Below, piece after piece: positions 1 through 64,000 of a stretch of 64,000 nt of DNA. The notes under the pieces were generated by a model. That model was not told the DNA's origin. It made no database searches and saw only the letters and a list, made by a program, of their open reading frames with translations. The translations under genes were made by a program, and so were the position numbers. How positions within the stretch are numbered: position 1 is the first letter of the stretch; the number at the start of each line of letters is the position of its first letter. The stretch comes from Capsulimonadaceae bacterium. Lineage in GTDB: Bacteria > Armatimonadota > Armatimonadia > Armatimonadales > Capsulimonadaceae. The stretch spans positions 1 to 64,000 of the forward strand of contig JARLGU010000062.1 in assembly GCA_031292625.1 (NCBI GenBank), in the 5' to 3' direction.

Positions 1-308
1 AAACATCGCCTGATTTAACCAGCATGGCAGTGTTACCTGTCGGTAAACGGTCGCTTCCCTCAAATATCGACAAGCGATCTAAACCATACGTCGGCCGTCT
101 TTCTTTTGATACCCCGTGGTCTTGCCACGGGGAGCTTCATTGCCTTTGACGAAATATCGTAAAAAACATCGGATACAGTGATTTTCCCAAAAAGACGGTC
201 TGCGAAGGACTGTTTTGCCGCGCCATTTCTCCCAATTCCCTCTCGTGCACTTCGTGCTCCACGGCAGAATTGCCAGGTATTGGCATGGCTTATGCATTTC
301 TATAAGAC
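1..308. other. No supportable gene; hairpin at 112-132
   Basis: I see no convincing coding region in the first 308 bases. The only clear structure is a perfect hairpin at 112-132, with arms CCCCGTGG and CCACGGGG around a 5-base loop. It lacks a T tract on either side, so it is not an obvious terminator. Similar GC-rich hairpins occur at ends of some small transposable elements, but no transposase is present here. Confidence 0.5.
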
Positions 309-683
309 GTGAGCAACGTAATCGTCACTTCCCCACTTTCCCGCGTCCCTCAGGTTCTTCCTGAGCGGCCAATGGGCTTCGTCAAGTCGCTTCTCGCATG
401 GGATAGCGCGGCCTTCGCGCTCGCCTGCTTGCTGGACATGGTTTCGACCATCCTCCTGGTTCATCGAGGAATGGCGGTCGAGGGAAACCCGTGGCTGGCG
501 TATTGTTACCATCGCGGAGAGGTCTATTTCATCATCGCGAAGCTTCTGAGCTTCCTGCCGGCCATCGCGTTTGCGGCCTATTATCGGGACCGCTTCCCGG
601 AGTTCGTTCCGCTCTGCTTGAGGGTGGCGTTGGTCGCGTATGTCGTGATCTATGCGACATCCGTCTTCGGCCAGTTCAGGTGA
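309..683 (+). CDS. Small membrane protein, DUF5658-like
   Basis: A 124-residue protein with about three hydrophobic segments (roughly residues 35-50, 70-90 and 100-120). The middle carries a D-x2-S-T-x5-G-x4-E-x-N-P pattern (LLDMVSTILLVHRGMAVEGN) followed by a conserved lysine in a helix. This matches my recollection of DUF5658-type membrane proteins, whose function is unknown. The listed start is GTG at 309 with no clear ribosome site; ATG at 372 would still keep all membrane segments and is a reasonable alternative. It stands alone, facing the end of the NIL/ThiF operon. A GC-rich inverted repeat at 695-722 may end transcription. Confidence 0.65.
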   Translation: MSNVIVTSPLSRVPQVLPERPMGFVKSLLAWDSAAFALACLLDMVSTILLVHRGMAVEGNPWLAYCYHRGEVYFIIAKLLSFLPAIAFAAYYRDRFPEFVPLCLRVALVAYVVIYATSVFGQFR

Positions 684-694
684 GACAAAACAAA

Positions 695-722
695 GGGCGG
701 AGACGATTCATCGCCCCCGCCC
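695..722 (+). terminator. Weak terminator-like inverted repeat
   Basis: GGGCGG at 695-700 pairs with CCGCCC at 717-722 just after the 309-683 gene. It also lies just past the end of the minus-strand NIL gene. No good T tract follows, so this is only suggestive. Confidence 0.25.
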
Positions 723-750
723 GTCTGTTCAATTTAGGTTTCCGCGCGAA

Positions 751-1020
751 TTAGTAAGCCTGGACCTCGTCGGAGCCGATAAACCCAACCCCCACGCCGG
801 CGCTCTTCAAGAACTGAACCAAATTGTCGATCTGCTCATCCGTTCCCGTTACCGAGCACATGATATAGCCGCCGACGTTTTCTTCGACTTGAGCTCGACG
901 GATATCGACCTGGACGCCAAACCTCTTTACGGCCGTCGCCAGAACCGGTTCGTTCACCTGTGTGACCGGGAAGGTGAAGTTAAGTTTCACTGTTTGCGCG
1001 CCGTTCGTTGTTTCACTCAT
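751..1020 (-). CDS. NIL-domain protein
   Basis: An 89-residue protein whose whole length resembles the NIL (ferredoxin-like fold) domain: a beta strand (VKLNFTF), a helix with 'NEPVLATAVKRFGVQVDIRRAQVE', then strands with the 'GGYIMCSVTG' motif and a final helix-strand. NIL domains occur at the C-terminus of methionine ABC transporter ATPases and as stand-alone partners in sulfur transfer (homocysteine/sulfide pathways). A clear ribosome site (TAGGAGAA) precedes the ATG. It lies 27 bases after the ThiF-rhodanese gene, so the two are almost surely one transcript, which points to a sulfur-trafficking role. The role is inferred from context. Confidence 0.85.
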   Translation of the reverse strand: MSETTNGAQTVKLNFTFPVTQVNEPVLATAVKRFGVQVDIRRAQVEENVGGYIMCSVTGTDEQIDNLVQFLKSAGVGVGFIGSDEVQAY

Positions 1021-1047
1021 GGCCTATTCTCCTAAACCCGTTCGCCA

Positions 1048-2262
1048 CTAGTACTTCGCTACGCTGGGATCGACATCGTCCGACCATCGCAAAATACCGC
1101 CCGTAAGATTCTTGACGTTTTTGAAGCCGGCTTCGATGAACGTGTGCTGCGCCTGGGCGCTCCGCTTGCCGGACTTACAGTGTAGGACGATCTCTTTGTT
1201 TCGATCGAAGTCGTCCAGGCGGCTAGGGACCGTTGAGAGCGGGATTAACTTCGCGCCCGGGATCTTGGCGATCGCGTATTCGTACGGCTCGCGAACATCG
1301 ATCAGCTCGAAGTCGTCGCCGCGGTCAAGCTTCGCTTTTAGTTCGAGCGGCGTAATCTCCTGCGCGGCCGCTGCGGCCGCGATTTCGTTGCCGCGACCGA
1401 CGCCGCAAAACTCATTGTAATCGATCAGCGCGGTCACCGTCGGGTTCTCGCCACAGATCGGGCACTCAGGATTTTTGCGCAGTTTGAGCTCCTTGAACGT
1501 CAGCGCCATGGCGTTGAACAATAGAAGACGGCCAATGAGAGGCTTACCGGCGCTCAAAATGATCTTGATCGCTTCGACTGCCTGAATGCTGCCGATCACG
1601 CCTGGCAGGACGCCGAAGACGCCGCCCTCGGCGCACGACGGCACTAAGCCCGGCGGCGGAGGTTCCGGATACAGGCAGCGGTAACAGGGGCCGTCCTTGG
1701 CGTAGAATACGCTTGCCTGACCTTCAAACCGGAAAATGGAACCGTAGACATTGGGTTTGCCGAGCAGGACGCAGGCATCGTTAACAAGGTAGCGCGTCTG
1801 GAAATTGTCCGTGCCGTCGACGATGACGTCATAGTCCTTCATGATGTCGAACGCGTTGTCGCTCGTGATCATGGTCTCGTATTTGACGACGTTGACGTTC
1901 GGGTTGATGCCCTTGATCGTGGCTTCGGCGCTGTCGAGCTTGGGTTTGCCGACCCATTCGGTGCGATGGGCGATCTGGCGTTGGAGGTTGGTAAAGTCAA
2001 CCGTGTCGAAATCGACAATCCCGAGCGTGCCGACGCCGGCGGCGGCCAGATACATGCTGATCGGCGAGCCGAGGGCGCCTGTGCCGATGCAAAGCACCTT
2101 TGCGGCCTTAAGCCGCTTTTGGCCATCCAGGGTGACCTCGGGCATGATGAGGTGCCGGGAATAGCGTAGGATCTCATCATTGGAGAGCGCGATAGCGTCG
2201 GGGCTCTGGGCGAGGCGAAACGACGGAGCTCCGCCGTGCCCGCTGATATCGATATTGACCAA
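1048..2262 (-). CDS. moeZ: ThiF/MoeB-type adenylyltransferase with C-terminal rhodanese domain
   Basis: A 404-residue two-domain enzyme. Residues ~25-280 form an E1-like ThiF/MoeB fold: nucleotide-binding GTGALGSP, the 'DFDTVDFTNLQRQ' segment, the VDGTDNF motif and two zinc cysteine pairs (CYRC and CPIC). Residues ~295-400 are a rhodanese domain with the active-site loop HCKSGKRSA, whose Cys would carry persulfide. Such MoeZ/MoeBR proteins adenylate and then thiolate the C-terminus of small sulfur carriers (MoaD, ThiS, CysO types) for molybdopterin, thiamin or cysteine synthesis. No carrier gene is visible nearby, although the NIL protein is adjacent. An alanine-rich linker joins the domains. 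The start is a TTG preceded by a GAGGTAAGGA-like ribosome site. Confidence 0.9.
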   Translation of the reverse strand: MVNIDISGHGGAPSFRLAQSPDAIALSNDEILRYSRHLIMPEVTLDGQKRLKAAKVLCIGTGALGSPISMYLAAAGVGTLGIVDFDTVDFTNLQRQIAHRTEWVGKPKLDSAEATIKGINPNVNVVKYETMITSDNAFDIMKDYDVIVDGTDNFQTRYLVNDACVLLGKPNVYGSIFRFEGQASVFYAKDGPCYRCLYPEPPPPGLVPSCAEGGVFGVLPGVIGSIQAVEAIKIILSAGKPLIGRLLLFNAMALTFKELKLRKNPECPICGENPTVTALIDYNEFCGVGRGNEIAAAAAAQEITPLELKAKLDRGDDFELIDVREPYEYAIAKIPGAKLIPLSTVPSRLDDFDRNKEIVLHCKSGKRSAQAQHTFIEAGFKNVKNLTGGILRWSDDVDPSVAKY

Positions 2263-2337
2263 TTTCCTTACCTCGGGCCAGTCGCGGCCCTCCTGAGAGC
2301 AGTTGCTGCGCGCGACCTACAGCCGGCGCTTTACACG

Positions 2338-2799
2338 TTAGATATAGAACATCAAATCGGCGGCGGGGCCGGTGGATTGCAACGTAAGAACCCGATCCTT
2401 CAGGTCCGCAAACGTAGTTCCATCCAGCGTCAGCGCGATTGCGGCATCCACTTCGTCCCAGAGCTGCCGGAGGGCCTTGCAAGACGGCTTGTGCTCGTCA
2501 CAGCTTGGCAGGCTTGCGCCGATTGACGTCTGGCCATCCATCAGGCGAACGACTTCGCCGACAGAAATCGTTTCCGGGTCTCGCAAAAGATAATAGCCGC
2601 CCGCGACGCCGCGCCGGCTACCCAGTAGGCCCTGGTTTCGGAGCACGACAAGGATCTGCTCCAGATATTTTACCGGAATATCACAAGTCTGCGCAATCGC
2701 CTGGATCTGAGCCGGGTGTGTGGAGTCGTGGGCAATCCCCTGGATCGCCAGGAACAACAGCGCCTTGGCTGCGTATTCACTCCGTGTTGAGATCTTCAT
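2338..2799 (-). CDS. Rrf2-family transcriptional regulator
   Basis: A 153-residue winged-helix protein with the Rrf2 signature: N-terminal MKISTRSEYAAKALLFLA, then 'AQTCDIPVKYLEQILVVLRNQGLLGSRRG' containing the recognition helix and the RG-x-x-GGYxL wing. Two cysteines spaced C-x6-C (near SCDEHKPSC) fall where IscR-like members bind an Fe-S cluster through three cysteines. It may therefore sense redox or sulfur status, but full IscR-type ligation is not evident. It is the first gene of a minus-strand unit with the ThiF-rhodanese and NIL genes, so CysR-like control of sulfur assimilation is the simplest reading. Its own strong promoter lies at 2833-2861. Confidence 0.88.
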   Translation of the reverse strand: MKISTRSEYAAKALLFLAIQGIAHDSTHPAQIQAIAQTCDIPVKYLEQILVVLRNQGLLGSRRGVAGGYYLLRDPETISVGEVVRLMDGQTSIGASLPSCDEHKPSCKALRQLWDEVDAAIALTLDGTTFADLKDRVLTLQSTGPAADLMFYI

Positions 2800-2832
2800 A
2801 TGTCCCCATAACCAGTGTAGAAACTAGGATAT

Positions 2833-2861
2833 CTTATACCCGCATCACCCACTCCTGTCAA
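2833..2861 (-). promoter_or_regulatory. Sigma-70 promoter of the Rrf2-ThiF-NIL operon
   Basis: Reading the minus strand: TTGACA (2861-2856), a 17-base spacer and TATAAG (2838-2833). Transcription would start near 2826, leaving a leader of about 27 bases before the ATG at 2799. Confidence 0.7.
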
Positions 2862-2869
2862 GTTCGCGA

Positions 2870-3140
2870 GGCATTCCGCGCAGGGGGGATCGCATCTATC
2901 GTTCTGTCTGCTTCGTCCTCATGACGGCCGCGTTTAACGCCATCATGAGCATCGACGCAACGGTCGATAACGACCGTCCTGAACAGGCGGCTGAAAAGCG
3001 AAGCGCATCTACGGCGGCCCTGTTTACAGGGCCGTTCGCCGATGACGGTCAACAGTAGCCGCCAATCGTCGTAGAGGCGATTGCCAGGACGTTGCGCGCG
3101 CGCGAAACGAGCGGCCTTCCTTCTGCTGTTCCAAATAGCG
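2870..3140. other. Intergenic region with two hairpins, no supported gene
   Basis: This stretch separates the divergent Rrf2 and LacI genes. Open frames here are short and lack family features. It holds a CGGTCG-ATAA-CGACCG hairpin (2961-2976) and a stronger GGCCCTG-TTTA-CAGGGCC hairpin (3016-3033). Neither has a T tract. Confidence 0.5.
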
Positions 3141-3141
3141 C

Positions 3142-3170
3142 TTGACAATCGTGTGACGGCGTGATAAAAT
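3142..3170 (+). promoter_or_regulatory. Promoter of the first LacI cassette
   Basis: TTGACA (3142-3147), 17-base spacer, TAAAAT (3165-3170). The -10 overlaps the left end of the palindrome at 3167-3186, so a bound repressor would block RNA polymerase. Because the promoter covers the upstream in-frame ATG at 3169, translation must begin later, at 3208. Confidence 0.75.
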
Positions 3171-3186
3171 GATAACGTTATCATTT
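3167..3186. promoter_or_regulatory. Perfect 20-bp palindromic operator
   Basis: The centre is TGATAACGTTATCA, and perfect symmetry extends to 20 bp (3167-3186). The central CG dyad is typical of LacI-family operators. It overlaps the -10 element and the predicted transcription start of the LacI gene at 3208, suggesting autoregulation of the cassette. Confidence 0.75.
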
Positions 3187-3207
3187 GCCGGCGAGATTGC
3201 ACCAACG

Positions 3208-4254
3208 ATGCCTGTCACCATAAAGGAAATCGCTGAAGTTACCGGATTATCTGTTCCTACAGTCGGCCGGATACTTGGCAATAAGGGCCATTTGCACCGC
3301 CCCGAAGCGCGCGAGCAGGTGCTGGAAGCGGCGCGCAAAATGGGATACCGGGCGAACTCGTCGGCGCGCTCGATGCGGACCGGGCGGCAGGGCTGTTTCG
3401 CATTGCTTCTAAGCACGCTCGGTGAGGCCAGTACGCTTCAGAGCCCCCTGCTGCAGGGTCTCCTCGACGCCATGGCGATCAAGGACGAGCATCTCATCGT
3501 GTTTCGAGCTCCCGATCACGAATTGACGGCGTCGGATTTTATTCCGAAGATCATTCGCGAGTTGATGGCGGATGGGCTGCTTATCAACTATAACGCCGCA
3601 ATACCATCTCAAATGGAGACATTGATCGAGGAACGGCATATTCCGTCGGTCTGGATCAACTCGAAGCACGAAACCGACAGCGTCCATCCTGACGATTACG
3701 CCGGGGCCTTTGATGCGACGACCTACCTGCTGCATCTCGGCCACAGCCGCATTCTCTACGTTAGCCCAATCCCTACAGAGGCGAGCGTGCCAGCGCCACA
3801 CTACAGCGTCACCGACCGGCGCACCGGTTATGTCGCCGCAATGCGCGCTGAAGGACTGGAGCCGCGGTTCTCGCCGAGCACGACCTATTCCGCCAACGAT
3901 AGGCAGATTGCGACCGAATTCGACGCCATCATGACGGCGCCGGACCGGCCAACGGCAATGCTGGTCAACGGAGCTAATATTCTGAATATCGCGCTCTTCA
4001 ACGCGATCGCCAGGGGCTTGCGCGTGCCGCAAGATATCTCTTTGGTGTTGATCGACAGCGAACCGCCGCGACATCTTGGATTACCCATCCCGTACCCGAT
4101 CACGACCTACGAAATCCCGTTCGCCGAAATGGGCCGCACGGCTGTTGACCTGCTGCGCGAGAAGCTACGTAACTGCGGAGCACCCGTTGAGCCCGCACGA
4201 TTGCCTCTGACGCTACGCGAAGGCGCCACATGCGCTCCGCCTGCAAGTCTCTAA
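3208..4254 (+). CDS. LacI-family transcriptional regulator
   Basis: A 348-residue LacI-type repressor. Residues 1-50 form the helix-turn-helix ([20 protein letters not shown]) and hinge region; the rest is a periplasmic-binding-protein-like ligand domain with the late '[34 protein letters not shown]' segment typical of the family. The ligand is unknown, probably a sugar. The start at 3208 is preferred over 3169 because the latter sits in the promoter. It is followed 23 bases later by a pseudopilin gene and then a glycoside hydrolase, which it likely represses together with itself through the 3167-3186 palindrome. Confidence 0.9.
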
Positions 4255-4277
4255 TGTCACGACAGGAGAACAACACG

Positions 4278-5147
4278 ATGCCCGCAAGAAAGCAAGGTTT
4301 CACTCTTATTAAACTGCTCGTCGTGATAGCTATTATAGCTATACTAGCAGCAATACTTTTTCCCGTTTTCGCTCAAGCTCGCGAGAAAGCGCGGACGGCG
4401 ACCTGCGCCAGCAACCTGAAGCAAATTGGTCTCGGCATGATGCAGTACACCGGAGACTACGACGAATGCCTTCCGATTGGCACATTCTCCGGATCGAGCG
4501 GAATGGGCTGGGCGAGCCAGATTTATCCTTACGTTAAGAGCAACGGCGTCTTTACATGTCCCGACGACGTCAGCGATCCGAACTACCCGTTGAATTCGGG
4601 CAATCCGGCCTATCCTGTTGTCTGGGTCAGCTATGCATACAACATGGCTTGCGCCTTTACGGGCACGCGCGGTATCGCCGGATATATCCCTAAGTTCACC
4701 GCCACGCCGAGCACTGTCCTGTTATTCGAAGTCGTCGACTGTCCCGCCCGCCCATCCGTCATCGGTACGCCCACGTATTGGGCTCCGGCCGGCAACGGGT
4801 ACGACAGCCGCCTGCTTATCGGCAGCGGCACTATTGGCGGCCTATACGCAACCGGGTTACTCGGAGACGTTCCTGGGACGCTTCAACCCATTAACAATGT
4901 TAGCGCCAATATCCACGTTGCCGATCACGGTCATTTCTACGGCGGAACCGGTTGGCATCAGGGAGGAGCGAACTATTTGCTCGTCGACGGCCATGTCAAA
5001 TGGCTTACCGGCGGAAAAGTCTCGCCCGGTGACGCTGCTTTGACTTCGACAGCCGCGCAGTCCACGACCTATCCCTATTCCTCAGGCGCATCGAACGCCG
5101 AAGGAGCCGACAATAACGGTCACACGGCCACGTTCAGTCCCGTTTAG
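4278..5147 (+). CDS. Pseudopilin-like DUF1559 protein, subtype A
   Basis: A 289-residue protein with a class III prepilin signal: short basic leader, then [19 protein letters not shown], a single N-terminal helix. The body has the DUF1559 hallmarks [30 protein letters not shown], the VLLFEV motif and a [17 protein letters not shown] (H-X9-DG) segment, ending in ATFSPV. Unusually, the glutamate at position +5 of the mature prepilin helix, conserved in the other eight copies here and important for assembly in type IV pilins, is lysine. The ATG at 4278 has a GACAGGAGAA ribosome site. It lies between the LacI regulator and the glycoside hydrolase, in one apparent operon. Its role is unknown, possibly a minor pilin or surface anchor. 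Confidence 0.88.
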
Positions 5148-5160
5148 AAAGCCAACAGTT

Positions 5161-7449
5161 TTGCACACCTTTCCAATTACACTATTAGTGGCTTGCGCGC
5201 TGCTCGCTGGCGGCGAGGCGGTCGCGGCAAAACCCAAGGCGCTCACTCTGACGATCGATGCCGCCACAAAGTCGGCCGGTCTGACGGTTGTCCGGCTAAG
5301 CGGTGGGGATTCCGTCGCCGTCCTTGACGGTCAGACCGGAAGCACCGTGCGAACCGGCTCGCTTTTCTGGCAGCTTCCAGCCGACTTCGTGGATGGCTAC
5401 TACCAGGTCCGATTCCTTGGGAGCGCGACTATTCTGCCGACTCTCGGCTCACAGGTTATGGGAAAAGAGCCGTACTTCCTTGAGACGTCGAAAGACAGGG
5501 CGGCGGACAGCGACGCGCCGAACTATTCGTACGTCGACCCAGCGTCGAGCCCCCGCGAATTGGCGGAAGTCGTTCACCCGCAACTTAACCGGGCGGCGAC
5601 GGTGGAGGATCGAATTGGCGAGAGGCCAATGCACCTTGAACCAGGTATGACCATCTTTCTCAGGTTACGATATCCTTTCGTGGTTGCTGGTTCGCTGAAG
5701 GTGACTCCCCTCGAAAACGATTTGGGAATCAGCCTCCGTTCGAGTAGTCTTGTTCCCTACAACATGGTCACCGAAAAGCTTCAACCCGCCTTTCGGTTCG
5801 ATCTGCAAAACGTCACCACGAAACTGTGGTCAGGGCGTCTCGATCTCGAGTGGATGGACCTTTACGCCGGCACGTCGGTTCGTCAGAGTATCCGGCTTCA
5901 AGTCCCCGACGGCCGCTCATCGTCACAGACGGCCACTCTGCCGGATCCGCGGCCTGGGGCGTACACTCTGGTCGCGACGCTGCATGCGGATGATGGAGCG
6001 CTTGTGACCCGCGCCCAGCGTTATCTTACATTTTCTCCCGCCATCGATTCGCGCACCCTGCCCGCCGACTGGCCGTTCGGGTTCCATCTACGCCCAATCG
6101 AGCCGATGATTCCGCCGGTTGGGTTTCGCTGGATCAGAGTATTCTGGAGTTGGTCCGATATGCAACCATCGCGCGATGTCTACCGATGGAGCGAGATGGA
6201 TGAGCTTGTTCGGCGCTGCAAGGCGAACGGACAGAAGATCCTATGGGTGTGTGAGGGAGTTCCCAAATGGGCGTCGTCGAGTCCGCTATCGGCGCACCCT
6301 TCTGCTTATCCGCCATCCGACTGGAATGACGTCGCGCGTTTTCTCGATGCTTTTTGGGCTCGCTATGCGCCTGATGGCAAACTTGACACGGTTCAAGGCG
6401 TGGAGATTTGGAACGAACCCAATGTTATCGAAAAGACCTTTCCGCCGTCCGCCTACGCGACGCTTTCCGAAACGATCTTCAAAGCTACGAAACGCGACGC
6501 GCCCGGCGCCACCGTAGTCGGCCTATGCGAAAGCGGCGGCTTGCACATGCGGTGGATCAATGCCGCCCTCGATGCCGGCGCCGGGAAATGGATGGACGCG
6601 GCATCCCTCCACAATTATGAGGTGGATACGCCGAAGGGTGTGGTCTCGTTGAGCAGCAAAACAACTCTGATGCAGGAGGCGTTGCGCAATCATGGCCTCA
6701 ACTTGCCCCTCTGGAATACGGAAGCCGGCGTGTCGTCCGAAATCCGCAATGCTGGACGCTTCTCTACGCAAGAAGAGCTGAACAAACTCTATCTGGAAAG
6801 CGGCTTGCTCAATAGGTCCTCGCCAACAACGATGAAACTTCCAGCACCCGGATCGCCCACATTGTGGCGTAACGAAGGAGAGCGGGAAGCGACGGCCTAT
6901 CTCATCCGGGCCACTGCTCAGCAGTTGGCAACGGGAGTTAAGCAATGCCTGTGGTTCAAGTGGCAGGCCGGGCCGATGTCCTGGGTCCAGGATTGGGCGG
7001 ATGGCGGCAATTGCATGCCGCGCCTCGTTGTCCCGGCACAAGCCATACTCAGCGAGATGTGGATGAAGTACGGTGGGCAGGCCAGCAGTCAGCTCGACGT
7101 CAAGAGCCCCGATCCACGCTATGATATCTACGCCTACCGGTTCACCGGAGCCAAGGGATCGATGACGATTGTGTTCTCGCATCCCAGCGGCGCCACGTCG
7201 GGCACGACCGATCCACGCGCGGGGGAACTCGCGCCAACGGATGCGGCGAAGCCGCTCGGGAAGCCATCAGATCTGGCGATCATGCTCAGAACACAGCCGC
7301 CGCCCAAGCTTGCCGTTGAACTGCCCGGCTCATTTGCGGATGTGTTCGATATGCTTGGTCGAAAAATCGGAAGCGTCACCCAGACTCATGGAATGCTGGC
7401 GATTCAGGCGCTCGAAGAGCCCATCTACGTTGTTGAGCCGAATCGGTAA
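5161..7449 (+). CDS. Secreted clan GH-A-like glycoside hydrolase
   Basis: A 762-residue protein starting at TTG 5161 with a signal peptide (hydrophobic LLVACALLAGG). After a beta-rich N-terminal half, residues ~300-600 look like a (beta/alpha)8 barrel. The likely acid/base is Glu419 in VEIWNEPNV and the likely nucleophile is Glu521 in LPLWNTEAGV, about 100 residues apart as in clan GH-A (GH39- or GH5-like). The C-terminal part is beta-rich. It probably acts on a plant or microbial polysaccharide outside the cell; the exact family and substrate are not determinable by eye. It starts 13 bases after the pseudopilin stop and is the third gene of the LacI cassette. Confidence 0.8.
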   Translation: MHTFPITLLVACALLAGGEAVAAKPKALTLTIDAATKSAGLTVVRLSGGDSVAVLDGQTGSTVRTGSLFWQLPADFVDGYYQVRFLGSATILPTLGSQVMGKEPYFLETSKDRAADSDAPNYSYVDPASSPRELAEVVHPQLNRAATVEDRIGERPMHLEPGMTIFLRLRYPFVVAGSLKVTPLENDLGISLRSSSLVPYNMVTEKLQPAFRFDLQNVTTKLWSGRLDLEWMDLYAGTSVRQSIRLQVPDGRSSSQTATLPDPRPGAYTLVATLHADDGALVTRAQRYLTFSPAIDSRTLPADWPFGFHLRPIEPMIPPVGFRWIRVFWSWSDMQPSRDVYRWSEMDELVRRCKANGQKILWVCEGVPKWASSSPLSAHPSAYPPSDWNDVARFLDAFWARYAPDGKLDTVQGVEIWNEPNVIEKTFPPSAYATLSETIFKATKRDAPGATVVGLCESGGLHMRWINAALDAGAGKWMDAASLHNYEVDTPKGVVSLSSKTTLMQEALRNHGLNLPLWNTEAGVSSEIRNAGRFSTQEELNKLYLESGLLNRSSPTTMKLPAPGSPTLWRNEGEREATAYLIRATAQQLATGVKQCLWFKWQAGPMSWVQDWADGGNCMPRLVVPAQAILSEMWMKYGGQASSQLDVKSPDPRYDIYAYRFTGAKGSMTIVFSHPSGATSGTTDPRAGELAPTDAAKPLGKPSDLAIMLRTQPPPKLAVELPGSFADVFDMLGRKIGSVTQTHGMLAIQALEEPIYVVEPNR

Positions 7450-7485
7450 AGGCGGTACACGTAATGCGCGGACGCTCCATTCGGC

Positions 7486-7740
7486 GTGAGAAGGCACAGT
7501 CTTCTCGTGAATCCTCACCCCATCGACCTCGACGCTGTGCTTCGTACGCGACCCCTGCGTGGGGAAACAATCGTCTGGACCGGTGCGCCGGACGCATCCG
7601 AGATGGCGCGGCAACCGCCCACCGTCGTTACCGTCACGCCCACCGGCAACGGCGCCGTCCGCGCCTACAAGCTCTGGGCGCTCCCCGACGCCGAATCCGT
7701 CGCCGCCCAGCTTCGGCAGCTTGTGGGCAGTGAGCGGTAG
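7486..7740 (+). pseudogene. Possible remnant of a secreted-protein C-terminus
   Basis: An 84-codon frame from a GTG, reading '…NPHPIDLDAVLRTRPLRGETIVWTG' and ending '…VRAYKLWALPDAESVAAQLRQLVGSER'. It has plausible protein-like composition but no recognisable family, signal or ribosome site. Given its place after the glycoside hydrolase, it may be the decayed end of a lost enzyme. It could also be a chance frame. Confidence 0.25.
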
Positions 7741-7897
7741 GCCGGGCTCAGACCGGACGCGAAACCGGCCAAAGCTGGTTCAAGGAATGTCTGCCGGGAC
7801 ATTTCGCGCTCTCGGCGGCCGCGAATGATGCGAAATTATTTGGCTTGGGTGCCCGTCGAATGAATTCGCTGCGAACTTTCTGCTGTCAACTTTCTGC
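7741..7897. other. Intergenic spacer, nothing recognised
   Basis: Together with the doubtful frame at 7486-7740 this makes a gap of about 550 bases between the glycoside hydrolase and the second LacI gene. I see no terminator with a T tract. Confidence 0.4.
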
Positions 7898-7926
7898 TTG
7901 ACAGATAAATGGGCCTGTGGTAAGCT
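7898..7926 (+). promoter_or_regulatory. Promoter of the second LacI cassette
   Basis: TTGACA (7898-7903), 17-base spacer and TAAGCT (7921-7926), a weak -10 immediately before the palindrome at 7931-7946. A slightly shifted -10 (CTATAT, 7925-7930) is possible. Confidence 0.55.
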
Positions 7927-7930
7927 ATAT

Positions 7931-7946
7931 GCACAAAGCTTTGTGC
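7931..7946. promoter_or_regulatory. Perfect 16-bp palindromic operator
   Basis: GCACAAAGCTTTGTGC is a perfect dyad immediately downstream of the -10, over the expected transcription start of the LacI gene at 7998. Its sequence differs from the 3167-3186 operator, so the two LacI proteins probably recognise different sites. Confidence 0.7.
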
Positions 7947-7997
7947 TAACCTTATTTGATTTCGCTCAGGCGTTTTCATACATTTACTAAAGGGACT

Positions 7998-8999
7998 ATG
8001 AGCGTATCTCTTGCGGATATTGCGGCTAAAGCGGAAGTGTCCATCGGGACCGTCTCGCACGTCCTGAACGGAAACAGGGCGGCACGGATCGCGCCGGGGA
8101 CGCAGGCGCGTATTCGACGGATTGCCGACGATATGGGCTATCGCCCAAATGTTTTCGCCAGGCACCTCCTCGGCAAGCCAAACATGACGCTTGCCATTTT
8201 ATTTCCCGGCTCTCAGAACCCCTTTTACCTTAGCGTCGCGCGACAAGTCGAGATTGCCGCCGCCGATGCCGGTTACCGTCTGTTTACGGTGCTTCAGCCG
8301 TGGCTCCATCCTCATGCCGCGCAGCCGGAAATGTGGCCGGTCGACGGGATCTTTATCTGGGCGCCGCATTTCCCGGATCTGCAATCGATGCTCGGATCAG
8401 TCATGAGCAAGACCCCGGTCGTACACATAGGCTATCAGGTGCGCGACGCGACGGAGCATGTTCGCTTTGATCTCGCGGGAGGCGCGCGTCTGGCCGTAAA
8501 TCATCTTATTGAGCGCGGCTATCGGCGGATCGCTTGTGCGATTCCTGAAGAGGATAAGAATCGATCGTTGCCGGATCTGCGGTGGCTGGCCTATCTTGAA
8601 ACGTGCCGCGAGATTGGATTGCGCCCAGAGAACGTCGAAGTCGAACTGGAGGGCAACCGGCAAACGGCGGGCTTTCGTCTGGGACAGCGCTTGGCGAAAA
8701 TGAACCCTGCGGAGCGGCCGGAGGCGGTGTTTGTCACGGGAGACATGGCGGCAATCGGCGTCTATCATGGAGCGCTGCAGGGCGGTCTGCGGATCCCGGA
8801 TGACCTTGCGATCGTGGGCTTTGACGGTATCGAGGAAGGACAGGTCCTCGATCGAGCGTTGACGACCGTGTTGTGTCCTGTCGAAACTTTCGGCGCCGCG
8901 GCAGCGGCCGTAATGGTCGCGCGTTTGACCGATGGGGCGGACAAACCGCCGCAGCAAATCATGATACCCACGAGCCTAATCGTGGGACAAACGACTTAG
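7998..8999 (+). CDS. LacI-family transcriptional regulator
   Basis: A 333-residue LacI repressor. The N-terminal helix-turn-helix ([20 protein letters not shown]) and hinge ([13 protein letters not shown]) are canonical, followed by a sugar-sensor domain with '[36 protein letters not shown]', the usual LacI effector-domain ending. The ATG at 7998 has an AAAGGG ribosome site; an upstream in-frame TTG would add a non-family extension. It is followed by two related pseudopilin genes at 9031 and 10011, but by no hydrolase. It likely autoregulates through the 7931-7946 palindrome. The effector is unknown. Confidence 0.92.
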
Positions 9000-9030
9000 A
9001 GAACGCACGCGTACTGAAGGAGATACTACA

Positions 9031-9837
9031 ATGTCTGATACCATGCGTCGAAAACAAGCTGCCAACTGCAAGTTAGCTTTTACATTGATTGAATTACTCG
9101 TTGTCATCGCAATTATTGCGATTTTAGCCGCAATTTTATTCCCTGTCTTCGCGACCGCCCGTGAGAAGGCGCGGCAGAGCACCTGCGCGAGCAATCTCAA
9201 GCAACTGGGTCTCGCCGCCGTACAGTACGCCCAGGATTATGATGAGGTCCTCTTTGCCCGTTGTCAGGTCAACGGATGTGACTGGGGAACTTTTCCAAGC
9301 GCGACGTCTCCTTGGGGGCATCTTTGCCCGGCGAATGCAACGCCCGAAATCGACTGGCTATCGAAGACCACGACGAGTCTTCTTTACCCCTATATCAAAA
9401 CGCTGGCGGTCAATTATTGTCCCGATGAGGACGCCAATATGATCGACGGTCAGTCGCTCGGATATGGTCTCAATGTGTATCTTGGGCAGTCTGGCGGACC
9501 TAATATGTCGGTGCCTGGGAATATGTTGGCAAAGATCCAGACGCCGTCGACCATGCTGCTGTTTGCGGACAGCACGTTCGGTTCGCTTACGATGTATGCG
9601 CCGAGTCAGGGGCTCTGCACGTGGGAGCAGGATTATACGCAGCCGGGCGGCGTCGCCAACGGCGCCAACAACAATGGGACGATTGGCGCTTGTTTGTGGG
9701 TCAAGCAGGTGAATTCGCCGTTTGCTCGCCACAGCGGCGGGATCAATATTGCTTTTTGCGACGGTCACGTCAAGTGGATGCCGATATGGCAGGTCTACAA
9801 CAATGGGAACGATATTCCGCTTTACAACGGCATATAG
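9031..9837 (+). CDS. Pseudopilin-like DUF1559 protein, subtype B
   Basis: A 268-residue protein with the prepilin segment [19 protein letters not shown], then [15 protein letters not shown], an FARC motif, YPYIKT, CPDED, '[15 protein letters not shown]' and [17 protein letters not shown] (H-X9-DG), ending PLYNGI. Its paralogues at 10011 and 13380 share the FARC, D-x-T and PLYxG features, defining a subtype distinct from the ATF-ending copies. An AAGGAG-like site precedes the ATG. It starts 31 bases after the LacI stop and is presumably co-transcribed. Processing by a type IV prepilin peptidase at the G/A-F junction is expected; note Ala rather than Gly at -1. Confidence 0.88.
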
Positions 9838-9845
9838 GTCTTGAC
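9829..9845 (+). repeat. Direct repeat copy 1 (paired with 10849-10865)
   Basis: GGCATATAGGTCTTGAC spans the stop codon of the 9031 gene. The identical 17 bases recur 1020 bases downstream, after a GC-rich inverted repeat in each case. Confidence 0.7.
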
Positions 9846-10010
9846 GGTGGATCGGTAACGCTACGGCTGGCCCGCCTTGCGCAATCCCGCGTGGGCCTGG
9901 CAGTAAAATTACGGGGTCGTACACGAGACATTGATATAACGTCTGATGCTGGACAGCATGTTCCGGCAGGCACATCCTACGCGCTTTCCATTTAAGGGAC
10001 CAGGAAAACA

Positions 10011-10766
10011 ATGAACAAGACAGATAAGACAGGATTTACATTAATTGAATTGCTCGTAGTTATAGCGATAATTGCGATTTTGGCGGCGATTCTCTTTCCG
10101 GTGTTTGCGACTGCCCGCGAGAAAGCGCGTCAGACGACCTGCGCAAGCAATTTGAGGCAGATCGGATTGGCTGGCATGCAGTACATTCAGGACTACGACG
10201 ATGTCTTCTTCGCTCGTTGCGAGGTTCCGGGATGCAATTGGGCGACTTTTACATGCACGGCCAATACCACCGGCGCTGGCGAGGTCGACTGGCTTTCAAT
10301 GACCCCTAGCAAGAGTCTTCTTTACCCCTACATTAAGACGATCGCGGTGAACTGCTGCCCTGACGAGGATGTCAACAAAATTGGCAATACGCTTGGATAT
10401 GGCCAGAACCTCTACCTTGCCGGCGGTTCGCCGCCGAACATCCCTGGAAACCTGCTTTCCAGTATACCGAACCCATCGACGATGCTCATGGTCGGGGACA
10501 GCACGTTTGGCTCGCTTTCGCTGTATAAGCCGAGCCAGGGCATTTGCTGTTGGGCGCAGAACTTTACGAGCCCTGGCGGCTTGAGCAACAGCGGCGGATC
10601 GTCTCTTTCGAGCTGCACTACATGGTCGTCGCAGCCCAACCAAGTTCCATTCGCCCGTCATTCCGGCGGCATCAACGCGGCGTTTTGCGATGGGCACGTG
10701 AAGTGGTTGAATTTGTCGACGGTTTGGAACAACGGATCCGATTCGCCGCTGTACGCTGGGTCTTAG
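10011..10766 (+). CDS. Pseudopilin-like DUF1559 protein, subtype B
   Basis: A 251-residue close paralogue of the protein at 9031: [94 protein letters not shown] and the C-terminus PLYAGS. Similarity runs along the full length and the flanking sequence is also duplicated, so the pair arose by tandem duplication. The ATG has a CAGGAAAACA ribosome site. A 173-base gap separates it from 9031, so it may have extra control, although I see no strong promoter. The function is unknown beyond a membrane-anchored, pilin-like architecture. Confidence 0.87.
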
Positions 10767-10848
10767 GGCGAGGAACGAAGGGCTTGTTGGCAACGAGTAG
10801 CTCAGGAAGAATGTGAATGCCCGTTATGCCTGCGTCTTGGTGGAGGCT

Positions 10849-10865
10849 GGCATATAGGTCTTGAC
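10849..10865 (+). repeat. Direct repeat copy 2 (relic of a duplicated gene end)
   Basis: The same 17 bases as at 9829-9845, including the TAG that ends the 9031 gene. Here they lie about 80 bases beyond the actual stop of the 10011 gene, so they look like a stranded ancestral gene end left after duplication and later change of the coding end. Confidence 0.65.
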
Positions 10866-10890
10866 GCTAGATCGCTAAACGTACGATTTG

Positions 10891-10922
10891 CAGCCTCGCG
10901 CATTGGGCGCGAGGCTGTTTTT
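10891..10922 (+). terminator. Rho-independent terminator
   Basis: A perfect 11-bp stem (CAGCCTCGCGC / GCGCGAGGCTG) with an ATTGG loop followed by TTTTT. It closes the second LacI cassette. Confidence 0.9.
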
Positions 10923-10927
10923 GCGGG

Positions 10928-10962
10928 AATTAACCCTTAAGTTATATTTAATTAACCCTTAA
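10928..10962. promoter_or_regulatory. Paired AT-rich operator-like repeats
   Basis: AATTAACCCTTAA occurs at 10928-10940 and 10950-10962, 22 bp apart (about two helical turns). The second copy is near-palindromic (AATTAA-CCC-TTAATT). Both lie directly upstream of the -35 of the GntR/LacI gene at 11048, where an autoregulator or activator could bind. Confidence 0.6.
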
Positions 10963-10969
10963 TTATGTC

Positions 10970-10999
10970 TTGACATGGGGGTGTGTATGGTGTTACTAT
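10970..10999 (+). promoter_or_regulatory. Promoter of GntR/LacI regulator gene
   Basis: TTGACA (10970-10975), 18-base spacer, TACTAT (10994-10999). The start codon lies about 40 bases after the expected transcription start. Confidence 0.65.
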
Positions 11000-11047
11000 G
11001 AATCAAGTGATGGAGCGCATCCGTGGTTGCGCGAATGGTAGGTTCCC

Positions 11048-12199
11048 TTGGCTCTCGATCAACTTATTGGCAGCGGCGAATTGCAAACTCGTACTCACAA
11101 GCATCAGCGCGTTGCGCAGAAGCTGCGTGAGTTAATCGGCGAACTATCGCCCGGAGACAGGTTGCCGTCGGTTGCCGAGCTTGAGGCGCATTTCAATGTG
11201 GCCAGCAGCACGGTCGAGGCGGCGATGCGGACGCTCACGGATGAGCGGCTGATCGAGCGGCGCAGGGGTTCGGGGACATATGTCGCGTGGCGTAAGCAAG
11301 CGTCCGCGCCTTCGCTTCTTGCAACCCGGCCGCTCACGGGGATGATCGGCGTCGTCGCATTGTGCGCCCCGCTTGTGATTCTGAGCGATTTGCTTGAGTC
11401 CGTTGAGCGCGAACTGCGCACTGCGGACGAATCACCCGTTCTTATCCTTGGCAGTTCCGTCGACGAGACCCGAATTTTTGCGGCCTGTCAAAAAGTTCGC
11501 GACGGCGTGCTCGACGGATTTGTGCATTTGGGTTCGCTCGACATGCCGATTCCATCCGAGATCCCGGCCGTAATCATGGGAGAGACGACAAACGAATCCG
11601 ATGCCTGGATGGTCACCGTGGACAACATTCAGGTCGGCGAGAAAGTTGCTTCGCATTTGGCGGGCCTCGGTCATAAACGAATGGCTTTTGTAGGCGGATA
11701 CCAGCTTAACATTATCTGGGCGCCGCGCTTAAAAGGCTATCGTGATTGGATCACGAGCCACGGCATGGAATGGCGCGACGAGTGGGTTGTCAAGGCTGAC
11801 ACCTCCGGCACGTTCGACTATAGCGATGCCGATGTCCAGAAGCTGACCCAGGCGCTTTCGGTCTTGATGGCGCGCGACGACCGGCCGACCGCCGTCTTCG
11901 GGGTGACTGACCAGAATGCCGTACTGATAATCAGGGTGCTCGAACGGCTAGGATACCGCGTGCCGGAAGACGTCTCCGTCGTTGGCTGCGACGATTCTCG
12001 TGGCCTTGCGGGCATTTTGGCGCGTCCATTAACCACGGTCAAGATGCCAACGGAATCGATCGGTATGGTTGGCGTACAAATGTTGCGAGACCGCATCGCA
12101 TTGCAACGGGAAAACGCTCTGCCGGCCTCGAGGCGCGCCTTGAGGCTAGCCGGAAGCCTTGTGATCAGAGAGACGACGGCTCCGCCGAGTGTTCAGTAG
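11048..12199 (+). CDS. GntR/LacI-hybrid (AraR-like) regulator
   Basis: A 383-residue regulator. Residues ~15-85 are a GntR winged helix (KLRELIGELSPGDRLPSVAE … RRGSGTYV). Residues ~105-380 are a LacI-type sugar-binding domain, with '[37 protein letters not shown]' and 'TTVKMPTESIGMVGVQMLRDRI'. This AraR-like fusion usually controls carbohydrate genes. The start is TTG at 11048; no in-frame ATG or GTG lies between it and an upstream stop. A pseudopilin gene follows after 24 bases. The AT-rich repeats upstream of its promoter are the best operator candidates. Confidence 0.9.
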   Translation: MALDQLIGSGELQTRTHKHQRVAQKLRELIGELSPGDRLPSVAELEAHFNVASSTVEAAMRTLTDERLIERRRGSGTYVAWRKQASAPSLLATRPLTGMIGVVALCAPLVILSDLLESVERELRTADESPVLILGSSVDETRIFAACQKVRDGVLDGFVHLGSLDMPIPSEIPAVIMGETTNESDAWMVTVDNIQVGEKVASHLAGLGHKRMAFVGGYQLNIIWAPRLKGYRDWITSHGMEWRDEWVVKADTSGTFDYSDADVQKLTQALSVLMARDDRPTAVFGVTDQNAVLIIRVLERLGYRVPEDVSVVGCDDSRGLAGILARPLTTVKMPTESIGMVGVQMLRDRIALQRENALPASRRALRLAGSLVIRETTAPPSVQ

Positions 12200-12223
12200 T
12201 CTTTGCGAAAGGAAGTTGGATGA

Positions 12224-13168
12224 ATGAAAACGAACGCTGATTATAAACATTCACAAGTCCTATCATCAACCCGCAACGCGTTTACTCTTATTGAGTTACT
12301 CGTTGTCATTGCTGTAATTGCAATTCTTGCTGCAATTTTGTTCCCGGTATTCGCGACGGCGCGGGAGAAGGCCAGGCAGACGAGCTGCTTGAATAACGAG
12401 AAGCAGCTCGGATTGGCGCTCGTTCAGTATGCGCAAGACTACGATGAGTTGCTGCCCGGCGGCACGGCATCGAGCCAGTGCAGCACCGGGTGGGCTGGCG
12501 AGATCTATTCCTATGTTAAGAGCGTAGGCGCATATCGTTGTCCGGACGATATGAACACCAATCCGTATAACTTTTCGTCCTACGGCATCAACGGCAATCT
12601 CGCAAGCCGCAACGGTTCGACATCTACTAACAAGGGAGTTTGTCTCTCACAAATGACTGCGCCAAGCGTAACCGTACTGCTATTTGAGTTGACGGGCAGT
12701 GCGCCGAACAGCGCGAACGAGGGTGTCTCGAACAATCCGAACGGAACGATTGAGAATCAGTCGCCGTTTGGGTTAGGGCTCGGGATGATCGGCTTTTGGG
12801 ATCCGAACGGGGCGGGCGACGGCAACGGCTGCACAAGCTCAACGACCCTTCGCTATGCCTTCGGGGATACGGGCAATCGTCCGGGCACGATTGCTAACGC
12901 GAACTTCGAGAACGGCAACACATGCTTAACGGCTGGAACGGGGCGGCACAGCAACGGATCGAACTTTATCCTGTGCGACGGGCACGTCAAGTGGCTGACC
13001 GGCGAGCAGGTCTCGACTGGTTACGCGGCCCAGACTGCCACCGCCAACGAAGATCCGTGGTCAAATTGCTCGGGAGTCTATCCGGCCAACTACAACTGTA
13101 CGGCGGCGGGGGCCGGCGGCGGAACGATGTACGGAGTCAAGCCGGCGGCGACGTTCAGCTACTATTAG
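12224..13168 (+). CDS. Pseudopilin-like DUF1559 protein, subtype A
   Basis: A 314-residue protein with [19 protein letters not shown] (one I-to-V change), [36 protein letters not shown] and [17 protein letters not shown] (H-X9-DG), ending PAATFSYY. The longer C-terminal region after the H-X9-DG motif and the ATF ending group it with the copies at 4278, 17851, 31600 and 53940. It starts at ATG with GAAAGGAAG upstream, 24 bases after the GntR/LacI stop, and is very likely its co-transcribed partner. Confidence 0.88.
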
Positions 13169-13309
13169 CGAAATGGACGCGAGATAACGTCGCCGCAGAC
13201 GCGCGCCGGTGCTGATCCGTTCGACATCACCGGCCGCTCCGGCGGCGTAAGGAGTATGTCAGGCGGAATTAGCAGAAGCGGCCTTTCGAGATAACTTGTG
13301 TAGTGGACC

Positions 13310-13338
13310 TTGACAGGACATCTGATGTCTGATAAAAT
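13310..13338 (+). promoter_or_regulatory. Promoter of pseudopilin-heparinase unit
   Basis: TTGACA (13310-13315), 17-base spacer, TAAAAT (13333-13338): a near-consensus promoter. The spacer holds the dyad at 13317-13329. It gives the genes at 13380 and 14150 their own transcription start, separate from the 11048-13168 pair. Confidence 0.75.
13317..13329. promoter_or_regulatory. Palindromic operator inside a promoter spacer
   Basis: GACATC-T-GATGTC, perfect 6-bp arms around one base, sits wholly between the -35 and -10 elements. A protein bound here would block the promoter. Which of the neighbouring regulators binds is not evident. Confidence 0.6.
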
Positions 13339-13379
13339 ACATTAGGAACACGTTTTCGCATGCAGCACAAGAGGAGGCC

Positions 13380-14111
13380 ATGAAAACTGTGTCAAGGACC
13401 CTAAAGACCGGATTTACACTTATTGAACTTTTAGTAGTCATTGCTATAATTGCGATTCTTGCTGCGATTTTGTTTCCCGTGTTTGCGTCGGCGCGGGAGA
13501 AGGCGCGGCAGAGCACGTGTTCGAGCAATCTGAGGCAAATTGGACTGGCCGCCGGGCAATATATTCAAGATTACGACGAGACGTTTTTCGCACGGTGTTA
13601 TGCGCCAAACGAGCCTCCCGGCACATTTGGAGCGGGGCAGGTGCTCTGGCTGAGCACGCAGGGAAATCCCAGCCTGCTTCTGCCTTATCTCAAGAACTGG
13701 AACGTCGGCCTTTGCCCGGATGAAGACGATAAGCAGCTGAAGAACAATTCGACCGGATATGCGCTCAACGAGTATTTGTGCGGCCTCACCATCAAGCAGA
13801 TGAACGTGGTTCAGAGCCCCGCCACCATGATGATGGCTGCGGATGATACGCATGCGGGAACGCAGATGTATGGGCCGAGCCAGACCTGGTGCTGCTGGAT
13901 CCAGAACTTCTCTTCGCCAGGCGGTCAGTCTACGACTGAGCCCCCTAACACGGATCCGTGTGCGTGGAGCATGTCAGGCGTCCAAGCGCCATTTGGCCGG
14001 CATTCGGGCGGCCTGAATATCCTTTATTGCGACTATCATGTAAAATGGGTGACATCCCCAATGGCGCTCTGGAACGGCGGGGTCGACAAACCCCTCTATG
14101 ATGGGAGATAG
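13380..14111 (+). CDS. Pseudopilin-like DUF1559 protein, subtype B
   Basis: A 243-residue protein, the shortest copy: [44 protein letters not shown], '[11 protein letters not shown]', and [17 protein letters not shown], ending PLYDGR. The glycine of the H-X9-DG motif is replaced by tyrosine (CDYH), unusual among the copies here. An AGAGGAGG ribosome site precedes the ATG. It has its own promoter and operator-like dyad, and it is followed 38 bases later by the heparinase-like gene, so the two appear to form one transcript. Confidence 0.87.
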
Positions 14112-14149
14112 CCGGATAATGCGAACGCAAGACGATTAAGAGGAACTTC

Positions 14150-16300
14150 ATGACCCAGGAATTCGGTGTTTGGCGCAGGACATCGCGCCGCAAGTTTTTG
14201 ACGGGCGCTCTCGGAGCCGCCTCGATTGCGTTGCTCGGGCAGGATAGCGGTCTTGCCGAAGGAGGGATCGTGGCTCAAGATCCATTGCTCTCGGCGCTGA
14301 ACCTCGATTTCCCAGGGCTGGAGCAGGTCCGCGCCGCGTGTGGACGGGGCGATGCCGCCGCAGCGCGTACGGCCTTCGCGGCGCACCTGCGAGCGCGGAC
14401 GAAACCGCTGTGGTACTTCGATCCGGCCGATCCGCCGAAACTCCTGAAGGATAGCGACCGCCGCGCCGCCGACGACGCGTTGGCGCACCGCTATACCGTG
14501 ATCGACGTTCCCCCGTTTACATTTAGCGGGCCGATCGACTGGACATACAATCCAACGGCCCAGCCTGGCTCTGCGCATCCGCTTAACTACGAGTGGACGT
14601 GGCAGTTCAACCGGCTGGCATGGTGGGTGCCGCTCGCTAAGGCGTACACGGCGACCGGCGACAGGCGATATGCCGGCGAGCTCGTTGCGGAAATACTCGA
14701 CTGGATCGCAAAGAACCCAGCGCCAAAGGCCTTTGCCAACGGGCCCGGTTCCACCTGGCGTACGATTGAAGCGGGCATCCGAATGGGTTTCTGTTGGGGC
14801 GACGTTTACCACTACATGGTGCGCCAGAAGGATGTCTTCCCGGACGACGCGCTGTTGACGATGGTGGAGGCAATGCGCCAGCATGCCTTGTTCCTGGAGA
14901 GTTTTCGATCGAGCCACGGGAACTGGCTGTTCATGGAAGCCTGCGGCATGTTTACGGTGGGCGCGTTGTTCCCTGAGCTTGTGGCGGCCAAAGGCTGGCG
15001 CGATCTTGCCGTCGAGCGCCTCGATGAGCGGGCGACAGCCGATGTCTATCCCGACGGCGTCGAGACCGAACTAACTCCTGGCTATCATTGCGTCTGCATC
15101 GATAATTTGAACGGCGTCTTGAAGCTGGCGACGCTTGAGGGATACGTCCTGCCAAACAGCTATCGAACGCACGTGGAGAAAATGTACACCTCTCTCATGT
15201 GGGCGGCAGCGCCGACACGAATCGTTCCGCCGCTTAACGACTCCTGGGAGGTCAAGTCAAGCTGGCTCGGCCGCGATGCGATCAAGCTGCTGCATGACCG
15301 GCCTGACTGGAAGTATTTCGCCACCGACGGCAAGGAAGGCGTCGCGCCGAAGGAGACGTCGCACCTGTTGCCGTGGGCCGGCTGGGCGGCGATGCGCACC
15401 GGCTGGGATTCGGATGCGTCGTTCCTGCTGATGGATTGCGGACCGTTCGGACTCGGTCACCAGCATGAGGACAAGCTGACGTTCACGCTCAACGCGTTTG
15501 GCCGCCAACTCGTCCACGATGCGGGGACTTGGCAATACGAGCATTCCGGAATGCGTAGCTACGTCATCTCGGCGCGTGGGCACAGCGTCGTGCACGTTGA
15601 CGGTCTCGAGCAGCATCGTGCGGGGCAGGACAGCTCCGGCGCGTACGTCGGGAAGGCTCCGGCCGCGCTGGTCTGGGAGACGCACCCTGAGTACGACTAC
15701 GTGAGCGCGTCGTATGGCAAGGAGCCGATCGAGGGTTGGGGGCCAAAGCGCCTCAAGAACGTCGTTCACACGCGACGGATTCTCTTTGTGAAGCCGGATG
15801 TCTGGATTGTCGTCGACAGCCTGGTTCCGGCCGATACGGCCGAGCACGCGTACGAGAGCACGTTCCACCTCGATGCGCCGTCTGCCGTCGTCGACGCGGC
15901 GACGAACATCGTGACGACACAGAACAAGCACCTCGCGAACCTTGCGATCATTCCGCTCTCGTCGGCGGATCTGAGCGCGCGGCTCATCACGGGGCAGACG
16001 CAGCCGTTCGTTCAGGGCTGGCTGCCGACGGCGAAGAGCGCAACCGATACGGGAGCGCGCCCTTGCGTCTACTACACGCGCAAGGGGACTGGTCCCGTGC
16101 ACTTCTTGTACGCCTTCTCGCCGTACAAGCTTGGCGATGCGCCGAAGGTTGCGTCGGTGACCCCGGGGGCGGGCGACGGTCCGTTGAGCGCGCTCGTTTC
16201 GCTGACCGGCGGCGCGAAGATCGCGGTCTCGCTGACGGCGAGCGGCGAGATGGTCGTAGGCGGGGTCGGCGGGAAGCCGCTGCATCTCGCAGCGGGGTAG
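14150..16300 (+). CDS. Tat-exported heparinase II/III-like polysaccharide lyase
   Basis: A 716-residue protein with a twin-arginine signal (SRRKFLTGALGAASIALLG). Residues ~60-330 match the alpha-helical heparinase II/III N-terminal domain ('NRLAWWVPLAKAYTATGDRRY', 'SHGNWLFMEACGMFTVGALF', 'DGVETELTPGYH'). Residues ~400-600 match the beta-sandwich catalytic domain ('DCGPFGLGHQHEDKLTF', GRQLVHDAGTWQYE). Members depolymerise uronate-containing polysaccharides such as alginate, heparin-like glycans or related exopolysaccharides by beta-elimination; the H-Q-H-E-D segment and preceding Tyr/His residues fit this. It shares a transcript with the pseudopilin at 13380. A 50-residue stretch near residue 600 is duplicated as a remnant at 18948. 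Confidence 0.87.
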   Translation: MTQEFGVWRRTSRRKFLTGALGAASIALLGQDSGLAEGGIVAQDPLLSALNLDFPGLEQVRAACGRGDAAAARTAFAAHLRARTKPLWYFDPADPPKLLKDSDRRAADDALAHRYTVIDVPPFTFSGPIDWTYNPTAQPGSAHPLNYEWTWQFNRLAWWVPLAKAYTATGDRRYAGELVAEILDWIAKNPAPKAFANGPGSTWRTIEAGIRMGFCWGDVYHYMVRQKDVFPDDALLTMVEAMRQHALFLESFRSSHGNWLFMEACGMFTVGALFPELVAAKGWRDLAVERLDERATADVYPDGVETELTPGYHCVCIDNLNGVLKLATLEGYVLPNSYRTHVEKMYTSLMWAAAPTRIVPPLNDSWEVKSSWLGRDAIKLLHDRPDWKYFATDGKEGVAPKETSHLLPWAGWAAMRTGWDSDASFLLMDCGPFGLGHQHEDKLTFTLNAFGRQLVHDAGTWQYEHSGMRSYVISARGHSVVHVDGLEQHRAGQDSSGAYVGKAPAALVWETHPEYDYVSASYGKEPIEGWGPKRLKNVVHTRRILFVKPDVWIVVDSLVPADTAEHAYESTFHLDAPSAVVDAATNIVTTQNKHLANLAIIPLSSADLSARLITGQTQPFVQGWLPTAKSATDTGARPCVYYTRKGTGPVHFLYAFSPYKLGDAPKVASVTPGAGDGPLSALVSLTGGAKIAVSLTASGEMVVGGVGGKPLHLAAG

Positions 16301-16311
16301 GACTTATTGAG

Positions 16312-16340
16312 GGACGAGCACGGTGACCTCGTGTTCGTCC
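16312..16340 (+). terminator. Terminator-like hairpin after heparinase gene
   Basis: GGACGAGCACG (16312-16322) pairs with CGTGTTCGTCC (16330-16340) with one G-U, around a 7-base loop. Only a short TCT follows, so termination is not certain. The rest of the 251-base gap up to 16551 has the next promoter and no other gene. Confidence 0.4.
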
Positions 16341-16480
16341 TCTCCGAGTTGCGTTACGTGCGGTGCGCGGTCTTCAGGACAGATCCGGCCACCATACACT
16401 TCTCGATTCTCCAGTCAAATCTTTCCTTTGCAATTTTTTCCGGACGCTGTTATCGAAGCGACCAATTCTCGCGAGGGCCA

Positions 16481-16509
16481 TTGACATGCTCTCGACGCTG
16501 TGCTATGAT
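16481..16509 (+). promoter_or_regulatory. Promoter of the fourth cassette
   Basis: TTGACA (16481-16486), 17-base spacer, TATGAT (16504-16509). A weak dyad, TCAGT-N8-ACTGA at 16526-16543, lies between the start site and the ATG and could be the autoregulatory operator. Confidence 0.7.
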
Positions 16510-16551
16510 TGAGGAGTACTTATTTTCAGTATTGTTAGACTGAGTTATGAT

Positions 16552-17811
16552 ATGGGATCAATAGCAGCTTCAACCACAACGAAGGATATCCACGCCACGC
16601 GCTCATCGCGTGTCGCGCTTAAGATGATTGCTGCGGTGGAGGCGGGCCTGTACGCTCCCGGCATGCTGCTTCCCGCGCGCCGCGTCCTCGCCCAAGAGTA
16701 CGGCGTATCGTTGGCGACAATGGAGATAGCGATCAAGTCATTGATTGGGAATGGTTTGCTTCGCGCTGAGCATGGGCGAGGAACGTTTGTGCGCGAGGAT
16801 CTTACCTTATCCGATCGGCCTCGGATAGCTCCACTTGATGCACACCCGCCTATCGAGCGCGAACCTGCTGCGAGACAGGGCGTCAATCGGCTGGTTCTGG
16901 GAATCATTTCGTACCTGGATCCGAATTACTTGAGTACGCATCTTTACGACAACCGAGATGTGACCGTCGTCATCGGAGCTTTCGAGCGGTTCGTAACAGA
17001 TCTAGGCGGGATCACCCATTTCACGAATACAGACGGGCATCCGCAGACGCCAGGATACGTTCGGGACGCGATCTGCGGGATGGTCGAAGAGTTCGGCATC
17101 CAGGGCGTACTGATCACCGCACCGAAGTTTCAGTTCGATCCCTTTGCTGCCGCCCTACTTAGCCCGGTCCCTGTGGTCGTGGTGGAGGGGCAGTATAGCG
17201 CGTTCACCGTGCACCAGGTTTATTGCGACAACCGTGAGGAAGGCTATCGGGCGGCAAAGGTGCTGCTGGCCGCAGGCCACGAGAGGCTGGTCTATTTCGC
17301 GCCGTATTTTGCTGATTGGGTTAGTGCCCGTCAGACTGGCATCGCCGACGCGGTGGCCAGCGCGGACATTCCGCTGACAGCGCACGTCGATATCGATGCC
17401 ATGGCCGATACTTTGTTGTTCAACCAATTCGAGGTCGCTAGAAAGTTCGCAGAATCGGTAACGGCAAACGATATCGCAGGATCGGGTGTGGTCGCCTGCA
17501 ACGATGACGCCGCGGTTGCTCTCATGAAACGGATGGCAACGCAAGGCCTGACAGCCGGTGTTGACTATTCCATCGTCGGATTCGATGACAGCCACCTGGC
17601 AAGGGAGTGTGGCTTGGCGACGTTCCGTCCTCCGCTACGGCTAATGGGCGAGCGCGCCGCGAACGTGTTGGCAAATCTTGTTGCGCATCGGGACTGTCCT
17701 ATGCGAACGTGCCTCCAGTCGGAATTGGTGATGCGGTATTCGGTCAAGTCGTCGCCGCTCGCCATCGGAAAGCCTGCCGGATACGCTGTCGAGGCGGTAG
17801 CTTCGTACTAG
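16552..17811 (+). CDS. GntR/LacI-hybrid (AraR-like) regulator
   Basis: A 419-residue regulator with a GntR winged helix at residues ~15-85 (LYAPGMLLPARRVLAQEYGV … EHGRGTFV) and a LacI-like sensor domain ('DNREEGYRAAKVLLAAGHERLVYF', 'GVVACNDDAAVALMKRMATQGLTAGVDYSIVGFDDS'). The sensor is longer than usual. There is no clear ribosome site before the ATG at 16552. The gene precedes a subtype A pseudopilin at 17851 by 39 bases, repeating the regulator-pseudopilin pairing. No hydrolase follows in this cassette, but a heparinase fragment lies just beyond it, suggesting an enzyme gene was lost here. Confidence 0.88.
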   Translation: MGSIAASTTTKDIHATRSSRVALKMIAAVEAGLYAPGMLLPARRVLAQEYGVSLATMEIAIKSLIGNGLLRAEHGRGTFVREDLTLSDRPRIAPLDAHPPIEREPAARQGVNRLVLGIISYLDPNYLSTHLYDNRDVTVVIGAFERFVTDLGGITHFTNTDGHPQTPGYVRDAICGMVEEFGIQGVLITAPKFQFDPFAAALLSPVPVVVVEGQYSAFTVHQVYCDNREEGYRAAKVLLAAGHERLVYFAPYFADWVSARQTGIADAVASADIPLTAHVDIDAMADTLLFNQFEVARKFAESVTANDIAGSGVVACNDDAAVALMKRMATQGLTAGVDYSIVGFDDSHLARECGLATFRPPLRLMGERAANVLANLVAHRDCPMRTCLQSELVMRYSVKSSPLAIGKPAGYAVEAVASY

Positions 17812-17850
17812 ATCCGTTCGTCAAAATGTTGGTCAAGGAGAATAAACACT

Positions 17851-18750
17851 ATGTATCGCACGAATAGGCAGTCAGGATTTACGCTTATTGAGTTGCTCGT
17901 TGTAATAGCAATTATAGCGATATTAGCTGCGATCCTGTTTCCTGTGTTCGCCACGGCCCGCGAGAAGGCGCGGCAGACCGCTTGTATTAGCAACTGCAAG
18001 CAAATTGCAATTGCATTTATTCAATATTCGCAGGATTTCGATGAATCGTTTCCCGTCGGCACGACGAATTCGAACTGCGTCGTCGCCGGCAGCACGATCG
18101 TAAGCGGGGACTGCCGACAGGGCAACGGCTGGACGGCATTGGTTTATCCCTACCTGAAATCCAAGCAGGTGTTCCTCTGCCCCAGCGACTCCGCCCAGGC
18201 TTACTCGAGCGGTGGAACGACATACGATCAGCTTTCCTATTCGTACAACGCAAACGTTGCGCAAGTATACACAGGTGGGTCTTGGCCGGCAGGTTATGTC
18301 GGAAACCAGTTGTCTGCCTTCACGAACCCCGATCGAACAGTTCTTGTCTTCGAGATTACGATTCCGCAGTCGGACGCTCTCGCACTTCAGCTAACGAGTT
18401 TGAATGGGTGTTCTCCCGTCTCAAATGGAGTCGAAAATGGCTGCAATATGCAAATGGCGACAGGGTACATGGGTGGTTCAACGACGCCAGGCGGCTTGCC
18501 GACATGTCCGACTCAGCCAAATAGCTGCTATTTGCCGACTGGACGCCACAACGCAGGATCCAACTTTTGCCTGGCGGACGGACACGCTAAGTGGATCCCG
18601 GGAAACAATGTGGCGATCGGATATCCTTTTGGATCTCCTGGGTTCACTGGGGACTTTCCGTGCTCCGGATGGTGCCGTGCAGCCGCCCCATCTCAATCTA
18701 GGCAGGGATCGAGCCAGACGCCATTCACTGCGACGTTCGCCACACAATGA
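17851..18750 (+). CDS. Pseudopilin-like DUF1559 protein, subtype A
   Basis: A 299-residue protein: [73 protein letters not shown] (H-X9-DG), C-terminus TATFATQ. The central part is cysteine-richer than in the paralogues. AAGGAG lies 12 bases before the ATG. It is the partner of the GntR/LacI regulator at 16552. After it, GGCCTCT (18776-18782) and AGAGGCC (18799-18805) could form a loose terminator stem. Confidence 0.88.
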
Positions 18751-18947
18751 TATCCTTCGCTGGATAAGGTGCATCGGCCTCTACCGTGAGATCGCGTCAG
18801 AGGCCAGTTCGCGGGACGTCTAATCGGGGCGAGAGCATTGTCGTCACGCTTGGCGGCCATACGGAAGGGCAAAGGCCGATGCAGGCGGGCACTGGGCGGC
18901 GTACCTCGCCCGATGACCGCGTCGTGAACGCTCCGAACGCTCACCGC

Positions 18948-19098
18948 AACATCGGCGGTGGGACGGCACAGAACAAGCAGCTTGCGGATCTTGCGATCAT
19001 CCCGTTCTCGACGCCCGATCTGCGCGCGCGGATCATCACGGGGCAGACGCAGCCGTTCGTTCAGGGCTGGCTTCCGGCGGCTAAGAGCGCGACCGATG
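18948..19098 (+). pseudogene. Heparinase II/III-like gene remnant
   Basis: About 150 bases encode an in-frame peptide with QNKQLADLAIIPF, ARIITGQTQPFVQGWL and AAKSATDD, which aligns with residues ~585-635 of the heparinase at 14150 (QNKHLANLAIIPL, ITGQTQPFVQGWL, TAKSATDT). DNA identity is high in the core (for example the ACGGGGCAGACGCAG stretch). Sequence before and after the block does not continue the match, so this is a fragment of a lost or recombined enzyme gene at the end of the fourth cassette. The rest of the 18751-19105 gap has no gene I can support. Confidence 0.75.
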
Positions 19099-19105
19099 AC
19101 CGCTC

Positions 19106-20119
19106 TCATAGCATTTCGCGTACGGCCGCCCAGGACTCACGGGCAAAGAACCTGTGCCCGCCGTCACAAACGACGAGACGAATGCGGTTGGAAGCGCCCA
19201 CGGCTGCGTAGATCCGTTCGGCCGTATCGTACGCACGCCGCACGCCTTCGATCGGGAATATCTCGTCCTTGTCGCCTGCGACGATAATCAGCTTGCGTGG
19301 CGCGATGAGGCCGGCAAGGTCGCCCATGTCGGCGATCTTCAGGATACCAGGGATATAGTTGCAGGTGCAGTGATTGATCCGGAATATGCTGTCCGCGTAC
19401 GTGCAAACTGAGCAGGCGGGCATGGCAATGGAGATACGTTCGTCGACGCATGCGGCGTAGTAGGTTGCGGTGCCGCCGCCGGACGCACCCATGCATCCGA
19501 TGCGACTCTTGTCAACGCCGGGGATTGTCTCCAGAAGGTCGATTGCCCGGGAAACGTCCCACGCGCGTTCAGCAAGAAGCGTGTGCCCGAATAAGAGCGC
19601 GTGCATTGCGGCATCTTCGCAGCCGCTGGTTGCGCGCGCCTGTTGCAACGCTTCTTTGCGCTCTCCGAACGCCCTCTGTTCGATTGCGAGGGCGATATAC
19701 CCTTCGTGGACGGCCTGGATCGCGTAGTCCAGTTCCCTGTCGACGCAGTTTTGATCTCTGTCGTTCCGAACTTCGCCGATTGAGACATGCATGCCGTTCG
19801 TATGTCCCTGCAGGCACACGAAAGCCGGAAGATTGCCGGTGGGACCCTTTGGCGTCAGGAGGTGGCCCCAAACGTCCGCTCCCGGTTCGCTTTCAAACAC
19901 CAGCTTGCGCCGTGTGTACGTTTTGGTTTCTGCTTCTTCGAGGATCTCGACGTTTAATCGGCCGCGCTCTTTGCTCGGATCCCATCCCAGAGCCTTTTGA
20001 AACGCCGAAGCAAGTTCGCGGCGCCACTGTACGGTAGTCTGACCTTGGAAGCCAAGGCTTGGGGTGATGGACGAGTACAGCGCCTCGTGAAATTGCGATG
20101 GTGAAGAAGATCGTGTCAA
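19106..20119 (-). CDS. Alpha/beta hydrolase of the acetyl-xylan-esterase-like group
   Basis: A 337-residue cytoplasmic-looking protein with no signal peptide. The fold features are 'LPAFVCLQGHTNG' (oxyanion region), a nucleophile Ser in GCMGASGGGTATYYA, Asp in VAGDKDEIFP and His in CDGGHRFFAR. The layout resembles large dienelactone/acetyl-xylan-esterase-type hydrolases (abhydrolase_7-like). The TTG start at 20119 is well supported by a GAGGAGG site. It follows the PLP enzyme at 20163 by 43 bases on the same strand and so is probably its operon partner. The substrate is unknown; deacylation of sugars or small esters is possible. Confidence 0.8.
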   Translation of the reverse strand: MTRSSSPSQFHEALYSSITPSLGFQGQTTVQWRRELASAFQKALGWDPSKERGRLNVEILEEAETKTYTRRKLVFESEPGADVWGHLLTPKGPTGNLPAFVCLQGHTNGMHVSIGEVRNDRDQNCVDRELDYAIQAVHEGYIALAIEQRAFGERKEALQQARATSGCEDAAMHALLFGHTLLAERAWDVSRAIDLLETIPGVDKSRIGCMGASGGGTATYYAACVDERISIAMPACSVCTYADSIFRINHCTCNYIPGILKIADMGDLAGLIAPRKLIIVAGDKDEIFPIEGVRRAYDTAERIYAAVGASNRIRLVVCDGGHRFFARESWAAVREML

Positions 20120-20162
20120 AATGCTGCCTCCTCGATGGTGCTTTGAGCCTAACCGTGGCGGG

Positions 20163-21245
20163 CTACGATACTTTTCCTCTTGCGGCGACTTTCCACTCGC
20201 TGGTTACAATCCCCTCGTTTACAACCGTAAGCGTATCGGCCAGGTTGACGACCGGACAGACATGGGCGGGCGTCCAGGCTACCCGATCGCCAATCTGTAA
20301 TTCGTTCACCTGACGGCCAGTTACCCAACCGTGCTCTTCGCTCACGCGGGTGATGTGAAAATCGCGTTCATCCGCAGGGGATGCGAAGACGCCTTCGGGC
20401 GTTTTGTCGCTGCTGAAAGACTTTGATCCGCCGTCAACGAACGCGAGCCCCGGTTCCGGCCGGTCGACGACCGTAGTGAGCACGGAGAGGGCTGTTTCCG
20501 CGATGCTCATCTGCCCCGTCAAGCGCGATAGCCAGAGATCGCCGAATACGTAGGTGCCGGGCCGGACGGCGTGGACGCCGGGCAGGGCAGCCGCCAGGTC
20601 AGCGGTGACGCTGCAACCCGGCCAAAGCGTCAGCGCCGGGTCGATTGCGTCTCGTACGGCCGCTAGGCTTTCGACACAATGCTGCGCCGCCATCTGGCGA
20701 TCGACGCCTTCGCTGTACGCTTGTCCCTCGTGCGAATAGAGGCCCATCAGACGCATGCGTGGATGCGCCTGGATAACTGCTGCCGTGGCCTGCGCAGACT
20801 GCAGCCCGCGAACTCCCTCGCGTCCGAGGCCGGTGTCCACCGCCATCAGCACGGGAAGCGTGATCCCGGCTCGATCAAGCACTCGTCCCAGCGCTTCGGC
20901 TTGCACAAAGCTCGTTGCGGCGACGATCAATGTGTCAAGAGCATCCGCCAAAGCGCGCAGGCGTCCAGCTTGGGTTTCGGGATCGACCAACTGGTACGCC
21001 AGGAAGATGCGCCGCACGCCGGAGGCGAGCATAACTTCGGCTTCCCCGAGCTTGGCGCAGACTAGCCCAGAAGCCCCGGCATCAAGCTGCATGCGGGCGA
21101 TTTCGAGACACTTGTGAGTTTTGATATGGGGCCAAAGAGCGACTCCATTGGCGTCGCATTGCCCTTGCATCCGGGCGATATTCGCTCGGAGTTTCGCTTC
21201 GTCGATGATCAGTCTGGGGGTGGGGAGAGTCGGTAGGTAAGTCAT
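20163..21245 (-). CDS. D-serine dehydratase / D-threonine aldolase-like PLP enzyme
   Basis: A 360-residue fold-III PLP enzyme. It begins 'LPTPRLIIDEAKLRANIARMQ' and has the PLP-lysine motif WPHIKTHK. The alanine-racemase-like barrel is followed by a C-terminal metal-binding domain with EEHGWV and CPVVNL; the His and Cys match the divalent metal site of D-serine dehydratase and D-threonine aldolase. Members cleave D-threonine or D-3-hydroxy amino acids, or deaminate D-serine. It heads a minus-strand unit with the hydrolase at 19106, under the promoter at 21320-21348, divergent from comEC. Confidence 0.87.
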   Translation of the reverse strand: MTYLPTLPTPRLIIDEAKLRANIARMQGQCDANGVALWPHIKTHKCLEIARMQLDAGASGLVCAKLGEAEVMLASGVRRIFLAYQLVDPETQAGRLRALADALDTLIVAATSFVQAEALGRVLDRAGITLPVLMAVDTGLGREGVRGLQSAQATAAVIQAHPRMRLMGLYSHEGQAYSEGVDRQMAAQHCVESLAAVRDAIDPALTLWPGCSVTADLAAALPGVHAVRPGTYVFGDLWLSRLTGQMSIAETALSVLTTVVDRPEPGLAFVDGGSKSFSSDKTPEGVFASPADERDFHITRVSEEHGWVTGRQVNELQIGDRVAWTPAHVCPVVNLADTLTVVNEGIVTSEWKVAARGKVS

Positions 21246-21319
21246 TGGACCGCCAATACGTCGCCGGAAGCAGTTGACACGGCTCTGGCGCTGGTAGATT
21301 GTAATGCGTACGTTGACTC

Positions 21320-21348
21320 ATGCTAACACGAGCTCCTGGAGGTGTCAA
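21320..21348 (-). promoter_or_regulatory. Promoter of the PLP-enzyme operon
   Basis: On the minus strand: TTGACA (21348-21343), 17-base spacer, TAGCAT (21325-21320). The ATG at 21245 lies about 70 bases downstream of the expected start. Confidence 0.65.
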
Positions 21349-21512
21349 GACCGGCCGAAGGGGTGGTGGACGTTATCCCGCGCATAATTCGCCGGAATGC
21401 TTTGGGATGCTGGCGCATACCGGTTCGCTGAATTTTCTTGGACCTTTTTTGTTACAGTAATTCATTTTCGCCCTTTGCAGGCAATCGGAACCCGTGCGTC
21501 GAAATCTGCGGC

Positions 21513-23072
21513 ATGCTCGTCGTTTCCCGCCCTTTGTTCGTCCTTTCGGTCGCATTTATGTTCGGAATTGGCGCCGGATCCTCGAATACTTTTCCGGTGA
21601 CATGGACGGCCGCGTGTGTCTTTGCGTCGCTTGCCGGCATCTTGGTTGTGGGGCTTTCGGGCAGGTTTGCGCTTCTTGGCGCGCTGATCTCAGCCGTGGC
21701 CGCCGGGGCGCTTTGTGCGCAGGCTTCGCTCCATCCGCGCACCGACGACATTGGGCGGCTTGCGCCAGCGCCCATTGCGCTCATTGATGGGACAGTCGTA
21801 TCGGATCCGGATGTGCGACCGGGCAGAGCGATATTTTACGTCGCGTGCAAAGCCGCGACGGCGCACGGCATCCGGACGCCGTGCAGCGGGACGGCGGCTG
21901 TAACGGTGTCGCTTCCTCGCGGCTCGTACGGTTTTGACTTTCACGACGGGGACCGGGTTGTGATCGTCGGAACGCTGGAGAAGCCTTCCGGCAGTGCAAA
22001 CCCAGGGCTGGACTCGTGGGCGGAATATCTTGCGCGTCGCGGCATTTGGTGTCAGATCCATGCCCGGCGGCCAGCGAGCGTGACGCTTGAGCCAGGCGGA
22101 AGTCACAATTTGTTCCGTCAGGCCGCGTGGGCATCACGGTCCGCGTTGCTTGCGTCGCTGCGCCGGATCCTTCCGCGCACCGAGGCAGCCGTCCTCGCTG
22201 GCGTCCTTCTGGGCTTGCGCACGGATTTGCCGTTTACGCTGCTGTCCGCGTTTATCGCAACCGGCACGATCCATATCCTCGCCACGGCCGGACTTCACGT
22301 CGGCATTTTGTACAAAGCGATCCTCGATTTCCTACGCTGGTTGACCGTACCCCGCAAAGGGGCGGCGATTGGGACCATCGCATTTCTATGGCTGTACGAC
22401 CTGATGGCGGGCGGACGAATTGCGGTCACGCGGGCCGTGATTATGGCGTCCATCTACCTGGTCGCGATCGCGGTTGAGCGTACGCCGGACGTGCTCAATT
22501 CGCTTGGCGGCGCTGCGCTTACAATCCTGGCGTTTGCGCCGGGACAGCTTTTCGATGCCGGATTTCAGGCCTCGTTTGCCGCGGTCCTGATGATTGCGCT
22601 GCTAATGCCCGTTTGGGAGCGTCTTTGGCGGGGGGCCACCGACAGGCTGCGCTCAGGTTGGTTGAAGAACGGAGCGCGCCACTTTGTGACGCTGGCCGGG
22701 TTGAACCTCTTCGCTCAGGCCGGAGCAGCACCCGTTGTCGCGCGTGCATTCAATGTCGTCTCGCTTGCAGGCGGCCTCGCGAACCTGATTGTCGTGCCGC
22801 TCCTGTTCTACCTGATCCCCGCCGGTCTTGCACTCGCGATCTTCGGCGTCTGGGCGTCCGATGCGGCGCGGATCCTTGCGAGCGTCTTGCTGACGCCCGT
22901 CATCCGGATGATTGTCGCGTCCGTCACCGCGATCGCCTCCATGCCCGGCGCATCGCTCACGATCGCATCGCCGCCGGTTGCACGGATTTTCGCCTACTAC
23001 GTCCTCGCAGCTTTTGCGCTTCTCAAGGCGGAACGTTGGTTGAACAAAACGATAAGGGAGGCGCAGCCATGA
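21513..23072 (+). CDS. comEC: ComEC/Rec2-family DNA uptake channel (membrane part)
   Basis: A 519-residue polytopic membrane protein. An N-terminal soluble/OB-like part after two helices ('LIDGTVVSDPDVRPGRAIFYVACKA') is followed by the Competence domain, with 'LAGVLLGLRTDLPFTLLSAF' and TGTIHILATAGLHVGIL, matching the family's GLHVG signature. ComEC carries single-stranded DNA across the inner membrane in natural transformation. The ATG at 21513 is preferred over an upstream TTG. The metallo-beta-lactamase domain, usually fused at the C-terminus, is encoded by the next gene, which overlaps this stop by four bases (ATGA). Confidence 0.9.
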   Translation: MLVVSRPLFVLSVAFMFGIGAGSSNTFPVTWTAACVFASLAGILVVGLSGRFALLGALISAVAAGALCAQASLHPRTDDIGRLAPAPIALIDGTVVSDPDVRPGRAIFYVACKAATAHGIRTPCSGTAAVTVSLPRGSYGFDFHDGDRVVIVGTLEKPSGSANPGLDSWAEYLARRGIWCQIHARRPASVTLEPGGSHNLFRQAAWASRSALLASLRRILPRTEAAVLAGVLLGLRTDLPFTLLSAFIATGTIHILATAGLHVGILYKAILDFLRWLTVPRKGAAIGTIAFLWLYDLMAGGRIAVTRAVIMASIYLVAIAVERTPDVLNSLGGAALTILAFAPGQLFDAGFQASFAAVLMIALLMPVWERLWRGATDRLRSGWLKNGARHFVTLAGLNLFAQAGAAPVVARAFNVVSLAGGLANLIVVPLLFYLIPAGLALAIFGVWASDAARILASVLLTPVIRMIVASVTAIASMPGASLTIASPPVARIFAYYVLAAFALLKAERWLNKTIREAQP

Positions 23073-24004
23073 AGAGTTTGCCTCTTTTCCGTCTCGCGGC
23101 CGTGCTCGCCGTGCCGATCGTGCTCGCCGTCGCAATCTTCATCGTGCCATCGATTGGCACGTCCCGGGCGCATCTGCTGAAGTTGACAATGATCGATGTG
23201 GGGCAGGGCGATTCGATCCTTCTCGAAACGCCGTCGGGACGCTCGGTGCTCATCGACGGGGGCATCGCGACGCGTGGCGAGCACGGCGTAGATTACGATT
23301 CCGGCGCACGGGTAGTCGTGCCGTTTTTGCGACACGAGGGGTTGCGCCGGATTGATTTGGTGGTTGCAACGCACCCGCACGCGGATCATGTCGGCGGCCT
23401 TGCGACCGTTCTTCGTACATTTCGGGTCGGCGAAGTGTTGGACGGGGATGTTCTACCGTACGATGACCCGGTTTACGTCGATTTCGTCGCGGCGGAACGC
23501 GAACGCCGCGTCGCCGTGCGTGTCGCGAGACAGGGTGAGCACATTGCGCTCGGAGATGGGGTGACGCTCGATTGTCTCAACCCGCCGGTTTCAGGCACTC
23601 CGTACGGGACGGATCCGAATAACGACACGATGAACGATTATTCCGCGGTCTTCCGAGTAACCTACGGCAAGATACACATCCTGCTGGACGGCGACGCCGA
23701 AGCGAACGCCGAGCGCCGGATGCTGAAGGCGTTTGGCGCGAGCGGAATTCAGGCCGATATCCTCAAATGCGGCCACCACGGATCGGATAACGCGACCACT
23801 GGCGAGTGGCTGGACGCGGTCCGGCCGGCTGTCGCGCTGATTTCGTGCGGAGTACACAATCGGTATGGCCATCCGGGCCGTCACACGCTCGCCCGGCTTG
23901 CTGTTCGCAATATACGAACGCTGATTACCGCCCGCGACGGCGCCGTTACGGTGACCACCGATGGACGAACGGTGAGCGTTCAACAGGAACGCGGCGGAAA
24001 GTGA
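23069..24004 (+). CDS. ComEC-type metallo-beta-lactamase-fold nuclease domain protein
   Basis: A 311-residue protein with an N-terminal membrane anchor (residues ~8-28) and an MBL-fold domain: MIDVGQGDSILLETPSG, metal ligands THPHADHVGG, then LLDGDAEANAERRML, KCGHHGSDNATTGEWL and SCGVHNRYGHPG. These are exactly the landmarks of the ComEC C-terminal domain, proposed to degrade the non-transported DNA strand. Here it is a separate gene with its own anchor, translationally coupled through the ATGA overlap with the channel gene. The coding frame continues upstream without a stop, but that extension overlaps comEC and is not real. Confidence 0.9.
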   Translation: MKSLPLFRLAAVLAVPIVLAVAIFIVPSIGTSRAHLLKLTMIDVGQGDSILLETPSGRSVLIDGGIATRGEHGVDYDSGARVVVPFLRHEGLRRIDLVVATHPHADHVGGLATVLRTFRVGEVLDGDVLPYDDPVYVDFVAAERERRVAVRVARQGEHIALGDGVTLDCLNPPVSGTPYGTDPNNDTMNDYSAVFRVTYGKIHILLDGDAEANAERRMLKAFGASGIQADILKCGHHGSDNATTGEWLDAVRPAVALISCGVHNRYGHPGRHTLARLAVRNIRTLITARDGAVTVTTDGRTVSVQQERGGK

Positions 24005-24213
24005 GAGTGTGTTTGCCAATCCGGTATTTTATATTGTCTCAAAATTATGTATATCTTTAATTTTCTCGGCTTTGGTTGTAATATGGTCATCTGTACCAGT
24101 CCGTTGTTCGATACGCCGTTATGGGGATATGATTGGCTGCTTTATGTCCCGATAACCTAAACAGACAGCCGCGTTTATTGATCGTAATTTAGGCTGTGTT
24201 CTGGAGTCGACAC
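24005..24213. other. AT-rich intergenic spacer
   Basis: About 209 bases, visibly more AT-rich than the surroundings (for example around 24030-24090). No convincing ORF; it presumably carries the promoter of the CZB gene. No clear -35/-10 pair was chosen. Confidence 0.4.
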
Positions 24214-24594
24214 ATGAATTTCGACAGCGAGATAACAATTCATAATCAATGGAGATCGCGGATCGCGGAGTTTATTAAAGCCCCGGACGGCTCGATCAAC
24301 GTCGCGGACCTTGGATCGGATCGCGTGTGCGATTTAGGGCGATGGCTCTATGGCGAAGGAGCCAAATGGAGTTCGAGTCCTGAGTATGCCGCGTTAAGGT
24401 TCGAGCATGCCCGGTTTCATCAAGCAGCCGCCCGTGTTGTTGCGACGCGCCAGCGAGGTGAGCGGGTATTTGAGCAGATCGCACTCGGAGCCGGCAGCGA
24501 GTTTGCGGACTCGTTGGCCGCCATAGAGCGCGCGATCGCAAAAGTGCGCTTGCGCTTGACGAACAACGCCGAAGCGGTCGGAGCGAAACGCTGA
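24214..24594 (+). CDS. CZB (chemoreceptor zinc-binding) domain protein
   Basis: A 126-residue all-helical protein matching the CZB domain end to end. The expected zinc ligands are a His near IHNQWRSRIAEFI, the Cys of CDLGRWLYGEG, and two His in FEHARFHQAAARVV. CZB domains bind zinc with high affinity and regulate chemoreceptors or diguanylate cyclases, usually as part of larger proteins; here the domain is free-standing. The ATG at 24214 has a GGAG site seven bases upstream. No partner cyclase or receptor is adjacent, so it may act in trans. Confidence 0.85.
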   Translation: MNFDSEITIHNQWRSRIAEFIKAPDGSINVADLGSDRVCDLGRWLYGEGAKWSSSPEYAALRFEHARFHQAAARVVATRQRGERVFEQIALGAGSEFADSLAAIERAIAKVRLRLTNNAEAVGAKR

Positions 24595-24626
24595 TCGTCA
24601 ACTTCGCGCCCTCGCTTAATCGTGCG

Positions 24627-24905
24627 TCATCCGGCTAGAAATTTTATGCCTAGCGCGGAAACAATCAACCGCGCGCATACCGCCCACGTGTAACCGGCGA
24701 CCCGCGATTCTTCGCGCAACTGACGCCCCATCTCACGACACAAGCCCGGCTCAAATTCCGAAAGTGCGACATCCGCCGCATCCATCTTATCGTCTTTTGC
24801 TATGTGCACAAGATATGCAACTCCGATGGGACAGTCTGCGGATTGCTTATTGAGGTTGTAATAGCGATCCGCATTAAATTGTCGCCGTCCAACTCTTTCT
24901 TCCAA
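24627..24905 (-). CDS. Hypothetical protein (uncertain)
   Basis: A 92-codon frame from a TTG, with reasonable protein-like composition in the second half ('CPIGVAYLVHIAKDDKMDAADVALSE' and 'RVAGYTWAVCARLIVSALGIKFLAG'). No family is recognised and no ribosome site is convincing. It converges with the CZB gene. It may be real, a fragment, or chance. Confidence 0.3.
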   Translation of the reverse strand: MEERVGRRQFNADRYYNLNKQSADCPIGVAYLVHIAKDDKMDAADVALSEFEPGLCREMGRQLREESRVAGYTWAVCARLIVSALGIKFLAG

Positions 24906-24954
24906 ATTGCTTTGTCGATCCCTTCACGCAGTGCAAAACATTTTTCGTGACGCT

Positions 24955-24984
24955 TTGAAAATCTCATTTCTCATGCAATAATAG
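24955..24984 (+). promoter_or_regulatory. Promoter of the 25008 gene
   Basis: TTGAAA (24955-24960), 18-base spacer, TAATAG (24979-24984), followed closely by the AGGAGG ribosome site at about 24992. Confidence 0.5.
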
Positions 24985-25007
24985 CGGCATCAGGAGGACT
25001 ATTCAAA

Positions 25008-25439
25008 ATGACATTCGTAAAGATTACGTCGCCCCGAAAACCTCAGGTTGAGGCAAAGATTAATCGCACTAATATCGTGTTGACCCCCGAAGGGCTCGCG
25101 AAGATTGCCGATATTGCGCCAGCGTTATCGTCAAAGACGACAGCGGTTCTCTGGTGGGATGCTAGTTTGGGAAAGGCTGCGATTACCGTTGCCATGGATA
25201 ACGATCCCGATGCCGTTTCGATCGAGTATGTCGAAAAGGGCGCGGTTGTCCGGGCCAAATTTCTTTTTGAGCAGGCTGGCCTAAAACCAGGTGCGAAACT
25301 CGCGAAGCCACAGCTGGAAGCCAGCGAGAATGGCGGCATCGCTATTACGTTCGCTGGCGCTGCGCGGCCGGTCGCCAGCCAAGATGCCAATGCAGTCCCG
25401 AAACGTCGCGGCCGGCGTCCTAAGAACGCTGTCGTGTAG
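25008..25439 (+). CDS. Hypothetical protein with AT-hook-like tail
   Basis: A 143-residue protein with a strong AGGAGG ribosome site before its ATG. Residues 1-105 look like a compact alpha/beta domain ('TNIVLTPEGLAKIADIAPAL', 'TAVLWWDASLGKAAITVAMD', 'KFLFEQAGLKPGAKL'). The C-terminus is disordered and basic, ending PKRRGRRPKNAVV; the RGRRP core resembles an AT-hook DNA-binding motif. It is not recognised as a named family. A hairpin at 25453-25490 follows. Confidence 0.7.
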   Translation: MTFVKITSPRKPQVEAKINRTNIVLTPEGLAKIADIAPALSSKTTAVLWWDASLGKAAITVAMDNDPDAVSIEYVEKGAVVRAKFLFEQAGLKPGAKLAKPQLEASENGGIAITFAGAARPVASQDANAVPKRRGRRPKNAVV

Positions 25440-25452
25440 CAGAGACGATTTG

Positions 25453-25490
25453 TGCATCGCGGGCCGGAGAACGTTTTAGTCCGCGATGCA
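25453..25490 (+). terminator. Hairpin downstream of the AT-hook-like gene
   Basis: TGCATCGCGG (25453-25462) pairs perfectly with CCGCGATGCA (25481-25490). The loop is 18 bases and the tail is AACTTTCTTC rather than a T run, so it is a likely but imperfect terminator. Confidence 0.5.
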
Positions 25491-25745
25491 AACTTTCTTC
25501 GATATCCCTCGTTCGCTGGGGCTCGTCCGATGCTTCTGTCCGTGATCGAGTGCACGCGGCGCGCCTCTTGCGCGTAGATGATTCGTTCCTATTGCGCAAA
25601 TTGCGACCGAGTGGTAAACTTGGAGCGTGGCTCTTCGTAACCGCTCAACCCTCGAGCGTTGCCGCGAGCCGCATTTTCCCATTTGTTCACCAACACATTG
25701 AACCGCGACGCTCCTTGAGGCGCGTGCGGTTTGAAAGGATCACTG

Positions 25746-27389
25746 TTGAAACCTGCTATGACAAGACTCAAAACTTGGCTTTTTGTGGCGGCTTTGGCCG
25801 TCATAATCTTTGCATCAGGAGCATCGGTGAAAGCCGATTTGCAGTTTAAGGCGGGAGACCGGGTCGTCATTTATGGCGATAGCATAACGGAGCAGAGGCT
25901 TTACTCGCGCTATATCCAGCAGTATGTTTACTGCCGCTACCCGGAATTAAAGGTCCGCTTCTTCAACGCGGGTTGGGGCGGAGATACGGCTGCCGGAGCA
26001 TGGAAGCGCTGTGAACGCGATGTCCTGGCGCTTAAGCCCACGCTCGTGACCCTGTTTTTCGGGATGAACGATGGCCGCTATCAGACTATTAACGACGATA
26101 TTCTGAATAACTACCGGACCACGATGGAAGGGCTAATTAAGGCCTTAACGGACAAGGGAATTCGCGTCGTCGTCTTTACGCCTGGATGCGTCGATACAGA
26201 CAAAAATCCTGGACTAAAACCGTATAACGACAACCTGGGAGCGCTTGCAAACGTGGCGATCGAACTCGCCAAGAAGTACAACCTTCCCTATGGCGATATC
26301 CATCAGCCGATGCTTGCCTATCAAACTGCGCAAAAGGCGAGTCACCCCGGCTACACATTTTCTTACGACGGGGTTCATCCGATGCCTGCCGGACATCAGG
26401 TAATGACTTATTCCATGCTGAATGCTCTTGGCGTCGCTCCCATGCCGCCGCTTGGCAGCGTCGATGTGAAAACGTCGAAATCGACCGAAGGCATTAAGCT
26501 GGCCGGCAATTCCGGCGGAGTCGTGACGCTCACTGCCATGCCGTCGAATATGCCGTACTGGATAGAACCCGGAAGCATAAATGACGTGAGAGCCTGTGGA
26601 ATGGCGGATCTCGCCGGACAGAAGCTCACTGTTACGGGCCTCGATGCGGGAGATTATACGGTTACGGTTGGAAAGTTTACGACATCGACGAGCGCGGCCG
26701 GCCTTGCCGCAGGCGTACCGATTCTGGGGACGTATTCCGATGTTGCTCAGAGCTTGCACGATCTCGTAGCGACCAAGGAAAACCTGTACTTCACCGCGTG
26801 GCGGCAGATACGCCTTCCGTATGGCGATACGCCGGGAACGTCGGATGCATACGCTAGCCTAATCGCGGCCGACGATGCTTTGAACACGATGATTTATTCG
26901 CTGAAACCACCTGCCACAGTGGACATCGTGATCACGGGCAAGCCGAAGGGGGCTAACCTTGCGCTAGGCAAGAAGTATGTGGCCGTCGACGAGAATAAGT
27001 ACAACTGGGGCATTGGTGGCCTCACGGACGGTTCATGGGAAGCGTCTTCCGCCCATTGCTTTGCGAGCGGGGACGGCGGCGATTTTCCAAAGACCGTGAC
27101 GATCGACCTCGAGCAGCCGACCCTGGTCGGCGCGGCGGTGCTTGGCGTTCCTCCGTTCGGAGCCACCAAGACGATCCAGGTTTCCGTGAGCACGGACGGG
27201 ACGACCTTCACGCAGGTGGGCAGCCATGAGTTCGCTTGCGAACAGGAAGCTCGCTTTACGTATGGCTTCACGCCGGTGCAGGCTCGTTACGTGCGCTTGA
27301 CATATCCGGATCATTACACGACCAACCAGCAGTACGGCCCCAACTTTGTCTTTACGACGGAGTGTGAAGTCTACGCGGCAATGAAGTAG
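25746..27389 (+). CDS. Secreted SGNH/GDSL esterase with C-terminal discoidin-like domain
   Basis: A 547-residue secreted protein (signal helix LKTWLFVAALAVIIFA). Residues ~35-235 are an SGNH hydrolase: VIYGDSITEQ (Ser), GWGGDT (Gly block), FFGMNDGRY (Asn block) and the catalytic pair in SYDGVHPM. Residues ~415-545 look like an F5/8 type C carbohydrate-binding domain ('TVTIDLEQPTLVGAAVLGV', 'ARYVRLTYPDHY'). It probably deacetylates or de-esterifies a polysaccharide. TTG at 25746, with AAAGGA upstream, is my preferred start; ATG at 25758 is the alternative. A terminator follows at 27424. Confidence 0.87.
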   Translation: MKPAMTRLKTWLFVAALAVIIFASGASVKADLQFKAGDRVVIYGDSITEQRLYSRYIQQYVYCRYPELKVRFFNAGWGGDTAAGAWKRCERDVLALKPTLVTLFFGMNDGRYQTINDDILNNYRTTMEGLIKALTDKGIRVVVFTPGCVDTDKNPGLKPYNDNLGALANVAIELAKKYNLPYGDIHQPMLAYQTAQKASHPGYTFSYDGVHPMPAGHQVMTYSMLNALGVAPMPPLGSVDVKTSKSTEGIKLAGNSGGVVTLTAMPSNMPYWIEPGSINDVRACGMADLAGQKLTVTGLDAGDYTVTVGKFTTSTSAAGLAAGVPILGTYSDVAQSLHDLVATKENLYFTAWRQIRLPYGDTPGTSDAYASLIAADDALNTMIYSLKPPATVDIVITGKPKGANLALGKKYVAVDENKYNWGIGGLTDGSWEASSAHCFASGDGGDFPKTVTIDLEQPTLVGAAVLGVPPFGATKTIQVSVSTDGTTFTQVGSHEFACEQEARFTYGFTPVQARYVRLTYPDHYTTNQQYGPNFVFTTECEVYAAMK

Positions 27390-27423
27390 GCGGCTCAATC
27401 ACCGCCGATCGTGACTCAATTGA

Positions 27424-27456
27424 GGCTCACCGCAGTTCGTTTGCGGCGGGCCTTTT
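27424..27456 (+). terminator. Rho-independent terminator
   Basis: An 11-bp stem (GGCTCACCGCA / TGCGGCGGGCC, one mismatch and one G-U) with a 7-base loop, followed by TTTT. It ends the SGNH hydrolase transcript. Confidence 0.75.
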
Positions 27457-27593
27457 GAACAAGCGTGTACGCTGGCCGTGTTGCGGGCCGCAGGCGGCTC
27501 GGCGATGGCCGCGTATATTCCCCAGAGGTCGCCGGGGAAGTTGTCCTTTGCGTGGGAATTGGCATACGAACGCCGCGCCCAATGGGCCGCCGC

Positions 27594-28505
27594 CTACTTC
27601 ACCATCAGGACCACGACGCCGATCACCGCGATGACGCTAGCAAAGAGAGCGAGCGGCGTCGGCGCCTTCCGAAAGCGCAATGCGGCGATCGCGAGGACGA
27701 AGAGCGGCGATGCCGATGCGAGGGCGCTGCAGAGCCCCGCGGAGATCAGGCTGAGCGCCGTCACATAGCAGAGCATGCCGCCGAACGGTCCTGCAAGCGT
27801 CCCCATGACGATGCGGCTCCATGTATGCCCTCCGGCCGTACGAGCGGCGTGCGTAAGGTTGCAGCGGAGCAGCGGACTGATCGCGGTCAGGAATACCGCC
27901 GCGCTTGCGACCCGCAACGTGGTCGCGACCACCGGATCCAGGCGCGGTTCGTAATGATACGCCCATCGGACCGTTACCGCGCCCAATCCCATGCATACTG
28001 CGCTGCCGACCGCGAGCAGAATCCCTTTCCGATCGGGGGCGGCTCTGGACTCCTTGGCATCGTACCGGCCGTCCAATGCGAACGCAGTGCCCGCGATCAC
28101 GAGGGCGATCCCCGCGAGTTCTCTTACTCCTAGCGTTTCGCCAAAACCAAGCCAGGCCGCGATCACGGCGGCGACTGGCGCGAGCGTTGAGATGAGCGTC
28201 GTTCTCTGGACTCCGGCCACCAGGAAGGCTTCGTAACCCATCAGGTCGCCCAGTCCCATGCCGATAATGCCCGACGCGATCGTTAGCGTCATTGCCATCG
28301 CGCCGGGAAAGTGTATTGGCGATTTCGTCAGCCATACGCGTACGGAGAGCACGACCGCCAGCAGAAACATCGCGATGACGACGCGCAGGACGGCCACCGC
28401 CATGGAGCCGATCTTGCGCGAGGCGCTCGCGAAACAGAACGGCGAGATCGCCCAAAATGCGGCTGTTGCGAGCGCGAGGGAGGCCCCGAGGGTCGTGGAG
28501 GTCAT
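27594..28505 (-). CDS. EamA/DMT-family transporter
   Basis: A 303-residue integral membrane protein with ten predicted hydrophobic segments arranged as two EamA repeats (residues ~5-135 and ~155-300). The helix contexts 'LVAGVQRTTLISTLAPVAAVIAAWLGFGET' and 'SAGLCSALASASPLFVLAIAALRF' are typical of drug/metabolite transporters. The substrate is unknown; exporters of amino acids or metabolites are common. It starts at an ATG reading TSTTLGASLALATAAFW and stands alone between the SGNH hydrolase and the GH99-like gene. Confidence 0.88.
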   Translation of the reverse strand: MTSTTLGASLALATAAFWAISPFCFASASRKIGSMAVAVLRVVIAMFLLAVVLSVRVWLTKSPIHFPGAMAMTLTIASGIIGMGLGDLMGYEAFLVAGVQRTTLISTLAPVAAVIAAWLGFGETLGVRELAGIALVIAGTAFALDGRYDAKESRAAPDRKGILLAVGSAVCMGLGAVTVRWAYHYEPRLDPVVATTLRVASAAVFLTAISPLLRCNLTHAARTAGGHTWSRIVMGTLAGPFGGMLCYVTALSLISAGLCSALASASPLFVLAIAALRFRKAPTPLALFASVIAVIGVVVLMVK

Positions 28506-28588
28506 ATCGATGAGAGTGTACCCGAATGCAAGAGAACGCCTGCTAGCGCGGGGCTGCGGGCGAGAGAGCTCTCTTCCCCGTTCAGCGT

Positions 28589-28611
28589 CCCTTCCGTTGG
28601 CGACGGAAGGG
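28589..28611. terminator. Perfect 9-bp hairpin between genes
   Basis: CCCTTCCGT-TGGCG-ACGGAAGGG lies in the 136-base gap after the GH99-like gene end (28642) and before the DMT gene start (28505). It has no T tract on either strand, so it may be a terminator or an mRNA-stability element. Confidence 0.4.
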
Positions 28612-28641
28612 ATGAAGATGCTGGCCGTGTGCGCCGGAGCG

Positions 28642-30357
28642 CTACTTCGCCATCGAAAGACTTAGGTTCGCAATCCAGACTGAACCGGTTTGTTGTCCCA
28701 TCTGGATGACGAACTGAGCGCCGTCGTCGGTGACGCGGGTGGCCTTGAACGGATAACTGAACTCCTGCCAGCTAGTCGTCAGCGGGATCGACTGCTCCAG
28801 GCCGAGCGTGTGCCAATCGCCGGAGTCGCCGCCGACGTTCTGCAGCATCGCAAGGATTGGCCGCTCAGTGTCCGCTTTGGCGCGGAGCTTTAGGAGATAG
28901 GACTGGCCTTCCTTGAGCGGAATTCCTGCCTGCAAAATGTGGGTGTGCCAGAAGGTCTCGTCTACCTTGCCGATGTCGATGCGGACCGCGTCGCCGTCGA
29001 TGGCAATGTTCGTCTTGTCGCCGAAGCTAAACCCTGTCGACCACGATTTCAGATCGTTTGCCGGGTAAAGAGGGCTTTCCGGCAACCGATGCCGAACGAG
29101 CGTGTCAAGGTAGTTTGGCACTTCGATGGTGAGGCGGCGCGAGGCTGTCCAGTCGCCGAGCGTCCCCGGCGGCAATTCCGCGCGCTGCGCCGGCGTCGCA
29201 TTGCGGACATACTCGCGGAAGGGTTTGCGAATTGCATTGAGGTCGGCCTTCTTGCGGGACCGCGCCGCGATCCATGTTGCAAGGGCGTCCATATCGTCGA
29301 AGCCGCGGCTCCGCGTGGGCTCGACGACGGTGCCCTCGTTAAAGTCGTTCCAGGTGACGATCTGGACAATCTCCGGATTACCCTTGAGCGATCTGTCGAA
29401 CGTATCGCGCAGGCACGAGAGGCCCTTGCGGTCGACGACGCGGGGGCCGCGGCCCCAGCCCCAGACGGGCGTGTCGTCGAAGCCGGGGCAAAGGCTGCCG
29501 ACGAAGAACTTTGCCTGCCCGCTTGCAACCATCCTGCTTGCTCGCGCGCTGAAATCGTTGGCCGATCCGGGCACGGGAGAGAACCAACCGTAGCGGAAAT
29601 CGCAGACGGACGAATAACTTGGATCCGCTCCCTGGCTACCGAAGATTGGTTTCTCGGGAAGCTTGCCGAGAATGCGCCGCCATTCTTCCGGCGTATATCG
29701 GCCAGGACCGATCGCGCTGGTCGCTTCGCCGGGCCAGACGAACAGCAGAGGGCGTCCATTGCAGCGCATATAGCCGGGAAGGGAGGCATACTTCGTTTCC
29801 ACGAAAGTGAGGTCGTCAACGGCATACTGGACTGCCTCGTCGCGTGTTTTCGGGCTGCGGAAGCTTGCCCAGGTGAAATTGGTCTTTTCCTCGTAGCACA
29901 GGGCGACGCGCATGCCGAGCTTGCCGGCTTCGTGTACCATCATGAGCCCCTGAGCCTTGTCGTGTTCGTCGCCATGCCAATCTATGAAGACGCCCTGGAT
30001 ACCGGCGGCTTTCATGGTGGCGAGTTGGTACCGCACGACCGAAGGATCGAGAGTGGAGTAGGGGCCGATCAACGGATAGAAAATCGAGCCGATGTCCCGG
30101 CGGCCATCCGCGAGGCGTCGCTCCGGATCGTGATTTTGCGACTTGATCGATCGCTTCCAGGCACTCCACTCCGGCCCAGCGGTGAACCAGGGAATGTAGT
30201 GCGCAACAAAGTGCGGCGCCGGCCCCGCCATGTTCCATTCAATCGGGGCGGGCTTGGCGGATGGGACGATTGGCGCGGCGTTGACGCGCGCTATCCCCGC
30301 GGCGGCCATGGCGAAAAGGGCCGCCGCGGGGAGGACGATCATTCGATTTTTGTTCAT
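28642..30357 (-). CDS. Secreted GH99/GH71-like glycoside hydrolase with C-terminal binding domain
   Basis: A 571-residue secreted protein (signal: NRMIVLPAAALFAMAAAG). The barrel part resembles the GH99-like endo-alpha-mannosidase superfamily: 'HFVAHYIPWFTAGPEWSAW', 'YPLIGPYSTLDPSVVRYQLATMKAAGIQGVFIDWHG', 'GMRVALCYEEKTNFTWA' and 'IVQIVTWNDFNEGTVVEPT', where the WNDFNEG segment is a hallmark. Residues ~435-571 are a beta-sandwich likely to bind carbohydrate. The ATG at 30357 has a GAAGGTG ribosome site and excludes a long non-family N-terminal extension. It follows a pseudopilin gene by 19 bases and so repeats the pseudopilin-hydrolase pairing. Confidence 0.82.
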   Translation of the reverse strand: MNKNRMIVLPAAALFAMAAAGIARVNAAPIVPSAKPAPIEWNMAGPAPHFVAHYIPWFTAGPEWSAWKRSIKSQNHDPERRLADGRRDIGSIFYPLIGPYSTLDPSVVRYQLATMKAAGIQGVFIDWHGDEHDKAQGLMMVHEAGKLGMRVALCYEEKTNFTWASFRSPKTRDEAVQYAVDDLTFVETKYASLPGYMRCNGRPLLFVWPGEATSAIGPGRYTPEEWRRILGKLPEKPIFGSQGADPSYSSVCDFRYGWFSPVPGSANDFSARASRMVASGQAKFFVGSLCPGFDDTPVWGWGRGPRVVDRKGLSCLRDTFDRSLKGNPEIVQIVTWNDFNEGTVVEPTRSRGFDDMDALATWIAARSRKKADLNAIRKPFREYVRNATPAQRAELPPGTLGDWTASRRLTIEVPNYLDTLVRHRLPESPLYPANDLKSWSTGFSFGDKTNIAIDGDAVRIDIGKVDETFWHTHILQAGIPLKEGQSYLLKLRAKADTERPILAMLQNVGGDSGDWHTLGLEQSIPLTTSWQEFSYPFKATRVTDDGAQFVIQMGQQTGSVWIANLSLSMAK

Positions 30358-30376
30358 AACACCTTCGAGTTGTGAT

Positions 30377-31195
30377 TTACTGATTGTACAAATCAGGATA
30401 ACCCGTGGAAGTCGAGACCGAGGAGCGTCCCCACAGGTTTGCGGACGTCGTGTTATAAGATCCGGCGACTCCCTGCTGCATCCATTTAACGTGGCCATCG
30501 CAGAAGAGATAGTTCGATCCGTTGCTGTGCGGGAAGCTTTGACGCTGGCAACTAGACGTTGCGAGCGACGCGGCTGAACAGGGCGGATACGTCGAATAAA
30601 CGTGCTGGAAACCATCGTTCATCGCCGGATAGCAGCCGGTGTAGACGCCCGCCGTGCTTAGTCCGGGCCCTTCCGCCAACGCTATGATGTTGGAGGCCAT
30701 CGTGATTAAAGACTGCGTCACGGGAACATGGATTCCGGTCGTCGTGTAGTACCGGTCCATTATGTACCAGTTGAGCGTATAGCATGACGTAATGGTCATG
30801 CTCGACGGGACGACGTTGCCACTGACCGTATAGCCGGTTACCGTGAGATCCGGGCACTGGTATACCCCCGCCGACTTGATGTAAGGATAGAGGTTGCCGA
30901 TCCAGAATGACTGGTTATTCGGCACCCACTGGTTTAACGTCCCTGACCAATACTGCTCAGGGTACGCCTCATCGTAGTCTTGAACGTATTGCATCATTGC
31001 GACGCCAAGTTGTTTTTCGTTACTCGCGCATGACGTCTGTCTGGCTTTCTCGCGGGCCGTCGCGAAGACAGGAAATAAAATGGCCGCTAAAATCGCAATA
31101 ATTGCGATGACGACGAGTAACTCAATAAGAGTGAACGCCGTTCGGCCGCTATGCCGAAAGCCCGGCTGGATTTGGCCTGCCTCAAACCTCATCAT
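30377..31195 (-). CDS. Pseudopilin-like DUF1559 protein
   Basis: A 272-residue protein with [50 protein letters not shown] and [17 protein letters not shown] (H-X9-DG), ending GYPDLYNQ. It lacks both the LLFE motif and the ATF tail of subtype A, and the FARC motif of subtype B, so it stands between them. The ATG at 31195 has a GGGAGGA site eight bases upstream; an earlier in-frame start is less likely. It leads into the GH99-like gene. No regulator directly precedes it, unlike most copies here. Confidence 0.87.
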
Positions 31196-31599
31196 CGGTC
31201 GGTCCTCCCTCACTAGACTAAACGCTCAACTAGCATGTTCTACCACAGAAATTACTATTTTAAGCGTCCGCGCCATGCCTGGTTCCGAGGGTTATTTTGT
31301 TGGTTATTTCCGCCAAACCGGTAAGCCGGCCTAAGCGCCTGATGCCTGTCGATTTGCCGTGATCGTTATAACTTTCAGCAACTCCCGTTTTTCGCGTTAA
31401 TCAATTCAATAATTCCACGATACGCCTAAAAGTTCCCAAGATTATGTCTCGCTGCTTGTGAACAATGCGGCTGCCCGTTCAAAGGAGCGATTGCAGGTCG
31501 TCCCCGGCGGTCGCTCCTATTGTTATGGACGCCCGTTTCGCGTGTTTTGTTCCGATTGTTGAGCTGAGTATTGATCGCGCAATTCTTTGCGCATAGGCA
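31196..31599. other. Intergenic region between two pseudopilin genes
   Basis: This 404-base gap should contain the promoter of the 31195 gene, but I could not pick a convincing -35/-10 pair. Near its far end are two minus-strand hairpins that could end the 31600 gene's transcript: GCGCAA-loop-TTGCGC (31577-31592) and the stem listed at 31483-31518. No gene is supported. Confidence 0.5.
31483..31518 (-). terminator. Terminator-like hairpin after the regulator-pseudopilin pair
   Basis: Minus strand: AGGAGCGA (31518-31511) pairs with TCGCTCCT (31490-31483), an 8-bp stem with a 20-base loop, then TTGAAC. The weak tail makes it only probable. Confidence 0.45.
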
Positions 31600-32604
31600 T
31601 CAGTTGAGCGCAAACGTGGCGGCGTATGTCTTCGTATTGCCGTTCGCGTCCAGCGTGCAGCCGACCGTAGGCGCCGCATTATTGAACGACGGCTTGCAGG
31701 AGGCGGGATCCGGCGTTCCGCCGCCCGTGACATCGTTACCTGCCCCAATCATTCCTGATTGGAGGAACTTCGCATGGCAGTCTGCAAGCAGATAATTTGC
31801 GCCATTTTGATGCCGGCCTAATCCGCCTGGTAGAAAGTATGAGTTTGTTGGCGTAATGTCAGCCGGGTTGCCGTCGGTGGCGCCATCCGTTGCGCCAGTG
31901 TTCGCGAATAGCCCCGTCGCATACTTAAGGCTGGTCGAAGACTGCGTGTAGCTGTTCCCAACCCCGTTTCCGCCGTTAAGCGTATTGCCTCCCGATACGT
32001 TAAGGCCGTTGCCGGCGGGCGAATCGTTGCAGTCACCCAGGCCGGAAGGATCCTTGCAGTACTTTGCCACCGACCAGACTGCGGTCAACGGCTGACTGCC
32101 CCAAACATTAGGCCTGCTGCAGTTCGAGACCTCGAAAAGCATGATGCTGCTCGACGGCGATGTCATTTTTGCGACGATCGCCGGGATGGGGCTCCCTCCG
32201 TTCGTCGTTGAACCAACCAGATTGCTGTTTGCGGCGTATGAGATGATGTCTCCGGCGGCGACATCGTCCGGGCAAAGGAAGGCTGCCGTGCTTTTGACAT
32301 AAGGGTAGACTTGCGCCGCCCAGCCGAGGCCGGCTCCCCAGCCGTTGGTGCCGCATGGGACGGTTTCGTCGTAGTCCTGCTCGTACTGAGTATAGGCCAA
32401 TCCTAGTTGCTTGAGGTTCGACAGGCAGGCGGTCGCTCTCGCCTTTTCGCGAGCTTGTGCGAAGACGGGAAAGAGAATAGCCGCAAGAATCGCTATAATT
32501 GCGATGACGACGAGAAGCTCTATCAACGTAAAGCCTGTTGACGCGTCAATGCGCGCACTTCGTCTTCCGCCTACGGGGGCCGTGGCAGACATTTCGTTTT
32601 CCAT
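31600..32604 (-). CDS. Pseudopilin-like DUF1559 protein, subtype A
   Basis: A 334-residue protein, the longest copy: [57 protein letters not shown] and [17 protein letters not shown], ending YAATFALN. The H-X9-DG motif is altered to D-C. A glycine/asparagine-rich insert ('[20 protein letters not shown]') lies in the middle. GAGGGAG precedes the ATG and lies inside the end of the upstream regulator gene, whose stop is three bases before this start. The two genes are therefore co-transcribed and probably translationally coupled. Confidence 0.88.
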
Positions 32605-32607
32605 GGT

Positions 32608-33855
32608 TTATATCTCCCTCAGGGTCGCCAGCGCGTCCTTCTGCGCATTCGCGCTGGGTTCGTGGCCTGTGAACTCCGTCGATGCGCGGGCAATGAGATC
32701 CCAGCGCAGGTTGACCTGATAGTTGGCGGACTCGCCGAGCAGCGCTCTGCGCAGCAAACGCGCCGCTTCGTTTCCCATTGCCTCGATCGGCGGACGCATT
32801 GTGGACAGCCGAACGACGCGCGAGCGCGGGTTGTCGTCGAAGCCGATTACCGCGTAATCGCGGCCAGCGGCGAGCCCACGCTCCTCCGCGGCGTTCATAA
32901 AGCCGAACGCGCCCTGGTCCTGGATGCAAATGACGCCGTCCGGCACGTCCGTCGTTCGCAGCAGTTCGTTTGCACGGCAGTACGCGAGCTCCGTAGGTTC
33001 TTGATCTTGATCCCAGGGGACAGGGCATTCAGGCGCGACGACGACGTCGTAAGCGCCGGAGTGCGTCGCGGCCGCGCGAATGCCGTTGATGCGCTCGGTA
33101 GCCCAAGGAGCGGTCGTCGGCGCAAAGATCATCAAGCGTTGGCAGCCGGCGGCGATGAGATGGCTTGCGGCTTCGTATCCAGCGCCATAGTTGTCGTAGA
33201 AGACGTGCGGCACGGGGCGCTGAAGCGAGCCGTCGGACGAGACGACGACGATCGGGAAGCGATTGTGTGATGACGCGCTGGCGGTCAGCGCCTTATCCAG
33301 CTCGGCGGCGCGAACTCCGATGCCGATCACCGCGACGGCATTCACGCCGGCGTTCCGGGCGTCGGAGACCGTCTCGTATAGCGGCTGGAGCGGAGTTGCC
33401 GGGTTCTTGACGCGGTTAAAAAAACACGAGCGGTTGCTGTCTCTCGAAGCAGCGCTTTCAATGGAGTGAACGAGCAGGCGGACCCATTCGTTATTGAGCG
33501 CAATATGGTCGTGGCGGGATTCGTAAAGCGAGCCGACAATCCCGATGGTCATGCCGCTGAGCGGTAAGTGGTTCGAGTCGGCGGACGCGGCGTCACGCTG
33601 AGCTGCGGACGCTGCGGGCGGCGTTTCGGTGACGAACGTGCCCCGCCGGTCATCGGCGCGCAACACGTGGTCCGCGATCATCCCGGTGACGGCGCGCTCG
33701 ATGGTAAGAGGAGAGACCCCGTAAAGCTTGGCGAGCTCCCGGCGGCTGGGCAGCATGGCTCCCGGGCGCCACTCGCCGCGGCTGATCATGCCGCGGAGGC
33801 GCATTTCGATTTGTTTATAGACGGCCGGTTCGCCAGCCTTGTCGACGTCGCTCAT
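32608..33855 (-). CDS. GntR/LacI-hybrid (AraR-like) regulator
   Basis: A 415-residue regulator starting at the ATG 33855 (MSDVDKAGEPAVYKQIEMRL), with GAGGGGCGAGG upstream. Residues ~10-80 are a GntR winged helix (EWRPGAMLPSRRELAKLYGV … DRRGTFV). Residues ~110-400 are a LacI-like sensor ('NYGAGYEAASHLIAAGCQRLMIF', 'VICIQDQGAFGFMNAAEERGLAAGRDYAVIGFDDNP'). It precedes the subtype A pseudopilin at 31600 with a three-base gap, the tightest pairing in the window. The inverted repeat ACTTTCC / GGAAAGT flanking its promoter is the best autoregulatory site. Confidence 0.9.
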   Translation of the reverse strand: MSDVDKAGEPAVYKQIEMRLRGMISRGEWRPGAMLPSRRELAKLYGVSPLTIERAVTGMIADHVLRADDRRGTFVTETPPAASAAQRDAASADSNHLPLSGMTIGIVGSLYESRHDHIALNNEWVRLLVHSIESAASRDSNRSCFFNRVKNPATPLQPLYETVSDARNAGVNAVAVIGIGVRAAELDKALTASASSHNRFPIVVVSSDGSLQRPVPHVFYDNYGAGYEAASHLIAAGCQRLMIFAPTTAPWATERINGIRAAATHSGAYDVVVAPECPVPWDQDQEPTELAYCRANELLRTTDVPDGVICIQDQGAFGFMNAAEERGLAAGRDYAVIGFDDNPRSRVVRLSTMRPPIEAMGNEAARLLRRALLGESANYQVNLRWDLIARASTEFTGHEPSANAQKDALATLREI

Positions 33856-33898
33856 CCTCGCCCCTCTGGTGTATTCAACTGCACACATCAACTTTCCA

Positions 33899-33927
33899 AT
33901 AATAACATAGCAAGCGCGGAAAGTCAA
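33899..33927 (-). promoter_or_regulatory. Promoter of the minus-strand regulator-pseudopilin pair
   Basis: Minus strand: TTGACT (33927-33922), 17-base spacer, TATTAT (33904-33899). The heptamers ACTTTCC (33891-33897) and GGAAAGT (33918-33924) form an inverted repeat bracketing the -10, a possible looping or paired operator. Confidence 0.65.
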
Positions 33928-33959
33928 CAAGGGCGCGCAAAAAAGGTGCGCTTTGAAAT

Positions 33960-33993
33960 GTCGTCGGCGAGCGAAAGCGGCGACTGTTTTTTT
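33960..33993 (+). terminator. Intrinsic terminator or attenuator upstream of the polyhistidine gene
   Basis: GTCGTCG (33960-33966) pairs with CGGCGAC (33978-33984, one G-U), followed by TG and seven Ts. There is no plus-strand gene before it. It could end a short leader RNA, or act as an attenuator for the gene at 34145. A second stem, CAAACATC / GATGTTTG (34045-34070), follows. Confidence 0.55.
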
Positions 33994-34144
33994 ACCGAAA
34001 TAATCGCCGCGGCGGGTGGAACTCTCAGGCCGAGTATTTCGCTACAAACATCAGGACGGGCCGATGTTTGGCGACGATCCCTCTCGCAGGATCCAGATAT
34101 CAATGTCCTGATAGCACGTTAAAATTGCTCAACGGAGGAAGACA

Positions 34145-34324
34145 ATGTCGACTTTAATGCGTACTCTCGTCGCGGCTGCCTTGATTGCCGCATTCGCAGG
34201 CGCAAGCCTCGTAGGCGTTACGTCTACCGCATCCGCGTCACCGCGCGCTCCTCAGGCGGGGTGGGCTCATCGCCACCACCACCACCATCACCATCACGGC
34301 TCGATCATTTTCCATCGCCACTAA
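34145..34324 (+). CDS. Small secreted polyhistidine protein
   Basis: A 59-residue protein too short for usual ORF cut-offs. A GGAGGAAG ribosome site precedes the ATG. Residues ~5-33 are a classic signal peptide (MRTLVAAALIAAFAGASLVG … ASA-S). The mature part is only about 25 residues and contains eight consecutive histidines plus three more, ending FHRH. Such a peptide would bind nickel, zinc, copper or cobalt, or buffer protons, outside the membrane. No metal transporter is adjacent. A strong terminator follows at 34349, and a structured leader precedes it, supporting a real, regulated gene. The function is inferred from composition only. Confidence 0.75.
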   Translation: MSTLMRTLVAAALIAAFAGASLVGVTSTASASPRAPQAGWAHRHHHHHHHHGSIIFHRH

Positions 34325-34348
34325 TCCGCGCGATGCAGAATTGTCCCT

Positions 34349-34387
34349 GCAGCCGCCTTTCGCCTTGCGCGGAGGGCGGCTGCTTTA
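34349..34387 (+). terminator. Rho-independent terminator
   Basis: A perfect 9-bp stem, GCAGCCGCC (34349-34357) with GGCGGCTGC (34375-34383), followed by TTTAT. It ends the small polyhistidine gene. Confidence 0.75.
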
Positions 34388-34509
34388 TGTTGGGAAGACG
34401 GAATCCATTCGCGCGGCTTCGCAATGACGCCTAATCTTGCTTTGCGTGAGCGGCGAAAATGGATCCAATGGAGTTGCGTGAGGGTATTGCCGGCAATGCC
34501 AAATGAGGT

Positions 34510-34594
34510 TGGTGGGCGAGAAGGGACTCGAACCCTTAATCCTTGCGGAACCAGCTCCTAAGGCTGGCGTGTATACCAATTCCACCACTCGCCC
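34510..34594 (-). tRNA. tRNA-Leu (anticodon UAG)
   Basis: On the minus strand, an 85-base class II tRNA: acceptor GGGCGAG (from 34594) pairs with CTCGCCC. The anticodon arm is CCAGC-CTTAGGA-GCTGG, giving anticodon UAG. A long variable arm (TTCCGCAAGGA) and the T-loop GGTTCGAGTCC follow. Discriminator A and the 3' CCA are encoded (34513-34510). It lies between the polyhistidine gene and the ABC operon. Confidence 0.95.
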
Positions 34595-34666
34595 AGACTT
34601 TCAGATGCGATTATACCCTCTCGAAGCGCTCTGCCAAGCCATCGGTTGCAGTATCTGTAGGCCCGA

Positions 34667-35995
34667 TCAAACCTGGGCAAATGCGTCCGATGAATTGATT
34701 TGGCGCGGCCGGTAGACTTCGGATTCGTATTTTAAGAGAAGCCACGTGAGGGTTAGCGAGAGCGCGATAAGAAACGCCGACGCGAGGATGGTTGCGACGA
34801 GGGAGAGATTGGGTTCGACGGAGCGCCATGACTGGAAGCACGCAATGAAGAGGGCCGCAATCACTCCCATGGTTCCGCCGCCCTGAGAGCGCCAGACAAT
34901 AACTGGCACGACGAGCGCCGCGATGGCAACCTGCAGCACTCCGCCAAGAAGAGAAAACGCCGCAAGCATGCTGAGTGGATGGTGGAGCAGCGCTAAAAGG
35001 GCAAGGCCGCTGACTTCGATTGTGACGATCAGGGCCGCCATTGGCAGGAGCACCAGCAAAGCCGCCAGCTTGGATGTCGAAAGCGGTAGCGTGCGCAGGT
35101 GCCTGAGGTAGGTCGCCCCCTGCACCAACGTGAACACGATGCCCCATTGGTATACGAACATGATATTATTTCTTTTGACGAGAGACGTCAACAGATCGAA
35201 GGTTCCGTGTCGCAACGTACTCAGCATCTCGCCGTATAAGACACCGGCGGGTAGCATTGCGAGACCGAAAAGCACGAGGCGGGGAAGCGCATACTGCATG
35301 AGGTAGGGTGCGCCGCCGCAGCCTCGCATCCACTGCGCGTTTTCGGGTACGGCTCCTCGCGAAACCCGCGCTTCTTTGTTGACGCCGATTCGATCGCCGA
35401 TGATCTCTTCGGAGCGAAGCCAACCGGCGGCTCCAACGAGCATGCCAACGAGAGTGAATGCTTCCCATGCTTTAGAGTGCATGGGGATAAGCCGAGGGAG
35501 GATCAACCAGCCGAAAGTCATCAACAACGAAAACATTATGGCAAGCGTATATCCTAAGACCGAAGCCGCCCAGCCCTGACTGCGCCCTGGCGATGGACCA
35601 CCGAGTAAAAGGAAGTATGTGATGCCGTTGAAGATCGCCGCAGTTAGCCAGTAGCCAAAATCCACGCTAAATGGTTCTGCATGGGCGCTGAATATTGATC
35701 GGAGTGTATGCACGAGGACGGTTATCGCGGCCAGCACGATACTTGGAAGACCGACCGCTTCCCACCAGAGGGTTCGCCCAAGCTGCCTCGCCGTGACGGG
35801 CATCGCGAGCTGGGCGCGGATCGTTCCTCGATACCGCATATCGAACTGCAGCGAAAGCGGTCCCATCCATATGGCGCAGACGATGACGACGCCGGACACC
35901 TCAGCTGGCGCCGCTAAAATAACTCCGTAGCCGATGCAGGCGAGCAGCCATATCCACCAGTGACGCTGTATGTAGTCCAATAAGATTCTCGTCAT
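34667..35995 (-). CDS. ABC-2-type membrane permease subunit
   Basis: A 442-residue protein with about ten to twelve hydrophobic segments spread along the whole length (for example 'WWIWLLACIGYGVILAAPAEVSGVVIV', 'LILSVTLTWLLLKY'-like final helix). No soluble ATPase motif is present. The ATG at 35995 overlaps the stop of the ATPase gene (ATGA), so the two subunits are made together. With the upstream GntR repressor it forms a YtrABC-like exporter operon, a type often induced by cell-wall stress. The substrate is unknown. Confidence 0.8.
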   Translation of the reverse strand: MTRILLDYIQRHWWIWLLACIGYGVILAAPAEVSGVVIVCAIWMGPLSLQFDMRYRGTIRAQLAMPVTARQLGRTLWWEAVGLPSIVLAAITVLVHTLRSIFSAHAEPFSVDFGYWLTAAIFNGITYFLLLGGPSPGRSQGWAASVLGYTLAIMFSLLMTFGWLILPRLIPMHSKAWEAFTLVGMLVGAAGWLRSEEIIGDRIGVNKEARVSRGAVPENAQWMRGCGGAPYLMQYALPRLVLFGLAMLPAGVLYGEMLSTLRHGTFDLLTSLVKRNNIMFVYQWGIVFTLVQGATYLRHLRTLPLSTSKLAALLVLLPMAALIVTIEVSGLALLALLHHPLSMLAAFSLLGGVLQVAIAALVVPVIVWRSQGGGTMGVIAALFIACFQSWRSVEPNLSLVATILASAFLIALSLTLTWLLLKYESEVYRPRQINSSDAFAQV

Positions 35996-36870
35996 TGCAC
36001 ATCCTCTTCCTTGACGAGCGCGATGAACAGGTCCTCCAGCGTCATCCGCGTGAGCGTAAGCTGCTGTGCCCCGCGCGCCTGCAACCACGCCTCGACTCCC
36101 GCGTTTTGGTCGAGGACCGCGTGCCACCGGTCCCCGGTCTGCTTTAGGACGATCAAGCCGTCACGTCCCGGCAGGTCGCCATCGATGAAGAACTCCACGA
36201 GGCGGAAGCGGTCGACGATTTCGTCCATGCGGCCTTCCAGCAACAGCTTGCCGTTTTTGATCATGCCGACATGGTCCGCGAAGCGCTCGAGGTCGCTCAG
36301 GCCGTGCGATGAGATCAAGACCGTTCTCTCGCCTGTCTCGACCGCCTTGAGCAGTTCCGCGAAGACCTGCTGCTTGGAGACGGCATCGAGGCCAGTCGTC
36401 GGCTCGTCGAGGATCAGCACTTCGGGGCGGCGTGAGAGCGCGAGCAGCAGGCTCAGCTTGGTCTTCGCGCCAAAGGAGAGCGTGGAGATCTTGTCGTTGG
36501 CATCGATGTGAAACGCTTTCATCAGCTCTGCGCAGTATTCGTCGTCCCATTCCGGAAAGAACCCGCGTACGAACCGGACGGCGCGTCCGACCTTGCCCCA
36601 CACCTGGAAGTTCAGCTCGGGACTGACATAGGCGGCGCGCTTCTTAAGCTCAACTGCGTCTCGCTGATGGTCGAAATCGAAGACGCGAATTACGCCGCCG
36701 TCGTTCTTGCCCATGCCGAAGATCAAGTCGATCGTGGTTGTCTTGCCCGCGCCGTTCGGGCCGATCAGTCCGTAGATCGCGCCGCGCGGCACGGTCAGAT
36801 CTAGGGGACCAAGGGTGAAAGATGGGTATTTTTTCGTCAGTCCACTAATCGTTATGGCGTCGCAACTCAT
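35992..36870 (-). CDS. ABC transporter ATP-binding protein (YtrB-like)
   Basis: A 292-residue ATPase: Walker A GLIGPNGAGKTTTID, Q-loop region, signature LSFGAKTKLSLLLAL (S-F-G-A-K in place of LSGGQ), Walker B VLILDEPTTGLD, and H-loop LISSHGLSDLERFAD. The C-terminal ~70 residues form a regulatory extension seen in DrrA/YtrB-type exporters. It begins two bases after the GntR stop (36873) and overlaps the permease start. It supplies energy for the permease at 34667. Confidence 0.93.
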   Translation of the reverse strand: MSCDAITISGLTKKYPSFTLGPLDLTVPRGAIYGLIGPNGAGKTTTIDLIFGMGKNDGGVIRVFDFDHQRDAVELKKRAAYVSPELNFQVWGKVGRAVRFVRGFFPEWDDEYCAELMKAFHIDANDKISTLSFGAKTKLSLLLALSRRPEVLILDEPTTGLDAVSKQQVFAELLKAVETGERTVLISSHGLSDLERFADHVGMIKNGKLLLEGRMDEIVDRFRLVEFFIDGDLPGRDGLIVLKQTGDRWHAVLDQNAGVEAWLQARGAQQLTLTRMTLEDLFIALVKEEDVQ

Positions 36871-36872
36871 AG

Positions 36873-37274
36873 TTATCCTTGTTCCTCGATGATGCTGTGC
36901 GCGAGATCGACGATTTCGGCCGGTGTCAGTCCTGCCTCCGAGGCCTCTCGCATGGCCTCACGGAATAACTCGCACGCTTTGACCAACTTTGCCTCGCGGC
37001 TTCGGTCGAGACCGCAGTTCGCGACGAAAGTACCGAGCCCTTGCCGCCGGAAGATAATGCCTTCGTGCTCCAGCTCTTCATAGGCGCGCTTCACCGTGAT
37101 GACGCTGATGAGCAAATCCTCTGCCAGTGCGCGAAACGACGGCAGCATCTCGCCTGGCTTGAGGCGCCCTTCGCTGATCTCGCGCTTCAGCCCGTCCACG
37201 ATTTGCTGATACAGCGTGCCGGGGGCGGCGGGTGATAGGGGCGCAAGAATGATTTTTCTGTCTTCAGGTTGCAA
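36873..37274 (-). CDS. GntR-family repressor, YtrA-like
   Basis: A 133-residue short GntR regulator: winged helix 'GTLYQQIVDGLKREISEGRLKPGEMLPSFRALAEDLLISVITVKRAYEELEHEGIIFRRQGLGTFV' given here only by its ends (GTLYQQIVDG … RRQGLGTFV), then a short helical tail for dimerisation, the YtrA architecture. It heads the ABC exporter operon. The start is TTG at 37274; there is no ribosome site, and the predicted transcription start lies only a few bases upstream, so the mRNA may be effectively leaderless. The 19-bp dyad at 37285-37303 overlapping its promoter is the likely autoregulatory operator. Confidence 0.9.
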   Translation of the reverse strand: MQPEDRKIILAPLSPAAPGTLYQQIVDGLKREISEGRLKPGEMLPSFRALAEDLLISVITVKRAYEELEHEGIIFRRQGLGTFVANCGLDRSREAKLVKACELFREAMREASEAGLTPAEIVDLAHSIIEEQG

Positions 37275-37283
37275 TTTGGTGAC

Positions 37284-37313
37284 AGTATATATCTAATATA
37301 TACAGTATGTCAA
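37284..37313 (-). promoter_or_regulatory. Promoter of the GntR-ABC operon
   Basis: Minus strand: TTGACA (37313-37308), 18-base spacer, TATACT (37289-37284). The start codon at 37274 is only nine bases beyond the -10. Confidence 0.75.
37285..37303. promoter_or_regulatory. GntR (YtrA-type) operator dyad
   Basis: GTATATAT-CTA-ATATATAC: perfect 8-bp arms with a 3-base centre, covering the -10 and most of the spacer. The position is ideal for repression by the adjacent GntR protein. Confidence 0.75.
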
Positions 37314-37554
37314 GTGATTTTGGGAAATTGATGGTCCGGTCTGCTCCGCGGATCCGCGTTTTCGCATATGCCGCGCGGTATCGCACGCGTAGCCGCCCGG
37401 CGCCGCGCCCGTTCGCGCCTTCGCGCGACGTACCGTTGCAGCAGCTAAAGATCGCTGTCCGCGAGCCCTGAGCGGCTGCGTCCATATTCCGACACGGCCT
37501 TAAGCGTCATTTCCGGCGGCGCAAGGCGAAAACGCACGCCGGTCGCCGTCAAGG

Positions 37555-37560
37555 TATAAT
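37555..37560 (+). promoter_or_regulatory. -10 element of ispH, leaderless geometry
   Basis: A perfect TATAAT ends seven bases before the ATG of ispH, so transcription should start at or next to the start codon. I see no good -35 and no ribosome site. The rest of the 293-base gap from 37275 holds only the divergent GntR promoter. Confidence 0.65.
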
Positions 37561-37567
37561 CAGCCGC

Positions 37568-38524
37568 ATGGCAGATCCGTTTGGTATTCGTGTTTTACTT
37601 GCGCGTCCCCGAGGCTTCTGTGCGGGAGTCGACCGTGCGATCGCCGTGGTGGAGCAGGCCCTGGGACATTTTGGACCGCCGGTTTATGTCCGGCATGAAA
37701 TCGTGCACAACGAGTTCGTCGTGGCGCGCCTGCGCGAGGCGGGAGCGATTTTTACCGACGATCTGAGCATTGTTCCCGAGGGGAGCGTCTTAATCTTCTC
37801 CGCCCATGGGGTTGCTCCATCGGTGCGCGAAGAGGCGTCGGCGCGAAAACTGAGGGTGGTCGATGCGACTTGCCCGCTTGTCACGAAGATCCACCTTGAG
37901 GTTCACAAGTACATTGGGCGCGGCTACGGTATTTTCTATATCGGGCATCACGGACACGTTGAAACCGTTGGCACGATTGGCGAAGCGCCCGAGCGGATGC
38001 ACTTGATTACATCGATATCGGATGTTCTAGCGGTTCCCGATCCGCCCGAAGAAAAGCTGATCTACCTCACGCAGACGACTCTTTCGATCGATGAGACGCA
38101 TGCCATTGTCGAGGCGTTGCGCCGCCGCTTTCCGCGCCTCGAGGACCCGCCGACCGATGACATATGTTACGCGACGCAGAACAGGCAGGATGCCATTAAG
38201 GTCATTGCGCCGCGCAGTCAGGTCGTGCTCGTGATCGGCTCTCAAACATCCAGCAACACGCGTTCGCTGCGAAACGTGGCCGAGGCGCTTGGGACGAGGG
38301 CTTACCTGATCGGAGGGCCTGACGATATCACGCGCGAAATGATCGCGGGGGCGTCGACGATCGGCGTGACGAGCGGGGCGTCGGCGCCCGAGGTGATGGT
38401 GCGCGGGGTCGTCGACCGACTGCACTCGATGGGGGCGGATGGAGTGGAAGAGGTCAACGTGCGTGACGAGAGCGTCTCGTTTGTGCTGCCTCGCGAACTT
38501 ACGTCCTTGCTCGCCAATCGTTGA
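37568..38524 (+). CDS. ispH: 4-hydroxy-3-methylbut-2-enyl diphosphate reductase
   Basis: A 318-residue IspH (LytB), the last enzyme of the MEP isoprenoid pathway, reducing HMBPP to IPP and DMAPP with an Fe-S cluster. The three cluster cysteines are in RPRGFCAGV (Cys18), DATCPLVTK and DDICYATQNRQ. The substrate-binding histidines are in EIVHN and GHHGHVE, and the SxN motif is in 'IGSQTSSNTRSL'. The length is normal. The transcript is probably leaderless. It is single, followed by ugd on the same strand after a 248-base gap with a hairpin at 38615. Confidence 0.97.
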   Translation: MADPFGIRVLLARPRGFCAGVDRAIAVVEQALGHFGPPVYVRHEIVHNEFVVARLREAGAIFTDDLSIVPEGSVLIFSAHGVAPSVREEASARKLRVVDATCPLVTKIHLEVHKYIGRGYGIFYIGHHGHVETVGTIGEAPERMHLITSISDVLAVPDPPEEKLIYLTQTTLSIDETHAIVEALRRRFPRLEDPPTDDICYATQNRQDAIKVIAPRSQVVLVIGSQTSSNTRSLRNVAEALGTRAYLIGGPDDITREMIAGASTIGVTSGASAPEVMVRGVVDRLHSMGADGVEEVNVRDESVSFVLPRELTSLLANR

Positions 38525-38614
38525 TCGCGCATAAGGCAGGCTTGTTCCTATTGGGAATTGCGGAGCCGGAACGGTTCCCATATGCGGGAAAGCGTGGATC
38601 TGCTGTTCCCGCTA

Positions 38615-38641
38615 CCTCCGCCGCGGGGCTGGTCGCGGAGG
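38615..38641 (+). terminator. Hairpin between ispH and ugd
   Basis: CCTCCGC (38615-38621) pairs with GCGGAGG (38635-38641) around a 13-base loop. No T tract follows, so termination here is uncertain. Confidence 0.35.
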
Positions 38642-38772
38642 CCAGTTGCATTGCACGGCGCTAGATGCAGCTGTATATCGAATTAGTAGTTAACGATCGC
38701 GTTTCATGCGCCCCGCATGAATGCCCCGACATTCAAATCTACCGTGGCGCTGGTCTGCTTATTGGAGCCCAT

Positions 38773-40098
38773 ATGAACGTTTGTGTAATTGGAACTGGCT
38801 ACGTTGGTCTTGTGACGGGAGTTGTATTCGCGAGCCTCGGCAATGACGTCATTTGTGTCGATAAGCTCGACCGGAAGATCGAGAACCTGAAGAAGGGGAT
38901 CATGCCGATCTACGAGCCTGGTTTGGAAGAGTTCGTTGAGCGCAATGTCGCCGAAGAGCGTCTCGATTTCACGACGGACCTTGCGGATGCGGTCGGGCGC
39001 TCCGAGGTCGTCTTTATCGCGGTTGGCACGCCTCCGCAGGAAGACGGCTCGACGGACTTGAGCATGGTTGGCGAAGTCGCCCGCGAAATTGCAGAGGCGC
39101 TGACGCATGATACGCTGATCGTCAACAAGTCGACCGTTCCCGTGGGGACAGGCGATTACGTTCGCCGAATTGTCGAAAAGCACCGCCGCGCCGGCATTCC
39201 GTTCGATGTGGTCTCCAACCCCGAGTTCTTGCGCGAAGGTTCGGCGATCAAGGATACGTTGGAGCCTGACCGCATCGTAATCGGCGCGAACAGCAAGGAT
39301 TCGGCCATGAAGCTGCTGGAACTGTATGCTCCGCTTGAGCGGCCGATGATCATCACCGATGTCGAGTCTGCTGAACTGATTAAGTATGCGTCCAACGCGT
39401 TTCTTGCGGTCAAGATTACCTTCGCGAACGCGATGGCCAACATTTGCGACGCGGCCGGCGCGAATATCGCCGACGTCACAAAGGGCATGGGGCTGGACAG
39501 CCGCATCGGACCGGCTTTTTTGAACGCGGGAATTGGCTACGGCGGGTCGTGCTTCCCGAAAGACACCCGGTCGCTGATCGCAACCGCCGATTCGCTAGGA
39601 TATGACTTTAAGCTGCTCAAGTCCACCGTTGAGACGAATGCCGATCAGCCGGTAAGATTTGTCGCGAAGATGCGCGATGTTCTCGGGGGCCTCAAGGGCA
39701 AAAATATCGGTGTCCTCGGGCTTGCCTTTAAGGGCAACACCGATGACTTGCGCGACTCCAAGGCGGTTGAAGTAATCCAGACGCTGCTTGCCGAAGGGGC
39801 GCACGTGATCGCATACGACCCCGTCGCCGTTGAGAATGCCCGCGCGATCCTGCCGGACGTGACTTTCGCGAAGGGAGCTTACGAGGTGGCGGCTGGCGCG
39901 GATGCTCTTGCGGTGGTTACGGAGTGGAACGAGTTTAAACAGATCAATTTCGCGCGCATCGCGACCATTTTGCGCGGCAAGGTGGTATTTGACGGGAAGA
40001 ACTTGTATAATCCCAAACAGGTGCGTCGCCATGGCCTCGACTACTACGGGGTTGGGCGTGGGACGCGCGTCAATAATGGCGATTACGGTGATCATTGA
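38773..40098 (+). CDS. ugd: UDP-glucose 6-dehydrogenase
   Basis: A 441-residue enzyme that oxidises UDP-glucose to UDP-glucuronate, a precursor of acidic exopolysaccharides. Visible features are the N-terminal NAD motif CVIGTGYVGLVTG, the substrate lysine region 'LIKYASNAFLAVKITFANAMANIC', the catalytic cysteine in IGYGGSCFPKDTRSL and the C-terminal UDP-binding domain ('VLGLAFKGNTDDLRDSKAVEVIQ'). The ATG at 38773 with GGAG upstream is preferred over an earlier in-frame ATG. The GtrA-like gene follows after 71 bases, consistent with surface-polysaccharide work. Confidence 0.96.
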   Translation: MNVCVIGTGYVGLVTGVVFASLGNDVICVDKLDRKIENLKKGIMPIYEPGLEEFVERNVAEERLDFTTDLADAVGRSEVVFIAVGTPPQEDGSTDLSMVGEVAREIAEALTHDTLIVNKSTVPVGTGDYVRRIVEKHRRAGIPFDVVSNPEFLREGSAIKDTLEPDRIVIGANSKDSAMKLLELYAPLERPMIITDVESAELIKYASNAFLAVKITFANAMANICDAAGANIADVTKGMGLDSRIGPAFLNAGIGYGGSCFPKDTRSLIATADSLGYDFKLLKSTVETNADQPVRFVAKMRDVLGGLKGKNIGVLGLAFKGNTDDLRDSKAVEVIQTLLAEGAHVIAYDPVAVENARAILPDVTFAKGAYEVAAGADALAVVTEWNEFKQINFARIATILRGKVVFDGKNLYNPKQVRRHGLDYYGVGRGTRVNNGDYGDH

Positions 40099-40169
40099 GC
40101 GCCGGATGCCCGAACGAGGAAGTGGGAGCCCGGGCGTAAGGTTGCGTCCGCCCGATAGGTTAAGTTTTG

Positions 40170-40769
40170 ATGATTAATGTCGAGTCGGATGGGCAGCCCG
40201 CAAGCTCGCCGGATGATAGAGAAAATGCACGCGGAGCGGATGACGGTCTAGCGGACGCATTCGATGTAGCTCCCGCAGCCGTGAAGCGCAAGCTGCACGA
40301 GCGCAAGGGCGTTCGGCAGTTCGTTAAGTTTTGCATTGTCGGTGGTTCCAGTTTTTTTGTAAACTTTGCAATATTTAACATTCTATACCACGGCAAGTTG
40401 CACCTTTCCCTCGTGCCCGCGCTGAGCATCGGCTTCTTCGTGTCCGTGTTTAACGGCTTCTTCTGGAATCGCAACTGGACGTTTAAAGAGGCCCGCGCGA
40501 CATCCGTGGGCGATCAATATACGAAGTTCTTGCTCGTCAATATCGTCGGCTGGTTCCTGAATACGGGGATCACGGTTAGCTTGATCGCTGGCTTCATGGT
40601 ATTCGTTCAGCACGATCATGTTGATTTTTGGCGTATTTTCTGGGATATTATCGGCGGCAACAAGAAGCATTATCCCATCCTCATTACCAATGGGGCGCTT
40701 CTTGGAGCGACCGGTTTTGTTGTCTTCTGGAACTTCTTTGCCAACCGAAAATGGACCTTTAAGCACTGA
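40170..40769 (+). CDS. GtrA-family membrane protein
   Basis: A 199-residue protein with a hydrophilic N-terminal ~45 residues and four transmembrane helices typical of GtrA: RQFVKFCIVGGSSFFVNFAI, 'LVPALSIGFFVSVFNGFFWNRNWTFK', a third helix near 'FLLVNIVGWFLNTGITVSLI', and a fourth ending VVFWNFFANRKWTFKH. The NRxWTFK motif appears twice. GtrA proteins help move lipid-linked sugars across the membrane or bind wall-teichoic precursors. An extra loop between helices 3 and 4 is longer than usual. It is likely co-transcribed with ugd. Confidence 0.9.
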   Translation: MINVESDGQPASSPDDRENARGADDGLADAFDVAPAAVKRKLHERKGVRQFVKFCIVGGSSFFVNFAIFNILYHGKLHLSLVPALSIGFFVSVFNGFFWNRNWTFKEARATSVGDQYTKFLLVNIVGWFLNTGITVSLIAGFMVFVQHDHVDFWRIFWDIIGGNKKHYPILITNGALLGATGFVVFWNFFANRKWTFKH

Positions 40770-40823
40770 GCGCCTTGTAGGCGTTCGCCTGAGGGACGCC
40801 GCGCGGCGCGATATTCAACAACT

Positions 40824-41759
40824 ATGCCTACAACACTCCTCTCCACACAGATCGACGGCCTTCCGAAGTTTATTTCCGGCAAGGTGCGTGATGTTTACGA
40901 CCTTGGCGACCGCTTGCTTGTGATCGCCACCGACCGCCTCTCCGCCTTTGATGTCATCCTGCCGACCGGCATCGAAGACAAGGGGCGCGTGCTGACGCAG
41001 CTTTCGTTGTACTGGTACGAGCAGGCCCGGCCGCTCGTCGCAAATCATCTGGTGACTGCTCAGATCGGCCCGATCGTCGACGCCGCGCGGAAGGCCGGGG
41101 GCAAGATAGACGAAAAGCTCGCCGAGCAGCTTGCCGGGCGGACGATGCTTGTCAAGAAGGCGAAGGCCTTTCCGATCGAATGCGTCGCGCGCGGCTATCT
41201 TTCCGGGTCGTTGTGGAAAGAGTATAAGAGTTTTCCGGCTCATGGCGGCGAGGTGCGCATCTACGACATTCCGATCCCTGTCGGCTTGCGTGAAAGCGAT
41301 GCGTTTCCCGCGCCGATCTTCACGCCCGCGACCAAGGCGGAAACCGGGCACGATGAGAACATCAGCTTCGCCCAGGCCGCCGGCATTATCGGCGACGCCC
41401 ATGCGGCCCGCTTGCGCGACTTGACGCTTGCCATTTATTCCGCGGCGGCGAACCAGGCGAAGGCGCGCGGCATTATCATCGCCGATACCAAGTTCGAGTT
41501 CGGACTGCTGGACGGCGAGATCATTCTAATCGATGAGGCGCTCACGCCGGATTCCTCGCGTTTCTGGGATGCCGGGGCGTATAAGCCGGGCGGCGCTCAG
41601 CCCTCGTTCGATAAACAGTACGTCCGCGACTACCTGGAAACCCTCGACTGGGGCAAGACCTATCCTGGCCCCGCACTGCCTTACGAGGTTGCCGAGGTGA
41701 CGGCGGACAAGTACCGTGACGCCTACCTGCGCGTGACCGGCAAACCGCTGAGCTGGTAG
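40824..41759 (+). CDS. purC: Phosphoribosylaminoimidazole-succinocarboxamide synthase
   Basis: A 311-residue SAICAR synthase, the step joining CAIR and aspartate in purine synthesis. Features: FISGKVRDVYDLGDRLLVIATDRLSAFD (the GKVRDVY ATP motif), VECVARGY-like 'PIECVARGYLSGSLWKEY', FTPATKAETGHDENIS, and 'IADTKFEFGLLDGEIILIDEALTPDSSRFWD'. The length fits the longer bacterial/fungal-like PurC type. There is no ribosome site just before the ATG. It is followed by a 190-base gap with a long inverted repeat. Confidence 0.97.
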   Translation: MPTTLLSTQIDGLPKFISGKVRDVYDLGDRLLVIATDRLSAFDVILPTGIEDKGRVLTQLSLYWYEQARPLVANHLVTAQIGPIVDAARKAGGKIDEKLAEQLAGRTMLVKKAKAFPIECVARGYLSGSLWKEYKSFPAHGGEVRIYDIPIPVGLRESDAFPAPIFTPATKAETGHDENISFAQAAGIIGDAHAARLRDLTLAIYSAAANQAKARGIIIADTKFEFGLLDGEIILIDEALTPDSSRFWDAGAYKPGGAQPSFDKQYVRDYLETLDWGKTYPGPALPYEVAEVTADKYRDAYLRVTGKPLSW

Positions 41760-41774
41760 GTTTCTGCCTCCTTT

Positions 41775-41864
41775 GGCACAGGACCTTGACGGTCGTATTT
41801 CGGGTCTCGTTCGCTTGTTTCGGGCGAGGGAACCGGTATGCGGTCTTCGATGGTCCTGTGTGCC
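41775..41864 (+). ncRNA. Candidate structured RNA between purC and dnaG
   Basis: GGCACAGGACC (41775-41785) pairs with GGTCCTGTGTGCC (41852-41864) with one bulged base, closing a 66-base interior. The interior contains a second hairpin: CTCGTTCG pairs with CGGGCGAG through two G-U pairs around a 7-base loop. There is no T tract, so it is not a simple terminator. It may be a small RNA, a leader element of dnaG or an mRNA-processing site. No known RNA family is recognised. Confidence 0.4.
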
Positions 41865-41949
41865 CATCTCTTTGCCACATCCCCACGTCGATCGCTGATT
41901 TGCAGGCTGTTTGAGCTAAAATAGAATAGCGGAAGATTGGGAATTTTCG

Positions 41950-43860
41950 ATGGCAAGCTCTGGCGAAAAGGAAGAGGTCCGGCGGCGCGCGGACATCGTG
42001 GATGTCGTGGGCGCTTATGTCACCCTTAAGCGAGCCGGGAACGTCTACAAGGGGCTTTGTCCTTTTCACAATGAGAAGACGCCTTCGTTTCAGGTCAACC
42101 CCGACAAGGGGTTGTGGCATTGCTTCGGTCAGTGCTCCGAGGGCGGCGACGTATTTAAGTTCGTTCAGAAGATAGAAAACCTCACGTTCCCCGAGGCGCT
42201 TGAACGGCTCGCAAAGAAGACGGGCGTGATCCTTTCCGAGTTTCGCCCCTCTGGCGGCCCGCCTCCCGAGCCTGGTCATAAGGAACGGCTGTACAACGCC
42301 GTCGAATTCGCGACACAGTTCTATGAGGAGATGTTGACGCGGGGGCAGGCAGCGCGCGACTATCTTGACCGGCGCGGGTTGGGTTACGATGTGCAGCGGG
42401 CGTTTCGCATCGGGTACGCGGGCGACGACTCGGACGCGTTGATGCACTTCCTTGGGCGGAAGGGCGTTTCGACGGACGATGCGGTCGAGGCAGGGCTGGT
42501 GGTTGCAAATGAACGGGGTTTTCGCGATAAGCTATGGCAGCGCGTCGTATTTCCCATCGTCAATGTTGAGGAGCGCCCGATCGCTTTTGGCGGACGGTTG
42601 ATGGAGTCCATTGAGGGGCGGCCAAAGTACCTGAACTCAGCTGAGACGCCCCTGTTCTCGAAGGGGCGCACACTATACGGATTATGGCGCGCGCGTAAAG
42701 CGATCGCGGCGACGGGGCAGGCGATGATCGTCGAAGGCTATATGGACGTCGTTGCATGCCATCAGGCGGGCTACGAGAACGTCATTGCGACCCTGGGCAC
42801 GGCGCTTACTGAAAACCACGCGACGCTGATTAAGCGCTATGCGCAGCGTGTCCTGCTCGCGTTCGATGCCGATGCGGCCGGGATGAAGGCGGCGCGCAAC
42901 GCCGATGAAATCTTCGCGCGTATAGGGATGGAGACGCGCATGCTCGAGATGCCATCCGGCGAGGATCCGGACAGCGTCTTGCGCGACGGCCATCGCGACA
43001 TTTTGGATCGGGCGATTACGAGTGCCCTGCGGGTGACTGAGTTTCAACTTCGCAAACTGGTTCAGCGCGCCGATCGTGAAAATGCATCCGAGGATGAGCG
43101 GTTGGATCTCTTTAGGCGCGAGGCGCTGGCCACGATTCGGGCCACGGAGAGCGTTACCGAGCGTCAAAGGTATATCGGCATCGTCGCCCCGCTGCATCCA
43201 TTTTATTTTAGCGTAAATGCGAGGGCGGCGGAAGAGCAGATTCAGCAGGAAATCGAGGGCCGGATTCCGCAACTACCTTATCAATACAGGCCTAATCGCA
43301 ATGGCGAACGTTGGGGCGAAAATAGGGAATATAGCAAGAGAGAGTCGACAAGATCGGATAAGCCTGGCTGGCGGAACTACCCGCCCAGACAAGCGCCGTC
43401 GATGTCCGCGCCGCTTGCGCCGCCGCCAAGAGCGATCGATACTGCGGAACGGATGCTGATCCGGGGCCTGTTGGATGGCGGCGAAGAGATTGTCGGGATT
43501 ATAACGAGCGAGTTGGTCAAGGAAGACCTGCTCAACGACGGCTATTGGCCTCTATTGGAGCGGGTGAGGTCTGGACAAGATCCGGCGAGCGCCATGCGCG
43601 ATCTGGAGGACGAGGACCCGGAGATTTACAGCGCGCTGGTGCGTCTTGCGGTCCAGGGCAGTGAGCCGATGGCGACCCTAAAGGGAGAGACGGTCCCGCT
43701 GGATGCGCTCTTAATACGCGGTTGTATTGCGGAATTGCGAGCTCGGCGGCTTAATCAAACCGAGCGGCAACTCCGGGATCGCGCAAATGAAGGGGATTTG
43801 GAGGCGCAGAGAGAATTAACTGAGTTTGTAAGAAGGCGTAAGGGCTCGGGCGCTGCGTAA
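41950..43860 (+). CDS. dnaG: DNA primase
   Basis: A 636-residue primase that makes RNA primers for replication. It has a CHC2 zinc finger at residues 37-62 (CPFH … WHCFGQC), a catalytic core with the TOPRIM motif '[29 protein letters not shown]' followed by FDADAAG, and a C-terminal helicase-interaction region with a basic linker (~440-490). The zinc finger has three residues between its last two cysteines (C58-x3-C62) rather than the usual two. The upstream frame has no rival start. It is immediately followed by rpoD, the conserved dnaG-rpoD macromolecular-synthesis arrangement. Confidence 0.97.
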
Positions 43861-43876
43861 GGCGAGCGAACGGGCG

Positions 43877-45115
<1,239 letters not shown>

Positions 45116-45258
45116 CGCACTTTGGCGCCCGTCGCGAAACAAATCGCCTCGCGCATTCGTATGAGTTACTATGCGTCCATGCGCGCTCAGAAGCGTCCAT
45201 TTTCCACAAACGATTGCTCGTCCACGCTATTGCGGTGGACCGCACTAGAGGAGAGATC

Positions 45259-46194
45259 ATGACTGATTTAACTCATAGGGCCGTTCGAACGGCTTTACCA
45301 GCCGCGCTTGCGCTGATTCTGTTGGCCTGGTGCGTTCCGGCACGCGCCTATGCCCCTCCCGCGGAGGAGGGCAACGTGAAGGTGGATGGTGTTCAGGTCC
45401 ACTACAAGCTGCAGGGCGCGGGCGATGCCATTGTGTTCGTACACGGGCTCGCGCGCAATTACCAGATTTGGGACAGCTACGTTGCCGGTTTCTCGGACAA
45501 GTATCGCGTCCTATCATACAGCCGGCGCTACGATTGGCCCAACCACAACAAATTTAGCGTTCCTAAAGACGCGCTCGACAAAGAAGTGGACGACCTTTAC
45601 TGGCTCATACGCGCCAAGCGCTTGGGGAGAGTGCACATCGTCGGGGAGTCCTACGGCGCGTTGATTGCGCTGACGTTCGCCGCTCGCCATCAGGAGATGG
45701 TGCGGTCCCTTGAACTGGTGGAACCTCCGATCGTTCGATGGCTACTTGATTCGCCGTCCACGAACGAAGATTGGACCGATTTTCTGAATAAGGCGTATGT
45801 TCCAGCCAAGCGAGAGGTGCTCGATGGGCGCGAGGAGCAGGCGCTGAAGACGTTCGACGATTGGCTCGAGCCAGGTTACTTCAACACGCTCGCGAGCCAG
45901 GATCTCGACGCCGTATTTCGTAGCAGCGACGACCTCAAGGCCGTCCTTTTGGCCACCGGCGGTTTTCCAACCGTGACGCATTCCGACATGAGTAAGCTGA
46001 CGGTTCCAGTCCTGCTTATCTCAGGAGAGAAGTCTCCGGCTGTCTTTTCGACGATCCAGAAGCAACTCGCCATCGATCTCGGAGGCGCACCAATCGTAAC
46101 TATCGCGGGCGCGGGGCACAACGCCGTCACCGAACAGCCTGAGGCCGTTCGCACCGCGATCGCTGAGTTTCTTGCACAGCATGCTCGGCGGTAG
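45259..46194 (+). CDS. Secreted alpha/beta hydrolase
   Basis: A 311-residue protein with a signal peptide (ALPAALALILLAWCVPARA). The fold shows the oxyanion motif VFVHGLARN, nucleophile Ser in IVGESYGALIAL, an acidic residue region VPVLLISGEKSP and His in GAGHNAVTEQP. Typical of the abhydrolase_1/6 group; the substrate cannot be inferred. AGAGGAGAG precedes the ATG at 45259. It is transcribed away from rpoD as a single gene ending at a strong bidirectional terminator. Confidence 0.87.
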   Translation: MTDLTHRAVRTALPAALALILLAWCVPARAYAPPAEEGNVKVDGVQVHYKLQGAGDAIVFVHGLARNYQIWDSYVAGFSDKYRVLSYSRRYDWPNHNKFSVPKDALDKEVDDLYWLIRAKRLGRVHIVGESYGALIALTFAARHQEMVRSLELVEPPIVRWLLDSPSTNEDWTDFLNKAYVPAKREVLDGREEQALKTFDDWLEPGYFNTLASQDLDAVFRSSDDLKAVLLATGGFPTVTHSDMSKLTVPVLLISGEKSPAVFSTIQKQLAIDLGGAPIVTIAGAGHNAVTEQPEAVRTAIAEFLAQHARR

Positions 46195-46237
46195 ATCCCG
46201 GCGGCGTGTAAGCGTTCGCTAGAGTAGTTGAAATAAG

Positions 46238-46271
46238 GCGCCGCCTCCAGGTCCATTCCGGGAGGCGGCGC
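46238..46271. terminator. Bidirectional Rho-independent terminator
   Basis: A perfect 11-bp stem, GCGCCGCCTCC (46238-46248) with GGAGGCGGCGC (46261-46271), flanked by AAATAA on the left and TATTTTT on the right. It serves the convergent genes ending at 46194 (+) and 46286 (-). Confidence 0.9.
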
Positions 46272-46285
46272 TATTTTTCGTCGTC

Positions 46286-47263
46286 TTAGTGGGTGAGAAC
46301 GAAGCTGCCCCGTGATCTCAGGTTACTCGGCCGCGCGAGGAGCAACCCGGCGGCCCTGTAGGCATTGGGCTTTGCGCCGGCAGGTTTTTCGTACGATTCG
46401 ACGTCGATCGGGCTTCCTGGCAGGATTGGGTTGTACGTGTAGAAATGTCCGCCGTGAGCGTTCATCGGCGCGGCGTTATATGTCCACTCATCCATTGTGG
46501 TCGCGTTCGGGTAGCTATTTACGTACACCCAGTCGTTCCCCGTGACGACCTGGTTGACTACGGATCCGTTGACGATTGAGATGGGAACGTACAAAGTAAA
46601 CTGGCCCGCCGCATTGGTGTACGATGGCCACCAAAACGCTCTCAGCTGTTTGTTGGCGCTCTGGATCTGTACCGCATAGTTGACGGCCGGAGCGCCGTCG
46701 TGCAGCGTGATCGTACCGGATATGGTGTTGTAGGCCGGCAATGTAATGTTCTCCGATACACTGTATGCGCCGGCTGTTATGGGCACGGCCCAAAACCATA
46801 CGGCGCCGTTTGGATCGGCGATCGTAATGTTGTTGCTGGCTGTTTCCGCGCTTACCGGAATCGTGAGCGAGTAGGTGCCGGATGAGGTGATCGCGCTCTG
46901 GTAGGTCGAGCCGTATTGCCCGTAGTCGAACTGGACGTTCCAGCCAGCCGGTGAACCAGGGATGCCGGTGACTGTTCCGCTAATCGTTATGGTGGTCGTG
47001 CTTGGCGTACCAGATGTAGACGAGGTGGTCCATGAGGTCGTGCCTGAGTTCGGCGTTGTCCCTGACGTGCTGCCCCATGGGCTCGACGTTGCGTAGGATG
47101 TCGAGGACGTCGGCGACGCCGGGCTGTTCGTGGAACCGTTGCCAGGCCAACTGGAACCCGAAGAACCGCATCCCGTGAAGCCGATCAAGGGGATTGTCAG
47201 GGCGGCGACAACGACTGCGAGAGTCGCGAACAACGCATTGAGATTGTTTGTGAACTTATCCAA
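46286..47263 (-). CDS. Secreted or lipid-anchored beta-rich protein
   Basis: A 325-residue protein: an N-terminal hydrophobic segment ends IGFTGC, a possible but weak lipobox, followed by a ~75-residue Ser/Thr/Gly-rich low-complexity linker. The rest is beta-rich with two carboxypeptidase-regulatory-like repeats ('ISGTVTGIPGSPAGWNVQFDYGQ' and 'ISGTITLHDGAPAVNYAVQI'). It is probably a surface protein. The family is otherwise unrecognised. It is transcribed alone and ends at the strong bidirectional terminator. Confidence 0.7.
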   Translation of the reverse strand: MDKFTNNLNALFATLAVVVAALTIPLIGFTGCGSSGSSWPGNGSTNSPASPTSSTSYATSSPWGSTSGTTPNSGTTSWTTSSTSGTPSTTTITISGTVTGIPGSPAGWNVQFDYGQYGSTYQSAITSSGTYSLTIPVSAETASNNITIADPNGAVWFWAVPITAGAYSVSENITLPAYNTISGTITLHDGAPAVNYAVQIQSANKQLRAFWWPSYTNAAGQFTLYVPISIVNGSVVNQVVTGNDWVYVNSYPNATTMDEWTYNAAPMNAHGGHFYTYNPILPGSPIDVESYEKPAGAKPNAYRAAGLLLARPSNLRSRGSFVLTH

Positions 47264-47583
47264 GGATCGCCTCCCGACGCTCGTTCATGGATGGGCCGGG
47301 CACCCTGCCCGTATGCGGCCGCGAATTGGCCATGCTCGCGGAGATGCGAGGCTGCCAACGCTGCCGGGTCGATCGCAGCGCCTTGCAACCTATATATTAC
47401 ACCGCTATTGTCATAATCGCGAATAAATTCTCTTTTGAGATCTGCTTGGCGCCTGGTTGCTCCAAGGCTGCTCGCCATGGAAGGGGCGGTGAAAGGTGGC
47501 CTCATGGAGGCGCTCGTTAGGAACCTGGTACGCGAATGCGAGCATTCCCTCATATTGAGGGATGCTCACGTCCGCGCGATCAA
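47264..47583. other. Intergenic region with hairpin 47540-47567
   Basis: No gene is supported in this 320-base gap. A strong hairpin, GAGCATTCCCTCA (47540-47552) with TGAGGGATGCTC (47556-47567, one bulged T), lies just past the end of the minus-strand gene at 47584. It probably ends that transcript, although no T tract follows. The promoter of the 47263 gene should be in the remainder but was not identified. Confidence 0.5.
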
Positions 47584-48282
47584 TCAATGGGAGAGCTTGC
47601 ATCCGTCGATGGTGATGTTGCCCATACTGCCGCTGCACGTTCCAATGATTGAAACCTGCTGGCCTTTGGTGAGCCTCGCGCATGCCGCTTTGTCGTCGTC
47701 TGAAAACTCGCACTGTACGAGTACAACATAATCGCCGCAGTCGAGGTCAACATATGGCGCATTCGATACGGGGTAGGATCCGATAGAGTTGACGGTGCCT
47801 TTGACGCAAATGAGCTGGTCTTTATATTTCGCGTCTGCGGCCACTTGGTTCGCGGCGTAGTCTGAATGCAACTTCGTTGCCGTTACGGTAACTTTGGGGC
47901 TGTTCTGAGTCGTTTCGTCGTTGGCGGCTTTAGGCGCGGGAGCGGCGTCTTGGCTCGTGGTTTCCGATACGCTCTGAGAACTTTTGTTTCCGCCGACTGC
48001 GGAGAAGCCGGCGACTACGAGTATTAGACAAACTACCGTAATGATAGTCTTGGCGGTCTTACTCCACCCAGGCTGTTTCCATGTGAGCCAAAGGCCAACA
48101 GGCCAGAAGCAGAAGAGAAGCAAAACCGCGATCAAGGGGGATGGCGGTTTCTGTGGTTTGGGGGCTGGTTCAGCAGTTTGCGCCGGTGGCGCGGTCGCGG
48201 CTGTGGCGTTAGGTGAGAGTCCGCAATTGTTGCAGAACCGGGATCCTTCGGGGACTTCGTTGCCGCAAGATGCGCATTTCAT
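47584..48282 (-). CDS. Zinc-ribbon membrane protein with OB-fold tRNA_anti-like domain
   Basis: A 232-residue protein in three parts. Residues 1-22 form a zinc ribbon (MKCASCGNEVPEGSRFCNNCG). Two transmembrane helices lie at ~48-70 and ~78-100. After an Ala/Ser-rich linker, residues ~130-232 form an OB-fold domain of the tRNA_anti-like type ('LICVKGTVNSIGSYPVSNAPYVDLDCGDYVVLVQCEF', 'KGQQVSIIGTCSGSMGNITIDGC'). The function is unknown. The 5' end and ribosome site (GGAGATCAC) are duplicated in front of a short zinc-ribbon frame at 48436-48576. Confidence 0.82.
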   Translation of the reverse strand: MKCASCGNEVPEGSRFCNNCGLSPNATAATAPPAQTAEPAPKPQKPPSPLIAVLLLFCFWPVGLWLTWKQPGWSKTAKTIITVVCLILVVAGFSAVGGNKSSQSVSETTSQDAAPAPKAANDETTQNSPKVTVTATKLHSDYAANQVAADAKYKDQLICVKGTVNSIGSYPVSNAPYVDLDCGDYVVLVQCEFSDDDKAACARLTKGQQVSIIGTCSGSMGNITIDGCKLSH

Positions 48283-48435
48283 GATGTGATCTCCTATTCG
48301 TTGGTTACTTGGTGACTCAAGGGTGCATGTGAGATCCGGAAGAGTAAGCTAATCTTGTCCTTCGACAAGTAAGTCGCGCCTTCCTTCCGCATTCCTTAGC
48401 ATTTCCTAGATCATTTGGCGAAACGGGCAACGAAA

Positions 48436-48576
48436 TCAGAGAATTACGGCGTCAACAATCTCGACGTGGCGAACTGGTGTAGCTTCTTGCGGTCGGCGCG
48501 GTCGCGTGGACTGTCCGCAAACGCTGCAGAACTGGAAACCGTCCTGGACTTCATTGCCGCAAGATGCGCATTTCAT
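48436..48576 (-). CDS. Truncated zinc-ribbon paralogue (46 aa)
   Basis: A 46-codon frame below usual cut-offs: MKCASCGNEVQDGFQFCSVCGQ followed by a short unrelated tail. The first ~20 codons and the GGAGATCACAAC ribosome region match the 5' end of the zinc-ribbon gene at 48282 closely, so this is a partial tandem duplicate. It could make a stand-alone zinc ribbon but is more likely a gene fragment. Confidence 0.5.
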   Translation of the reverse strand: MKCASCGNEVQDGFQFCSVCGQSTRPRRPQEATPVRHVEIVDAVIL

Positions 48577-48614
48577 GTTGTGATCTCCTGTTTTCCTTCC
48601 GAGGGGCAAGAGAA

Positions 48615-48944
48615 TTAGGCTGCTTCGTCCAGATCTTGCATGGGCTGCGGTTTCACCTTCTCGATTTCCGCGGCAAATCGATCTTTGGCGACTTCGAGGT
48701 CAAAGTCGCCTTGCATCCGCAGCCACATTTGCGGGGACTGATTGAAAAGACGTCCAAGGCGCAACGCAAGGTTGGCGGTGATCCCCTTCTCGTTGCGCAG
48801 GATTTGCGCTAAATGCGATTGGGTAATGCCAATTTCCTTGGCTAGACGATACGGCGTCCAGCCGAGGTCAGGCAGGTAGTCTTCCCGAAGATGAGTTCCG
48901 GGATGCAGGTTGGATAGGTACTCTTCGCGTGTAAGCTCTGCCAT
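48615..48944 (-). CDS. higA: HigA-type antitoxin
   Basis: A 109-residue XRE-family protein of the HigA/VapI group: MAELTREEYLSNLHPGTHL, the helix-turn-helix 'TPYRLAKEIGITQSHLAQILRNEKGITANLALRLGRLF', then SPQMWLRMQGDFDLEVAK, the classic HigA ending. It neutralises the HigB toxin encoded just upstream and represses their promoter. The ATG at 48944 lies 14 bases after the toxin stop. The toxin-first order is typical of higBA. Confidence 0.93.
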   Translation of the reverse strand: MAELTREEYLSNLHPGTHLREDYLPDLGWTPYRLAKEIGITQSHLAQILRNEKGITANLALRLGRLFNQSPQMWLRMQGDFDLEVAKDRFAAEIEKVKPQPMQDLDEAA

Positions 48945-48958
48945 TGTGTTCAGCCTTT

Positions 48959-49240
48959 CTAGTGATAGTCGGTGATCTCGACATTGTACGCATTTCCATC
49001 TAGCCATTCAAAGCAAACGCGGTACTGGCGGTTGATCCTAATGCTCCATTGTCCGGCGCGCTCCTTGTAGAGCATTTCGAGGTTATTGCTGCTCGGATAT
49101 TTAAGATCGGCGATAGTCTCCGCGGCGTTGAGAGCTTGCAATTTTCGGACGGCGCCCCCAAGCATTTCTTGCGGAAACTTGCGTGTGCGTTGTGTCTCGA
49201 ATATGGCTTGCGTTTCTACATCGCGGAACGTCTTAATCAC
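48959..49240 (-). CDS. higB: HigB-type toxin (RelE superfamily mRNA interferase)
   Basis: A 93-residue protein: 'MIKTFRDVETQAIFETQRTR' N-terminus, 'RKLQALNAAETIADLKYPSSNNLEML', then GQWSIRINRQYRVCFEW and NVEITDYH, matching plasmid-maintenance HigB toxins that cleave ribosome-bound mRNA. Catalytic-type Arg/Tyr residues in the RINRQYRV segment are present, so the toxin looks intact. It heads the higBA operon, whose control region with nested palindromes lies at 49251-49289. Confidence 0.93.
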   Translation of the reverse strand: MIKTFRDVETQAIFETQRTRKFPQEMLGGAVRKLQALNAAETIADLKYPSSNNLEMLYKERAGQWSIRINRQYRVCFEWLDGNAYNVEITDYH

Positions 49241-49250
49241 ATCTAGATAA

Positions 49251-49289
49251 TACTATAAAATAGTAACAGTACTACTGTTGGGTACTATT
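49251..49289 (-). promoter_or_regulatory. higBA operator cluster
   Basis: Three TACTAT/ATAGTA half-sites (49251-49256, 49260-49265, 49283-49288) and a perfect dyad ACAGTA-C-TACTGT (49266-49278) are nested within 39 bases upstream of higB. The spacing fits cooperative binding by the HigA antitoxin. Confidence 0.6.
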
Positions 49290-49675
49290 ATTTTGTGCTC
49301 AGTTTTTGGCTTCTCATATGGTATCTACCTTTGCAATATGGCGCTTCCGCTGCTCGCGCAGTTGTTTCGCGGCATTTCATTTGGCGTGTTCGAGACGGGC
49401 AGACAGGAATGGGGGCGGCGAACGGTGACGCACGTGTATCCGTTTTGCGACACGCCATACGCTAAAGAGCTCGGGCGCAAGGCGCGAGTTTTTCTTCGAT
49501 CATCGGTTTTTTCGTCGGCGACGATCACGAACCCGACGATCGAGGCGCTCGAAACCAAGGGATAGGAAAAGCTCGTCCATCCCTGTCGCGGAATGTTGAC
49601 CACGACGTCGTCGACGCCGGCCACGCCGTGAACAAAGCCTGCTCTCCACGTGGCGTCCGTGCGGGATCGAGCATC
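49290..49675. other. Intergenic region, no supported gene
   Basis: About 386 bases between higB and the end of trpF. Overlapping open frames on both strands exist. The minus-strand one reads 'VVNIPRQGWTSFSYPLVSSASIVGFVIV', mildly protein-like, so a degraded fragment is possible, but nothing is assignable. Confidence 0.4.
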
Positions 49676-50290
49676 TTACGATACTCCTCTCACCGCCTCG
49701 ATAAACGCCCGGATACGTTCAGGATCTTTGGCTCCCGGCCTTGCCTCGACGCCGCTGGAAACATCGACGCCATAAGGTCGCACCGCCGCGATTGCGTCGG
49801 CGACGTTGTCCGGCGAGAGGCCGCCGGCGAGGTATACCGGCACGCGCGCCCACCGGACGGCTTCCGCGGCTGCGCGCCAATCGCCGGTTTCGCCCGTTCC
49901 GCCGAGCGCCGCCGGATGGTATGCGTCCACGAGGAGGGCGACGGCGCGGGGAGGCGCGACCGATGTCATTTCGCGCGCCTCGTTAGCGTTGCGCGGCCTG
50001 ATTACGGGAATCAGTTCGATCTCCGGGGCAATGGCTTCGATCTGCCCGGCATAGTACTGGATGCGCCGGGCTCCGTACTCCAGTCCGTCGCACACGTCGC
50101 GAACCACGACGACCGTTTCGGTCTCCGGCGGAAGCGCGGCCGAGATTTCTGCAAACTTTTGCGGCGTGATGAAGCGGGGCGTGTTTTCGACGCCGATAAA
50201 GCCGAGGCGGTCCGCGCCTGCGTCAAGCGCGGACAACGCATCGGCTAGATTGGTGAGACCGCAGATTTTGACGTGCACGCGAGCCTTCAC
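49676..50290 (-). CDS. trpF: Phosphoribosylanthranilate isomerase
   Basis: A 204-residue TrpF barrel enzyme, the third step of tryptophan synthesis. The catalytic Cys is in VKICGLT and the catalytic Asp in ALLVDAYHP. The phosphate-binding ends are in VYLAGGLSPDNV and 'YGVDVSSGVEARPGAKDPERI'. The GTG start at 50290 overlaps the stop of the PPK2 gene (GTGA), so translation is probably coupled. No other trp gene is nearby, an isolated location for trpF. Confidence 0.95.
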   Translation of the reverse strand: MKARVHVKICGLTNLADALSALDAGADRLGFIGVENTPRFITPQKFAEISAALPPETETVVVVRDVCDGLEYGARRIQYYAGQIEAIAPEIELIPVIRPRNANEAREMTSVAPPRAVALLVDAYHPAALGGTGETGDWRAAAEAVRWARVPVYLAGGLSPDNVADAIAAVRPYGVDVSSGVEARPGAKDPERIRAFIEAVRGVS

Positions 50291-51198
50291 GCTGCCTCCG
50301 GCTGCTCGGCATTCTTCGCTTTCGCCTTATCCTTGCCCTTGGCTTTGCCATTGCCGTTGGACGGAGTGCTCACGCCGTTTACACCGCTCGAGGCCAGCTC
50401 GGCCTTCATTTCATCGCCGACATCGACGAGACGCTTGTGCCACTGTTTCCGATAGGGACGCAGGCGCTCGACGATCGCTTGAGAAACGATCAGGTCGCGA
50501 TACCATTTGTGGTTTGCGGGCACGATATACCACGGAGCGTGCGGCGACGACGTCTTCTCGATTGCTTCTTCGTACGCCTTCATATAGTCGTCCCATAAGG
50601 AACGCTCGTGCCAATCGGCGACCGACAGTTTCCACGATTTTTCCGGGTCGGTTTCTCGCTTGCGCAGGCGGCTTTCTTGTTCGTCCTTTGAAATGTACAG
50701 GAAGAACTTGATGATAATGGTGCTGTTGTCCGCAAGCAGTTCCTCGAAATTGGCGATGTGTTTATAGCGCTCGCGCCAGGCCGGTTTCGGGACAAGGTTG
50801 TGGACGCGCGCGACAAGGACATCTTCGTAGTGCGAGCGGTTAAATATCCCGATATTCCCTTTGCGGGGCGCGGCTTCGTGGATGCGCCAGAGAAAATCGT
50901 GGGCCTGCTCGATCGGAGTCGGCACCTTGAACGATGTGATCTGGCAGCCCTGCGGATTAACTGCTCCCATGACGTTGCGGATCGTTCCATCCTTGCCGCC
51001 GGTGTCCATTGCCTGGAGTACAGCAAGCGCGCTGTGGCTGCCAGCTCCGTACATGAGGGCCTGGAGCTCGCTGAGCTCTTCGCTGACGGTCAGAAACTTA
51101 GCGCGGGCCTGCTCTTCGGTCAGACCTCCCGTATCGCCCGCGTCGATCTTTGACAACTTCAAAGGCTTGTCGGAATCCCACTTGATGCAACCGCTCAT
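50287..51198 (-). CDS. ppk2: Polyphosphate kinase 2 family protein
   Basis: A 303-residue PPK2-domain enzyme transferring phosphate between polyphosphate and nucleotides. Walker A is VLQAMDTGGKDGT, the Walker B region is FNRSHYEDVLVARVH, the lid is SRLRKRETDPEKSWKLS, and 'APWYIVPANHKWYRDLIVSQAIVE' is a strong family signature. The class (AMP or ADP phosphorylating) is not assignable by eye. The C-terminus adds a lysine/alanine-rich tail. GGAGAGAAGG precedes the ATG. It shares an operon with trpF and is divergent from the glycosyltransferase-like gene at 51254. Confidence 0.94.
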   Translation of the reverse strand: MSGCIKWDSDKPLKLSKIDAGDTGGLTEEQARAKFLTVSEELSELQALMYGAGSHSALAVLQAMDTGGKDGTIRNVMGAVNPQGCQITSFKVPTPIEQAHDFLWRIHEAAPRKGNIGIFNRSHYEDVLVARVHNLVPKPAWRERYKHIANFEELLADNSTIIIKFFLYISKDEQESRLRKRETDPEKSWKLSVADWHERSLWDDYMKAYEEAIEKTSSPHAPWYIVPANHKWYRDLIVSQAIVERLRPYRKQWHKRLVDVGDEMKAELASSGVNGVSTPSNGNGKAKGKDKAKAKNAEQPEAA

Positions 51199-51240
51199 CC
51201 TTCTCTCCTTCTGGGCAGGCTTGGCCTGCTCCCGCCGGGG

Positions 51241-51246
51241 TATACT
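51241..51246 (+). promoter_or_regulatory. -10 element with leaderless geometry
   Basis: TATACT ends seven bases before the ATG at 51254, the same spacing as at ispH. There is no ribosome site, so the transcript probably starts at the ATG. No clear -35 was found. Confidence 0.55.
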
Positions 51247-51253
51247 GCTGACG

Positions 51254-52360
51254 ATGACGCTTTGCTATTATGTTACGGGACACGGCTATGGTCACGCGAT
51301 CCGAACGGCCCAGGTGATCAAAGCGCTTCCTCCCGATCTGCCGGTCATCGTTAGGTCTACTGTACCACAACGTCTGTTCGCAGAAGAGCTGCCAAATCGT
51401 CTGATCGAGACGATTTGCGCCGAATTCGACTGTGGATGCGTCCAGCCGGACAGCGTTACCATCCTCAAACGCGAAACGCTTGACCGTTACCGCGCAATCG
51501 CCGCGCGCAATGCGTCCGTTCTGGATGCCGAGGTTCGCTTTCTGACCGGACGCGGCGTGACTCTCGTGGTCAGCGATGTCCCCTCGTTTCCAATCGAGGC
51601 CGCTCACGTTGCGGGCATTCCCTCCGTTGTCGCCACCAACTTTACGTGGTACGACATCTACAAAGAGTATGTCGAAACCCCGCAAGACCAGGCGCTCGTC
51701 GATGAAATCGCCGCGCAGTACCGGCTCGCGAGTTTAGCATTGATATCGGATCTCGAAACGCCGTCGACCGCCGGTTGCTTCCCGACTGTCGAGCGCGTGC
51801 CGCTCACCGCCCGGATTGGCGTTCGCCGCCGGGATGCGCTTGACGAGTTCTTACGTAGCCAAGACTGCCCCGAAGGCATTCGTCTTGGATTGCTGTACAT
51901 GGGGACATGGGGGCTCGATATCGACTGGACGGTCGTCGAAACGATGCGGGATTGGCGGTTCGTGACGTACGATCCGCTTCCGCGACCGGTCCGCAATGTC
52001 ACCGTGCTGGACCGGACGCAATGGCCGTACGCGGATACGGTGGCGTCCGCCGACGCGATGATCTGCAAAGTGGGCTACGGAACAACTACTGATTGCATCG
52101 GGAACGGCACTCCGATGATCCACCTGCCGCGCCGCGACTTCATTGAGTACAACGCGCTTGTGGCCGGGTTGGATCGCTGGGGCGGCCGGATCGAACTGAG
52201 CGAGGACGACTTCATCGCCGCCCGCTGGCGTCCGGCGCTTGAAGCATCGACGAGCGTCACGATAGATCCGGCTGCCTTTCGCACCGACGGCGCGCAAGTC
52301 GTCGCGAACCGGCTGGCAGGGCTGGCGGCGCAAGATCACAATCGCCTCCAATTCTCCTGA
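51254..52360 (+). CDS. Glycosyltransferase-like protein (GT-B fold)
   Basis: A 368-residue protein starting YYVTGHGYGHAIRTAQVI, a hallmark shared with the N-terminal domain of plant L-arabinokinase and with MurG/UGT-type GT-B proteins. The donor-side motif 'ADAMICKVGYGTTTDCIGNGTPMIHLPRRDFIEYN' matches the second Rossmann half of such enzymes. It probably transfers or binds a nucleotide sugar. The frame is open far upstream, but that extension overlaps PPK2 on the other strand and is not real. A terminator follows at 52403. Confidence 0.82.
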   Translation: MTLCYYVTGHGYGHAIRTAQVIKALPPDLPVIVRSTVPQRLFAEELPNRLIETICAEFDCGCVQPDSVTILKRETLDRYRAIAARNASVLDAEVRFLTGRGVTLVVSDVPSFPIEAAHVAGIPSVVATNFTWYDIYKEYVETPQDQALVDEIAAQYRLASLALISDLETPSTAGCFPTVERVPLTARIGVRRRDALDEFLRSQDCPEGIRLGLLYMGTWGLDIDWTVVETMRDWRFVTYDPLPRPVRNVTVLDRTQWPYADTVASADAMICKVGYGTTTDCIGNGTPMIHLPRRDFIEYNALVAGLDRWGGRIELSEDDFIAARWRPALEASTSVTIDPAAFRTDGAQVVANRLAGLAAQDHNRLQFS

Positions 52361-52402
52361 GAGCGTGTGCAAAAGAATGGAAATGGTTTGTAAGACGGGG
52401 CT

Positions 52403-52423
52403 AGTGCCGCCGGGGCACTTTTT
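52403..52423 (+). terminator. Rho-independent terminator
   Basis: AGTGCC-GCCGG-GGCACT, a perfect 6-bp stem followed by TTTT. It ends the glycosyltransferase-like transcript. Confidence 0.75.
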
Positions 52424-52716
52424 GATAAAGGGCCGACGCGGCGGTTTCACGGCTTCACGATGTGCGCTGGGCTCGGACGTTAGCAGCGAAACGATGTGCG
52501 CGTATTGACGAGGCATCATCAATCACCGCCGCGAACGAGGCGTGGGCGAAAAAATGACCGGGCGGCACGAGCCGTCCTGAATCTTTCTCGCAATACGCTC
52601 GTTTATTGCACTCACTCTGAGCGTTGCATTCGGCCAGATTTCGATACTCGTTGCAGTAAATGCCGCTGATCGTGAACAGATCGGTGCGCGTTCGCCGCAT
52701 GCACTTGAAATATTCC
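52424..52716. other. Intergenic region, nothing recognised
   Basis: Between the terminator above and the next promoter I see only short frames without family features and no strong hairpin. Confidence 0.45.
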
Positions 52717-52745
52717 TTGACAAATCTGCATACTATCTGTATACT
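52717..52745 (+). promoter_or_regulatory. Promoter of the sixth cassette
   Basis: TTGACA (52717-52722), 17-base spacer, TATACT (52740-52745): near consensus. The -10 lies inside the tandem repeat at 52730-52751. Expected leader about 28 bases. Confidence 0.8.
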
Positions 52746-52751
52746 ATCTGT
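52730..52751. promoter_or_regulatory. 11-bp tandem repeat over the -10
   Basis: ATACTATCTGT occurs twice head-to-tail (52730-52740, 52741-52751), one helical turn apart. It overlaps a small dyad, CTGTA-ATG-TACAG (52748-52760). It is a likely binding site for the GntR/LacI protein encoded just downstream. Confidence 0.6.
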
Positions 52752-52780
52752 AATGTACAGCGTGCACACAGGGGGACGAG

Positions 52781-53902
52781 ATGGCGACGACTGATGCGTT
52801 GGCCGCGTCGAACAATCAGCGCAGGAATCGGTTGTCCGGCATTGTGGACGTCCTGCGAACGGAAATCTCGAATCATACGCTAAAGCCCGGCGACCGGCTG
52901 TATAGCTATTCGGAGGCCCGAACCGCATTTGGCGTCGTGCAGGGGACCTGGGACCGCGTCATTTCCGTTCTTGAGGGCGAGGGCCTTGTGGAAAGGCGCT
53001 CGCGCAGCGGCGTCTATGTCGTGGACCGGGCGCAGGCGGCTTGGCAGATCGGCTTTCTCATGTTGCGCGGCATGGATGGAAAGAACGGGACGATCAAGGC
53101 GCCATATTGGAGCCATCTTCTGGGCGGCATGTATGATGCCGCTGCCGAGCATAAGGTGGCGTTGCGCTTGATACCGGCGGAGGATCCGCCCGGCGTCGCG
53201 GGCATTGACGGCCTATTGTTCGTGTCCGACCGTGGTACGCCGCTGTTGCCGACGCCCCAGATCCGGGCGTCGGTTGCGTTGATTCAACCCGTGCCGGGCG
53301 TCGCGTCGGTGTTCACGGCGGATGAAGACGGAGTGGAGTTGCTGGCGCAGCACTTGCTTTATCTGGGGCACCGGCGGATTGGATATCTGATTGCGTGGCA
53401 CTTGTCAACCGGCGAAAACAGGATTTCCGGGCGCCGATATGAGGCTTACGCAGACGTCCTGACGAAAGCGGGGATATCGCCCGCCCCTCAGTGGAAGTGG
53501 GAGATTAGCGATCTTGATCGACCGGAACTCGGATACGTTCCTCGCGGACGCGATGCGATGCGGGCCTGGTTGCAAAACGGTTTCCGGGAGACTGGGGTGA
53601 CTGCGATCCTATGCCAAAACGATGAAGCCGCTATTGGCGCAATCGAAGCGCTTGCAGAGGTTGGGATCCGAGTGCCCGAGGACGTCAGTGTTGCGGGATT
53701 TGACGGCACGGAGGCGGGGCTGTATTTCACGCCGCGTCTAACCTCGGTCTCGTTGCCGCTTGACCGTATCGGGTATCGCGCCATGGAGCTATTGCTCGCG
53801 CAGTTGGAAGCTGGATGCGCAAGCAATGTGCAGGAGAAGTTTAGTGTCCAGTTGCTGGTCAGGGCATCGACGGGAGCGGCGCCGTTAGTGGCTTTGCGGT
53901 AG
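52781..53902 (+). CDS. GntR/LacI-hybrid (AraR-like) regulator
   Basis: A 373-residue regulator with a GntR winged helix at residues ~15-80 ([23 protein letters not shown] … [10 protein letters not shown]) and a LacI-type sensor at ~90-370 ('[20 protein letters not shown]', '[37 protein letters not shown]', '[19 protein letters not shown]'). The ATG at 52781 follows a GGGGGACGAG ribosome site. It leads a three-gene cassette with the pseudopilin at 53940 and the glycoside hydrolase at 54856 and is likely to repress all three. Confidence 0.92.
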
Positions 53903-53939
53903 GTTGTCGAGACAAACAGTTTTGAGGAGGGAAACGCTC

Positions 53940-54833
53940 ATGCATTGTTCACGAACCATTCGGAGGCGAGGGATGCGGATTGGCTTTACGCTTATCGAAC
54001 TACTCGTCGTCATAGCAATTATTGCGATACTCGCGGCAATTCTTTTCCCTGTGTTTGCGACTGCTCGGGAAAAGGCTCGTCAAGCGAGCTGCGCCTCTAA
54101 CATGAAGCAGATGGGGATTGCATTTTTGCAGTATGAACAGGATTTCGATGACCTTATTACGCCTACGCTGCCCGGATATAGCTCTGGAGTTGGATGGAGC
54201 ATCTTTCTATACCCTTATGTAAAAAGCGTCAACGCATATACGTGCCCCGACGAGCAAACACCCATGCCGGCGGTTTCTTACGGATATAATGCGAACCTGG
54301 CCGATCCTGATCGCCATCCGTCGGGGCGATCGATTGCCCAGTTTACGTCCACATCGAAGACCGTCCTATTGTTTGAAGTAACTGGCAATACGCCATGCGA
54401 TCCTTCTGCTGGACCCGGTTCATCCTGCGCAGCAGCCGGTTACGGTTTCAACGGGGTCGGCTGGGACCCGACTGGCAAAGGCGAGCCTAGCGCTGAAAAC
54501 TGCGCGTCGATCGCGACAACCGGGCTTCGCTATTCAACGGGACCATTTTATGGCCGCTCCGAGACTACGAGCTCGTGTTACGACGCGAACGCTCGGCACT
54601 CGAATGGCTCCAACTTCCTGATGGTGGACGGGCATGTCAAATGGTTGATGGGAAGCCAGGTGTCGGCTGGAGTAGCGGAGGTTACAGGGCAATATGGGTA
54701 TCAGGTCTCAAGCACTGACTTCCAAGATAGGTACTCGCTGGCTAGCTATGGCCGGGGAAGCCCCGCAGGAACGGCAGGACCGTTTAGTAGTACGGGATCT
54801 CCCGTGCCTGCCGCAACGTTCAGCCCGTTCTAG
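53940..54833 (+). CDS. Pseudopilin-like DUF1559 protein, subtype A
   Basis: A 297-residue protein with a basic leader ([10 protein letters not shown]), then [58 protein letters not shown] and [17 protein letters not shown] (H-X9-DG), ending PAATFSPF. The ATG at 53940 has GAGGAGGG eight bases upstream. It starts 37 bases after the regulator stop and 22 bases before the hydrolase start, so the three genes form one operon. Confidence 0.9.
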
Positions 54834-54855
54834 GCCCGCAGTTAAAGGAATTCTC

Positions 54856-57789
54856 ATGTTATCCTTTCGTTGCCTTGTCGCCGTCAGCGCCGTTTTTGGC
54901 GCTACGGCGGCTCCATTGGTTGCCGCCACATTGACTGCAGATACGTCGCGGCCGAACACGAGCACGTTTGTTATCGGCGAGAAGGTGTCTGTCGTGCTGA
55001 ACGCGGCAGGACTTACTCCTCTATCCTCCTCAACGCTAAGCATCGACGTCAGGGACGAACACGGGGTCTCCGTCGCTAAGGCATCGATCGCCGTGGCCGC
55101 ATCATCGGACGGGACATGGAACGGGGAGTACGCGCCGCCTTGTGACAAGCTGGGCTTCTACCGGCTCTTTCCTTCCCTTGCCGATGGAACAACGATCTCG
55201 AAACTGTTCACGCGGCCGAACGGATATCTCACGTATGCCGTTGTGCCCGATCCTTCAACACGCCTAGACTATGGTGAAGATGGCTCGCTTTTCGGCATGA
55301 ACGGCCGCGTCGCCGCCGGCGCCGGATACATCGTTCCCTACCTTGGCGTTCGCTGGTTGTTCAATGATTACAGTTGGGACCATCGCGAGAAATGGCACTC
55401 CGGGCAGTTTGCACAAGCAATTGCCGCGGCAAAGCCAAGGGATGAACACTATCCTGCTGGCGATTCCGTGACATACGACGGTAAGCCATGGAGGACGCAC
55501 GCGTTGGCAATGATGCGAGGCGTTCCTGATTGGGCAAGCGATCCAGCAGTGCGGGGACCTCATCAGGCGCCAATACTTCCAGCCGCTGAGGACGACTACA
55601 AAGCGTACTGCGAGGCGGTCGCAAAAGACTTCGAGGCGATCCATCCTGACGAAAATAGCCGGTTGTATCAGATAACAGCCGAGCCAATATACCCATGGGG
55701 CTATAAAGGAACCGATCGGCAACTCGTGCGCATTTATGAGCTGGCATATCCAGCGATCCACAAGGAGGATACTCGCGCAAGAATCCTCGGCCCAACAGAC
55801 TTTGCCCTCGGCGGTGACGATCCAGCTTGGACGGATCGACTCCTGTCGGCGGGGCTTGACAACTATCTCGACGGCGTCTCGATCGATGCCTATTTTCCCT
55901 TGCCGCCTGAGCGCAATGGCATGATTAAGGCGATTGATGATCTGAAGGACGTGATCCGCAAACATCTTGGCCATGACCTTCCGTTATACGAAACAGAGCA
56001 GGGCTACGCGACGAAGGAAGATCCGAGCAAGGAACTTCTTCAAGCGCAAGGGCTTATCCGCCAAAATCTGATCTATATTGGAGAGGGCTTCAAATTTAGT
56101 ATGACCTTCTCCATTGCGGACTACTCCGCGGAGCCTGGCTTCGGCTATTACTATAACCTTCATCCCGGCAAGGATTACGTTACCGACAAGATCAGCCCCA
56201 AACCAGTCGTTCCTGCATATGCCGCGATGACTTATCTGATCGACGGTCATCGTCCAACGGAGCGAATCGACTGGCTTGCGCCAACGGCGCTGGGGTATTC
56301 GTTCGATCATGACGGCGATATTGTGCTGGCCGTCTGGGACTACGGCGACAAGCCGAGTGAGGTATCAATTCCAGTCGGTACGAAACAGGTGACTGTCTAC
56401 GATTGGATGGGAAATGCGACGAGTGTTGCGTCTCCTGGCGGGGTGCTTAAAATCACGCTGACACCCGATCCTGTTTACATTAAAGGCGCGTCAGCGGCGC
56501 TCTGGGGGGCGGACAGACCTATGCGAGTCAGTCCGCGCAGCGATGGCCTACCGGGAGTGCCGATTACCATTAACGCGCATCTGCTCGCTGCCGCCAGTGC
56601 AATTAGCGGCTCGCTTACGCTCACTTTAGACAAGCGTTTGGCCCCAACGCCAATTGTGAAGCCTGTTGCCCTCGCGAAGGGCGGACAAGCCGATGTGGCA
56701 ATTATATCGAAACTCGCATCCGATGCCGAACCAGGTAGTTATGTTGCGACCGTTGTTCTTAAAGCAAAGGATGGGCAGACACTGGCTGGCTGCGGCACGC
56801 GCATTAATATCCTACCCCCCATTGTAGTTTCGACGGTCTCGCCTCAGGTCGCTGGAACACAATACAGCGTTGATATTTCCGTTAAAAATCTGCTGCCGCA
56901 GCAGGTCAACGGATCGATCGCAACGCGGTTGGCGGGTGTGCCAGGTACGCGGCTTTCGATGCCATTTGCCCTATCGGGAGGCGAATCCAGGGTGATAAAG
57001 GGGGGGAGCTTTGATGCCGACATATTGCCTTCGAAGATTTACAAAGTAATAGTTAGCGTGCGCACCAGTGCAGGGTATGAGTTCGAGCAAGCGTTTCCTG
57101 TCGATTTCCTGCAGGCTCCGAAGCTACTCTCGCCGCCCACAATCGATGCCGATCTATCAAAGTGGGCAAAAGTGCGCGGCGTCGTGCTAGCAGGTCGTGA
57201 CGCAGTGGTTCTCTCGCCAAACTTATGGAAAGGCGATGATGATTTGAGCGCCATTGTCAAGTATGGATGGGATGACAATGCACTGTACCTGGCGGTTGAC
57301 GAGACGGACGATGTCTTTTGCCAGGAGCAGACTGGCTTCGATACGTGGAATGGCGACTGCGTGCAAATCGGTGTCGATATCGACTCGGGAAAGAAAGTCA
57401 TCAGAAGCGGCAACGACTTTGCAGACAAAGGATCTGGGCACCGCTGGTCTGAGATAACGCTGGCGCTGACGAAAAATGGCACGGAGGCTTACCGAACCGG
57501 CAGTTACGATATCTCGCTTTTCAAGGTTGCGCCGATCCCCTTATCGAAAATCCCATGTGCCATCGTGCGGCAAGGCGTGCATACGTTATACGAAACGGCC
57601 ATTCCATGGCGGATGCTTGGCAAGATCGACAAGCCAAGAATTGGTGATCGGATTGGTGTAGCGCTCAGCGTCAATGATCGCGACGATCCTCGCGAAAAGA
57701 ACATCAAGGCGATCGGATTATTCGGCGGCATTGTGGGACACAAGCAAGTGGACGATTACGGTGTACTGACCCTGGGACCGCAACAGTAG
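54856..57789 (+). CDS. Large secreted glycoside hydrolase with C-terminal CBM9-like domain
   Basis: A 977-residue secreted protein (signal: CLVAVSAVFGATAAPLVAA). After an Ig-like N-terminal domain (~25-125), residues ~150-480 look like a clan GH-A barrel: 'YLGVRWLFNDYSWDHREKW', likely acid/base Glu276 in YQITAEPIYPWG and likely nucleophile near Glu379/Glu381 in LPLYETEQGYATKED. Beta-rich modules follow, and residues ~815-977 resemble a CBM9/DOMON-type carbohydrate-binding domain ('LYLAVDETDDVFCQEQTGF', WNGDCVQIGVDID). The polysaccharide substrate is unknown. It is the third gene of the sixth cassette. The open frame extends upstream into the pseudopilin gene, but ATG 54856 with AAAGGAA is the start. 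Confidence 0.8.
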   Translation: MLSFRCLVAVSAVFGATAAPLVAATLTADTSRPNTSTFVIGEKVSVVLNAAGLTPLSSSTLSIDVRDEHGVSVAKASIAVAASSDGTWNGEYAPPCDKLGFYRLFPSLADGTTISKLFTRPNGYLTYAVVPDPSTRLDYGEDGSLFGMNGRVAAGAGYIVPYLGVRWLFNDYSWDHREKWHSGQFAQAIAAAKPRDEHYPAGDSVTYDGKPWRTHALAMMRGVPDWASDPAVRGPHQAPILPAAEDDYKAYCEAVAKDFEAIHPDENSRLYQITAEPIYPWGYKGTDRQLVRIYELAYPAIHKEDTRARILGPTDFALGGDDPAWTDRLLSAGLDNYLDGVSIDAYFPLPPERNGMIKAIDDLKDVIRKHLGHDLPLYETEQGYATKEDPSKELLQAQGLIRQNLIYIGEGFKFSMTFSIADYSAEPGFGYYYNLHPGKDYVTDKISPKPVVPAYAAMTYLIDGHRPTERIDWLAPTALGYSFDHDGDIVLAVWDYGDKPSEVSIPVGTKQVTVYDWMGNATSVASPGGVLKITLTPDPVYIKGASAALWGADRPMRVSPRSDGLPGVPITINAHLLAAASAISGSLTLTLDKRLAPTPIVKPVALAKGGQADVAIISKLASDAEPGSYVATVVLKAKDGQTLAGCGTRINILPPIVVSTVSPQVAGTQYSVDISVKNLLPQQVNGSIATRLAGVPGTRLSMPFALSGGESRVIKGGSFDADILPSKIYKVIVSVRTSAGYEFEQAFPVDFLQAPKLLSPPTIDADLSKWAKVRGVVLAGRDAVVLSPNLWKGDDDLSAIVKYGWDDNALYLAVDETDDVFCQEQTGFDTWNGDCVQIGVDIDSGKKVIRSGNDFADKGSGHRWSEITLALTKNGTEAYRTGSYDISLFKVAPIPLSKIPCAIVRQGVHTLYETAIPWRMLGKIDKPRIGDRIGVALSVNDRDDPREKNIKAIGLFGGIVGHKQVDDYGVLTLGPQQ

Positions 57790-57888
57790 ATTGCTGAAGT
57801 TGTTCGTCCGATACGACCCCAATGAACGCAAATGCGCCAATTCCGGCTTACACGTTAGAGCAGTATTGCCGCTTTGCGTACCCTCACG

Positions 57889-57920
57889 ACAACAGCTTCC
57901 GTGACGGCGGAAACTGTTGT
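57889..57920. terminator. Hairpin between convergent genes
   Basis: ACAACAG-C-TTCCG (57889-57901) pairs with CGGAA-A-CTGTTGT (57908-57920), a 12-bp stem with one internal mismatch and a 6-base loop. It lies between the hydrolase end (57789) and the thrC end (57950) and probably serves both. Confidence 0.6.
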
Positions 57921-57949
57921 TGTGGTTTGGACTTTCGCCTCGCCGTCCG

Positions 57950-59002
57950 CTAATACCCGAGCACCTTCACGACGGCTTCGATCGTCGCTGGGACCTTGAC
58001 GGGCGGGGCGACGGTTTTGATGACGCGGTCGGGGTCCTTGAGACCGTGGCCGGTAAGCGTCGCCGTGATCGTACAGGGCTTCGTGAAGAAACCCTCCGCC
58101 GCGAGCTTGCGGACGCCGGCGACCGATGCGGCGCTGGCGGGCTCGCAGAAGACGCCCTCAAGCGCCGCGAGCATGCGATAGGCTTCCAGAATCTCGTCGT
58201 CGGTTACCTTGTCGATCCGGCCGCCGCTCTCATCGCGCGCCGCTTCCGCGCTCTTCCACGATGCCGGGTTGCCGATGCGGATGGCGGTCGCAATCGTGTG
58301 TGGTTCGGCGATCGGATGGCCGTCGACGATCGGGGCGGAGCCGGCGGCTTGGAAGCCGATCATGCGCGGGAGGCGCGTCGCCTTGCCGAGGCTCTTAAAT
58401 TCCTTGTAGCCCTTCCAATACGCCGTGATGTTGCCTGCGTTGCCAACGGGGATGGCGTGGAAGTCCGGCGCATCGCCGAGCTCGTCGATGATCTCGAACG
58501 CGGCGGTCTTCTGGCCTTCGATGCGGTACGGATTGACGCTGTTGACGAGGGTAATCGGATATTTCTCGCAGATCTCCCGGACGAGCCGCAACGCATCGTC
58601 GAAGTTGCCGTCGACCGCGATGACCTTCGCGCCGTGGATCAGGGCTTGCGAAAGCTTGCCGAGCGCCACTTCGCCGGCGGGCAGCAGGACGATGCAGTCC
58701 AGCCCGGAGCGGGCAGAGTAGGCGGCGGCGGCGGCGGACGTGTTGCCGGTCGATGCGCACATGACCGCCTTCGAGCCCTCCTCGACCGCCTTGGTGATCG
58801 CCATGGTCATGCCGCGATCCTTAAACGAGCCGGTTGGGTTCATGCCCTCGTATTTGAGAAGCAGGCGGATGTTCGGGCTGATCGACGCCGCAAGCCGCTT
58901 TGCTTCGATCAGCGGCGTATTGCCCTCGTGCAAACTCACGATCGGCGTCGTATCGGTGACGGGCAAGTAGGCCCTGTAGGTCTCGATAATTCCCTTACTC
59001 AA
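57950..59002 (-). CDS. thrC: Threonine synthase
   Basis: A 350-residue PLP enzyme converting phosphohomoserine to threonine. PLP lysine is in [13 protein letters not shown]; other landmarks are [30 protein letters not shown] and the phosphate-binding [14 protein letters not shown]. The length is that of the short (type I, ~350 aa) class. An ATG at 59008 exists, but GGGAG is only one base from it and seven bases from TTG 59002, which I prefer. Hom, another threonine-pathway gene, is 0.9 kb away on the same strand. Confidence 0.95.
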
Positions 59003-59202
59003 TCTCATTCTCCCTCAGCAGGTTTTCAATTCTATAGTGAAGCGTCAGGGCCGTAAGATTCAAGATGGCCTCCGTTGCCGGCCGGGCAATTTTTCTTGGT
59101 CGCTTCGCTCCATGTTATAAGCACCCAGCTGAACGCATTCATACTGCAAAATCACCCGGCACTTGGCGCTTTACACAACAAGATAAATCTTTCGCCGTCC
59201 CC

Positions 59203-59227
59203 CAAAGAAAAACGGCCAGCCCGGCCG
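59203..59227 (-). terminator. Rho-independent terminator
   Basis: On the minus strand, CGGCC-GGGCT-GGCCG followed by TTTTTCTTT. It ends the flavin-reductase transcript. The rest of the 59009-59252 gap presumably holds the thrC promoter, which I could not define. Confidence 0.8.
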
Positions 59228-59252
59228 CAGAGGGCTCTTAAACAAAAGGCTC

Positions 59253-59852
59253 CTATTCGTACGTCCTTGGCATCGCGAACGCCTCGCCGGACAGCGCCAA
59301 AAAATCCTCTACTCCGATGCTTGAAATAAGGCCGGCCGCAAGCGGATCGAATGCGCCATCCACGCAAAACTCATCGCGCGCCGCGAATTCGATGACTTCG
59401 CCAATGACGAGCGTCACCTTTGCGGGCGACAGGTCGATCGTGCGTACCAGGCGGCAAGCATACGATGCCGGACATTCCGCGATGCGCGTGGACGAAGAAC
59501 GGTCAAACTCAGCCTGGGTCAAGCGGAGACGTGCGTAATCGTCGGTCGTGTCCACGACGCGCGCCGCTTCGTTCATCGTCGTTGCCAGCGATCGTGGCAC
59601 AAGGTTGACTGCGAACTCGCCGGTGCGCACAATATTGGCAAACGTGTTCTTCGGAGCAGGCTCGCGCGCTCCGAAGGAGATGCCGACATAGGCAGGAACG
59701 ATGGAGAGACACGCGAAGGAACTGAAGGGCGCGATATTGACGAGGCCGCTCTCGCCGAGGGTTGTAACGAGCGCAATCGGCCGCGGTACGAGCAGCGTGG
59801 TCCAAAGCCGCGCAATCCGTTCAGGCGGCAAACTCTCCGTCGTCACATGCAA
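59253..59852 (-). CDS. Flavin reductase-like FMN-binding protein
   Basis: A 199-residue split-barrel flavoprotein of the flavin_reduct family: 'LVPRPIALVTTLGESGLVNIAPFSSF' (FMN-binding strand-turn), 'PAYVGISFGAREPAPKNTFANIVRTGEFAVNLVPRSLA' and 'ACRLVRTIDLSPAKVTLVIGEVIEF'. Such proteins reduce flavins or act as flavin-dependent oxidoreductases. The start codon is TTG or GTG (59852 or 59846) with no good ribosome site. It lies 59 bases after hom on the same strand, with a hairpin between them. Confidence 0.88.
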   Translation of the reverse strand: MHVTTESLPPERIARLWTTLLVPRPIALVTTLGESGLVNIAPFSSFACLSIVPAYVGISFGAREPAPKNTFANIVRTGEFAVNLVPRSLATTMNEAARVVDTTDDYARLRLTQAEFDRSSSTRIAECPASYACRLVRTIDLSPAKVTLVIGEVIEFAARDEFCVDGAFDPLAAGLISSIGVEDFLALSGEAFAMPRTYE

Positions 59853-59875
59853 TCTAGCAACACTTTCCTAGACCT

Positions 59876-59903
59876 CGCCTCTCCAGGTTTTGCCGGAGAG
59901 GCG
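59876..59903. terminator. Hairpin after hom
   Basis: CGCCTCTCC (59876-59884) pairs perfectly with GGAGAGGCG (59895-59903). It has no T tract on the minus strand, so it may only weaken read-through from hom into the flavin-reductase gene. Confidence 0.45.
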
Positions 59904-59911
59904 GGTTCTTT

Positions 59912-61198
59912 CTACTTCTCGACCCGGATCCAGCCCTCGACGGCGATGACGGTAGGCAGGCGGCCGAGCACATCGAGCGCGGACATCATATTCTGCTCAA
60001 TCGTCCGATGGGTCAGCAGAACGATATCGACGCTGTCATCGGACTGCGGGCGCTGTTCGACGCTCTCCAGGCTAACGTCGAAGTCGCCGAAGACGTTCGC
60101 GACGCTAGCGAGCACCTTCGGCCGGTCGTGGGTCCGCAGGCGCACGTAATATTTCGTGACCAGCGACGACATCGGAAGCAATGAGCGCGAGTCGAAGCAG
60201 GTGCAGCCGAGGCGCCCCGTGCCGCCCGCCAGGATGTTGCGCCCAATCTCGATAATGTCGCCGACGACCGCCGAGCCCGTCGGACCGCTGCCTGCGCCTC
60301 GACCGTAGAACATCACGTCGCCGACCGGTTCTGCGCGAACGTAGATTGCGTTGTAGACGTCGTTGACGCTCGCCAGCGGGTGCCGCTTTGGCAAGAGGGC
60401 AGGGTGGACGCGGACGCGCAGTCCCGCATCGTCGGCCTGTCCGATCCCGAGCAGTTTGATCGTGTAGCCGAGCAAATCGGCCATGCCCATATCCTTGCGC
60501 GTGATCTTCGTGATGCCCTCGACCGGTATGTCGGCCGGATCGATTTGCGAGTTAAAGGCGATGCTGGCGAGTATGGACGTCTTGTACTGGGCGTCGTAGC
60601 CTTCGATGTCGGCGGTGGGATCGCTCTCCGCGTAGCCGTGCGCCTGGGCTTCCTTGAGCACGTCGCCAAAGTCCGCGCCCTCGGTGGCCATCTTCGTCAA
60701 AATGTAATTCGTGGTGCCGTTGACGATGCCCATGATCTCGCGGACGCGGTTGCCGGCGAGCGCCTGCTTGAGAGGCTGAATGATCGGGATGCCGCCGCCG
60801 ACGCTCCCCTCGAACAGGAAGTCGCGGTGCGCTTCGTGAGCCTTGAGGAGCAGGTCGTGGCCGGCTTTGGCCATCATCTCCTTGTTGGCGGTGACGACCG
60901 ATTTCCCGTTGTCGAGGGCGCGCATAAGATAGGAATGCGCGGGTTCGACGCCGCCGATGAGCTCGCAAACGACGTCGATCTCAGGATCGTCGATGACATC
61001 GCTGGCAACGTTCGTGAGAACTCCCGCCGGCACTTCGACCGCGCGCTTTGCGACAAGGTTGCGGACGGCGATGCGCTTAATGACGATCGGAGCGCCGATC
61101 TTGCGCGCAATGGCCTCGCCGTTCTCCTGCAGTGTGCGAACGGCGCCGCTGCCGACTACTCCAAGACCGAGAATTCCGACTCGAATGACGTCTTTCAT
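59912..61198 (-). CDS. hom: Homoserine dehydrogenase
   Basis: A 428-residue enzyme reducing aspartate semialdehyde to homoserine, at the branch to threonine and methionine. Features: NAD-binding VGILGLGVVGSGAVRTL, the catalytic-domain signatures 'VCELIGGVEPAHSYLMRALDNGKSVVTANKEMMA' and GIVNGTTNYILTKM, the conserved 'AQAHGYAESDPTADIEGYDA', and a C-terminal ACT domain (~350-425, 'VRLRTHDRPKVLASVANVFGDFDVSLESVEQ') for threonine feedback. The ATG overlaps the accB stop (ATGA), an uncommon pairing that couples their translation. Confidence 0.97.
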   Translation of the reverse strand: MKDVIRVGILGLGVVGSGAVRTLQENGEAIARKIGAPIVIKRIAVRNLVAKRAVEVPAGVLTNVASDVIDDPEIDVVCELIGGVEPAHSYLMRALDNGKSVVTANKEMMAKAGHDLLLKAHEAHRDFLFEGSVGGGIPIIQPLKQALAGNRVREIMGIVNGTTNYILTKMATEGADFGDVLKEAQAHGYAESDPTADIEGYDAQYKTSILASIAFNSQIDPADIPVEGITKITRKDMGMADLLGYTIKLLGIGQADDAGLRVRVHPALLPKRHPLASVNDVYNAIYVRAEPVGDVMFYGRGAGSGPTGSAVVGDIIEIGRNILAGGTGRLGCTCFDSRSLLPMSSLVTKYYVRLRTHDRPKVLASVANVFGDFDVSLESVEQRPQSDDSVDIVLLTHRTIEQNMMSALDVLGRLPTVIAVEGWIRVEK

Positions 61199-61692
61199 GC
61201 TGGCTCAATGTAGAGAAGAGGCTGTCCGAGTTGGACGAGCTGTCCATTGCCCGCCATAAACTCGACCACCCTCCCGGCAATCTCTGCCGGGATCTCGCTG
61301 TAAACTTTCATTGCCTCGATCAGCCCGATCGGTTGACCGATTGTGATTACGTCGCCCTCTTTGACAAACGGCGGGTCGCTGGGCGTTTGCGCCCGGTAAA
61401 ATGTCCCAACCATCGGCGATTCGATCGCGACGGCGCCAGGATGGCGAACCGACGGTCCAGCCGCCGGCGCGGGATGGGCGGGAGCAGCCGCCGCCGGAGC
61501 GGACTCCGTTGGCTGGAGGGCGACGACCTGTGTTGCCGCGATTTCGGAAACCGTACGAACGCTCACCGTAATACCGTCAGGTTGTCCAATAGACAACTCC
61601 GCCAAACGGTTGTCCGCGACGACGCGCACTAGCTGGCGGATATGATCAAGTTCCTGTTGAGATAACGATTCCGGAGGCGTAGAATCTGCCAA
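61195..61692 (-). CDS. accB: Acetyl-CoA carboxylase biotin carboxyl carrier protein
   Basis: A ~165-residue BCCP. The N-terminal part (~residues 10-50) is the usual flexible recognition region, followed by an Ala/Pro linker and a biotinyl domain with 'AIESPMVGTFYRAQTPSDPPFVKEGDVITIGQPIGLIEAMKV' around the biotinylated lysine (EAMKV; the usual motif is AMKM). The C-terminus is VVEFMAGNGQLVQLGQPLLYIEPA-like. TTG 61692 with GGGAG eight bases upstream is preferred over GTG 61713. Biotin carboxylase (accC), the normal neighbour, is absent; hom follows instead. Confidence 0.93.
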   Translation of the reverse strand: MADSTPPESLSQQELDHIRQLVRVVADNRLAELSIGQPDGITVSVRTVSEIAATQVVALQPTESAPAAAAPAHPAPAAGPSVRHPGAVAIESPMVGTFYRAQTPSDPPFVKEGDVITIGQPIGLIEAMKVYSEIPAEIAGRVVEFMAGNGQLVQLGQPLLYIEPA

Positions 61693-61727
61693 TGAAAAGC
61701 TCCCGTGGTCCACAAGACCGCGTGGCT

Positions 61728-61757
61728 ATTGTACTCGCGCGGCCTTGCCGGTGTCAA
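61728..61757 (-). promoter_or_regulatory. Promoter of accB-hom
   Basis: Minus strand: TTGACA (61757-61752), 18-base spacer, TACAAT (61733-61728). Transcription would start near 61721. Confidence 0.7.
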
Positions 61758-61894
61758 GGCGCGCGCGAACACGAACCGTCGCTCGATGGGCGCTTCCTGG
61801 CGTATGTCCGCCTCGCAGGCGCTTCTTATCGTTCCGTTCGAGAATTGAGTTCGCGATGGGGCCCGTGACAGTCTCATAAATTTTACACATTATC

Positions 61895-61924
61895 TTGACA
61901 GCGGGGACGTTATGTGTATATACT
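61895..61924 (+). promoter_or_regulatory. Promoter of marR-type gene
   Basis: TTGACA (61895-61900), 18-base spacer, TATACT (61919-61924). The start codon at 61935 is ten bases beyond, with no ribosome site, so the mRNA is nearly leaderless. The operator at 61914-61929 covers the -10. Confidence 0.75.
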
Positions 61925-61929
61925 CCTAA
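61914..61929. promoter_or_regulatory. MarR operator copy 1
   Basis: GTGTATATACTCCTAA overlaps the -10 of the marR gene. It is the least perfect of three related sites (see 62452 and 62545). Confidence 0.65.
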
Positions 61930-61934
61930 CTCAA

Positions 61935-62405
61935 ATGGAGTCTCATAAGGATACTGAGGATACACTGCGCAGGGACTCGGCGGAAGCCGATCGTTGCAGC
62001 ATTTGCCTCAACCTCAAAAAGGCCGCGAAAGCGACATCGTCGGTCTTGGACGAGCTGCTTGCCCCCCTCGGGATAAGGGCGTCGCAGCTTGGCGTGCTTA
62101 ACCAGGTGTCGGTGCTCGGATCTCCGACAATTACTGAGCTTGCGGACGCCGTCGTCTCGGACCGGACGACGCTGACGCGCAACCTTGGCCCGCTCGAACG
62201 CGATGGCTATGTGGATACGTTCGCGGGACATGATCGCAGGGTGCGAATGGTGACGCTTACCGAAGAGGGACGGGAACTTTTACAGCGCGCGTTGCCATTG
62301 AGAGAACAGGCCGAGCAAACGCTGATCCGCAGATTCGGCGAGGAGCCGTGGAACGACCTGCTCAAGCACCTGGATCGTCTCACTGCGATCGTGCGAAAAG
62401 GCTAG
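61935..62405 (+). CDS. MarR-family transcriptional regulator
   Basis: A 156-residue winged-helix repressor: 'LLAPLGIRASQLGVLNQVSVLGSPTITELADAVVSDRTTLTRNLGPLERDGYVDTF', then the wing DRRVRMVTLTEEGRELL. MarR proteins release DNA on binding phenolic or hydrophobic compounds. The ATG at 61935 follows the promoter by ten bases. The downstream gene is a DHA2-type efflux pump. Operator copies at this gene's own promoter and in front of the pump indicate autoregulation and pump control. Confidence 0.93.
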   Translation: MESHKDTEDTLRRDSAEADRCSICLNLKKAAKATSSVLDELLAPLGIRASQLGVLNQVSVLGSPTITELADAVVSDRTTLTRNLGPLERDGYVDTFAGHDRRVRMVTLTEEGRELLQRALPLREQAEQTLIRRFGEEPWNDLLKHLDRLTAIVRKG

Positions 62406-62451
62406 AGGCGCGAGTAAGCTTCGGGCGAGCGTAATCGTATTGTTAAACTAT

Positions 62452-62467
62452 GTGCATATACACTTAA
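62452..62467. promoter_or_regulatory. MarR operator copy 2
   Basis: GTGCATATACACTTAA in the marR-pump gap. The core GTGCATATACAC is nearly palindromic. Confidence 0.65.
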
Positions 62468-62544
62468 TGCCTGGCTGGTAATGAGGGCGCCGCGGTTGTG
62501 GCGCAGGGTGTTCGGAAACGATGTGCGCTCGTGAATGACAATGA

Positions 62545-62560
62545 GTGCATATACACCTAA
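62545..62560. promoter_or_regulatory. MarR operator copy 3 in the pump promoter
   Basis: GTGCATATACACCTAA lies between a possible -35 (ATGACA, 62535-62540) and -10 (TAATTA, 62558-62563) of the efflux-pump gene, about 93 bp from copy 2. Confidence 0.65.
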
Positions 62561-62581
62561 TTAGAAAGACGGAGTGCCAAC

Positions 62582-64000
62582 ATGACGACAACGACACAGG
62601 GCGGGCCATTGATCCCGCTTCCGCCGCGCGCGCCGAGGCCCGTGTTGCGACCACGCGTCGAGGTGCGCCCCGAAACGCCGTCGCCGCAGCCGCCTCTTGC
62701 CCCGCATGCGGCGCCGCTCAATCCGTACCGCTGGACGATTCTTATCGCGGTGCTGACCGGCGCCTTTCTGGAACTTCTCGACTCAACCAGCGTCAACGTC
62801 GCCCTGCGCGATATGGCGGGCAACCTGGGGGCGACGTCCGACGAGATCGCCTGGGTCGTGACCGGATACATCCTCGCCAATGTCATTGTTCTTCCGATGA
62901 CCGCGTGGCTCTCCGGGATGTTCGGACGAAGGCGGTATTTATTCTATTCGATCATGCTGTTCACGATTGCGTCGCTGTTTTGCGGGGCATCGCACACGCT
63001 CGGCGAGCTTGTCTTTTGGCGCATCATGCAGGGAGCGGGCGGCGCGGCCCTGCTCTCAACGGCGCAGGCGACGTTGCGGGAGGTGTTTCCCGTTGAGCAG
63101 CAGGGAATGATCCAGGCTCTCTATATTGTCGTCGTCGTGATCGGACCAACGCTGGGGCCGACCTTTGGCGGTTGGATCACGGACAACTACGCGTGGCCGA
63201 TGATCTTCTTCGTTAAGGCCCCGATCGGCTTTGTGGCGGCCTTTCTCGTTTGGCGCTTCCTGGAAGACTCCGCGCATCAGTCCGCGCCGCCGTCGATCGA
63301 CTGGGCGGGTATTGCGCTCATGACAATTGGCCTGGGGTCGCTTCAATACGTACTTGAGGAAGGTGAACGGTACGATTGGTTCAACGATTCCGTTATTGCT
63401 GGGCTGACCATTCTCTCGGCGGCAACACTCACTGCGTTCGTCGCATGGGAGCTGTCTCCGCTGAACGGGCATCCGGTTGTCAACTTACGCATCCTGCGGC
63501 GCATGGCTCTGACATCCGGCGTCGTTTTGCTTGCAATCGGCGGATTTGGCATGTATGGCGGCACGTTTATACTCCCGCTATTTACGCAGCAGATCCTTGG
63601 CTTCTCGCCGACGACGTCGGGGCTCATCTTCCTGCCCGGCGGGTTGGCGACGATCGTCACGAGCGTCCTGTGCGGCCGGGTGTTGCAGGCGGCCAATCCT
63701 GTAAATAGCGCGCGGCCATTGATTGCGCTCGGCTTGGTTGGATTTGCGGCATCCATGCTGCTCTTAGGTTACCAGACGCCGAACAGCGGCATGCTGGAAA
63801 TGCAGATCGGGCTCATTATCCGGGGGGCGAGCATGGGACTGTTGCTGACGCCGATCACGGTGGCGTCCCTCTCATGCCTCACGGGCGCCGAGATCGCTCA
63901 GGGGGCCGGCCTGACCAACCTTTTCCGGCAGTTAGGCGGTTCATTCGGCATCGCCATTATCAACACGTACGTGACGCAAATGACGGATACGCATCGGAGC
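62582..64000 (+). CDS. DHA2-family (EmrB/QacA) multidrug efflux transporter, partial
   Basis: The reading frame from ATG 62582 runs off the window after 473 codons. A proline-rich cytoplasmic N-terminus of ~45 residues (residues ~10-40) precedes the membrane domain. Family signatures are FLELLDSTSVNVALRDMAG (motif D1), VTGYILANVIVLPMTAWLSG, the 'RIMQGAGGAALLSTAQA' motif and VIGPTLGPTFGGWITDNY (motif C of antiporters), with many further helices. Such 14-helix proton antiporters export drugs or toxic compounds, often with an EmrA partner. It lies under MarR control through the three operators. Confidence 0.92.
   Translation, partial: MTTTTQGGPLIPLPPRAPRPVLRPRVEVRPETPSPQPPLAPHAAPLNPYRWTILIAVLTGAFLELLDSTSVNVALRDMAGNLGATSDEIAWVVTGYILANVIVLPMTAWLSGMFGRRRYLFYSIMLFTIASLFCGASHTLGELVFWRIMQGAGGAALLSTAQATLREVFPVEQQGMIQALYIVVVVIGPTLGPTFGGWITDNYAWPMIFFVKAPIGFVAAFLVWRFLEDSAHQSAPPSIDWAGIALMTIGLGSLQYVLEEGERYDWFNDSVIAGLTILSAATLTAFVAWELSPLNGHPVVNLRILRRMALTSGVVLLAIGGFGMYGGTFILPLFTQQILGFSPTTSGLIFLPGGLATIVTSVLCGRVLQAANPVNSARPLIALGLVGFAASMLLLGYQTPNSGMLEMQIGLIIRGASMGLLLTPITVASLSCLTGAEIAQGAGLTNLFRQLGGSFGIAIINTYVTQMTDTHRS

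What the first reader, a model, noticed from the sequence alone, without database searches (positions are those of the whole stretch)
33960..34383. Tiny secreted polyhistidine protein with structured leader
A 59-residue ORF, missed by length cut-offs, has a good ribosome site, a signal peptide, His8 and a strong terminator. Upstream on the same strand are a hairpin with seven Ts (33960-33993) and a second 8-bp stem (34045-34070), resembling an attenuated leader. Inference: a metal-binding extracellular or periplasmic peptide, possibly metal-responsive.
Basis: partly seen in the sequence, partly recalled or inferred. Interest (0 to 1): 0.6.

Follow-up and report, generated by a model that had tools for sequence, protein, structure and literature searches.

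The report
Tiny secreted histidine-rich protein gene
A real but very small gene encodes an exported peptide that is more than a third histidine and probably soaks up metal ions or protons outside the cytoplasm; it belongs to a small uncatalogued group in one bacterial family, and the proposed RNA switch in front of it is not supported.

Summary
The ORF at 34145-34324 (+) is real: 59 codons, GGAGG ribosome site, Sec-type signal peptide, mature peptide of about 28 residues with 11 His (including His8). It encodes the only His6-or-longer codon run in its 5.77 Mb genome. A likely homologue lies in another genus of the same family (G003:C139; E 5e-6, 51% identity). Two own-genome genes and a second G003 gene form a firmly related subfamily of the same build (signal peptide, linker, Trp, His/Arg block, Gly plus short hydrophobic-basic tail, then a hairpin). 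Its link to the target is architectural, not proven by sequence. No Pfam or NCBIfam family covers any of them; members occur in only 2-3 of 291 genomes of the phylum. The leader claim does not hold up: the hairpin with T7 and the 8-bp stem exist, but neither is conserved, no antiterminator lies upstream, and the 95 nt ending at the T run fold no better than shuffles. A his-operon-type attenuator is rejected: no histidine genes lie downstream. Best reading: an exported, disordered His-rich peptide acting as a metal/proton sponge, like SilE or Asr in principle but a member of neither. Metal specificity and regulation are unknown.

The parts
34145..34324 (+). 59-aa ORF: signal peptide (about residues 1-31), linker SPRAPQAG, W40, His/Arg block 42-51 (HRHHHHHHHH), tail GSIIFHRH
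   Evidence: homologue in G003; only His6-or-longer site in the genome
34134..34138 (+). GGAGG ribosome-binding site
   Evidence: sequence
34349..34383 (+). 15-bp hairpin just after the stop, followed by TTTATG: probable intrinsic terminator with a weak T tract; comparable hairpins follow the stop in the other members
33960..33993 (+). terminator-like hairpin followed by T7; role unknown, not conserved, no antiterminator found
34045..34070 (.). perfect 8-bp inverted repeat CAAACATC-N10-GATGTTTG: possible operator or chance; no other exact copy in the genome
33899..33927 (-). promoter of the divergent GntR-LacI type regulator (TTGACT-17-TATTAT, 10 of 12)
32608..33855 (-). divergent regulator, GntR DNA-binding domain plus LacI-type sugar-binding domain; start taken as the ATG at 33855 by its ribosome site
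   Evidence: start by inspection
34510..34594 (-). tRNA-Leu gene converging on the ORF; shows that the ORF is monocistronic

Best explanation
34145-34324 is a genuine monocistronic small gene. Its product is exported by Sec; the signal peptide is removed after ASA, leaving a disordered cationic peptide of about 28 residues with 11 His. The His/Arg block binds transition metal ions such as Ni, Zn, Cu or Co with low specificity and takes up protons at mildly acid pH, so the peptide works as a metal and/or proton buffer in the periplasm or at the cell surface. The Trp before the block and the Gly-led hydrophobic-basic tail may hold it to a membrane or wall partner. Shown: the gene anatomy, the uniqueness of the His run, and a likely homologue in another genus. 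Inferred: export, metal or proton binding, location and benefit.
For: ORF, ribosome site, signal-peptide-like start and post-stop hairpin. Only His6-or-longer site in the genome. Homologue in G003, E 5.4e-6 with 51% identity, sharing APQ, W, HRHH(R/H)H5 and G-x-[IV]-IFH; of 23 residues identical in the alignment, 10 use a different synonymous codon, which points to selection on protein. Further genes of the same build: G000:C41, G000:C48 and G003:C360, the last found at E 7.3e-8 by a model that did not contain it. Within this subfamily identical residues are mostly encoded by different codons (22 of 38, 19 of 26 and 12 of 21). A hairpin follows the stop in all members. Neighbours of the other members are stress genes: G000:C48 is divergent from glutamate decarboxylase (TIGR01788) and G000:C41 lies beside an RsbW-like protein, an SPFH protein and a YflT-domain protein. 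Known principle: SilE is a disordered periplasmic metal 'sponge' (PMC5008109, title and abstract), and Asr is a disordered periplasmic acid-shock chaperone (as summarised in PMC10746267).
Against: No expression, secretion or metal-binding data. No metal transporter or sensor next to the target. Of seven family genomes held, only two or three have a member. Similarity to G003:C139 in the flanks of the His block is modest (48 of 3000 shuffles reach it). AlphaFold on the single sequence shows only the signal helix. His-rich composition alone does not prove metal binding in vivo.
Confidence: 0.6

Rival explanations
1. Periplasmic acid-stress protein: the His/Arg-rich disordered peptide becomes highly charged at low pH and protects envelope proteins, as Asr does; metal binding is incidental.
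For: G000:C48 lies divergently about 200 bp from a glutamate decarboxylase gene, and G000:C41 lies in a stress-gene cluster. Weak, sub-threshold matches to the Asr model (E 0.13 for the target, 0.064 for G000:C41).
Against: The Asr model scores 13-14 bits against a cut-off of 50. The target has no acid-stress neighbour. It lacks the Lys/Ala/Gln repeats of Asr (own knowledge of Asr), and its relation to the two stress-linked genes is architectural only.
Confidence: 0.2
2. Leader peptide of a histidine-attenuation system: ribosomes stall on the His8 codons when His-tRNA is short, which changes the folding of the following terminator and lets transcription reach a histidine gene.
For: Run of eight His codons followed directly by a hairpin, as in the his leader (his-leader papers found).
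Against: The 59-codon ORF carries a signal peptide. The next gene downstream is a convergent tRNA-Leu, followed by minus-strand ABC transporter genes. No histidine gene lies beside any other member examined. The homologues break the His run with Arg, Gln or Trp.
Confidence: 0.02
3. Metal-responsive leader: the upstream hairpin with T7 and the second stem form an attenuator (riboswitch-like) that controls the ORF.
For: The hairpin and T7 are present and are the best such site in the window; a perfect 8-bp inverted repeat follows.
Against: No upstream antiterminator. Fold z-scores between -0.4 and -1.9. No DNA conservation of the leader in 40 relatives: the partial hits inspected lie in unrelated coding sequence. 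The C41 and C48 genes have a likely promoter within about 40-60 nt of the start codon. No Rfam match.
Confidence: 0.06
4. Secreted His-rich cationic antimicrobial peptide (histatin-like).
For: Mature peptide short, cationic and His-rich, behind a signal peptide.
Against: No immunity, processing or dedicated transport gene was recognised alongside. Activity not tested.
Confidence: 0.06
5. Chance ORF with a simple CAC repeat.
For: Short ORF, low-complexity core.
Against: Mixed CAC/CAT codons, ribosome site, post-stop hairpin, and a likely homologue with synonymous changes.
Confidence: 0.04

Closest known systems
SilE / PcoE periplasmic metal-binding proteins (PMC5008109)
   Same: exported, disordered, metal-ligand-rich 'sponge' principle
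   Different: SilE is longer, uses Met as well as His (own knowledge), and sits in a silver-efflux operon; no match to any Pfam or NCBIfam model here, no efflux operon
Asr acid shock protein (NCBIfam NF033636)
   Same: small, exported, basic, His-containing, disordered
   Different: 13 bits against a cut-off of 50; no Lys/Ala/Gln repeats
Hpn and Hpn-like of Helicobacter (PMC4671568)
   Same: small proteins with high His content that bind nickel
   Different: no signal peptide and cytoplasmic (own knowledge); no sequence relation seen
his operon leader peptide (HisL)
   Same: run of 7-8 His codons followed by a hairpin
   Different: the target has a signal peptide and 59 codons, and no histidine operon follows
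Own-genome subfamily G000:C41:229995-230195, G000:C48:62045-62248 and G003:C360:10627-10833
   Same: signal peptide, linker, Trp, His/Arg block, Gly, hydrophobic-basic tail, post-stop hairpin
   Different: linker ends STNW or TTNW, tail ends I-x-I-[RH]-L, fewer consecutive His; homology to the target not statistically shown

Membership tests
Small exported His-rich protein (kind, not a curated family) | ORF with ribosome site, signal-peptide-like N-terminus and His-rich mature part | tested here: met
   the signal peptide was judged by eye because no predictor was available; the AlphaFold model shows a helix at residues 3-30
Small exported His-rich protein (kind, not a curated family) | reading frame conserved in relatives | tested here: met
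   G003:C139, E 5.4e-6, synonymous changes; one relative genome only, so thin
Small exported His-rich protein (kind, not a curated family) | binds metal ions | not testable with these tools
   composition only
Target and C41/C48/C360 as one family | similarity beyond the His block | tested here: inconclusive
   target against a model of the others: 19 of 1000 flank shuffles score as high; pairwise against C41, C48 and C360 no signal
Asr (NF033636) | score above the curated cut-off | tested here: not met
   13.0 against 50 bits
his operon leader (attenuator) | histidine biosynthesis or HisRS gene downstream on the same strand | tested here: not met
Riboswitch or attenuated leader | match to an Rfam family, or conserved/covarying leader | tested here: not met
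   covariation could not be counted because no homologous leader was found
Riboswitch or attenuated leader | antiterminator able to compete with the terminator before it forms | tested here: not met
   no upstream complement of 6 nt or more to the 5' arm
SilE / PcoE | sequence family and location in a silver or copper efflux operon | tested here: not met
   no match among Pfam/NCBIfam hits; neighbours are a sugar-type regulator, a tRNA and an ABC transporter

The most novel reading that the evidence does not exclude
A lineage-specific, uncatalogued family of exported His/Arg-rich micro-peptides, several per genome, forms part of an envelope acid/metal stress response; the conserved Trp and the Gly-led tail dock the peptide to a specific partner rather than leaving it a free sponge.
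Probability: 0.2. Interest if true: 0.5.

Novelty: new member of a known kind. Interest (0 to 1): 0.3.

Why it matters
Such genes fall below annotation length cut-offs and their low-complexity cores defeat ordinary searches, so envelope metal or proton buffering by tiny peptides may be overlooked. Here a small lineage-specific set, with one copy divergent from glutamate decarboxylase, gives a directly testable link to acid or metal stress. If it proves to be a simple sponge, it is a modest addition to a known principle.

Tried and rejected
Rfam at gathering and relaxed thresholds: only the tRNA, apart from a sub-threshold match on the same tRNA. DNA search of the whole 501-bp region in 40 relatives: the hits to the leader (33991-34026) that were inspected lie in unrelated coding sequence, for example a type III pantothenate-kinase-like frame in G031, judged by eye. 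Phylum-wide model search: hits outside the family are weak, and those inspected are not alike apart from a simple His-tailed secreted ORF in G022. Treating all five proteins as one proven family was rejected after shuffle controls; an earlier, laxer shuffle had suggested it. A His-tag vector contaminant was considered ('HHHHHHHHGS' looks like one) and rejected: native context and a homologue with a different block. His-operon attenuation was rejected on gene order. A shared promoter with the paralogues was rejected: their 27-nt element occurs only at those two genes.

Full report
Observation. The 59-codon ORF stands at 34145-34324 (+) as described, with GGAGG at 34134-34138, a basic start (MSTLMR), a long hydrophobic stretch, a cleavage-like TASA|S, and the mature sequence SPRAPQAGWAHRHHHHHHHHGSIIFHRH, which holds 11 His in 28 residues. 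A pattern for six His codons finds this one site in the 5.77 Mb genome and nothing in the reversed-pattern control. After the stop lies a 15-bp hairpin (34349-34383); its T tract is short. The gene stands alone: upstream is a divergent GntR-LacI type regulator with its own good promoter, downstream a convergent tRNA-Leu and a minus-strand ABC transporter.

Is it a gene? Yes, most likely. In a genome of another genus of the same family (G003) a 51-residue ORF, MKSTLSIVLLLAVAFTLLSTPSFAGGFANAPQHWHRHHRHHHHHGLVIFHH, matches at E 5.4e-6; it appears to start at a TTG, which was judged by eye. It shares APQ, the Trp, the HRHH block and the G-x-[IV]-IFH tail, and 10 of 23 aligned identical residues use a different codon. 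With the His block set aside, the flank similarity is reached by 48 of 3000 shuffles, so the homology is likely rather than certain.

A wider set. Two genes in the own genome (G000:C41:229995-230195, G000:C48:62045-62248) and one in G003 (C360:10627-10833) encode MKISRIL..STNWRHH..HGG-I-I-RL type proteins. The C360 gene was found at E 7.3e-8 by a model that did not include it. Among themselves they are firmly related: none of 1000 flank shuffles reaches the real score, and most identical residues use different codons. They share the build of the target (signal peptide, linker, Trp, His/Arg block, Gly, hydrophobic-basic tail, post-stop hairpin), but the target's sequence link to them is weak (19 of 1000; no pairwise signal). 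I therefore describe one architecture and two sequence groups. G004 has a third form that ends in His9-Arg-Arg. No Pfam or NCBIfam family applies. In 291 genomes of the phylum the convincing members are confined to G000, G003 and perhaps G004.

Leader. The hairpin with T7 is real and is the best hairpin beside a run of seven or more T in the window, and the 8-bp inverted repeat is real (3.9% of shuffles have one). As an attenuator they fail. The 95 nt ending at the T run fold no better than shuffles. No sequence upstream can act as an antiterminator. The alternative partner of the 3' arm lies downstream of the T run, so it is made too late to prevent termination. Nothing in relatives or Rfam matches. 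The C41 and C48 genes carry a shared 27-nt promoter-like element, unique to them in the genome, that ends within about 40-60 nt of their start codons, leaving no room for such a leader. The T7 hairpin may end a short antisense or divergent transcript; the inverted repeat may be an operator. Neither can be decided here. Promoter candidates for the ORF are all weak (8 of 12 at best).

How it probably works. An exported, disordered, His/Arg-rich peptide will bind transition metals and titrate around pH 6 (general chemistry of His, not tested here). SilE shows the sponge principle in the periplasm (PMC5008109), and Asr shows the acid-chaperone principle (PMC10746267). Neighbours of the other members point to stress: glutamate decarboxylase divergent from C48, and an RsbW-like protein, an SPFH protein and a YflT-domain protein beside C41; G003:C139 has MsrB on one side and, a few genes away on the other, a CDF metal exporter. 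For the target itself there is no such neighbour, so the metal-or-acid question is open. The AlphaFold model shows only the signal helix with a low-confidence remainder.

Rival considered and rejected: a histidine attenuator. His8 followed by a hairpin resembles the his leader, but the ORF has a signal peptide and no histidine gene follows it or lies beside any other member examined.

Verdict. A real, small, exported His-rich protein gene: ordinary in principle, new as a sequence family. The structured, metal-responsive leader is not supported.

Noticed in passing
G000:C48 (L052:6447-7844 and 8046-8252): A His-rich small secreted protein gene divergent, across about 200 bp, from a glutamate decarboxylase gene; a near-perfect palindrome GGATATATCGTT-CTT-AACGATATATCC lies between its promoter and start.
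   Followed up: partly
G000:C41:230232-230258 and G000:C48:61984-62010: Shared promoter-like element TTTCGATTGCYTGCTNNNNGGATATAT, found only at these two paralogous genes in the genome even with three mismatches.
   Followed up: partly
L073:971-2239 (G003:C401): NlpC/P60 cell-wall hydrolase with an exported region of about eight repeated His clusters (HHHH, HHRHHH and so on) before the catalytic domain.
   Followed up: partly
L074:106-1848, L075, L076: NicO-type nickel/cobalt transporters (L074 tested, the other two alike by eye) with very long His-Asp loops and a conserved HHHHHH in related genomes.
   Followed up: partly
G000:C43 (L053:7576-7839): Another small exported His-containing ORF (87 aa, LRHHHSHWRHFHARHMYRH then a longer C-terminal part) with a GGGGTATATTTT promoter-like element, beside what looks like an AraC-type regulator.
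   Followed up: no
window 33930-33955: Second hairpin (about GGGCGCGC, A-rich loop, GTGCGCTTT) between the divergent regulator promoter and the T7 hairpin; possibly a regulator operator.
   Followed up: no
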